The notes beneath the pieces were generated by a model that ran no database searches, had not been told where the DNA came from, and worked only from the letters and a program-made list of their open reading frames with translations. A program made the translations under genes and the position numbers. A stretch of DNA of 25,019 nt from a virus, in the IMG/VR virus record IMGVR_UViG_3300033551_000040, positions 1 through 25,019 of that record; one strand, 5' to 3'. How positions within the stretch are numbered: the first letter of the stretch is position 1; the number at the start of each line of letters is the position of its first letter. Positions 1 through 25,019 of this stretch are shown here, one piece after another.

Positions 1-255
1 TCGTCGCAGTTCAGCGCCGACAACCTCTGGGGCGTCCGCGTCGTGGTCACGTCGGCCATGAACGCGGGCTCGGCGGTGGTCGGGGCGTTCGGCCAGGGCG
101 GCGCCGTCATCCGGCGCTCGGGCGTCACGGTGGAGGCGACCAACAGCCACAGCACGTGGTTCGCGGACGACATCGTCGCCATCCGCGCCGAGGAGCGGCT
201 GGCCCTCGCGGTCTACCGCGAGTCGGCGTTCACCGTGGTCACCGGCCTGAGCTAG
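1..255 (+). CDS. Major capsid protein, C-terminal part (HK97 fold), 5'-truncated by window
   Basis: The reading frame is open from base 1 and stops at TAG 253-255. The true start lies upstream, and the in-frame GTG at 43 is internal. The 84 visible residues have the typical ending of actinophage HK97-type capsid subunits: an LWGVRVVV strand followed by a small-residue segment (MNAGSAVVGAF), an arm-like stretch with VTVEATNSH, and then FADDIVAIRAEERLALAVYR, which corresponds to the A-domain/P-loop end of the fold. The protein forms the icosahedral shell. No protease or scaffold is visible because the upstream part is missing. The assignment rests on this motif order and on the position just before head-region genes. 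The family-level call is strong, but nothing can be said about the N-terminus, the delta domain or crosslinking residues. Confidence 0.85.
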   Translation, partial: SSQFSADNLWGVRVVVTSAMNAGSAVVGAFGQGGAVIRRSGVTVEATNSHSTWFADDIVAIRAEERLALAVYRESAFTVVTGLS

Positions 256-273
256 GCCAGACCAACCGGGAGG

Positions 274-308
274 GGGCGGGGTCTACGCGCGTGGACTCCG
301 CCCCGCCC
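274..308 (+). promoter_or_regulatory. GC-rich hairpin in the capsid 3' gap
   Basis: GGGCGGGG at 274-281 is complementary to CCCCGCCC at 301-308. Between them, GTCTA (281-285) can pair with TGGAC (291-295, one G-T wobble) around a CGCG loop. There is no T-run after it, so it is not a canonical intrinsic terminator. It may attenuate transcription or protect the capsid mRNA 3' end. The rest of the gap (309-331) carries the GAGAGGAG ribosome site (317-324) of the next gene. Confidence 0.5.
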
Positions 309-331
309 ACACCACCGAGAGGAGCACCCGC

Positions 332-532
332 ATGGCGAAGTCCAAGACGTACACCTACCAGGGCGAGGTCCCGGGCAGCGTCGTGATCCCGGCCACCGGC
401 CGCATGGTCGAGCTGGAGCCCGGCGACACGGTCGAGGCCGAGACCGAGGCCGAGGAGGCCGCCTACGAGGCGAACCCCGACCTCGCGTCCGGCAGCAGGG
501 CGCGGTCGAGGGCCGACGGGGGGAAGAAGTAG
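332..532 (+). CDS. Small acidic head-region protein, unknown function
   Basis: This 66-residue protein starts at ATG 332 with a strong GAGAGGAG site 7 nt upstream. The first half is beta-type (TYTYQGEVPGSVVIPATGR, then MVELEPGDTVEAET), with a V-x-L-x-PGD-x-V pattern like the small barrel proteins often found next to capsid genes. The middle is Glu/Ala-rich and the last 13 residues are basic (RARSRADGGKK). No enzyme motif is present. Its place directly after the capsid gene and its good ribosome site suggest a virion or head-assembly accessory such as a decoration or completion protein, but that is positional inference only. It abuts the next gene as TAG-ATG. Confidence 0.75.
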   Translation: MAKSKTYTYQGEVPGSVVIPATGRMVELEPGDTVEAETEAEEAAYEANPDLASGSRARSRADGGKK

Positions 533-883
533 ATGGCGAGCTACCCGCCCGACCCGGGGGGCAACTTCGCGTCGGACGCCCACCGCCGAGTGATGGCGCA
601 CCTGCCCAACCCCGACGACGACCCGATCAGCGTCGAGGAGCTGATCACCGCGCGGATCAACGCCGACCCCCACGCGCTGGCCCACTTCTCCGACGCGGCC
701 GAGGTCGCGGACATCCTGGAGGAGCTGGAGGCCGACGGCCACGCCAAGCAGCTCAAGAGCGGGTGGAGGAACACGGCCGAGGGGTTCGCGCTCCTGACCG
801 GGCCGCCCGAGGAGACGGACGCCGCCACGGCCCCGGCCACGATGGGCCTGGACCCGGCGTCCCTGAACGGAGGCGAGTCATGA
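533..883 (+). CDS. Hypothetical head-region protein with a winged-helix-like core
   Basis: This 116-residue protein starts at ATG 533, directly after the previous stop, with a purine-rich GGGGGGAAG upstream. Residues about 20-85 read as helix-helix-helix-wing: an amphipathic segment (ISVEELITARIN), AAEVADILEELEADGHAKQL, then a W-x-N-T-x-x-G-x-x-L-L-T-G ending. This is the general look of a small winged helix domain. The ends are Pro/Asp-rich and probably disordered. I recognise no named family. Position between the capsid and the fibre cassette suggests a structural or assembly role, but a DNA-binding role cannot be excluded. The stop overlaps the next start (ATGA), so translation is likely coupled. 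Confidence 0.7.
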   Translation: MASYPPDPGGNFASDAHRRVMAHLPNPDDDPISVEELITARINADPHALAHFSDAAEVADILEELEADGHAKQLKSGWRNTAEGFALLTGPPEETDAATAPATMGLDPASLNGGES

Positions 884-1407
884 ACATCCACCTCGATAGG
901 GGACGGGTCACCGTCGCCGGGCTGTGGCTTGGCGTCGGTGAGGACCTCGCCGATCCCAAGGTCCGGGCGCTGATCGACGCGGGCGTCCCGCCGATGCTCG
1001 GCGCCGCCTCGCTGGGCAACGCGGTCGAGAACAAGATCCTCGACCACATCACCAACCAGGCCTCGTACACGATGCCGACCCCGTACCTGGCCCTGTGGAC
1101 CTCCACGGTCGACGACTCCTCGACCGCCGCGACCGCGGGCGAGCTCACGTACACCACCTACGCCCGCCAGGCGATCAGCACCACCAACATGTCCGTCGCC
1201 GCGTCGGGCTCGGTGACCAACGACGTCGCGATCACCTTCCCGACCGTCTCGTCCGGCGGCGGCACGGTGACGTTCTGGCAGCTGACCAGCTCGTCCTCCG
1301 GCGCGGGCGACACGATCGTCTGGGGGACCGCGACCTCGACCGTGATCTCGACCACCCAGACCCCGCCCACGGTGATCATCGGCGGGCTCGTGATCACGCT
1401 CGACTAG
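880..1407 (+). CDS. Phage tail fibre protein, Gp80-type
   Basis: This 175-residue protein starts at ATG 880, in an ATGA overlap with the preceding stop and with GGAGG nearby. From residue about 50 it follows the pattern of the phage Gp80-type tail fibre family: ENKILDHITNQASYTMP (small N-terminal helix), YLALWTST (first strand), a TYARQAIS stretch, and then alternating Ser/Thr/Val beta strands (VAITFPTVSSGGGTVTFWQL) closing with GGLVITLD. Family members are short, all-beta and lie in tail fibre or baseplate gene clusters. The N-terminal 45 residues are less typical and may be a particle-attachment segment. A start further upstream in the same frame (763) would overlap the preceding gene by 120 nt and was not chosen. 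Confidence 0.75.
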   Translation: MNIHLDRGRVTVAGLWLGVGEDLADPKVRALIDAGVPPMLGAASLGNAVENKILDHITNQASYTMPTPYLALWTSTVDDSSTAATAGELTYTTYARQAISTTNMSVAASGSVTNDVAITFPTVSSGGGTVTFWQLTSSSSGAGDTIVWGTATSTVISTTQTPPTVIIGGLVITLD

Positions 1408-1416
1408 CAGGCGGGC

Positions 1417-2160
1417 GTGCCCGACGTTCGCCGCTTCGACGGGGTCGACGACTTCATCCGCTGCACCGGAACGCTCGGGCAGTCGGCCAACGGGCCGTTC
1501 ACGATCGTCGCGCTTGTCCGGCTGACGACGCTACCCGGCGCTGACGAGCCGTTCTTCTCGATTGGTAACGGGACGACGGCGACCGCCGCGACGCTCTACA
1601 ACGACAGCGGCAACAGCGGCGCGAACCTCGCCTGGGGCAACTCCGCCTCGGACTCGATCGGCAACGCCGGTCTAGTCGCGTCTCAGTGGCGGTTTGTCGC
1701 CGGGTTCAAGGAGACGGGCGCCGATAGCTCCGTCGACCTCGGCAGCCGTCAGTTCGGCACCGGCTCATGGACCTGGACCACCGGCACCGGGACGATCAAC
1801 AACAACACGAACGTCTGCACCGACGCCTTTTTCGGCCGCTTCAACGACACGGCCACGTTCAGAGACTTCGACCTCGCCGTCTGCGCGATCTGGAACTCCG
1901 CGCTGACCAGGGCGACGATCGAGGGGTTGGAGGTCACGGCCACCACGGCGGGCCTCGCCGCCGCCAGTCCGATCGGCCTGTGGGACTTCAATCAGGCGTC
2001 GGTCGCCACCACGGTCCTCGACCTGGTCGGCAACACCCACGAGGTCTCGCGCACCGGGACGACGGTCGTCGCGGACGGGTCGCTCGCCTGGACCTTCGGG
2101 CTCACGTCCGCGCCGCAGCAGCTGACCCGGACCTTCGCCCCGATCCCCTTTATGAAGTGA
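1417..2160 (+). CDS. LamG / concanavalin A-like lectin domain protein
   Basis: This 247-residue protein is one laminin-G-like (concanavalin A-like) jelly roll. Supporting segments are VRRFDGVDDFIRC (opening strand, as in the FDGVDDYV type), NGPFTIVALVRL (second strand), SQWRFVAGFKE, FFGRFNDTATFRDFDLAVCAIWNSALT (the family's conserved hairpin) and GLWDFNQ. Such domains bind carbohydrate or protein ligands on cell surfaces. In a phage fibre cluster this points to receptor binding or a fibre head. The start is GTG 1417, 9 nt after the previous stop, with only a weak GGCGGG upstream, so translation probably depends on re-initiation. There is no signal peptide and no catalytic motif. The domain call is firm; ligand and virion location are inferred. 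Confidence 0.8.
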   Translation: MPDVRRFDGVDDFIRCTGTLGQSANGPFTIVALVRLTTLPGADEPFFSIGNGTTATAATLYNDSGNSGANLAWGNSASDSIGNAGLVASQWRFVAGFKETGADSSVDLGSRQFGTGSWTWTTGTGTINNNTNVCTDAFFGRFNDTATFRDFDLAVCAIWNSALTRATIEGLEVTATTAGLAAASPIGLWDFNQASVATTVLDLVGNTHEVSRTGTTVVADGSLAWTFGLTSAPQQLTRTFAPIPFMK

Positions 2161-2176
2161 TGAAAGGAACCCCTCC

Positions 2177-2725
2177 ATGGCGCGTCAGTACCTCCAGGAC
2201 GACGGCTTTCTAGAGCCCGCAATCTCCGACCCGCTCGCGGCGAACACCTCCACCTCCGCGGTCGGGATGTACAACTCGCTCCAGTACGCGCTGATCCCGG
2301 CCTACGACTGTCGGCCGGGGAAGGTCTACCAGATGGAGGCGGCGGGGATCATCACCTGCGCCGCGACTGGCGCGCTGACCATCAGCCCGACGATCTCCAC
2401 CACGAACGCCGCCGGCACCACGCTCGGCGCCTCGATCGCGCAGACGGTCCCGGCCTCCGCTCCCTCCCAGCCCTGGTTCCTGAAGATGAAGCTGGTCTGC
2501 ACGGCCACGGGCGCACCCGGTGGCAGCAACTCGACGATGAAGGCCTGGGGCTGGTTCATGGGCGGCGGCCTCGCCGGGACCGCGAGCACCGGCCTGCACC
2601 TGACCTTCGGCGGCACGGCGGCGGTGTTCGACCACTCGGTCAACCAGTCGATCTGGATCTCGAAGACGCTCTCGGTCGCCGGCTCCTGGACGACGCAGTA
2701 TGCCGACCTCAGCGCGATGAACTAG
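2177..2725 (+). CDS. Beta-rich putative minor structural protein
   Basis: This 182-residue protein starts at ATG 2177 with AAAGGA 7-8 nt upstream. It is soluble and consists of alternating polar/hydrophobic stretches rich in Thr, Ser, Ala and Gly, including YQMEAAGIITCAATGALTI, PTISTTNAAGTTLG, WFLKMKLVCTATG and STGLHLTFGGTAAV. This is typical of a jelly-roll or beta-sandwich phage surface protein. I do not recognise a named family. Two Cys lie in the central strands, with no metal or catalytic pattern. Its neighbours on both sides are fibre-type genes, so a virion-surface or fibre-tip role is likely but unproven. Confidence 0.7.
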   Translation: MARQYLQDDGFLEPAISDPLAANTSTSAVGMYNSLQYALIPAYDCRPGKVYQMEAAGIITCAATGALTISPTISTTNAAGTTLGASIAQTVPASAPSQPWFLKMKLVCTATGAPGGSNSTMKAWGWFMGGGLAGTASTGLHLTFGGTAAVFDHSVNQSIWISKTLSVAGSWTTQYADLSAMN

Positions 2726-2735
2726 GGGCGGGCCC

Positions 2736-4349
2736 GTGCCCGTGCCCGGCCCCTCGCTGAACCTTCCGGGTCCGGGACCGTACTTCGGGCGGATCTCCTC
2801 CGGGGCCGCCGGCGCCGTCGAGGCGCCCGTCCCGCTGCAGCAGGCGGACGCGATCTCGATCGCCACGCTTGCGCTCAGCGCCGAGACCCAGGTCCCGCTC
2901 GGCACGGCGGCGGCGCAGAGCAGCGCCACGCTGGCGCTGACCGCCCCCGCCAGGGTGACGCTGGAGACGGTGACGGCCCAGTCCAGCGCTACGCTCACCC
3001 TCTCCGCCCCGGCCAAGCCCCCGCTTGAGACGGCGGCGGCTCAGAGCTCAGCGACGCTGGCGCTCTCGGCGCCGACCAGGGTTACGCTCGGGACCTCGCC
3101 GGCTCAGTCTGCCGCGACGCTGGCGCTGTCCGCGCTCACGAGGGTGCCGCTGGACCCCGCCGCAGCGGTCTCCTCGGCGACCTGCTCGGTGACGATCCCG
3201 TCCACGGCGGTCGAGGTCCCGCTCTCCGCCGCCGCCTGCCAGAGCGCCGCGACGCTCGCGCTCTCCGCGCCGACCCAGGTGCCGCTGCAGACGAGCGGGG
3301 CCACGTCGAGCGCCACGCTGGCGCTGTCCGCGACCGCCAGGGTCACCCTGGGTGCCGCCGCCTGCCTCGCGACCCCGACCCTGGCGCTCTCGGCCCCGAC
3401 CCGGGTCACGCTCGGGACGGCCGCGGCGCTCGCCACGCCGACCCTGGCGCTCAGCGCCCCCACCCGGGTCGTTCTCGGCGTCTCCGCGGCCCAGAGCGCA
3501 GCCACGCTCTCCCTCACGGCCCCGACCCGGGTCACCCTTGGCGCCGCCGCGGCGCAGAGCGGCGCCACCCTGGCACTCAGCGCGACCACGCAGGTCGCGC
3601 TTGGAGCAAGCGCCGCGGTCTGCTCGGCCACCCTGGCGCTGACATCCGGCGGCCCGACGGTCCCGCTGGCCACCGCAGCGGCGCAGAGCGCGGCCACCCT
3701 GGCGCTCCGCGCCGCGACCCAGGTGGCGCTCCAGACCGGAGCGGCGGTCCTGTCGGCGACGCTGCTGGTCTCCCGCCCGCAGCGGATCGCGCTTGGCTCG
3801 GCGGCGGCGGTCTCGACCGCCTCGCTCAGCGTTGTCATCCTCGACCCGGTCCCCGAGACGCACCCGAACCTCGGTGGAGACGTAGACGAGGTCCGGACCG
3901 GAGGCGACATCATCACCCCCGACGCGATCCCGTCCGGGCTGTACCCGCCGACCTACCCCTCGAGTTCGACGTACCCGGCGGTCAGCACGCCGTTCGACGG
4001 CCTGCCGCTCGGCGGCGACTACGACGAGGTCCTGACTGGCGGGGCCCCGGTCGGCCACGTCACCTCGGGCACCTACGACCAGGTGATCACGGGAGGGATC
4101 GTGAACGAGGTCCGCACCGGCGGCGAGCCGCGGGACACGACCGGTGGGACGCCCGACGCGGTCCCGACCGGCGGCGACGTGAACACGGTGCTGACCGGGG
4201 GCGCCGTGAACGAGGTCCGCACCGGCGGCACCTTCGACGAGGTGCTGACGGGCGGCGACGTGCAAGAGGTCCCGACCGGAGACTCGCCCGACGAGTCCGA
4301 GCGGGGCGGAACCTATGACCTGGTGCTGACCGGAGGAGAGGTCCTGTAG
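2736..4349 (+). CDS. Two-part repeat protein: about sixteen 21-residue repeats plus nonapeptide repeats
   Basis: The gene encodes 537 residues from GTG 2736 (a second GTG at 2742 is possible; GGGGCGGG lies just upstream). After a Pro/Gly-rich leader (1-31), residues 32-371 are about sixteen copies of a 21-residue unit with consensus V-x-L-x-x-x-A-A-x-S-x-A-T-L-A-L-S-A-P-T-R. Copies 6 and 13 carry insertions of 3 and 1 residues. A Pro/Tyr/Ser linker follows, then a second repeat family near residues 382-534 of nine residues, x-(V/Y/F)-(D/N)-E-V-(L/R)-T-G-G. Charge is almost absent from the first array, while the second is acidic. The regular strand-like register suggests a beta-solenoid or fibrous shaft, and position suggests a tail fibre or appendage. 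I know no named family for it. Function, oligomeric state and virion location are inferred. Confidence 0.75.
   Translation: MPVPGPSLNLPGPGPYFGRISSGAAGAVEAPVPLQQADAISIATLALSAETQVPLGTAAAQSSATLALTAPARVTLETVTAQSSATLTLSAPAKPPLETAAAQSSATLALSAPTRVTLGTSPAQSAATLALSALTRVPLDPAAAVSSATCSVTIPSTAVEVPLSAAACQSAATLALSAPTQVPLQTSGATSSATLALSATARVTLGAAACLATPTLALSAPTRVTLGTAAALATPTLALSAPTRVVLGVSAAQSAATLSLTAPTRVTLGAAAAQSGATLALSATTQVALGASAAVCSATLALTSGGPTVPLATAAAQSAATLALRAATQVALQTGAAVLSATLLVSRPQRIALGSAAAVSTASLSVVILDPVPETHPNLGGDVDEVRTGGDIITPDAIPSGLYPPTYPSSSTYPAVSTPFDGLPLGGDYDEVLTGGAPVGHVTSGTYDQVITGGIVNEVRTGGEPRDTTGGTPDAVPTGGDVNTVLTGGAVNEVRTGGTFDEVLTGGDVQEVPTGDSPDESERGGTYDLVLTGGEVL
2829..3848 (+). repeat. Tandem array of about sixteen 63-bp coding repeats
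   Basis: The DNA repeats in step with the 21-residue protein unit. Recurrent blocks such as GCCACGCTGGCGCT and CAGAGC followed by GCCACGCT recur every 63 bp. One unit is 72 bp and one is 66 bp, and both keep the reading frame. Copies differ mainly at synonymous and Ala/Ser/Thr positions, so the array is old or under selection at protein level, but it should still be prone to slippage and copy-number change. Confidence 0.85.
3879..4337 (+). repeat. Degenerate 27-bp (nonapeptide) coding repeats
   Basis: The unit is x-(V/Y/F)-(D/N)-E-V-(L/R/P)-T-G-G. Clear copies include DVDEVRTGG, DYDEVLTGG, TYDQVITGG, IVNEVRTGG, DVNTVLTGG, AVNEVRTGG, TFDEVLTGG and TYDLVLTGG, with several decayed copies between them. 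The first clear copy is separated from the main run by a Pro/Tyr/Ser linker (residues about 392-425). The spacing is nine residues from about residue 427 to the C-terminus. Confidence 0.8.
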
Positions 4350-4691
4350 ATGGCGTTCACGATCAAGCAAGGCGATCGGCGACCCCTGTTCGTCGTCGTG
4401 CTCAAGGACAACATCGGTGAGGCCGGCGAGGCCGCTGTCAACCTGACCACCGCCACCAGCGCCTTCTTCAACATGCGGGCCGAGAACGCCGGGGCGATCA
4501 AGATCAACCGCGGCTCCGCGGCGATCACCAGCGCCGCCGCGGGCGAGGTCACCTACTCGTGGGGGACCGCCGACGTGAACACCGCCGGGAACTTCGAGGC
4601 GGAGATGGCGATCGTCTGGAACGACGGCAAGGAGGAGACCTTCCCCAACGACAGCTATTGGGAGGTCACGATCACGGACGACATCGCCTGA
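4350..4691 (+). CDS. BppU N-terminal-like baseplate/fibre adaptor domain protein
   Basis: This 113-residue protein starts at ATG 4350, directly after the repeat gene's TAG, with a strong GGAGGAGAGG just upstream. It is a single Ig-like domain matching the N-terminal domain of phage baseplate upper proteins. It opens with FTIKQGDRRPLFVVVLKDN, continues with NLTTATSAFFNMRAENAG and ITSAAAGEVTYSWGTADVNTAGNFEAEMAIVW, and closes with DGKEETFPNDSYWEVTI. In lactococcal phages such domains anchor receptor-binding proteins to the baseplate. In actinophages, stand-alone versions sit beside fibre genes. Its location between the repeat protein and the tailspike fits an adaptor that attaches fibres or spikes to the tail tip. 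The domain call is good; the partner is inferred. Confidence 0.75.
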   Translation: MAFTIKQGDRRPLFVVVLKDNIGEAGEAAVNLTTATSAFFNMRAENAGAIKINRGSAAITSAAAGEVTYSWGTADVNTAGNFEAEMAIVWNDGKEETFPNDSYWEVTITDDIA

Positions 4692-4840
4692 TGCGCCCCG
4701 GTCGGCTGCCCGAGAACCACCCTGAGGAGCAGCGGGCCCGCCAGCAGCTGCAGCGGGCCGAGCGCCCGATGACCACCGCCGACCTGCCGCAGGGGGTCCG
4801 CTACGTGGCGCCGAGCCGACCGCCACGGAGGAAGCGGTAG
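4691..4840 (+). CDS. 49-residue basic hypothetical protein
   Basis: A short frame runs from ATG 4691, overlapping the previous TGA by one base, to TAG 4838-4840, which abuts the spike's ATG. It encodes 49 residues rich in Arg, Pro and Gln (ending SRPPRRKR), with a helical QRARQQLQRAER stretch and no hydrophobic segment. The exact packing between two real genes and the open frame support a real gene, and GC-biased codon third positions continue through it. No family is recognised. It might be a small assembly factor or mainly a translational coupling element for the spike. Confidence 0.6.
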   Translation: MRPGRLPENHPEEQRARQQLQRAERPMTTADLPQGVRYVAPSRPPRRKR

Positions 4841-7687
4841 ATGGCCTTCACCCCCAAGGACTGGCGGGACGCGACCACCTACGCGGGCGGCGGCGACATC
4901 TCGACCCCGCTCACGGCGGCGTCGCTCGAGGACATGGAGACGCGCCTCGCTGCCTACGCCGACAGCCTGGTCAGTCCCGACGTCAGCCAGAGCGCCCTGC
5001 TCTACGGCTTCGCCGACGACGAGGACAACCACCAGGACTTCTCCGCCGACGCGCTGGCGACCGGCTGCAACTCCGCCCGGATCGGCGTCGGCTACAACGC
5101 GCCGGGCTCGGCCGCCTCGCTTGCGGCGGTAGCGGCCTACGAGGCTGACCCGCAGATCGACCAGGTGGTGGTCTACCTCTGGTCGGTGTCCGTGATCAGC
5201 TCGGCGACCTGGGCGACGCAGGCGGCGCTGGCCTGCACCCAGTACCCGAACGCCCTGATCGAGCTCATCAACGAGCCCAACCTCCTGAGCTTCGGCGGCT
5301 ACACCTACCAGCAGGCCGCCGACGCGACGATCGCCGCCGTCAACGCCTGCCCCGCGGGGCGGATCATCGGCCCGGCGGTGAGCCAGATCGGCGAGTCGAT
5401 GGGCGGCGACTACCTCGGCTACCAGGCGGCGATGTACGACCGGATCTTCGACTCGGTGGATCCGACGGAGATGGCCGGGGTCGCCTTCCACCTCTACCCG
5501 ACCACCGGCGATCCGGGGACCGAGGTCGAGGACCACGTCACCGCCTGCTACACGGCCGGGCTTGAGCAGCTGCCGGTGTTCCTGACCGAGATCGGGTTCC
5601 AGTACGGGATCTACGGCGCCTACCAGCCCTGGTCGTCGGCCAACACCTTCAACACCTACTACAACGACGAGCGGCTGGGCGGGCTGTTCTTCTACCGCCT
5701 CGCTCCGCAGCAGCCGACGCCGATCCCGGGCGAGACGTTCCAGCAGTACCCGCTGACCACCAACCAGCCGCTCGACGACGCGCTGACCGAGGCGTTCAAC
5801 GCCCCGCCGGGTGGCGACCCGGCGCCCTACGCGCCGCTCAACAGCCCGACCTTCACCGGCAGCCCCAGGGCACCGACCCCGCTGCCCGACGACGACGGCA
5901 CCCGGATCGCGACGACGCAGTTCGCCGCCCGGATGAACCGCGAGCGTTTGTTCCGCCCCGAGGACGCCGGTGCCGCGGCCGACGGGGTCACCGACGACAC
6001 CGTGGCGCTGCAGGAGGTGATCGACGCCTCGATGGCGGCCACCGCCTCCGGCAGGCGAGCGGTGACGCAGCTCAGCGTCGCCACCTACCTCTGCGACACC
6101 GCCCCGCGCACCGACCGCGAGGGCCACTGCATCCTCTCGGTCACCGACGCGCTCGACTCCCAGAAGTCGCTGACGATCCGGGGCATCAACCCGGCGGCGG
6201 CGGTGGACCCCGCCTACCTGAGCGACCCGCTCGTCGGCCGCTCGATCATCAAGACGACCGAGACCAGCGCCTACTCGGGCAGCTTCGGACCCCCCTCGGT
6301 GCTCGGCGGCGCCACGGAGGAGCAGGGCATGTCGTCCACCCGGGAGTACACCGGGGTGATCCAGCTCCAGGACTTCGTCGTCCAGGTGCCCCAGAACCCG
6401 TCGATCGGCGGCATCGACGCGATGAGCTGGGGCGGCCTCGACGCGCTCGACGTGGCGGTGGTCGCGGGGGCAACCACGACGGTCCAGACCAACGATGAGG
6501 GCTTCGGCTGGCGCCTCCCCTCGGTCTGGGGCAACGGCGCGGTCCGGCTCAAGGGCTGCCAGGCGGTCCAGACCTACGTCGGCTTCGTCCTCCACCACGC
6601 GGACCACCACTTCTACGAGGCCGCCTGCGCCTACTACTGCCGGATCGGCTTCGCCTTCCAGACCGGGCTGACCGAGTTCGCCTACCCGCTGATCGGCCAC
6701 TACTGGATGATCGAGGGCTGCAAGTACTGCATCGCAGGATGGACGCCCGGGACCGGCCTTGCCTCCCCGGACCAGGAGGTGTTCTTCGCCGGGATGCTGG
6801 TGCAGACCGAGGTCGGAGGCGGCAACTTCACGATCACCAACTCGGTCTACGATCCGGACTCCAAGCTCCGGGGCCGGGTGGACTGGCACCACTGGGCGCT
6901 GGACGTGATCGGCACCGCCCTGCCCGCCATCAGCGGAGGTGCCAAGCTCGACGTTCGCCTGCCCCACGCCGGGCACATGACGGTGAACCGCTACGTGCCC
7001 CCCGCCGATGACGACATCGACGAGGCGCACACGCAGTTCTGGATGGACCCGACCACCGGGGAGGCGATGGCGAAGGGCAAGACCGGCGGCGCCGGGACGG
7101 TCCGAAACTACAGCCTCGTCGGCGGCTCCTACCCCGTCTACCGGACGATCTTCTCCGCCGAGAGCTTCCTGGTCGGCGGGATGGTGAACGGCTTTCCCTA
7201 CGCCGTCGGCTCGGTCGTCTCCGACGAGAGCAGCACCTCCGTCCGAGTCGCGGTCTCGTCCGAGGCCCTCGCCCTGAACGTCGACCACCAGACCGCCTCG
7301 GTAGTGCTGCCGCTGCACCCGGTGAGCGTGTTCCCGTTCGACACCGCCGACTACGCGATGGTGGGCGGGACGATCCAGCTGCGGCTCAAGGTGGTGGTGA
7401 TGAGCAACGGCACCGACCCCGCCACCGACCTCGTCGTCGGGCTCTACAAGGCTGACTCGTCCGGCGCCGCCAACGCGCTCTCGATCAGCCCGGACGGCTC
7501 CGTCCTGTCGTCGGTGACCCTGACCAACGCGAACCTGACCGCCTCCAACCCGACCACGGTCACCGGCTCGGTCTTCACCGCCACCACCGGACCGGTCGAG
7601 TTCCTGGTCGCCCCCTCCGGCGCCAACACGGCCACCGGCTTCGCCGGCTCGATCCACTGCTACCTCCAACTCGCGCACACCCTCTGA
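4841..7687 (+). CDS. Tailspike/fibre with clan GH-A-like glycosidase domain and pectate-lyase-type beta-helix
   Basis: The protein has 948 residues. The start MAFTPKDWRD, then ISTPLTAASLEDMETRL, is typical of actinophage fibre N-termini that attach to the tail. Residues about 55-300 resemble a TIM-barrel glycosidase of clan GH-A: LINEPN contains the expected acid/base Glu145 after the strand-4 Asn, FLTEIGF provides a candidate nucleophile Glu250, and AFHLYP and FFYRLAP fit adjacent strands. Residues 328-368 are a phage fibre linker (SPTFTGSPRAPTP, then TRIATTQFA). From about 370, DAGAAADGVTDDTVALQEVID is the opening of Pectate_lyase_3-type right-handed beta-helices. Two C-terminal beta domains follow, containing FWMDPTTGEA and, at the end, VEFLVAPSGAN. 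Role: receptor binding and probable depolymerisation of host surface polysaccharide. Substrate is unknown. The GH-A assignment rests on motifs only. Confidence 0.75.
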   Translation: MAFTPKDWRDATTYAGGGDISTPLTAASLEDMETRLAAYADSLVSPDVSQSALLYGFADDEDNHQDFSADALATGCNSARIGVGYNAPGSAASLAAVAAYEADPQIDQVVVYLWSVSVISSATWATQAALACTQYPNALIELINEPNLLSFGGYTYQQAADATIAAVNACPAGRIIGPAVSQIGESMGGDYLGYQAAMYDRIFDSVDPTEMAGVAFHLYPTTGDPGTEVEDHVTACYTAGLEQLPVFLTEIGFQYGIYGAYQPWSSANTFNTYYNDERLGGLFFYRLAPQQPTPIPGETFQQYPLTTNQPLDDALTEAFNAPPGGDPAPYAPLNSPTFTGSPRAPTPLPDDDGTRIATTQFAARMNRERLFRPEDAGAAADGVTDDTVALQEVIDASMAATASGRRAVTQLSVATYLCDTAPRTDREGHCILSVTDALDSQKSLTIRGINPAAAVDPAYLSDPLVGRSIIKTTETSAYSGSFGPPSVLGGATEEQGMSSTREYTGVIQLQDFVVQVPQNPSIGGIDAMSWGGLDALDVAVVAGATTTVQTNDEGFGWRLPSVWGNGAVRLKGCQAVQTYVGFVLHHADHHFYEAACAYYCRIGFAFQTGLTEFAYPLIGHYWMIEGCKYCIAGWTPGTGLASPDQEVFFAGMLVQTEVGGGNFTITNSVYDPDSKLRGRVDWHHWALDVIGTALPAISGGAKLDVRLPHAGHMTVNRYVPPADDDIDEAHTQFWMDPTTGEAMAKGKTGGAGTVRNYSLVGGSYPVYRTIFSAESFLVGGMVNGFPYAVGSVVSDESSTSVRVAVSSEALALNVDHQTASVVLPLHPVSVFPFDTADYAMVGGTIQLRLKVVVMSNGTDPATDLVVGLYKADSSGAANALSISPDGSVLSSVTLTNANLTASNPTTVTGSVFTATTGPVEFLVAPSGANTATGFAGSIHCYLQLAHTL

Positions 7688-8265
7688 TGCCAGATCCCTT
7701 CATCACCGCGGCCGAGCTGTCCGACTACCTCGGGCGTGACGTGGACTCCGAGCCCGCCGCCGACCTGGCGGTCGAGTTCGCCTGCGACGCCTGTCGCGAC
7801 TACGTCGGCCAGACCCTCACCGCGGGCTCGTCCTCGGTCACCCTGAACGGGACCGGGACCGACGCGCTGCTGCTCCCCGAGTCCCCGGTCGGGTCGGTCA
7901 GCTCGGTCGAGGTGCTCGACTCCGAGGGCTCCTTCCAGACCGCCGGGGCGGCGGACTTCTCGGTCAGCGGCGACGGGGTGCTCTACGCCACCAACACCGC
8001 GGGCACCGCCACCTTCGGGAGCTGCTGGCCAAGGGGGAGGCAGAACGTCCGGGTGGGCTACTCCCACGGCAACGGGACCGCCGACCTGGCCCGCTCGATC
8101 AGGGGCGTGGCGCTGACCCTGGCCGCCCGCTTCCTGGTCCAGGGGGTCGCGGCGGCGGAGCAGGTCGGCGAGGTGAACGTGCGCTACGCCGCCGAGTCCA
8201 CCGCGCTGATGCCGACCGAGCGCATCATCCTCGACGGCTACCGCCGCCACCACGGGGGATCATGA
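7687..8265 (+). CDS. Head-tail connector / adaptor protein (gp6/gp15-like)
   Basis: This 192-residue protein starts at ATG 7687, overlapping the spike's stop by one base and with no clear ribosome site, so translation is probably coupled. The pattern is that of the head completion adaptor family. A helical N-terminus (FITAAELSDYLGRDV, then DLAVEFACDACRDYVGQTL) is followed by a beta tongue (SVTLNGTGTDALLLPESPVGSVSSVEVL, then VRVGYSHG) and a C-terminal helix pair (LARSIRGVALTLAARFLVQG). Such proteins form a dodecameric ring beneath the portal. The motif order and length fit well. Its distance from the capsid gene, with about 6.8 kb of fibre genes between, is unusual. Confidence 0.8.
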   Translation: MPDPFITAAELSDYLGRDVDSEPAADLAVEFACDACRDYVGQTLTAGSSSVTLNGTGTDALLLPESPVGSVSSVEVLDSEGSFQTAGAADFSVSGDGVLYATNTAGTATFGSCWPRGRQNVRVGYSHGNGTADLARSIRGVALTLAARFLVQGVAAAEQVGEVNVRYAAESTALMPTERIILDGYRRHHGGS

Positions 8266-9650
8266 AGAGGCTCGCCCTGATCCTGATCGGCGCGCTGCTG
8301 CTCGCTGCCTGCAGCGCGGCCACCACGCCCGCCACCGACATCACCCAGACCTCGGCCAGGCTCCACGCGCAGGTCGGCTGGCAGCAGGGTGAGCAGGGGA
8401 CCTACTGGTTCGAGTACCGAGTGGTCGGCGCTCTAACGTGGCAGAAGACCCCGGTCCGCAGCTGGGGGCCGATGCAGAACTCGGCGTCCAACGTCGACCT
8501 CCCCGAGAACGTCACCGGCCTGACCCCCGCGACCAACTACGAGTTCCGCTACTGCGGCCAGATGAGCGGGGCCGAACTGTGCCAGGGGGTGCAGACCTTC
8601 ACCACCCTGAGCAGTGGCGCCTGCGACCGCAACGCGACCCCCGCCACCCTCGCTGCCGAGGTCTCAGCGGCGACGGCGGGGCAGACGGTCTGCCTCGCCA
8701 CCGGCAGCTACGGCACCTGGGGCGGGACCAACAAGGTGATCACGGTCAGGGCCGCCGCCGGGCAGACCCCGACGATGGGAATCAGCTTCGGCTCGGGGGA
8801 TCAGAGCTTCACGCTCCAGGGCGTCCGGATCACGGGCGGCTCGATCTCGAGCGGCGCCCAGAACCTCACCGTCCGCGACTCGGAGTTCACGGCCTCGCTT
8901 CAGATCACGGGGCTGGCGAACGCGAACGTCCTGCTCGACCACAACACCCACAACAACATCAACGCCCCCTCCGGCGCCCCCCCGGCGCGCATCCACCTCG
9001 CCTACGGCTCCGAGACACCCTCCGGGGTGACCGTCCGCAACTCCCTCCTGCAGGGCGGCGACGCGGACGGGATCCAGACCGGCGTCGGCCTGAGCGTGAT
9101 CAACAACGAGTTCAGCCAGATCGTCGCCGGCGGGCCCAACCACACCGACAACATCCAGATGGTGGGCAACTCGACCGGGATGGTGATCCGCGGCAACTGG
9201 GTCCACGCGAGCGCGAGCACCCAGGGCATCGCCGCCTACGACGGGCTCAGGAACGCGACGATCGAGGACAACGTCGTCGACATCCCCCGCCCCTGGGGGA
9301 TCGAGGCCTACTCCGACGACAGCTCGGTGATCCGCCACAACACGCTGGTCTACAAGCAGGTCTGCGACTTCAACCTGCCCTGCGGGATCATCTCGATCAC
9401 CCGCAAGTCCCAGGACGACGCGGGCTTCGGAACGGTGGTCCGCGACAACATCGCCACCGAGATCAGCGTCACCTCGGGCTCGACCGTCGCCGCTCAAGAC
9501 CACAACATGCTCCGTCGGTTCGTCGGCCCCAACGACTTCCTCGGCACGCCCGCGTTCCTGAACACCACCACCTACGCCGGGCACCACCTGGCGGCCGGTT
9601 CCCCCGGCAGCGACGCCGCCTCCGACGGGCTCGACGTGGGGATCCGCTAG
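8262..9650 (+). CDS. Predicted lipoprotein with FnIII-like domain and right-handed beta-helix
   Basis: This 462-residue protein starts at ATG 8262 in an ATGA overlap, with GGGGGA just upstream. The N-terminus is a type II signal peptide: basic MKR, hydrophobic LALILIGALLL and lipobox LAAC with Cys17 followed by Ser. Residues about 20-115 resemble a fibronectin III domain (TQTSARLHAQV, then VTGLTPATNYEFRYCG, ending TFTTL). From about 120 to the end there are parallel beta-helix coils with recurring N-x-x-V-R-D/G-N turns (LTVRDSEFTASL, VTVRNSLLQGGDADGIQTG, LSVINNEFS, MVIRGNWVHA, ATIEDNVVDI, SVIRHNTLVYK, TVVRDNIATE). This is the fold of pectate lyases and polysaccharide-binding proteins. No clear lyase active site was identified. 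A membrane-anchored exported protein inside the neck operon is odd. Possible roles are superinfection exclusion, a cell-surface glycan enzyme, or a virion protein with a lipid anchor. Confidence 0.8.
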   Translation: MKRLALILIGALLLAACSAATTPATDITQTSARLHAQVGWQQGEQGTYWFEYRVVGALTWQKTPVRSWGPMQNSASNVDLPENVTGLTPATNYEFRYCGQMSGAELCQGVQTFTTLSSGACDRNATPATLAAEVSAATAGQTVCLATGSYGTWGGTNKVITVRAAAGQTPTMGISFGSGDQSFTLQGVRITGGSISSGAQNLTVRDSEFTASLQITGLANANVLLDHNTHNNINAPSGAPPARIHLAYGSETPSGVTVRNSLLQGGDADGIQTGVGLSVINNEFSQIVAGGPNHTDNIQMVGNSTGMVIRGNWVHASASTQGIAAYDGLRNATIEDNVVDIPRPWGIEAYSDDSSVIRHNTLVYKQVCDFNLPCGIISITRKSQDDAGFGTVVRDNIATEISVTSGSTVAAQDHNMLRRFVGPNDFLGTPAFLNTTTYAGHHLAAGSPGSDAASDGLDVGIR

Positions 9651-10015
9651 TGCCGATCACGACCGCACTCCACGACGTCACCCCGTTCGCCCTCCGCGGG
9701 CTGGCGTGGCTGGCGCTGGGCGAGACGGGCTACATCACCCGGGGCTCGTACACCGACAACGCCGGCGGCGGCGCCAGCCAGACTCGCGCCACGGTCGGCA
9801 CCGTGGCCTGCCGGGTGGACCCGGTGGGCGGGGGTGAGAACCTGGTCGCCGAGCTGATCTCGGATCGGACCACGCACCTGGTCACCCTCCCCCCGATGAC
9901 CGACATCGACTCGGTCGAGGAGCTCCACGTGGGGTCCGACCGCTTCATCGTCACTGCCGTCCGGGCCCGCACGAACGAGCAGGTCCGGGTCGTGGAGGCC
10001 ACCAAGTCTTCGTAG
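9650..10015 (+). CDS. Head closure / head-tail stopper protein
   Basis: The 121-residue protein is read from GTG 9650, which overlaps the lipoprotein's TAG by one base. It matches the small beta-barrel head-closure family (SPP1 gp16-like): ARATVGTVACRVDPVGGGEN, then LVAELISDRTTHLVTLPPMTDIDSVEEL, then VGSDRFIVTAVRARTNEQVRVVEA. The TDI-x-x-V-E-x-L-x-V-x-x-x-x-F-x-V core is characteristic. In the virion it plugs the connector after DNA packaging and receives the tail. Neighbours fit: the adaptor is one gene upstream and the tail terminator downstream, although both sides are interrupted by accessory genes. A start further upstream in the same frame would lie inside the lipoprotein gene and was rejected. 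Confidence 0.75.
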   Translation: MPITTALHDVTPFALRGLAWLALGETGYITRGSYTDNAGGGASQTRATVGTVACRVDPVGGGENLVAELISDRTTHLVTLPPMTDIDSVEELHVGSDRFIVTAVRARTNEQVRVVEATKSS

Positions 10016-10103
10016 ACGCGTGGGGGGGAGTTGGGTTCCTGGTGGCGCTCTGACTTCTCCCCGCGACGCCAGCCACCAGACCAGCCACCAGACGAAGGAC
10101 GAC
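10016..10103 (+). promoter_or_regulatory. 88-bp leader with tandem 12-bp repeat and competing inverted repeats
   Basis: CAGCCACCAGAC occurs twice head-to-tail at 10070-10081 and 10082-10093. CTGGTGGC at 10039-10046 is the exact reverse complement of GCCACCAG in both copies (10072-10079 and 10084-10091), so two alternative hairpins are possible. A G-run/C-run pair (GGGGAG near 10025, CTCCCC near 10056) could form a third stem. The GAAGGA ribosome site follows at 10094-10099, right after the second repeat. No -35/-10 promoter pair is recognisable. Confidence 0.6.
10070..10093 (+). repeat. Perfect 12-bp tandem direct repeat
   Basis: Two adjacent identical copies of CAGCCACCAGAC end one base before the GAAGGA ribosome site of the 84-residue gene. 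The core also matches, in reverse complement, CTGGTGGC 24 nt upstream of the first copy. It could be a protein operator pair, an RNA switch arm, or a recent duplication. Confidence 0.85.
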
Positions 10104-10358
10104 ATGGAACCAGAGCCGATCAAGTACGCCTGCACGATCCAGGTCGCGGGCATCCTCCACCACTGCATCGAGGACTACGACGCCGTCCACTCGCGCCTCG
10201 TGAACTCCGACAGCCCCACCCAGCCGGTCGAGCTGATGATCGGGGCGGACTACGGCGACGACGAGGGCGGGAAGCGGCTGATCAAGGCCGCGTTCATGCC
10301 GCTCGCCATCTCGGCGGTGTTCGAGATCCCCGCCGACATCGCCAAGGTGGCGCCGTGA
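10104..10358 (+). CDS. 84-residue hypothetical protein at the head of the glycan cassette
   Basis: The start is ATG 10104, chosen because GAAGGA lies 4 nt upstream. A GTG at 10020 in the same frame would read through the repeat leader and has no ribosome site. The protein begins MEPEPIKYACTIQVAGILHHC and ends IKAAFMPLAISAVFEIPADIAKV. It has mixed alpha/beta character, is acidic and has no signal or transmembrane segment. I recognise no family. It is the first gene after the repeat leader, and its stop overlaps the glycosyltransferase start (GTGA), so it is co-translated with that enzyme. It may be a cassette accessory or a relic of the neck module. Confidence 0.65.
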   Translation: MEPEPIKYACTIQVAGILHHCIEDYDAVHSRLVNSDSPTQPVELMIGADYGDDEGGKRLIKAAFMPLAISAVFEIPADIAKVAP

Positions 10359-11524
10359 AGGTCCTCTGGCACTCCAACGGGCCGCACGCCCCCACGGGCT
10401 ACGGTCGCCAGACCGCCATGTTCGCCCAGATGCTCGCCCAGGACCACGAGGTCTGGATTAGCGCCAACTACGGGCTCGAGGCCGCGCCGCTGGTCTGGAA
10501 CGGGATCCCGGTCCTGCCGGGCCTCGGGCAGACCCACGGGAACGAGGCGCTGCCCGGCCACGTCAACGCCATGTTCAACGGTCGCGACGACGGGCTGGTG
10601 TGGACGCTCTACGACACGCCGGTGTTCGACCCGGACGTGTTCCAGAGGTTCAACGCGGCCTGCTGGACGCCGATCGACCACTGCCCCCCGCCTCCCCCGG
10701 TGATCTCGTTCTTCCGGGCTAGCCAGGCGATCCCGGTGGCGATGTCCCGCTACGGCCAGGGGGAGCTGGGCGAGTTCGACCCGCTGTACGTTCCCCACGG
10801 GGTGGACGTGGACGTGTTCAAGCCGACCGCGTCCGACGTGCGCCAGCAGATGGACCTGCCCGACGACGCGTTCCTGATCGGGATGGTGGCGGCGAACAAG
10901 GGTCGCCCGTCGCGGAAGTGCTTCCAGCAGGCGTTCGAGGCCTTCCGGATCTTCCGCAGGACCCACGAGGACGCCCACCTGTACCTGCACACCACGCTCT
11001 CGGCCAGCTACTCGGCGGGAGAGGACCTCCCGACGCTGCTGGCCTCGCTCGAGATCCCCGACGACGCGGTCAAGTACCCGAACCAGTACTCGATGATGTT
11101 CGCCCCGCTCGACGAGGCGAAGATGGCGCAGATCTACTCGGCCTGCAACGTGCTGCTGAACTGCTCCATGGGCGAGGGCTTCGGGGTGCCGATCATCGAG
11201 GCCGCCGCCTGCGGGACCCCGGCGATCGTGACCGACTTCAGCGCCATGCCGGAGGTGGCCGGGCCGGGGTGGAGGGTGAGCGGCCGACCCCACTGGACCG
11301 GCCAGTGCTCGTGGATGAGCGTCCCGGACGTGGGCGAGATGGTGGGGGCGCTCGAGGAGGCGCACGACCAGTCGGAGGAGCGCCGCTCCAGCCTGTCCAG
11401 GGAGTGCCGAGCCCACGCACTCGGGTACAGCGCCCGATCGGTGTACGACGAGCACATGGTCCCGGCGCTGGACGAGATCCAGGAGCGCATCGGGATGCGC
11501 CAGCCTGTTAGGGTGGCCGCGTGA
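10355..11524 (+). CDS. Glycosyltransferase, GT-B fold, family 4-like
   Basis: The 389-residue protein is read from GTG 10355 (GTGA overlap). N-terminal acceptor domain: KVLWHSNGPHAPTGYGRQT with the Gly-rich first loop. Inter-domain link: LYVPHGVDVDVFKP (about 144-157), the standard GT4 hinge. C-terminal donor domain: FLIGMVAANKGRPSRK (basic phosphate-binding region) and EGFGVPIIE (Glu274 to Glu282), the E-x7-E donor-sugar motif, followed by AAACGTPAIVTDFSAMPE. This is a retaining transferase that moves a sugar from a nucleotide donor to an acceptor. The length is normal for the family and all key residues are present. Donor and acceptor cannot be read from sequence. Placement among neck and tail genes suggests that the acceptor could be a virion protein, or a host glycan. 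Confidence 0.85.
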   Translation: MKVLWHSNGPHAPTGYGRQTAMFAQMLAQDHEVWISANYGLEAAPLVWNGIPVLPGLGQTHGNEALPGHVNAMFNGRDDGLVWTLYDTPVFDPDVFQRFNAACWTPIDHCPPPPPVISFFRASQAIPVAMSRYGQGELGEFDPLYVPHGVDVDVFKPTASDVRQQMDLPDDAFLIGMVAANKGRPSRKCFQQAFEAFRIFRRTHEDAHLYLHTTLSASYSAGEDLPTLLASLEIPDDAVKYPNQYSMMFAPLDEAKMAQIYSACNVLLNCSMGEGFGVPIIEAAACGTPAIVTDFSAMPEVAGPGWRVSGRPHWTGQCSWMSVPDVGEMVGALEEAHDQSEERRSSLSRECRAHALGYSARSVYDEHMVPALDEIQERIGMRQPVRVAA

Positions 11525-12264
11525 GGGTCGGCTGGCTTCAGGACGACCCCGGCTACGTCGGGGGGGCCGAGCTGACCATGGCCGAGTTCAGGTCCGCGGC
11601 CCCGCGCGGGGTCGAGGTCGTGGACTGCCCGCCGGGCGGGGTGGCCAGGTGCGACGCCTACGTGGTGGGCAACTGCCTCGGCTACGACCTAGGCGAGATC
11701 GAGGGGATGGTCAGGCGGTCGGGCACCGTGGTCCGCTACCACCACGACGTGGCCCGCGCCCCGGTGGACGGGCTGTTCACCGAGGTGCGCCGCTTCAACC
11801 GGGTCCGCCACGCGTTCTGCTCCCCGCTTCAGCGGGCGCGGATGGGGATGGAGGGGGAGCTGATCCCCCCGGCGCTGGACCTGGACCGCTTCCGCGCCCT
11901 CAGAAGCTCCAACCACCGCCACGGCGCCTGCTGCGTGGGCAGGATGGCCTACGGCAAGGGCCTGGAGCTGATCGCCGAGTACCCCGAGCCGGTGGACGTG
12001 TACAGCAGCGTGCCGGTCCGCTCGGAGCGCAGCGCTCGCTACAGGGGGGCGGCCGCGGACGTGCCCGCGACGCTGGCCCAGTACGAGAAGTTCGTCTTCC
12101 TCCCGACCGCCCTCGAGCCCTTTGGGCGGGCGGTGGTCGAGGCCTGGGCCGCGGGCCTGGACCTGGTGGTGAACCGCAACGTGGGGGCGCTGTACTGGAT
12201 CGAGTACGACCAACCGGCGCTGGAGACGGCCGCCGCGGACTTCTGGAGGCTGGTGACCAAGTGA
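11521..12264 (+). CDS. Second GT-B glycosyltransferase (short)
   Basis: This 247-residue protein starts at GTG 11521 (GTGA overlap). It is shorter than usual GT4 enzymes but keeps the landmarks. These are RVGWLQDDPGYVGGAELTM (Gly-rich acceptor loop), LIPPALDLDRFR (hinge), VGRMAYGKGLELI (Arg141 and Lys146 of the phosphate-binding site), FVFLPTALEPFGRAVVE (E-x7-E, Glu199 to Glu207) and AWAAGLDLVVNRNVGALYW. Much of the N-terminal domain is condensed, as seen in other phage-encoded GT4-like proteins. It probably acts with the enzyme upstream to add a second sugar. Substrate unknown. The missing length lowers certainty about activity, but not about fold. Confidence 0.75.
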   Translation: MRVGWLQDDPGYVGGAELTMAEFRSAAPRGVEVVDCPPGGVARCDAYVVGNCLGYDLGEIEGMVRRSGTVVRYHHDVARAPVDGLFTEVRRFNRVRHAFCSPLQRARMGMEGELIPPALDLDRFRALRSSNHRHGACCVGRMAYGKGLELIAEYPEPVDVYSSVPVRSERSARYRGAAADVPATLAQYEKFVFLPTALEPFGRAVVEAWAAGLDLVVNRNVGALYWIEYDQPALETAAADFWRLVTK

Positions 12265-12413
12265 TCGCGAGGACCGTCCCCGATGTGAGGAAGATGAAGC
12301 TCCGCTATAGCGAGCGAGAGCTGCTGGCCGAGGCCCTGAGAGACAGGCCGATGAGCCCGGACAACGCGATCGCGATCCTGACCCGACTCGGGCGGGAGCG
12401 GGCCGCCCGATGA
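12261..12413 (+). CDS. 50-residue basic helical hypothetical protein
   Basis: The frame runs from GTG 12261 (GTGA overlap) to TGA 12411-12413, which overlaps the next ATG. An internal ATG at 12294 with GAGGA just upstream would give 39 residues and is a credible alternative start. The sequence is highly charged and helical (KLRYSERELLAEALRDRP, then PDNAIAILTRLGRERAAR), with no membrane segment or metal motif. Overlaps at both ends support a real gene. No family is recognised. Confidence 0.6.
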   Translation: MIARTVPDVRKMKLRYSERELLAEALRDRPMSPDNAIAILTRLGRERAAR

Positions 12414-13033
12414 TTGACCTGATCGTCCCCACCATCGACGGGCGCGAGGACTCCCTCAAGCGGTGCCTCAGGTCCTTCCGCGCCAACACCGACGACCTGA
12501 ACGTGATCGTGGTGGCCGAGTCGAAGACCTGCGGCTGGGGCTGGCAGCAGGGGCTCGCCGCCTCCACGGCCCCCTACGTGGCCCTGGTCGCGGACGACCT
12601 GGAGTGCATCTCGCCCGCGTGGGCCGAGCGCTGCATGGAGGCGGCCGACGAGGACCTGCTCCCCTGCCCGCGCGTGTACACCCCCCGGGGCGCGATCGAG
12701 TCCCAGGGCGGCGACATGAACGCGGTCGGCCACCTGCTCAACCGCCACCGGAAGGACGGGGCGCCCTGCGACTTCACCACGGTCCCGTTCATGTCGCGGT
12801 CGCAGGCCGAGCGGATCGAGATGATCGACACCCAGTACTGCTGCGACGTCTGGGTGAGCTACCGCGGGCGCCAGCTCGGCTGCGAGACGGTGCTGCGCCA
12901 CGGCTACGACCTGGTCCACCACCAGGAGCAGGTCGGGCGCGGGGCGGGGATGGCCCAGAACGACCGCGATCGGATCGACGCCGAGGCGATGTTCCTGGCG
13001 CTGGAGTCGGGGGTGGAGGTGGCCAGTGGCTGA
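12410..13033 (+). CDS. Glycosyltransferase, GT-A fold, family 2-like
   Basis: The protein has 207 residues from ATG 12410. DLIVPTIDGREDSLKRCLRS is the classic GT2 nucleotide-binding start. VIVVAES gives the next strand, GWQQGLAASTAPYVALVADD the central helix-strand, and Asp62-Asp63-Leu64 stands where the DxD-type metal/donor motif is expected. A later HHQEQ (near residue 170) could supply the third metal ligand or catalytic base. Length is near the GT2 catalytic core alone, without a membrane anchor. Similar short GT2 proteins occur in actinophage structural operons. The gene overlaps the methyltransferase start by 8 nt. Donor and acceptor are unknown. Confidence 0.8.
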   Translation: MIDLIVPTIDGREDSLKRCLRSFRANTDDLNVIVVAESKTCGWGWQQGLAASTAPYVALVADDLECISPAWAERCMEAADEDLLPCPRVYTPRGAIESQGGDMNAVGHLLNRHRKDGAPCDFTTVPFMSRSQAERIEMIDTQYCCDVWVSYRGRQLGCETVLRHGYDLVHHQEQVGRGAGMAQNDRDRIDAEAMFLALESGVEVASG

Positions 13034-13496
13034 GTCCTACGAGATGGGGGCCTTCGGCAGCCACGTGCCGGTGCTGGAGTCGCTCAGGCCCCGGCCGAAG
13101 CGGGTGCTGGAGTTCGGCGTGGGCGACCACTCGACGAGCGCGTTCCTAAGCATGAAGTCCGTCACCCGCCTGGTCTCCGTCGAGACCGACATCGGATGGC
13201 GCGAGCGCGTCTCCAACGAGCACAGGAAGCACCTCAAGAGCGGGCGCTGGAGGCTCCTCGACGAGACCGACGAGGTGCCGCCGCTGACCGACTTCGACCT
13301 GGTCTTCATCGACGACGGGCTGCTGCCCGCCCAGCGCCACGAGACCATCGCCCGGGTGCTCGGCCAGAAGCACCCCCGGGTGGTGATCCACGACGCCGAC
13401 TACGCCCCGTATGTCGAGTCGATCGAGGCCTTCTCCTCCGACTTCAGGATCGAGGACGCCTACTCCCCCTACACCGCCGTCGTGGACGCGAACTGA
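13026..13496 (+). CDS. Class I SAM-dependent methyltransferase-like protein
   Basis: This 156-residue protein starts at GTG 13026. RVLEFGVGDHST (27-37) is a motif I E-x-G-x-G-type SAM loop. Glu53 at the end of LVSVET fits the ribose-binding acid of strand 2. DLVFIDDG (91-98) is strand 4 with its Asp, and RVVIHDAD fits strand 5. It is compact and lacks the usual C-terminal strands 6-7, so it is at the small end for a class I enzyme. The cassette context suggests O-methylation of a transferred sugar, but protein or other targets are possible. Fold call is reasonable; activity is uncertain. Confidence 0.7.
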   Translation: MAESYEMGAFGSHVPVLESLRPRPKRVLEFGVGDHSTSAFLSMKSVTRLVSVETDIGWRERVSNEHRKHLKSGRWRLLDETDEVPPLTDFDLVFIDDGLLPAQRHETIARVLGQKHPRVVIHDADYAPYVESIEAFSSDFRIEDAYSPYTAVVDAN

Positions 13497-13621
13497 TGAT
13501 CACCGGCTCCGGCTACAGCACCAACCCCTACGAGGTGGTCTGGTTCTGCCACCTGTGCGGCGTGAGCTTCGTCCAGACCCCGGGCAGCGGCGCCCACCAC
13601 TGCGGCGGGACCGGCAAATGA
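13496..13621 (+). CDS. 41-residue mini zinc-ribbon protein
   Basis: The frame runs from ATG 13496 (1-nt overlap) to TGA 13619-13621 (ATGA overlap with the next). It contains W-F-C-H-L-C-G followed 13 residues later by H-H-C-G. Cys18, Cys21, His34 or His35, and Cys36 form a plausible four-ligand zinc site. Little else exists outside the finger. Perfect packing at both ends and the metal pattern argue against chance. Function unknown; it could bind nucleic acid or a partner enzyme in the cassette. Confidence 0.6.
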   Translation: MITGSGYSTNPYEVVWFCHLCGVSFVQTPGSGAHHCGGTGK

Positions 13622-13785
13622 CCTATCAGGACCGCCACCGCATCATCGGCCCGCTGATCATCTTCCTGTGGATCTGCGTGGCGGCCACCGATGGCGGCAT
13701 GGGCTGGCTGATCGCGATCCTGCTCGTCTCCGGGTTCAGCCTGCTCGACCACCTGCGCCACCCCCCGCTGAGGGGGGTCCCGTGA
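13618..13785 (+). CDS. 55-residue two-helix membrane protein
   Basis: The frame starts at ATG 13618 and ends at TGA 13783-13785, overlapping the epimerase GTG. Two hydrophobic helices are visible: IIGPLIIFLWICVAA (about 9-23) and GWLIAILLVSGFSLL (about 29-43). The short loop DGGMG joins them, with basic or His-rich ends (TYQDRHR, then DHLRHPPLRG). It is the only integral membrane protein in the glycan cassette. It could anchor the glycosyltransferases to the membrane or present lipid-linked sugar, or it could be an unrelated holin-like or exclusion peptide. No family is recognised. Confidence 0.6.
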   Translation: MTYQDRHRIIGPLIIFLWICVAATDGGMGWLIAILLVSGFSLLDHLRHPPLRGVP

Positions 13786-14669
13786 GGATCCTGGTCACGG
13801 GTGCCGAGGGCTTTGTCGGCCAGCACCTCTGCGCCGAGCTTCAGACGGCGGGTCACGACGTGCGCCCCTCAGACATCGGAGACCACGACCTCTCGGTGCC
13901 CGACGAGGCGAGGGACCTGGTGATCCAGACCCGCCCCGACTACGTCGTCCACCTGGCGGCCCGCTACGGGCGCCTGCTCTGCCGCGACGAGCCCCACCTG
14001 GCGGTCAGCGACAACACGGCCTCGACCACCGAGCTGGCGGCGGAGTGCGCGCGGTGGGGGACCCCGGTCCTCTACGCCTCCTCCTCAGAGGTCTACGGCG
14101 ACCACGGCACCGCCACGATCCGCGAGGACTCCGAGCTCAGGATGCCGACCACGATCTACGGGCTGTCGAAGCGCTGGGGCGAGGAGGCCCTGCGGCTGTA
14201 CGTGGAGCACGAGAACCTGACCATCGTCCGGATGAACATGCTCTACGGCCCCGGCCAGCTCGGCGGGTACGGGCGCTGCTCGCTGGCCACGTTCATCGAC
14301 AGCGCGGTCCGCGGCGAGCCGTTCACCGTCCACCGCAACACCTCCCGCTCGTGGCTCTACATCGCCGACGCGGTGCGGGCGCTGCGGCTGCTGATCGAGG
14401 GGGAGTTCTACGGGACCTTCAACCTCGGGAACCCGGCGCGGGCGTGGCCGATGGAGACGATCGCCGACGAGGTCAAGAACCAGGTGAGGCTGTTCCGGGA
14501 GTGCCCCGACCCGATCGTCGAGGACCCGCCCGAGGGCCAGATCCCGCACAAGAACTACGACGTGACCCACCTGCTCGGGATGGTCGACTGGGTCCCCGAG
14601 GTCGGGCTCGCGGAGGGGATCACCGCGACGGTCGCGTGGGCCCGCGCGAAGGCGCAGGTGACGGCATGA
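13782..14669 (+). CDS. NAD(P)-dependent sugar epimerase/dehydratase (extended SDR)
   Basis: This 295-residue protein starts at GTG 13782 (GTGA overlap). RILVTGAEGFVGQHL is the Rossmann T-G-x-x-G-F-V-G cofactor loop. VVHLAARYG is the conserved strand 4 end, ASSSEVYG supplies the catalytic Ser (100-102), and Tyr126-x3-Lys130 (in IYGLSKRWGEE) is the active-site pair. MNMLYGPGQ and SWLYIADAVRAL are the substrate-domain landmarks of NDP-sugar epimerases and dehydratases. It interconverts a nucleotide sugar (a 4-epimerase or 4,6-dehydratase type reaction), presumably supplying the donor for the transferases just upstream. All catalytic residues are intact and length is standard. The exact substrate cannot be deduced. 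Confidence 0.85.
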   Translation: MRILVTGAEGFVGQHLCAELQTAGHDVRPSDIGDHDLSVPDEARDLVIQTRPDYVVHLAARYGRLLCRDEPHLAVSDNTASTTELAAECARWGTPVLYASSSEVYGDHGTATIREDSELRMPTTIYGLSKRWGEEALRLYVEHENLTIVRMNMLYGPGQLGGYGRCSLATFIDSAVRGEPFTVHRNTSRSWLYIADAVRALRLLIEGEFYGTFNLGNPARAWPMETIADEVKNQVRLFRECPDPIVEDPPEGQIPHKNYDVTHLLGMVDWVPEVGLAEGITATVAWARAKAQVTA

Positions 14670-15223
14670 GCCCGCTCGCCCTCAAGCCTGATCTCGCCTA
14701 TCACGTTCGGAGAGCGATCTACCAGAAGATGGCGGGCGACACGGGTACCGCTGCGTGGCGGGGGTTGGCGTACCACGAGGGGGAGAGCGATGGGCTGCTT
14801 GGCAGTTCGGTGGCCACTGATCTAACGCACAGCATCTACTACGCCTACGCCCCCGACGGCGCGGAGTATCCCTACGTGATCTTCCACAAGCAGAGCGGCA
14901 CGCCCGTCTACACGTTCAAGACCGGACCGGCGGTCGGCGACGGCCACGCGATTGCCGACAACGAGCTGTGGCTGATCAAGGGCGTCGCCCACGACACGGA
15001 GGCCCACCCGAGCGCGATGGACGCCGCCGACAAGATCGCCTCACGGATCGACGCGCTGTTCACCGACGGAGCACTCGCGCTGCCAACGATCACCGCGACG
15101 ACCGAGGCCGTCACCCAGCTCTACCTGCGTCGCGAGACCGACATCGCGTTCTCCGAGGAGGAGGACGGCGAGACCTACTTCCACCACGGCGCCCTGTACC
15201 GGCTCATGTATAGCGCCACCTAG
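14666..15223 (+). CDS. Tail terminator-like protein
   Basis: This 185-residue protein starts at ATG 14666 (ATGA overlap). It has the outline of the phage tail terminator / minor tail family. A helical N-terminus (AYHVRRAIYQKMAG) is followed by YPYVIFHKQSG and DNELWLIKGVAHD strands, a long helix (AMDAADKIASRIDALFTD), a strand and turn (TQLYLRRETDIAFSEEEDG), and the closing HHGALYRLMY. The protein forms the hexameric ring that ends the tail tube and docks to the head closure protein. The position directly before the major tail protein agrees. An insert around residues 30-60 is longer than in minimal members. Codon use here looks slightly less GC-extreme than in the cassette upstream. Confidence 0.75.
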   Translation: MSPLALKPDLAYHVRRAIYQKMAGDTGTAAWRGLAYHEGESDGLLGSSVATDLTHSIYYAYAPDGAEYPYVIFHKQSGTPVYTFKTGPAVGDGHAIADNELWLIKGVAHDTEAHPSAMDAADKIASRIDALFTDGALALPTITATTEAVTQLYLRRETDIAFSEEEDGETYFHHGALYRLMYSAT

Positions 15224-15315
15224 CCCTTCACCAAGCGCCACCAAAGTGCCCCGCAAGGGGTCAGCCAAATCAACCTCCGTCACCCGACAGGGGCGGAGCA
15301 CGAGAGGAGCCACAG
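15224..15315 (+). promoter_or_regulatory. Leader of the major tail protein gene with a GNRA-type hairpin
   Basis: CCCC (15249-15252), loop GCAA (15253-15256) and GGGG (15257-15260) form a short tetraloop hairpin. Flanking sequence contains GCCACCAA and GGTCAGCC, which recur in the leader at 15739-15819. The GAGAGGAG ribosome site (15302-15309) is identical to that used by the gene at 332. No promoter boxes are evident. Confidence 0.45.
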
Positions 15316-15738
15316 GTGGCTGTCAATCCCCGCGTCTTCAAGGACGCATTCGTCTCGGTCAACGGGACCAACATCAGCGCGTACTGCAGCGCCGCGACCG
15401 TGGAGTCCACGTTCGAGGAGCTCGACTCCACCACGTTCGGCGGCAACTACCGCCAGTTCACCCAGGGTCTCGGCGACGCCACGATCACGCTGACCACGTT
15501 CCCGGACACCACGGGCACGGTCAACTCGATCTTCTGGCCGCTGTCGCAGTCCGGGGGCACGTTCGCCCTGATCGTCCGCGAGTCCTCGGCGGCCGCGAGC
15601 ACGTCGAACTACAACTACTCGATGAGCGCCTCGCTGTTCGGGTTCAACCCGATCGGCGGCGCGGTCGGTGACCTGATGAGCACGGACATCCCGTGCCGCA
15701 ACGCCGGCACCGCGGGCCTGACCCGAGGCACCACGTAG
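15316..15738 (+). CDS. Major tail (tube) protein
   Basis: This 140-residue protein starts at GTG 15316, 6 nt after a strong GAGAGGAG. It follows the siphophage tube-subunit pattern: FVSVNGTNISAYCSAATV (first strands), ELDSTTFGGNYRQFTQGL (the conserved T-T-F-G plus G-L hinge), ATITLTTF, a central SIFWPLSQSGGTFALIVRE strand, and a final YNYSMSASLFGFN. It has the basic tube-domain size, without an extra Ig-like domain. It polymerises into the hexameric rings of the tail tube. It has its own leader and strong ribosome site, as expected for a high-copy virion protein. Confidence 0.85.
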   Translation: MAVNPRVFKDAFVSVNGTNISAYCSAATVESTFEELDSTTFGGNYRQFTQGLGDATITLTTFPDTTGTVNSIFWPLSQSGGTFALIVRESSAAASTSNYNYSMSASLFGFNPIGGAVGDLMSTDIPCRNAGTAGLTRGTT

Positions 15739-15819
15739 CAGAGGGGTGCCGCCCAGCGCGGTCTGCCCCGCCACCAACAAACGCGGTCAGCCGAGAGGCG
15801 CCGCAGGGAAGGAGGGCGC
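15739..15819 (+). promoter_or_regulatory. Gap after the tail tube gene: hairpin, shared motifs, strong ribosome site
   Basis: GGGG (15743-15746) pairs with CCCC (15766-15769), enclosing CCGC/GCGG (15749-15752 and 15758-15761). This gives an imperfect hairpin without a T-tract. GCCACCAA and GGTCAGCC are shared with the previous leader. AAGGAGG (15809-15815) is a near-perfect Shine-Dalgarno sequence 4 nt before ATG 15820. Confidence 0.45.
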
Positions 15820-16320
15820 ATGGCGCGCTCTACCAAGGATGCTGTCCTGAAGGGGCCCGGCGACCTGGCCACGGCCGAGGTCGTCACGGACGTCCCGAAC
15901 CCGGGCGACACGTTCCTGGTCCGCGGGCTGCCCGCCGCGTACTCGAACCAGGCGTCGAGCGAGGCGCTGAAGATGACCACGGTCGGCCTGGACCAGATCG
16001 CCACCGTGGACACGGCGCGGCTCGAGGTCCTGCAGTTCGCCCACGGGGTGGTCGAGCCCACGTTCACCGTCGACGAGGCCCAGCAGGTCTCCGAGAAGTA
16101 CGGGCCGATGTTCCGCAAGGTGATCACCAAGATCGACGAGCTGTCGGGGGTCAACAAGGAGGCAATCACCGAAGCGACGGCCAAGTTTCCGCGCAGCGGA
16201 GCGAGCGAGAATGGGGCAGACCTGGGTGATGGAACTCCCGCCGGGGGTGATGGACCCGATGTTCACCTACGAGCTGGCGGAGAGCCTCCACATGACGGTC
16301 CAGGAGATGCTGACCGGTGA
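15820..16320 (+). CDS. Tail assembly chaperone, upstream (G-like) frame
   Basis: ATG 15820 with AAGGAGG is clear. The zero-frame product is 166 residues, but only about the first 125 look natural. These include VLKGPGDLATAEVVTDVPNP, TFLVRGLPAAYSNQASSEAL and a helical FTVDEAQQVSEKYGPMFRKVITKIDELSGVNKEAI. After about residue 126 it turns into a Gly/Pro/Asp-rich tail (GDGTPAGGDGPDVHLRAGG) over the stretch where a second frame encodes the better-looking protein. Position between tail tube and tape measure and the overlapping second frame define the classical G/GT pair. The chaperone coats the tape measure during tail assembly and is absent from mature virions. Confidence 0.8.
   Translation: MARSTKDAVLKGPGDLATAEVVTDVPNPGDTFLVRGLPAAYSNQASSEALKMTTVGLDQIATVDTARLEVLQFAHGVVEPTFTVDEAQQVSEKYGPMFRKVITKIDELSGVNKEAITEATAKFPRSGASENGADLGDGTPAGGDGPDVHLRAGGEPPHDGPGDADR
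16124..16320 (+). other. Chaperone frame-overlap window with candidate +1/-2 frameshift sites
   Basis: Both chaperone frames are open only between 16124 and 16320, so any shift must lie here. Candidates are TTT-C at 16186-16189 (tRNA-Phe could re-pair with TTC), CCC-G at 16237-16240 (CCC to CCG slip), GGG-G in the G-run at 16146-16150, and the GGGGGTGA run at 16243-16250 for a -2 event. AAGGAGG at 16156-16162 is a strong internal Shine-Dalgarno-like sequence that might pause ribosomes. Confidence 0.5.
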
Positions 16321-16441
16321 GCCCGGCATGTCCGCCCACGAGTTCTGCGTGGGGTGGCCGACCTACCACCTGTTCAAGAACCGCGCCCGGAAGCGGGCCG
16401 AGGACAAAGAGAGGCAGAGGATGCAGCGCAGGCGCCGTTGA
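16211..16441 (+). CDS. Tail assembly chaperone, downstream (T-like) frame
   Basis: The frame is open from 16124 (after TGA 16121-16123) to TGA 16439-16441. ATG 16211 is the first ATG, with a weak GGAG at 16198-16201. The sequence looks real: VMDPMFTYELAESLHMTVQEML, then MSAHEFCVGWPTYHLFKNRARKRAED with a basic C-terminus. The T part of other phages is expressed only as a G-T fusion by ribosomal frameshift. Here T is in the +1 (equivalently -2) frame relative to G, so the common -1 shift cannot produce it. Independent initiation at ATG 16211 is the alternative. Confidence 0.7.
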   Translation: MGQTWVMELPPGVMDPMFTYELAESLHMTVQEMLTGEPGMSAHEFCVGWPTYHLFKNRARKRAEDKERQRMQRRRR

Positions 16442-16456
16442 GGGCACCTGCGCTGC
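16423..16456 (+). promoter_or_regulatory. Strong hairpin enclosing the chaperone stop codon
   Basis: GCAGCGCAGG (16423-16432) is exactly complementary to CCTGCGCTGC (16447-16456). After a single C/A mismatch, GCC (16434-16436) pairs with GGC (16443-16445) around a six-base loop GTTGAG. The stop codon TGA (16439-16441) sits at the loop and start of the 3' arm. The next ATG is 9 nt downstream and lacks a Shine-Dalgarno sequence. There is no T-tract, so regulation of translation or transcript processing is more likely than termination. Confidence 0.6.
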
Positions 16457-16465
16457 TCTCGTTCC

Positions 16466-16792
16466 ATGACCCTCCACTCCCGATTCAACGTGATCGCCGC
16501 CCACCTCGACGAGGCCGTCGACCTGGCCATGCGCCAGCTCGCCGAGGAGGTGGTCACGGGCGCCAAGTCCCGGGTGCCGGTGGACACCGGGAAGCTCCGG
16601 GACGCAATCCACATTGACCACCGCGACGACGGGGAGTACGCGATCGTGGCCGGGGACACGGACGCCTGGTACGGGCACATCGTCGAGCACGGCGGGACCA
16701 AGACCCCGCCGCACCCGTTCCTGATCCCCGCCGCCGAGGCGGCGCGCCAGCACATCGACGACCGGGTGCGCTACGCGCTGAGGAACATCTGA
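16466..16792 (+). CDS. HK97 gp10-like neck/tail completion protein
   Basis: This 108-residue protein has the unmistakable HK97 gp10 family signature. It shows a helical start, then AKSRVPVDTGKLRDAIHI (the V-D-T-G-x-L-R core), EYAIVAGDTDAWYGHIVEHGG (the Y-x-x-x-V-E-x-G-T motif), PPHPFLIPAAE (the P-F-L-x-P-A motif) and a C-terminal helix. Members act at the head-tail joint or in tail completion. It normally lies between the head closure and tail terminator genes. Here it sits after the tail chaperones, directly before the tape measure. ATG 16466 has no ribosome site and follows a strong hairpin, and the next gene overlaps it by one base (TGATG). Confidence 0.85.
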   Translation: MTLHSRFNVIAAHLDEAVDLAMRQLAEEVVTGAKSRVPVDTGKLRDAIHIDHRDDGEYAIVAGDTDAWYGHIVEHGGTKTPPHPFLIPAAEAARQHIDDRVRYALRNI

Positions 16793-19700
16793 TGGCCACC
16801 CCCGCCGCAATCCTCGAGACCATCGTCAAGGCGAACACGGCGCCCGCGACCAGGGAGCTGCGCCAGTACGACAGCTACCTGAGGCGGGTCGACAAGTCGT
16901 CGGTCTCCACCACGGCCCGGACCAGGACGCTGGGCAAGGCCACCGGGGCGGTCGGGTCCAGGATGGCGTCGGCTGCCCGCTACGCCGCCGGGGCCGCGCT
17001 GGCCTACGTCTCCATCGCCCAGGCCAAGACCGCGGTCACCACCACCCAGGACCTGGCCAAGACCACGGCGGGGCTGAACCGCAACCTTGGGTTCACGGTC
17101 AAGGAGGGGAGCCGCTGGGCGTCGGTGGCCAAGTCCCGCGACATCGACGCCAAGGCCCTGACCATGAGCTTCACCACCCTCTCGCGCCGGGTGGTCGAGG
17201 CGGGCCACGCCATCCGGGAGGGCGGGGGCGCGGCCGAGTCGGCCATGGTCCCCTTCACCCGCCTCGGCCTGAGCCAGAGGGACGTGCTGAGCGGGTCCAA
17301 GGACCTCGACTCCTTCCTGCCCAAGCTGGCCGACTCCTTCGGCAAGGCCGAGGGCGGGGCGAAGCGCCAGGCGTCCGCCCAGCAGCTGCTCGGGCGCGGG
17401 TACGCCACGATCCTGCCGCTGTTCGCGGACGGGGCGGAGGGCCTGAAGGAGCAGCAGAAGTGGGCGGACAAGTACGGGACCACGCTGAACGAGAAAACCC
17501 TGAAGGCGCAGATGGACCTGGTGTCGGCGCAGCGCGAGACCAAGGTGGCCTGGCTCGGCATCCAGGTGACGTTCGCCAAGTTCGTCACCCCGGCGCTGGA
17601 GAAGGCGAACGACGAGTTCCAGAAGATCGCGGCGATCATGGCCGACGACAAGCTGACCAGCGACGAGAAGTGGAAGCAGGTCGGCGAGATCATCATGAAG
17701 TGGGCGACCAAGGCCAAGGACGCCTTCATCGAGATCCTGCCCAAGCTGGTGGAGGCGGCGGGGAAGGCGGCGCCCGAGATTGCCGGGGCGTTCGTCAAGG
17801 GCTTCCTGAACGCGCCGATCCTCGGCCAGCTGCTGCTCGGGGGCTGGCTGCTGTCCAAGATGGGCGGCCTGGGGGCCGTCGGCAAGATGGGCACCACGGT
17901 CGGGACCCGCTTCGCCACGGCGTTCAAGGGCGCGGCCGTCCTGGTCATCGGGTCGGGGCTGATCGCCGGGATCAGCGGGGCCCTGGGCAAGCGCAACATC
18001 CCCGGCATGGGCGGGCTCGAGGAGTCCCTCAACGACGCGGGGGTCAAGATCGGGCAGCAGTTCGGGCTCTCGCTCGGGCGCTCGACCGCCGAGCGGTTCA
18101 GCGACATCTTCCAGGACAACATCCGGACGGTCCTGCGCGGCGGCGGGGCGCTCAGCGGGCTGTCGATCACCGACGCCGCCGGGGTCACCGGGCCGATCAT
18201 CAGCCGCGAGCACGCGGCGGAGCTGGCCCGCCAGTTCATGGACACGACCAGCGTCTCGCTGAGGGTCGCGGGGGTGAGCGCGGAGACCCGGTTCAACGAG
18301 GTCTGGGACGGGCTGGCCCCGGACGAGAAGCGCCTGGCCCGGCAGATCAACTCGGCGGTCAACGCGGCCAACAAGCTCGCGGTCAAGACGGGGATCGACG
18401 TCCCGGCCCGCGTCCTGGAGGTCGACCCGCAGGCGTCCGCCAAGGGCCTGAGGACGCTGTCGTCGAACCTCAACCTGCTGCGGTCGGGGTCGCTGACCAA
18501 CATGAAGGACATCCAGAAGGTCTTCCGCGACACCGCCAAGGTGATCCGGACGGTCCTGCCGCGCGGGTCCGACGAGGCCCGGAGGGCGATGGCGGAGAAC
18601 AACCGCGCCACCGTCGAGGCGATCCGCAAGAGCTGGGACAACGGGGCCAAGCGGACCAAGGAGGGGATCGCGCACGTCCGCCAGCTGATCCGCCAGGCCA
18701 ACCTGATCGAGGGCATCCACCCCGAGAAGTTCGGCCGGGGCTTCGCCGACATGTTCGCCGAGGCGGGGAGGATCACCAAGGGCGGGATGGACAGCGTCCT
18801 CAAGCAGCTCGGGCGGATGCCCGAGGGCGCCCGCAAGGAAGCCTTCCGGGCGATGAACGAGCAGCTGCGCGAGCTGAAGCGGGGCGGCGTCCTCAGCGGC
18901 AACGAGATCCGCGACTTTCGGTCCAGGGCGCTGGCCGAGTACGAGGACCTGCGCAGGCGGGGGACCAAGTCCTCCAAGGGCCTGGCCGACGGGGTGGCCA
19001 GGAACTTCTCGTCGCTGAACGCGGCGATCAACTCCGGCCTGGAGAACATCGCCCAGAACACCAACAGCGCCCTCAAGGCGTTCGGGGTCAAGCAGATGTC
19101 GTTCGCGATCAACGACCGCCCCAACGACTCCTTCGGCGGCCACCAGACCCACCAGGCGGGCGGGATGATCTACTCGGTGCCCGGCTACGGCACCGGCGAC
19201 AGGGTCCCGGCCATGCTGGAGCCCGGCGAGGTGGTGGTGAACCGCAGGGCGGTCGCGGCCATGGGCGGGGCCGACCGGGTCAACTCGATCAACTCCATGA
19301 TCCCGCGGTTCGCCAGGGGCGGCAAGGCGGGCAGGGGGTCGTCCTCGATGGACGCGATGGTGGCCCTGACCAACAAGTACGAGCAGGCCCACTTCCCCTA
19401 CCTCTGGGGCGGCGGCCACCAGGGGTTCGTCAACGCCAGCTCCCCGGTGGACTGCTCCGGCTTCGTCTCGGACGTGCTCCACGCGGGCGGCCTGCTGGAC
19501 GGCGCCCCGATGGTCTCCGGCGCGCTGGCGAGCTGGGGCCAGCCCGGCACCGGGCCGCTGACGGTCTACGCGCACTCGGGCCACACCCTGCTGTCGCTGG
19601 GCGGGAACTTCGCCGGGACCTCCAGCTCCAACCCCGGAGGGGGCGCGGGCTGGATCGAGGGCGGGCTGAGCGCGGGCTACCTGAGCGCGTTCCAGAAGCG

Positions 19701-21882
19701 GACCGCGGACGTCACCGGGGCCGTCGGCGCCATGTTCGGCGCGGCGGCGGAGAAGATCAAGCGCGAGGTGCTCGAGGGCCCGAAGGGGCCGCTCAGGGAC
19801 CTGGGCCAGAAGTCGCTCGACAAGGTGCGCGGGGCGGCCAACAAGTACATCGCCAAGAAGATGCCCTCGGGCACCCTCGGCGGCGGCGACGCGCAGGTCT
19901 CCGACGCCGTGGCGGTCAGCGGGGGCGTGTCCAAGCCCGACATGCGGGCGCTGCTCAAGGCTCACGGGATGCCGAACTGGACGGGCTGGATCGCCATGGC
20001 CGAGTCGGGCCTCGACCCGACCGCGGTCTCCTCCGCCGGGGCCCGCGGGCTGTTCCAGATCATGCCGTTCTGGGGCGGCGGCGACCAGCTGTTCGACCCG
20101 AACTACAACGTGGCCAAGGCGCGTGAGATCCTCAGCGAGCAGGGGCTCAGCGCCTGGGAGCCCTCGCGCAACGCGGGCCACATCCCCGAGGGCTGGGGGC
20201 CGCACCAGGGCCAGGCGTTCGCCAGGGGCGGGATCGCGCAGGCGAAGCAGGCCAACCGCCCCTCGATCGGCGGTGGCGGCGGGCGCCTGCCGAACTTCTA
20301 CCGCAACTACCCGAAGTTCGCCGAGTGGGGGCTGAGGCAGGGCGAGTGGGACCAGGACTTCGGGGTGGGGGTCAGCGCGTCCAACTGGTACCACATGCTC
20401 GACGACTACGCCGACGCGCGCCGCATCGACCCCCAGAAGCTGCGCCGGATGCACGGGCTGTCGTCCACCCAGGCGTCCCACTTCAAGTGGATCAACGCGT
20501 GGGAGAACGGGCAGATGAGCCTCCAGCGCGGCGGGATTGCGCAGAGGTTCGCCGGGGGCGGGATCGTGCGCGACTTCCTCGACAGCTGGAGCGCGGCCGA
20601 GGGGGGCAAGGGCGACCAGCGCGAGGCGCTGAGCAGGGCCCGCAAGGAGGTCAAGGGCCTGGACCTCCCGGGGATGGTCGGGGCCGAGCTTGGCGAGAAG
20701 CTCCAGAAGCTCCAGGACGAGCAGCTGCGCTACGAGGAGTACGCCAGCAACGCCGCGGGGCTGGCCTACGAGGACGAGAGGGGGAACACGGTCGAGCCCC
20801 CCTTCAAGGGCCACTCGGAGCTGGAGTGGCTGGGCGGCACGTTCAAGGAGACGGGCTTCCGCGGGCGGCTCCAGGCGCTGCATGAGTTCCGCAACAGGCT
20901 GGCCCAGTCGCTGAAGGGCGCGGACAAGATCCGCGACCTGATCGACAAGCTGATGACCCAGGCGACCAAGCGCCTGCGCGACCTGCGCCGAACCATCCGC
21001 GACGCCGAGAAGGACCGCCGCGACCTCGAGGAGGCGATCGCCGACGCGACCGAGAAGAAGGAGAAGTCGGAGAAGGCGATGCAGGCGCGCCTCGATCGGG
21101 AGCTCCGCAAGGACCCGAAGGACCAGAACGATGACCTGATCGCGTCGCTGCGCGAGGGCATCCACAAGAAGTCGACCGAGAAGGCGGCGCTCCAGGACGC
21201 GCTCAAGAAGCTGAACCAGAAGCAGGCGGCCCGCACCGCGCTCAAGGACGCGCTGGCGCTCGGGTCCGGGGGGCTGCTGCAGACCCTCGGCGACCAGCGG
21301 CGCGAGATCAGCGAGGCCACGACCACCCTGACCGACGAGCTGACCAACGTCCAGGGCGCGGGCGGCCCGCTCAGGGGGACGATCAAGGACCTGCCCCCGC
21401 TCGGCGAGCTGGGCGGCTACATCTACGACGTGCAGTCGCGGCTGACCGAGATGGGGCGGCCGGACTCCACCACGTCCACCGACACGTCGGAGGGGCTGCA
21501 GTTCCAGATCGACGAGCTGGCCCGCCTGCTGCGCGAGGCCAACCAGCGAACCGCCGTGTCGCAGGCGCAGTACGGGGTGTTCGCCGGGACCCCGGTGCTC
21601 GGTGCCTTCGCCAAGGGCGGGCCGGTGGGACGCAGCGGGATGTACCTGGTCGGCGAGCGCGGCCCCGAGATCGTTGGGCTGCAGCAGGGCGCCGAGGTCC
21701 ACTCCGCCCCCGAGAGCGCCGCGATGATGGAGGCGGCGGGGGCCACGGTGATCGTCAACGGGGACATCATCAACACGCCCCCGGGCAAGCAGGCGATCGA
21801 GGTCCAGGGCGCCCAGGCGATCGTTCAGAAGGGGTCACGTGGCTACGGTCGGCGCCCGCTCGGGAGCGCAAGGGGCTACTAG
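16792..21882 (+). CDS. Tape measure protein with NlpC/P60-type peptidase and lytic transglycosylase domains
   Basis: 1696 residues from ATG 16792. The N-terminus (1-330) is helical tape region with ALTMSFTTLSRRVVEAG. Hydrophobic segments near 340-405 (GQLLLGGWLLSKMGG, then GAAVLVIGSGLIAGISGAL) may insert in the membrane. Residues about 857-960 form an actinophage-type Cys/His peptidase domain: YLWGGGHQGF, PVDCSGFVSDVL with Cys888, and HSGHTLLSL with His928/931, ending GGGAGW. Residues about 1045-1130 are an SLT/goose-lysozyme-like transglycosylase with WIAMAESGLDP (Glu1071) and GARGLFQIMPFW. A charged coiled coil spans about 1380-1490, and GMYLVGERGPEIV near the C-terminus is a common tape measure ending. 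It sets tail length (roughly 1.5 angstrom per residue in known phages would give about 250 nm) and helps DNA cross the peptidoglycan. Confidence 0.9.
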   Translation: MATPAAILETIVKANTAPATRELRQYDSYLRRVDKSSVSTTARTRTLGKATGAVGSRMASAARYAAGAALAYVSIAQAKTAVTTTQDLAKTTAGLNRNLGFTVKEGSRWASVAKSRDIDAKALTMSFTTLSRRVVEAGHAIREGGGAAESAMVPFTRLGLSQRDVLSGSKDLDSFLPKLADSFGKAEGGAKRQASAQQLLGRGYATILPLFADGAEGLKEQQKWADKYGTTLNEKTLKAQMDLVSAQRETKVAWLGIQVTFAKFVTPALEKANDEFQKIAAIMADDKLTSDEKWKQVGEIIMKWATKAKDAFIEILPKLVEAAGKAAPEIAGAFVKGFLNAPILGQLLLGGWLLSKMGGLGAVGKMGTTVGTRFATAFKGAAVLVIGSGLIAGISGALGKRNIPGMGGLEESLNDAGVKIGQQFGLSLGRSTAERFSDIFQDNIRTVLRGGGALSGLSITDAAGVTGPIISREHAAELARQFMDTTSVSLRVAGVSAETRFNEVWDGLAPDEKRLARQINSAVNAANKLAVKTGIDVPARVLEVDPQASAKGLRTLSSNLNLLRSGSLTNMKDIQKVFRDTAKVIRTVLPRGSDEARRAMAENNRATVEAIRKSWDNGAKRTKEGIAHVRQLIRQANLIEGIHPEKFGRGFADMFAEAGRITKGGMDSVLKQLGRMPEGARKEAFRAMNEQLRELKRGGVLSGNEIRDFRSRALAEYEDLRRRGTKSSKGLADGVARNFSSLNAAINSGLENIAQNTNSALKAFGVKQMSFAINDRPNDSFGGHQTHQAGGMIYSVPGYGTGDRVPAMLEPGEVVVNRRAVAAMGGADRVNSINSMIPRFARGGKAGRGSSSMDAMVALTNKYEQAHFPYLWGGGHQGFVNASSPVDCSGFVSDVLHAGGLLDGAPMVSGALASWGQPGTGPLTVYAHSGHTLLSLGGNFAGTSSSNPGGGAGWIEGGLSAGYLSAFQKRTADVTGAVGAMFGAAAEKIKREVLEGPKGPLRDLGQKSLDKVRGAANKYIAKKMPSGTLGGGDAQVSDAVAVSGGVSKPDMRALLKAHGMPNWTGWIAMAESGLDPTAVSSAGARGLFQIMPFWGGGDQLFDPNYNVAKAREILSEQGLSAWEPSRNAGHIPEGWGPHQGQAFARGGIAQAKQANRPSIGGGGGRLPNFYRNYPKFAEWGLRQGEWDQDFGVGVSASNWYHMLDDYADARRIDPQKLRRMHGLSSTQASHFKWINAWENGQMSLQRGGIAQRFAGGGIVRDFLDSWSAAEGGKGDQREALSRARKEVKGLDLPGMVGAELGEKLQKLQDEQLRYEEYASNAAGLAYEDERGNTVEPPFKGHSELEWLGGTFKETGFRGRLQALHEFRNRLAQSLKGADKIRDLIDKLMTQATKRLRDLRRTIRDAEKDRRDLEEAIADATEKKEKSEKAMQARLDRELRKDPKDQNDDLIASLREGIHKKSTEKAALQDALKKLNQKQAARTALKDALALGSGGLLQTLGDQRREISEATTTLTDELTNVQGAGGPLRGTIKDLPPLGELGGYIYDVQSRLTEMGRPDSTTSTDTSEGLQFQIDELARLLREANQRTAVSQAQYGVFAGTPVLGAFAKGGPVGRSGMYLVGERGPEIVGLQQGAEVHSAPESAAMMEAAGATVIVNGDIINTPPGKQAIEVQGAQAIVQKGSRGYGRRPLGSARGY

Positions 21883-23928
21883 ATGCCGAACGAGACCATC
21901 GTCCTCGACCCGTCCGAGGTCGCCACCTCCACCCGCTCGGAGCTCAACATCAACTCGGGCGCCATCGAGGTGCGCCAGGAGGGCATCGACTGGGGCACCG
22001 CCGCGATCGAGGCGGCGATGGCGCAGCAGACCCCGGGCGAGTCGGTGGTCGACTACCGGGTCCCCAACCGCGAGATCACCATCCCCCTGGTCATGCGGAC
22101 CTCGGGCACCGTGACCTTCAACTCGGCCCGCGACCAGCTCGGGACCAAGGTGGCCCAGATCCAGGCCGCGGGCGGGTGGCTCAAGCGGGTGACCGCGCAG
22201 GGCGGGACCTACTTCGCCGACATCGTCTCGGCCTCGGTGCTGATCCCCGGCGGCTGGCTCCAGCGCGCCCGAGACGTGGAGACTGAGGCGGTGCTGACCC
22301 TGACCGCCAGGCCCGACTTCTACGGCGCCGAGGAGACGCTCTCGGACCACACCGAGACGAGCGCAGCCGAGATCACGTTCACCGAGACCACGACCAACGG
22401 CGGGGACTTCCCGCTCGGCGACCGGGTCCGGGTCGTGATCGACGAGGACGACGCCGACAGCCAGCGCGGGCTGTTCTGGTCCTTCCGCGCCCGCCACTAC
22501 GCCTCCGCGTCCACCGCCCAGAGCGCCCTGGAGGCCGAGTCGCTGAGCATCCTCGACACCGCCACCCGCGTCGCCAAGACCGGCGCCTCCGGCGGGACGG
22601 TGGTCACCCACGGCACCCTGATGACCAACTGGACCCCGGTCCTGGATACCGGGATCTCCTACGGCGGCACGGTCTTCCTCACCCACACCGGCACCAACCG
22701 GATCTACGGGCGCGTGTTCTCGACCTCGGGAACGCTGGTCCAGACCCGTCTGATCTGGGACGTCGGCGACATGGTCTACCCGGTCGAGAACGCGGCGCAG
22801 CGCCTCTACGACGGAGGCACCTTCCACATCATCGACTACGGAGAGGTCCGGCTCGACCGGGTGCCCACGGGCACGCACCGCTGGGAGGGCATCATCCAGG
22901 CCAGGGGTGACGTGGGCGGTGAGGCGTTCTCGATCGACAGGCTCTGGATCGTCAACCAGGACGAGAGCGCCGGGTTCATCAGCCTGCCGCCGGAGGCGCT
23001 CTCGGGCGAGCCCTCCACCTTCCTCGGGCGCGACTCCTTCAACCAGTCGGCGGGCAACCTGAACGCCGCCGCCGCGGCGGTGGGCGGGGCGTGGGACACC
23101 TCGGAGGCCTCGTTCGACGGGGTCGACTTCACGACCACGGGCGGGACCGCGTTCCTGGCCCAGCGCGCGGAGCCCAGCGACGCGGCCAACGCCGGGCGCC
23201 CCGCCCTGCTCGGGTCGGCCGTGACCGGGTGCGGCGTGCAGGTCGACGCGAAGTTCTCGGCCGTCGCCAGCGGCCTGCGCCAGGGGGTCCTGGCCCGCTA
23301 CACGGACGCGGGCAACTACATGCTTGTCGCGGTGACCTCGGCCACCGCCGCCGACGGCAGTACCGTCGTGGCCTCCAAGCGGGTCTCAAGCACCAACACT
23401 GAGCTAGGGAAGACGTCGGGGTCCGTCTACTGGGGGCTTGCAAACATCTGGTACACCCTGCGGCTCACGGTCGACGCCGCGGGCAACTGGGCGGTCACGG
23501 CGTGGATTGCCGGGAACCCCGCCGGGGTCGTCCTCTCGGGGCAGGACGGGGCGCTGGCGGCGGGCGGGGCGCTCGCATCGGGCAGGGTCGGCTTCTACGA
23601 CGAGTACACCATAAGCTCGCCCACCATCACCCGCAACTACGACAACTTCGTCACCTGGGCCCCGGCCGCCAACGCGGTCATGTACGCCAGCCAGTCGATG
23701 GAGCTGGCCACCACCGGGATCACCCGCGAGGACTCCGCCGGGGCGGTCTGGGTGGCGGTGCCCGGACCCTACGGTGACCTGCCGCGGATGCCGAACCGCT
23801 CCAGCGCCGGGACGGTCGAGTTCATGGCCAAGGCGTCACGCGGCGACATGCGGACGCTCTCCGACCCGGGTATCGACGACATCTCGGCTCGGATCTACCG
23901 CAGGCCCTCCTACCTGACCCCAGACTGA
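21883..23928 (+). CDS. Distal tail (Dit-like) minor tail protein with LamG-like insert
   Basis: The protein has 681 residues from ATG 21883, abutting the tape measure stop. Residues 1-150 match the Dit/minor tail N-terminal ring domain of actinophages: INSGAIEVRQEGIDWGTAAIEA, VVDYRVPNREITIPLVMR, FNSARDQLGTKVAQIQAAGGWLKR and the closing LTARPDFYGAEE. About 150-380 is a galectin- or sandwich-like beta region. About 385-595 is a concanavalin A-like jelly roll (FLGRDSFNQ start, NYMLVAVT, WYTLRLTVDAAGNWAVTAWIAG, GRVGFYDEYT, NYDNFVTW). The C-terminus returns to the distal-tail fold. It forms the hub ring at the tube tip; the insert may bind surface carbohydrate. Domain calls are by motif; the ligand is unknown. 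Confidence 0.8.
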   Translation: MPNETIVLDPSEVATSTRSELNINSGAIEVRQEGIDWGTAAIEAAMAQQTPGESVVDYRVPNREITIPLVMRTSGTVTFNSARDQLGTKVAQIQAAGGWLKRVTAQGGTYFADIVSASVLIPGGWLQRARDVETEAVLTLTARPDFYGAEETLSDHTETSAAEITFTETTTNGGDFPLGDRVRVVIDEDDADSQRGLFWSFRARHYASASTAQSALEAESLSILDTATRVAKTGASGGTVVTHGTLMTNWTPVLDTGISYGGTVFLTHTGTNRIYGRVFSTSGTLVQTRLIWDVGDMVYPVENAAQRLYDGGTFHIIDYGEVRLDRVPTGTHRWEGIIQARGDVGGEAFSIDRLWIVNQDESAGFISLPPEALSGEPSTFLGRDSFNQSAGNLNAAAAAVGGAWDTSEASFDGVDFTTTGGTAFLAQRAEPSDAANAGRPALLGSAVTGCGVQVDAKFSAVASGLRQGVLARYTDAGNYMLVAVTSATAADGSTVVASKRVSSTNTELGKTSGSVYWGLANIWYTLRLTVDAAGNWAVTAWIAGNPAGVVLSGQDGALAAGGALASGRVGFYDEYTISSPTITRNYDNFVTWAPAANAVMYASQSMELATTGITREDSAGAVWVAVPGPYGDLPRMPNRSSAGTVEFMAKASRGDMRTLSDPGIDDISARIYRRPSYLTPD

Positions 23929-25019
23929 TGGCGATTGCGGTCCGCGAGCTGCCCCCGACTCGCCTCTCGATCAACATCTCACCCAACGCAGGCGATGTGG
24001 TGCGCTGGGCAGCGGACGAGCGCAGGGCGGAGAACATCCCCAGCGGACTCTCGTTCACCTCCTCGGCCCCGGGCGGGTTCGAGTCCTGCTCGCTGACCCT
24101 TCCACGTCGGCCCCGACTCTCCTATCCGGACCTGGAGCGGCTGTCGACCGTGACCGTCTCCGGCGCCGGTGGCGAGATTGCCTGGGAGGGGCGGGTCGAG
24201 AACGTGCCGCAGACCTCCGGCGACACCTCCGGGGTCAGCCCGGAGATCGTCGGTTGGCAGGCGCACCTCTCCGACGACAAGTCGGTGACGGCGCTGTACG
24301 TCGACCGCGACCTTGGCAACTGGATCCAGAAGTCGTCGGCGGGGCGGAGCGCGCTCTACGGCGCCTACTTCGACGTGTACCAGGACCACACGGTGGACCC
24401 CGACATGTCCACCGGGCTGCCCGCGATCCACCTCCACGCTGACGGCCAGTGGGACACCGGGGTGGCCTCCGAGGCGTGGTACGACTGCGGTCTGGGCAAC
24501 ACCTGGGAGTCGATCTACGTCGACTACTCCGGGTTCGGTCTTGGCGGCGCGAACTTCCAGGGGATGATCACCTCGTACACCAGCGACGCCGGCTCGGGGG
24601 CGCTGTCGAGTTCGGACTTCGTCACGGTGGCCTCGCCGACCGGGACGCTTACCTACACCCCGAGCGCAACTCAGCGCTTCTGCGCGCTCCAGCTGCTCCT
24701 CGCCGGGGTTGCGTCGGGTGCCGACATCGACCGCTTCCTGAACTTCCGGCGGGTGGCGATCTGGGGCAACACCGGGATCACCAAGCGCGGCACCGCCCCC
24801 GACGACGGCGTCTACGCCTCGGACGTGATCGCCCACGTTCTCGCCAACTTCGCCCCGCGCCTCAGCTTCACCAGGGGCACCTACGGGACGATCCAGACCT
24901 CGGGGTTCACCATCCCCCACCTGGTCTTCCCCGACCCGACCACGGCCGCCGAGATCGTCTCCGCCGCCAACCGCTACCACCTCAACGACTGGTTCGTCTG
25001 GGAGGGCCCGCGCCCCGGC
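23928..25019 (+). CDS. Tail tip / hub-like minor tail protein, 3'-truncated by window
   Basis: The frame is open from ATG 23928 (one-base overlap with the Dit-like stop) to the end of the window: 364 codons with no stop. The opening LSINISPNAGDVVRWAADERRAENIPSGL is followed by FTSSAPGGFESCSLTLPRRP and WEGRVENV, a beta domain typical of the second minor tail protein after the tape measure. The middle (about 150-270) looks like an inserted beta-sandwich (IHLHADGQWDTGVASEAW, ESIYVDYSGFGLGG). Then APDDGVYASDVIAHVLANFAP and IVSAANRYHLNDWFVWEGP resemble the Tal/hub-type architecture. It likely joins the Dit ring to fibres or penetrates the envelope. The C-terminal half and any enzymatic domain lie outside the window. 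Confidence 0.75.
   Translation, partial: MAIAVRELPPTRLSINISPNAGDVVRWAADERRAENIPSGLSFTSSAPGGFESCSLTLPRRPRLSYPDLERLSTVTVSGAGGEIAWEGRVENVPQTSGDTSGVSPEIVGWQAHLSDDKSVTALYVDRDLGNWIQKSSAGRSALYGAYFDVYQDHTVDPDMSTGLPAIHLHADGQWDTGVASEAWYDCGLGNTWESIYVDYSGFGLGGANFQGMITSYTSDAGSGALSSSDFVTVASPTGTLTYTPSATQRFCALQLLLAGVASGADIDRFLNFRRVAIWGNTGITKRGTAPDDGVYASDVIAHVLANFAPRLSFTRGTYGTIQTSGFTIPHLVFPDPTTAAEIVSAANRYHLNDWFVWEGPRPG

What the first reader, a model, noticed from the sequence alone, without database searches (positions are those of the whole stretch)
8262..9650. Beta-helix lipoprotein encoded inside the head-tail neck operon
The gene lies between the head-tail adaptor (7687-8265) and the head-closure gene (9650-10015), overlapping both, so it is made with late virion proteins. 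Yet it carries a clear type II signal peptide (MKR, hydrophobic core, lipobox LAAC with Cys17), an FnIII-like domain and a long parallel beta-helix. Known phage lipoproteins (superinfection exclusion proteins such as those of T5 or TP-J34) are usually small and made early or from the prophage. A 462-residue beta-helix of the polysaccharide-binding or cutting kind, anchored outside the membrane late in infection, suggests three ideas: blocking or removing receptor glycan so progeny are not lost to the dying cell or debris; surface exclusion of rival phages; or a virion part that carries lipid.
Basis: partly seen in the sequence, partly recalled or inferred. Interest (0 to 1): 0.78.

Follow-up and report, generated by a model that had tools for sequence, protein, structure and literature searches.

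The report
Exported beta-helix lipoprotein in phage neck operon
A soil phage carries, between two genes for its head-tail joint, a gene for a lipid-anchored surface protein of a kind that soil actinobacteria keep among their capsule-making genes, which suggests the phage remodels its host's sugar coat late in infection; this is inferred from sequence and has not been tested.

Summary
ORF 8262-9650 (462 aa) overlaps the adaptor gene by 4 bp (ATGA) and the putative head-closure gene by 1 bp (TAGTG). It is the only window gene with a lipobox (Cys17). A weak FnIII-like domain and a right-handed beta-helix (PF13229, above cut-off) follow.

New evidence places it. Its best relatives are secreted or lipoprotein beta-helices of actinobacteria (51-54% identity in genome G524, 32-38% in G640), lying in exopolysaccharide loci beside a Wzx-type flippase, a Wzy_C-type gene and GT4/GT2 genes. 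All ten relatives with a readable N-terminus carry an export signal.

The module also occurs, with a signal peptide, in two unrelated phage lineages: IMG/VR contig L071, next to a neck gene, and Acidobacteria phages Tunturi_1/2, after the tail spike. In prophage-like loci of the same bacterial class, adaptor and major tail protein lie 1.2-1.4 kb apart; here they are 7.05 kb apart, filled by this gene and a GT/epimerase cassette.

Most likely it is an accessory, lipid-anchored glycan-binding or glycan-altering protein acting on the infected cell's envelope, not a virion part. No catalytic site or activity is shown.

The parts
8262..9650 (+). gene for the beta-helix lipoprotein, 462 aa, ATG start, TAG stop
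   Evidence: codon usage like the phage's other genes (GC3 0.961)
8262..8312 (+). type II signal peptide MKRLALILIGALLLAA-C17 (lipobox LAAC)
   Evidence: only lipobox in the window, chance 0.3-2%; relatives all carry export signals
8340..8606 (+). FnIII-like domain, about residues 27-115
   Evidence: weak Pfam hits; 30% identity to lipoprotein + FnIII of a bacterial protein in L041; AF2 strands 31-99 of the mature protein
8619..9647 (+). right-handed parallel beta-helix module, residues 120-462, with signature R243, D269-G-I-Q272, H294-x-D296-x-I-Q299, D327, H359-N360 and C-terminal TTYAG..SPG..AA.G
   Evidence: PF13229; 45-54% to L071 and G524a; 26-38% to Tunturi gp17 and G640 copies; AF2 and VIA
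7687..8265 (+). head-tail adaptor gene upstream, 4-bp overlap
   Evidence: phrog_442 E 2.9e-33
9650..10015 (+). putative head-closure/completion gene downstream, 1-bp overlap
   Evidence: PF05521 E 0.0095, below cut-off
10355..11524 (+). GT4-type glycosyltransferase (start near 10355)
   Evidence: PF13692 6e-10, phrog_2170 2.7e-26
11521..12264 (+). second glycosyltransferase, weak match
   Evidence: PF00534 E 0.0026, below cut-off
12410..13033 (+). GT2-type glycosyltransferase
   Evidence: PF00535 3e-6
13026..13496 (+). methyltransferase-like protein (by eye only)
   Evidence: motif VLEFGVGDHS read by eye; no Pfam match
13785..14669 (+). nucleotide-sugar epimerase/reductase (start near 13785)
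   Evidence: PF01370 4.7e-35, phrog_540 3.1e-45

Best explanation
The gene is accessory late cargo of bacterial type. It is co-translated with the neck genes, exported by the Sec route, lipidated at Cys17 and held on the outer face of the cytoplasmic membrane on a short FnIII-like stalk. There its beta-helix binds or alters the host's own cell-surface polysaccharide, because this protein family belongs to actinobacterial exopolysaccharide loci. Late in infection this would change or loosen the glycan layer around the infected cell, helping progeny leave and/or keeping free virions from sticking to the dying cell. Shown by sequence: translational overlap with neighbours, a lipobox found nowhere else in the window, a beta-helix module, family-wide export signals, EPS-locus relatives, recurrence in unrelated phages. 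Inferred: lipidation, actual export, glycan target, timing, benefit to the phage.
For: Lipobox and overlaps. Relatives in actinobacterial genomes: E 4e-98 in G524, 3e-40 in G640. All carry an export signal where the N-terminus is readable, and two are lipoproteins like this one. G524 copies lie near a Wzx-type flippase (PF13440) and glycosyltransferases; in G640 the lipoprotein copy is 3 bp from a GT4 gene, next to GT2, with a Wzy_C-type gene in the wider locus. Structural neighbours are glycan enzymes and a surface adhesin: alginate lyase 6kfn Z 24.6, PfbA 24.4, RbmB 23.4, AlgE6 23.3, nearly tied. The polar residues conserved in 9-10 of 10 relatives (R243, D269, Q272, H294, D296, Q299, D327) fall at strands that recur about every 25 residues and would stack at one face of the helix. 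The same module with a signal peptide recurs in two unrelated phage lineages. Tunturi_1 and 2 copies differ with dN 0.046, dS 0.231, so there the domain is kept under selection. Codon usage is that of the phage.
Against: No known catalytic set or metal site was recognised; the fold alone shows no activity, and PfbA with the same fold is an adhesin. Under an actinobacterial wall a membrane lipoprotein may not reach the outer glycan. The phage's glycosyltransferases show no clear homology to those of the host EPS loci (one 42-residue stretch only), so it is not a transferred EPS operon. The host class name is not given by the tools. In L071 and Tunturi the module has a type I signal and long C-terminal tails, so anchoring differs.
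Confidence: 0.5

Rival explanations
1. Virion component: a head- or neck-attached beta-helix appendage, where the hydrophobic N-terminus is an anchor or is simply inherited and not cleaved.
For: Position among fibre and neck genes in the window and in L071; the Tunturi relative is annotated 'virion structural protein'; neighbours 763-1407, 1417-2160 and 4841-7687 look like fibre or decoration proteins.
Against: A signal peptide takes the protein out of the cytoplasm where virions assemble. Bacterial relatives in exopolysaccharide loci have the same signals. The Tunturi label does not rest on proteomics: the paper's main text mentions proteomics only as future work. No tail- or head-binding domain was found. 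Related prophage-like loci lack it.
Confidence: 0.17
2. Surface exclusion protein: the lipoprotein blocks or masks the receptor so that rivals and siblings do not adsorb, without enzymatic action.
For: Known phage exclusion factors such as T5 Llp are lipoproteins, and such proteins also prevent loss of progeny on debris (PMC9586334). A lipid-anchored glycan binder could mask a glycan receptor.
Against: T5 Llp is described as small and early expressed; this one has 446 mature residues and is in the late operon. No homology to known exclusion proteins was found in Pfam, PHROGs or NCBIfam.
Confidence: 0.13
3. Part of a glycosylation cassette with the downstream GT4, GT, GT2, methyltransferase-like and epimerase genes, which decorates virion proteins or makes a phage-specific surface glycan that the beta-helix binds or trims.
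For: The gene and the cassette together fill the adaptor to major-tail interval (7.05 kb against 1.2-1.4 kb in L078/L079). Capsid glycosylation is reported for mycobacteriophages with glycosyltransferases (Freeman 2023, as cited in PMC11256854). The host operon in G640 pairs a lipoprotein beta-helix with GT4 and GT2.
Against: The closure gene separates the beta-helix gene from the cassette; cytoplasmic glycosyltransferases and an exported protein work in different compartments; no clear homology between phage and host-locus transferases.
Confidence: 0.12
4. Passenger gene: a transduced host gene retained without benefit to the phage.
For: Bacterial relatives are the closest ones; the gene is rare in viruses.
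Against: Codon usage is that of the phage, exact overlaps with both neighbours, at least two separate phage origins on the tree, purifying selection in Tunturi (dN/dS about 0.2).
Confidence: 0.08

Closest known systems
Secreted and lipoprotein beta-helix proteins of actinobacterial exopolysaccharide loci (G524, G640 copies; unnamed family within PF13229)
   Same: Sequence homology over the whole module (32-54% identity), export signals, same signature residues and C-terminus; two are lipoproteins
   Different: Here encoded in a phage late operon, with an FnIII-like stalk seen in another lipoprotein of that class (L041), not in these copies
Tunturiibacter phages Tunturi_1/2 gp17 and IMG/VR contig L071 protein 7944-11510
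   Same: Signal peptide + homologous beta-helix in late genes beside fibre/tail-spike or neck genes
   Different: Type I signals, about 1,180-1,190 aa or longer with C-terminal FnIII/Ig-like parts, unrelated genomes
Vibrio cholerae RbmB, PL6 alginate lyases/chondroitinase B and AlgE epimerases
   Same: Parallel beta-helix fold (VIA Z 21-25); RbmB is a biofilm-polysaccharide lyase with a predicted signal peptide (PMC11637428)
   Different: 9-17% identity; catalytic residues of those families not recognised here
T5 Llp and other phage superinfection-exclusion lipoproteins
   Same: Phage-encoded lipoprotein that would act at the infected cell's envelope
   Different: Those are small and early or prophage-expressed; no sequence relation found
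Phage tailspikes and depolymerases (P22, Sf6, HK620, Fri1)
   Same: Beta-helix fold for surface glycans
   Different: Virion proteins without signal peptide, joined to a tail-binding domain; here an export signal and no such domain

Membership tests
Bacterial lipoprotein (Sec/SPII) | Lipobox after a charged start and hydrophobic core | tested here: met
   MKRLALILIGALLLAAC, pattern match at C17, unique in the window
Bacterial lipoprotein (Sec/SPII) | Lipidation and membrane anchoring | not testable with these tools
   needs labelling or fractionation; SignalP/LipoP not available
Right-handed beta-helix region PF13229 | Score above Pfam gathering cut-off | tested here: met
   26.4 bits against 25.9; 8 of 11 rows of A6 match at E up to 0.1 (row L049 is a misread frame)
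Actinobacterial EPS-locus beta-helix family | Homology over the full module | tested here: met
   E 3.8e-98, 54% over 1-342
Actinobacterial EPS-locus beta-helix family | Export signal at the N-terminus | tested here: met
   window lipobox; all relatives with a readable N-terminus, by eye
Actinobacterial EPS-locus beta-helix family | Lies with EPS biosynthesis genes | tested here: inconclusive
   phage has GT4, GT2 and an epimerase nearby, but without clear homology to those of the host loci, and a neck gene lies between
Polysaccharide lyase family 6 / chondroitinase B | Sequence membership and catalytic Lys/Arg with Ca site | tested here: inconclusive
   profile reaches AlyGC at E 4.5e-5, mainly over the N-terminal repeats; catalytic residues could not be mapped residue by residue; no PL6 hit in Pfam or NCBIfam
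Phage tailspike | N-terminal head/tail-binding domain and no export signal | tested here: not met
   signal peptide and FnIII-like part instead; no PHROG match
Superinfection-exclusion lipoproteins (T5 Llp type) | Small and early expressed | tested here: not met
   462 aa, in the late neck operon
Superinfection-exclusion lipoproteins (T5 Llp type) | Blocks adsorption or injection of further phages | not testable with these tools
   needs an infection assay
Conserved neck component of this phage group | Present between adaptor and closure genes in related phages | tested here: not met
   L078 and L079 have adaptor and major tail protein 1.2-1.4 kb apart without it; the other viral carriers are unrelated phages

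The most novel reading that the evidence does not exclude
Soil phages of unrelated lineages have repeatedly taken up an exported glycan-active beta-helix from bacterial exopolysaccharide loci and run it with their late genes, as an 'exit' system that remodels the infected cell's own glycan coat from outside the membrane just before lysis. That would be a phage function separate from tailspike depolymerases, endolysins and exclusion proteins.
Probability: 0.3. Interest if true: 0.75.

Novelty: new variant of a known kind. Interest (0 to 1): 0.52.

Why it matters
Phage enzymes against surface sugars are known on virions, acting during entry. A secreted, membrane-anchored counterpart made with the late genes would act during exit, and would give a testable answer to how progeny avoid being trapped in the host's own matrix. 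I found no assigned function for the bacterial family either, so the phage copy is a compact handle on an unknown exopolysaccharide-locus protein.

Tried and rejected
Single-sequence scans for the lipoprotein, the adaptor and the fibre gave no viral or genome relatives; they use exact 8-mers and were replaced by profile and whole-genome searches. An alignment with Tunturi (A2) gave no new viral locus. DNA motif scans of viral contigs: RPWGIE gave one true and one chance hit, HTDPIQLYG and a gapped RPWGIE/RHNT motif gave none. An EF..HTDxIQ pattern in genome contigs gave 36 stretches, none encoding a relative. phmmer hits to phosphotriesterases in the PDB (E 0.0015 and up) cover mostly residues 97-195, belong to another fold and were set aside as chance. 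Row L049 of A6 was read in the wrong frame and is ignored; the G596, G684 and G508 matches are weak and were not used. (hhalign A3 against A2) is circular because both hold the window. The epimerase is not closer to the host genomes than to phage families. A tape-measure search of the host class failed on the server. Fold matches all lie near Z 21-25 and do not single out one enzyme family. Chimeric assembly was considered and rejected: exact 4-bp and 1-bp overlaps and matching codon usage.

Full report
WHAT IS THERE. The window is a 25,019-base IMG/VR virus record, 70% GC, carrying the end of a capsid gene, fibre-like genes, neck genes, major tail protein, tape measure and a further tail-region protein. 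The ORF 8262-9650 encodes 462 residues. Its ATG overlaps the adaptor stop (ATGA) and its stop shares a base with the next start (TAGTG), read directly from the sequence. The N-terminus MKRLALILIGALLLAAC matches the lipobox rule, and no other of 22 window genes does; the chance is 0.3% by composition, 2% by shuffling. The FnIII-like stretch is weak alone, but residues 5-124 align at 30% with a bacterial lipoprotein that begins with the same lipobox + FnIII layout (L041). The rest is a right-handed beta-helix (PF13229), modelled with moderate confidence.

RELATIVES IN BACTERIA. In a draw of 396 genomes from the phylum of an Arthrobacter genome, only the FnIII-like N-terminal part found matches. 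In 399 genomes of the class of one of those hits (G176), the beta-helix found close relatives: G524 (E 3.8e-98, 54%, several copies) and G640 (E 3.4e-40, several copies, three in tandem). The proteins start with signal peptides, and two are lipoproteins (L061 '...LSAGCGNAAA', L064 '...AALSGCGGVSA') (by eye). Their neighbours are exopolysaccharide genes: a Wzx-type flippase and glycosyltransferases in G524, GT4, GT2 and a Wzy_C-type gene in G640. In G640 the lipoprotein copy (L064 13709-14881) is 3 bp from the GT4 gene. So the family belongs to surface-polysaccharide loci.

RELATIVES IN PHAGES. Tunturi_1 and Tunturi_2, podoviruses of Acidobacteria, carry the module in gp17 behind a type I signal peptide (MKKLILILPLLATSLAGA-Q), downstream of the tail spike (blastp 3e-19 over residues 100-461). 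'Virion structural protein' there is a label: the paper's main text mentions proteomics only as future work. With alignment A3 an IMG/VR contig appeared, L071 (51% GC, 45% identity): signal peptide, the module, then FnIII repeats. It lies between fibre-like genes and a Neck1/tail-completion gene, followed by scaffold and major head protein. In the stretches compared, the window, L071 and Tunturi_1 share no other gene, and the tree needs at least two phage origins (window and L071 group at 91/87 support). Scans with two profile peptides and one motif found no other close viral carrier, so the gene is rare in that collection; records near the window may be left out of it.

THE NECK WITHOUT IT. 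Two prophage-like loci in the same class, found by the major tail protein, have adaptor and major tail protein 1,188 and 1,386 bases apart (L079, L078). In the window the distance is 7,050 bases. The extra space holds the lipoprotein, the GT4, GT and GT2 genes, a methyltransferase-like gene and an epimerase. The lipoprotein is therefore cargo and not a core neck part. Codon usage is that of the phage (GC3 0.961), so the uptake is probably not recent, though the likely host also has high GC. In Tunturi the domain is under purifying selection (dN 0.046, dS 0.231).

HOW IT MAY WORK. R243, D269, Q272, H294, D296, Q299 and D327 are kept in 9 or 10 of 10 relatives (whose printed numbers are one lower). 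By the model's strand list they fall at strands 228-230, 255-257, 279-284 and 304-309 (mature numbering, 16 lower than precursor numbering), which recur about every 25 residues and would stack at one face; the Asn residues at 282, 312, 337, 360 and 396 look like a structural ladder. Such a polar face is where beta-helix glycan enzymes and binders hold their substrate (established knowledge). Structural neighbours are alginate lyase, RbmB, inulin fructotransferase, AlgE, PL6 lyases, tailspikes and the adhesin PfbA, all within Z 21-25, so an enzyme is not shown. RbmB is the best working analogue: a beta-helix lyase with a predicted signal peptide acting on the host's own biofilm polysaccharide (PMC11637428). 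I therefore favour action on the infected cell's glycan layer late in infection. Steps shown: co-translation layout, lipobox, family, EPS context, recurrence. Steps inferred: export, lipidation, target, timing, benefit.

ALTERNATIVES. A virion role is disfavoured by the export signal shared with bacterial relatives. A T5 Llp-type exclusion role fits the lipoprotein, but not the size and timing described for Llp (PMC9586334). A link with the glycosyltransferase cassette is possible, since capsid glycosylation is reported for mycobacteriophages with glycosyltransferases (PMC11256854), but the transferases show no clear homology to those of the host loci.

VERDICT. A real and unusual accessory gene; its classification as an exported lipoprotein beta-helix is well supported, its function is not established. 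New variant of a known kind (late phage cargo of bacterial surface-glycan type).

Noticed in passing
window 4841-7687: Large fibre gene between capsid and adaptor combines a fibre N-terminus, a glycoside hydrolase core (PF11790, above cut-off) and the start of a pectate-lyase-like beta-helix.
   Followed up: no
window 10355-14669: Cassette of GT4, GT, GT2, methyltransferase-like and epimerase genes inside the neck region; with the lipoprotein gene it widens adaptor to major tail protein to 7 kb against 1.2-1.4 kb in prophage-like loci L078 and L079.
   Followed up: partly
window 2736-4349: Protein made largely of short repeats (AAAQSSATLALSAPT-like units, then GGxxDEVLTGG-like units), no Pfam family at its cut-off.
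   Followed up: no
window 763-1407: Fibre-like protein with Gp80 domain (PF23140); the true start is probably the ATG near 880, as the listed N-terminus overlaps the previous gene out of frame.
   Followed up: no
window 15820-16320: Tail assembly chaperone whose codon usage falls off (GC3 0.82 against about 0.96), as expected if a programmed frameshift replaces its tail.
   Followed up: no
L071 7944-11510: 1188-aa protein of an unrelated virus: signal peptide, the same beta-helix, then FnIII repeats, overlapping a Neck1 gene.
   Followed up: partly
L002 7845-11399: Tunturi_1 gp17, deposited as 'virion structural protein', begins with a clear type I signal peptide, which the annotation does not mention.
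   Followed up: partly
L064 9002-14881: Three tandem paralogous secreted beta-helix genes next to GT4 and GT2 in genome G640, a bacterial family for which no function was found.
   Followed up: partly

Follow-up and report, generated by a model that had tools for sequence, protein, structure and literature searches.

A conserved TTT-C codon as the probable site of programmed +1 frameshifting in a family of phage tail assembly chaperones

Tailed phages produce the G and T parts of their tail assembly chaperones by shifting −1, −2 or +1, and HSTV-2 is described as a very likely +1 case in passages of PMC5009743. Which of these routes, if any, serves a virus whose T frame lies at +1 relative to G, and what in the sequence would direct ribosomes along it? 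The question is posed by IMG/VR record IMGVR_UViG_3300033551_000040, of which positions 1 to 25,019 were analysed as a single stretch of 25,019 nucleotides (hereafter the window), and in which a pair of overlapping frames stands between the gene for the major tail protein and that for the tape measure:

15316-15738, + strand: major tail protein, upstream of G (PHROG 4574, E 8e-13).
15820-16320, + strand: G-like tail assembly chaperone, zero frame, ATG start, 166 aa (from the list of open reading frames; PHROG 344, E 4.8e-8).
16186-16189, + strand: proposed shift site TTT_C, zero-frame TTT CCG, +1 reading TTC CGC (TTT in 42/42 homologues).
16187-16441, + strand: T-like domain, +1 frame, from the point at which shifted ribosomes would enter it; the whole open frame is 16124-16441 (placed by the offset in homologues; T of relatives matches PHROG 337).
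16227-16229, + strand: TGA closing the −1 frame before T (from the reading-frame listing).
16466-16792: small HK97-gp10-like ORF (Neck1/tail completion) separating T from the tape measure gene.
16792-21882, + strand: tape-measure-like ORF with an SLT transglycosylase domain, second gene after G/T (PHROG 8125; PF01464).

An earlier reading of the window, made from its letters alone (the sequence-only reading), had described G- and T-like chaperone frames, with T lying at +1. Both parts of that description hold: the frame listing places T at +1 relative to G with an overlap of exactly 16124-16320, the match to PHROG 344 supports the identity of the pair, and the same offset recurs in all 42 distinct homologues. 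Membership of the lambda-type G / G-T tail assembly chaperones is the best explanation of the two frames. The T frame of the window itself has no PHROG match, and those of three relatives (3/3 tested) match PHROG 337, ‘tail protein’, with E from 8e-7 to 3e-4. Slippage by −1 cannot yield a fusion, since the −1 frame stops at 16227-16229, short of T; the same reading had excluded −1 on account of this TGA, which it placed one base off at 16226-16228. Across 37 distinct sequences the −1 frame closes 6-44 codons past the site.

Several observations on the surrounding genes stand apart from this question. The gp10-like ORF sits after T in the window, and in the homologous locus L003 a gp10-like ORF, as judged by eye, precedes the major tail protein. 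Amid the virion structural genes, at 10358-14669, lie genes for glycosyltransferase and nucleotide-sugar epimerase (PHROG 2170 and 540), and Microcystis phage Mae-JY09 likewise carries a glycosyltransferase between its capsid and head-tail genes. A 537-aa ORF at 2736-4349 is built from SATLALSAPTRVTLGTAA-type repeats followed by GGDYDEVLTGG-like repeats, and the ORF at 8262-9650, among the head-tail connector genes, has a lipoprotein-like signal (LLLAACS, by eye), possibly a beta-helix body, and no PHROG match. No tRNA gene was found within the window.

Homologues were gathered by scanning a viral contig collection with G and T queries. In all, 128 loci were examined, the window included; L006 (the window itself) and L010 (the −1 phage P1312, reached in a different way) had already been set aside and do not count towards this number. 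Profiles for G and T were built from alignments, that for T beginning at the DP-x-F core and hence being blind to the junction. Both parts were recognised in 125 of the 128 loci; L005, L128 and L129 were examined and fall outside the 125, their G being unrecognised by the profile. Many of the 125 are overlapping fetches of the same contigs, so the usable counts are 42 distinct sequences, or 31 clusters at 80% nucleotide identity, with G identity to the first member ranging over 33-71% in a 20-member alignment. Codon, parsimony and start-codon counts refer to 37 distinct sequences, five having been added later. T lies at +1 in every one of the 125 loci (42/42 distinct sequences, 31 clusters). 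The search was able to find −1 arrangements, for the T scan also returned L129, which by eye is −1 with an A_AAA_AAG heptamer; L005 is also −1 by eye. In L128, on a 65 kb contig, T lies at +1, again by eye, and the sequence TTT CGC GGT TCC TGA at 1985-1996 resembles the halovirus motif; this is a second chaperone family. No relatives were found in genome contigs.

What do these divergent sequences hold in common where the frames overlap? TTT-C at 16186 had been one of several candidate slip sites in the sequence-only reading, and the homologues single it out: the column of 16186-16188 carries an in-frame TTT in 42/42 distinct sequences, followed by C in 41 and by T in one (L080). Conservation of G in the zero frame extends as far as this phenylalanine, residue 123 in the window. 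TTT is otherwise a rare choice, for the remaining phenylalanine codons of G in 37 sequences comprise 102 TTC and 6 TTT (of 108), and TTT makes up 7/200 phenylalanine codons in the window ORFs counted. Since TTC would encode the same residue of G, the needs of the zero frame give no reason for the fixed TTT. On the tree of 37 sequences the four bases of TTT-Y required 0, 0, 0 and 1 parsimony changes, against 7-15 at four-fold sites upstream. A two-state simulation on that tree (pi 0.12, mu 2), with a mean of 2.4 changes to be compared with the 3-9 seen at two-fold pyrimidine columns, left all 37 tips as TTT in 0/20,000 runs; the probability is larger at lower rates or higher T frequencies, rising to 0.18 at pi 0.5 and mu 0.25. 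The codons on either side are under no such restriction. The A-site codon is CCG in 21 of the 42 sequences, CAG in 8, CGA in 4, CCA and CCT in 3 each, and CAA, CAC and TCG in one each, and the E-site codon preceding TTT is also free to vary in the 37. The conserved element is thus UUU_Y.

The same site marks a change in the frame under constraint. Beyond it the +1 frame opens a conserved block, F-x-x-A....R.G..W.M.L...DP.F..ELA, while the zero frame there varies in both sequence and length, its stop falling, over the 37 sequences, 66-153 bases (22-51 codons) past the T that opens the site. Zero-frame third positions account for 163/293 changes on the tree over a block of 60 bases whose end lies 21 bases short of the site, and for 70/151 in the 21 bases from there to the site. 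Once the +1 alignment begins, the same phase takes 47/181 changes over the opening 30 bases, fewer than either of the other two, and 15/115, 31/163 and 24/159 in three later blocks. Constraint therefore switches frame at or very near TTT. Aligning the homologues for codon conservation in both frames was the check that had been suggested from the sequence alone, and it puts the end of zero-frame conservation at this codon or close beside it.

We consider it highly probable, judging from comparative sequence evidence, that the two frames are joined by programmed +1 frameshifting at UUU_C to give a 206-aa G-T fusion. The event would be a ribosomal one. During translation of AAG UUU CCG, a minority of the ribosomes that hold tRNA-Phe on UUU in the P site would slide one base forward, the anticodon re-pairing with UUC (or, in the L080 variant, slipping from UUU to UUU), and would continue in the +1 frame with CGC GCA GCG. 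Most ribosomes would make the 166-aa G and the shifted ones the 206-aa fusion, with the predicted junction ...EATAKF-RAAERAR.... By analogy with lambda, the G part would bind the tape measure and T would recruit tail tube subunits.

The best-surviving alternative is that T is a separate protein started within the overlap, by re-initiation or from a weak Shine-Dalgarno sequence, for which two start codons come into question:

16211-16213, + strand: ATG proposed by the sequence-only reading as an independent start of T (ATG in the same column in 3/37).
16229-16231, + strand: another ATG inside the T frame that might serve as a start (equivalent ATG in 29/37).

The first of these, put forward as a way for T to be translated independently, finds no support in a column that so seldom carries ATG. 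The second is common, and its Shine-Dalgarno pairing is weak (mean −5.5 kcal/mol), slightly stronger than a background of −3.6, with G starts averaging −8.7, so that some free T may also be made. Such a minor product is possible and does not account for TTT; as the sole source of T, an internal start appears unlikely. L080 has no ATG, GTG or TTG, and L015 no ATG, between the site and the T core; the +1-frame residues upstream of both ATGs are conserved, with F, A and R fixed or almost fixed; and the invariant TTT would be left unexplained. A −2 shift, of which phage Mu offers a precedent (described in passages of PMC5009743), would reach the same frame with one extra residue. It is less probable still: once moved back, tRNA-Phe would face two bases from the codon before TTT, and these vary in the 37 sequences; nor does the site hold a run of one repeated base. 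A forward step of one base is accordingly the direction that we favour. That the offset is a sequencing or assembly error, or the relic of a decayed gene, is a reading we give virtually no weight, although the window is a contig from a metagenome collection, because the same offset recurs in 42/42 distinct sequences, both halves are conserved as protein, and the stretch is matched in two other IMG/VR contigs (2 mismatches in 4590 bases; 0 in 6498), with none of the mismatches in the chaperone gene; identical and divergent homologues together rule out the indel that the sequence-only reading had named as fatal to its proposal. Transcriptional slippage was rejected, a run of only three T probably being too short for it.

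If ribosomes do slip forward at UUU_C, is the codon assisted by other elements nearby? Two were considered:

16196-16198, + strand: GCG, 10-12 bases beyond the T that opens TTT (its bases kept in 37/37, 37/37 and 36/37; changes 0, 0 and 1).
16156-16162, + strand: AAGGAGG, 23 bases upstream of TTT (in 28/37).

The third base of GCG, although four-fold degenerate when read in the +1 frame, is nearly invariant in the 37 sequences; Mae-JY09 has no GCG downstream of its site. Within AAGGAGG the lysine codon is AAG in 35/35 and the glutamate codon GAG in 30/30, never AAA or GAA, a mild excess over other lysine and glutamate columns. The motif had been flagged as one that might matter to recoding, a suggestion left without support by its distance from the shift codon and its absence from 9/37 sequences; on those grounds it was rejected as a close Shine-Dalgarno stimulator, which it probably is not. 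The slip on UUU_Y may nonetheless be helped by the fixed GCG or by the upstream AAGGAGG. No adjacent stop or close Shine-Dalgarno sequence was seen at the shift site, and a search for downstream RNA structure in 24 representatives of the 37 gave mean z scores of −0.28 (60 bases) and −0.39 (90 bases) and no consensus fold. The A-site codon CCG is not rare: its frequency among the window ORFs counted is 26.5 per 1000. Since a rare A-site codon, an adjacent stop, a close Shine-Dalgarno and an RNA structure signal are all missing, the efficiency of the shift may be low. The other slip sites that had been proposed for the window fared poorly: in both L003 and L009 the in-frame CCC of CCC-G (16237-16240) reads GCC and the two G-runs (16146 and 16243) are interrupted, so all three were rejected.

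Named phages supply a natural control. Against a phage collection, tblastn with the G and T of the window returned nothing, as did the queries L051 G, L013 G, L128 G, L021 T and L065 T; L003 G gave two weak matches, among them Thermobifida phage P1312, whose chaperone turned out to be −1. A distant member of the family, L127, in which the site reads TTT CGA GAC TGA with T at +1, then linked it to nine named phages (12 records). In eight of them (P1312, Madraxi, Jflix2, REQ1, Shagrat, Dubu, phiSASD1 and Edmundo) T lies at −1, the sole +1 among the nine being Microcystis phage Mae-JY09 (PP395641.1). Seven of the eight −1 phages were aligned, Edmundo not being among them. Their phenylalanine codon in the site column, where present, is TTC (5/5; Dubu and phiSASD1 are gapped there), which together with the −1 position of T sets them apart from the present family; the +1 relatives Mae-JY09 (TTT CCT) and L127 both have TTT in that column. 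In Mae-JY09 the chaperone G and T (PP395641.1:15519-16071) are annotated as two hypothetical proteins with no frameshift marked, and with T at +1 beside TTT CCT a G-T fusion has probably been overlooked by the annotators, to judge from its sequence. No paper on Mae-JY09 was found among openly licensed papers. A broader proposition, which we regard as evenly balanced, is that UUU_Y by itself serves as a recurrent +1 signal of phage tail chaperones, one that works with neither a rare codon in the A site nor a stop beside it and with no nearby Shine-Dalgarno or RNA fold, and that related lineages switched between −1 and +1 as the same phenylalanine codon changed between TTC and TTT.

The gene itself is an ordinary one; the predicted slip forward is of an uncommon kind, and the comparative evidence for it is good. 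Frameshifting by +1 at UUU_C is already known, and what is new here is its apparent use in a large family of uncultivated phages and in Mae-JY09, with a free A-site codon and a distant stop. The site is kept across a wide range of such phages, and the freedom of the A-site codon, together with −1 relatives as a natural control, offers a clean test of what +1 slippage needs on bacterial ribosomes. A simple search rule follows, namely an in-frame TTT-C near the end of G with T at +1, which would find chaperone fusions whose halves are now listed, like those of Mae-JY09, as two hypothetical proteins.

How, then, does the locus compare with known frameshift systems? With lambda G/GT and other −1 chaperones it shares its gene position and a fusion by frameshift, and the G of the named relatives is homologous, whereas the −1 chaperones that use tandem slippage place T at −1 behind a heptamer and here T lies at +1 in 42/42 sequences. 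Mu-type −2 shifting needs re-pairing two bases back, and here those two bases vary. The prfB type relies on a close Shine-Dalgarno and a stop in the A site; here AAGGAGG lies 23 bases off, and the A site holds no stop. Listeria PSA, which had been cited in the sequence-only reading as a documented +1 case, is not a chaperone precedent: in PSA, A118 and A500 the +1 shift on CCC is in the tsh and cps genes, for tail-shaft and capsid proteins (passages of PMC5009743). These are likewise programmed +1 shifts in phage structural genes, but they concern the major tail or capsid protein and a proline codon beside a stop or pseudoknot (PMC5009743), and the window's own CCC-G is not conserved. The same reading had supposed that few +1 cases are documented, and forward shifts in annotated tail chaperones are less rare than that implies, 350 of 2,718 positive slippery sites being forward in one actinophage data set (PMC10274946).

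The UUU_C sites of influenza A PA-X and of the HF1-group haloviruses, as passages of the respective papers present them, make better precedents. Slippage of tRNA-Phe on UUU_C is the model for PA-X, at UCC_UUU_CGU, where the shift was shown by its junction peptide and a wider class was predicted (PMC3498833), and plant amalgaviruses use UUU_CGN (PMC5052127). What they have in common with the present site is a forward step of tRNA-Phe in the P site from UUU onto UUC, proposed here; they differ in having eukaryotic ribosomes, other genes and an A site restricted to CGN (PMC3498833, PMC5052127). Here UUU_C is conserved and CGN fills the A site in only 4/42 sequences (all CGA), the window having CCG; the site would thus work like the PA-X class and not as the narrow UUU_CGN motif. 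In the HF1 group, TTT-CGC was proposed as the +1 site of the tail chaperone (PMC7230728), and among passages of openly licensed papers no other tail chaperone with a proposed TTT-C +1 site was found. The resemblance is close, with a chaperone pair before the tape measure, T at +1 and a rare TTT followed by C in a conserved stretch; the haloviruses are archaeal myoviruses known from six related genomes, with CGC in the A site near a stop (PMC7230728), whereas the present case is a different family in which, over 42 distinct sequences, the A-site codon is free and the stop lies 22-51 codons on. Mae-JY09 shares with the family a homologous chaperone, T at +1 and TTT at the same column, and the family as a whole reads as an instance of the UUU_C +1 class that the PA-X paper predicted.
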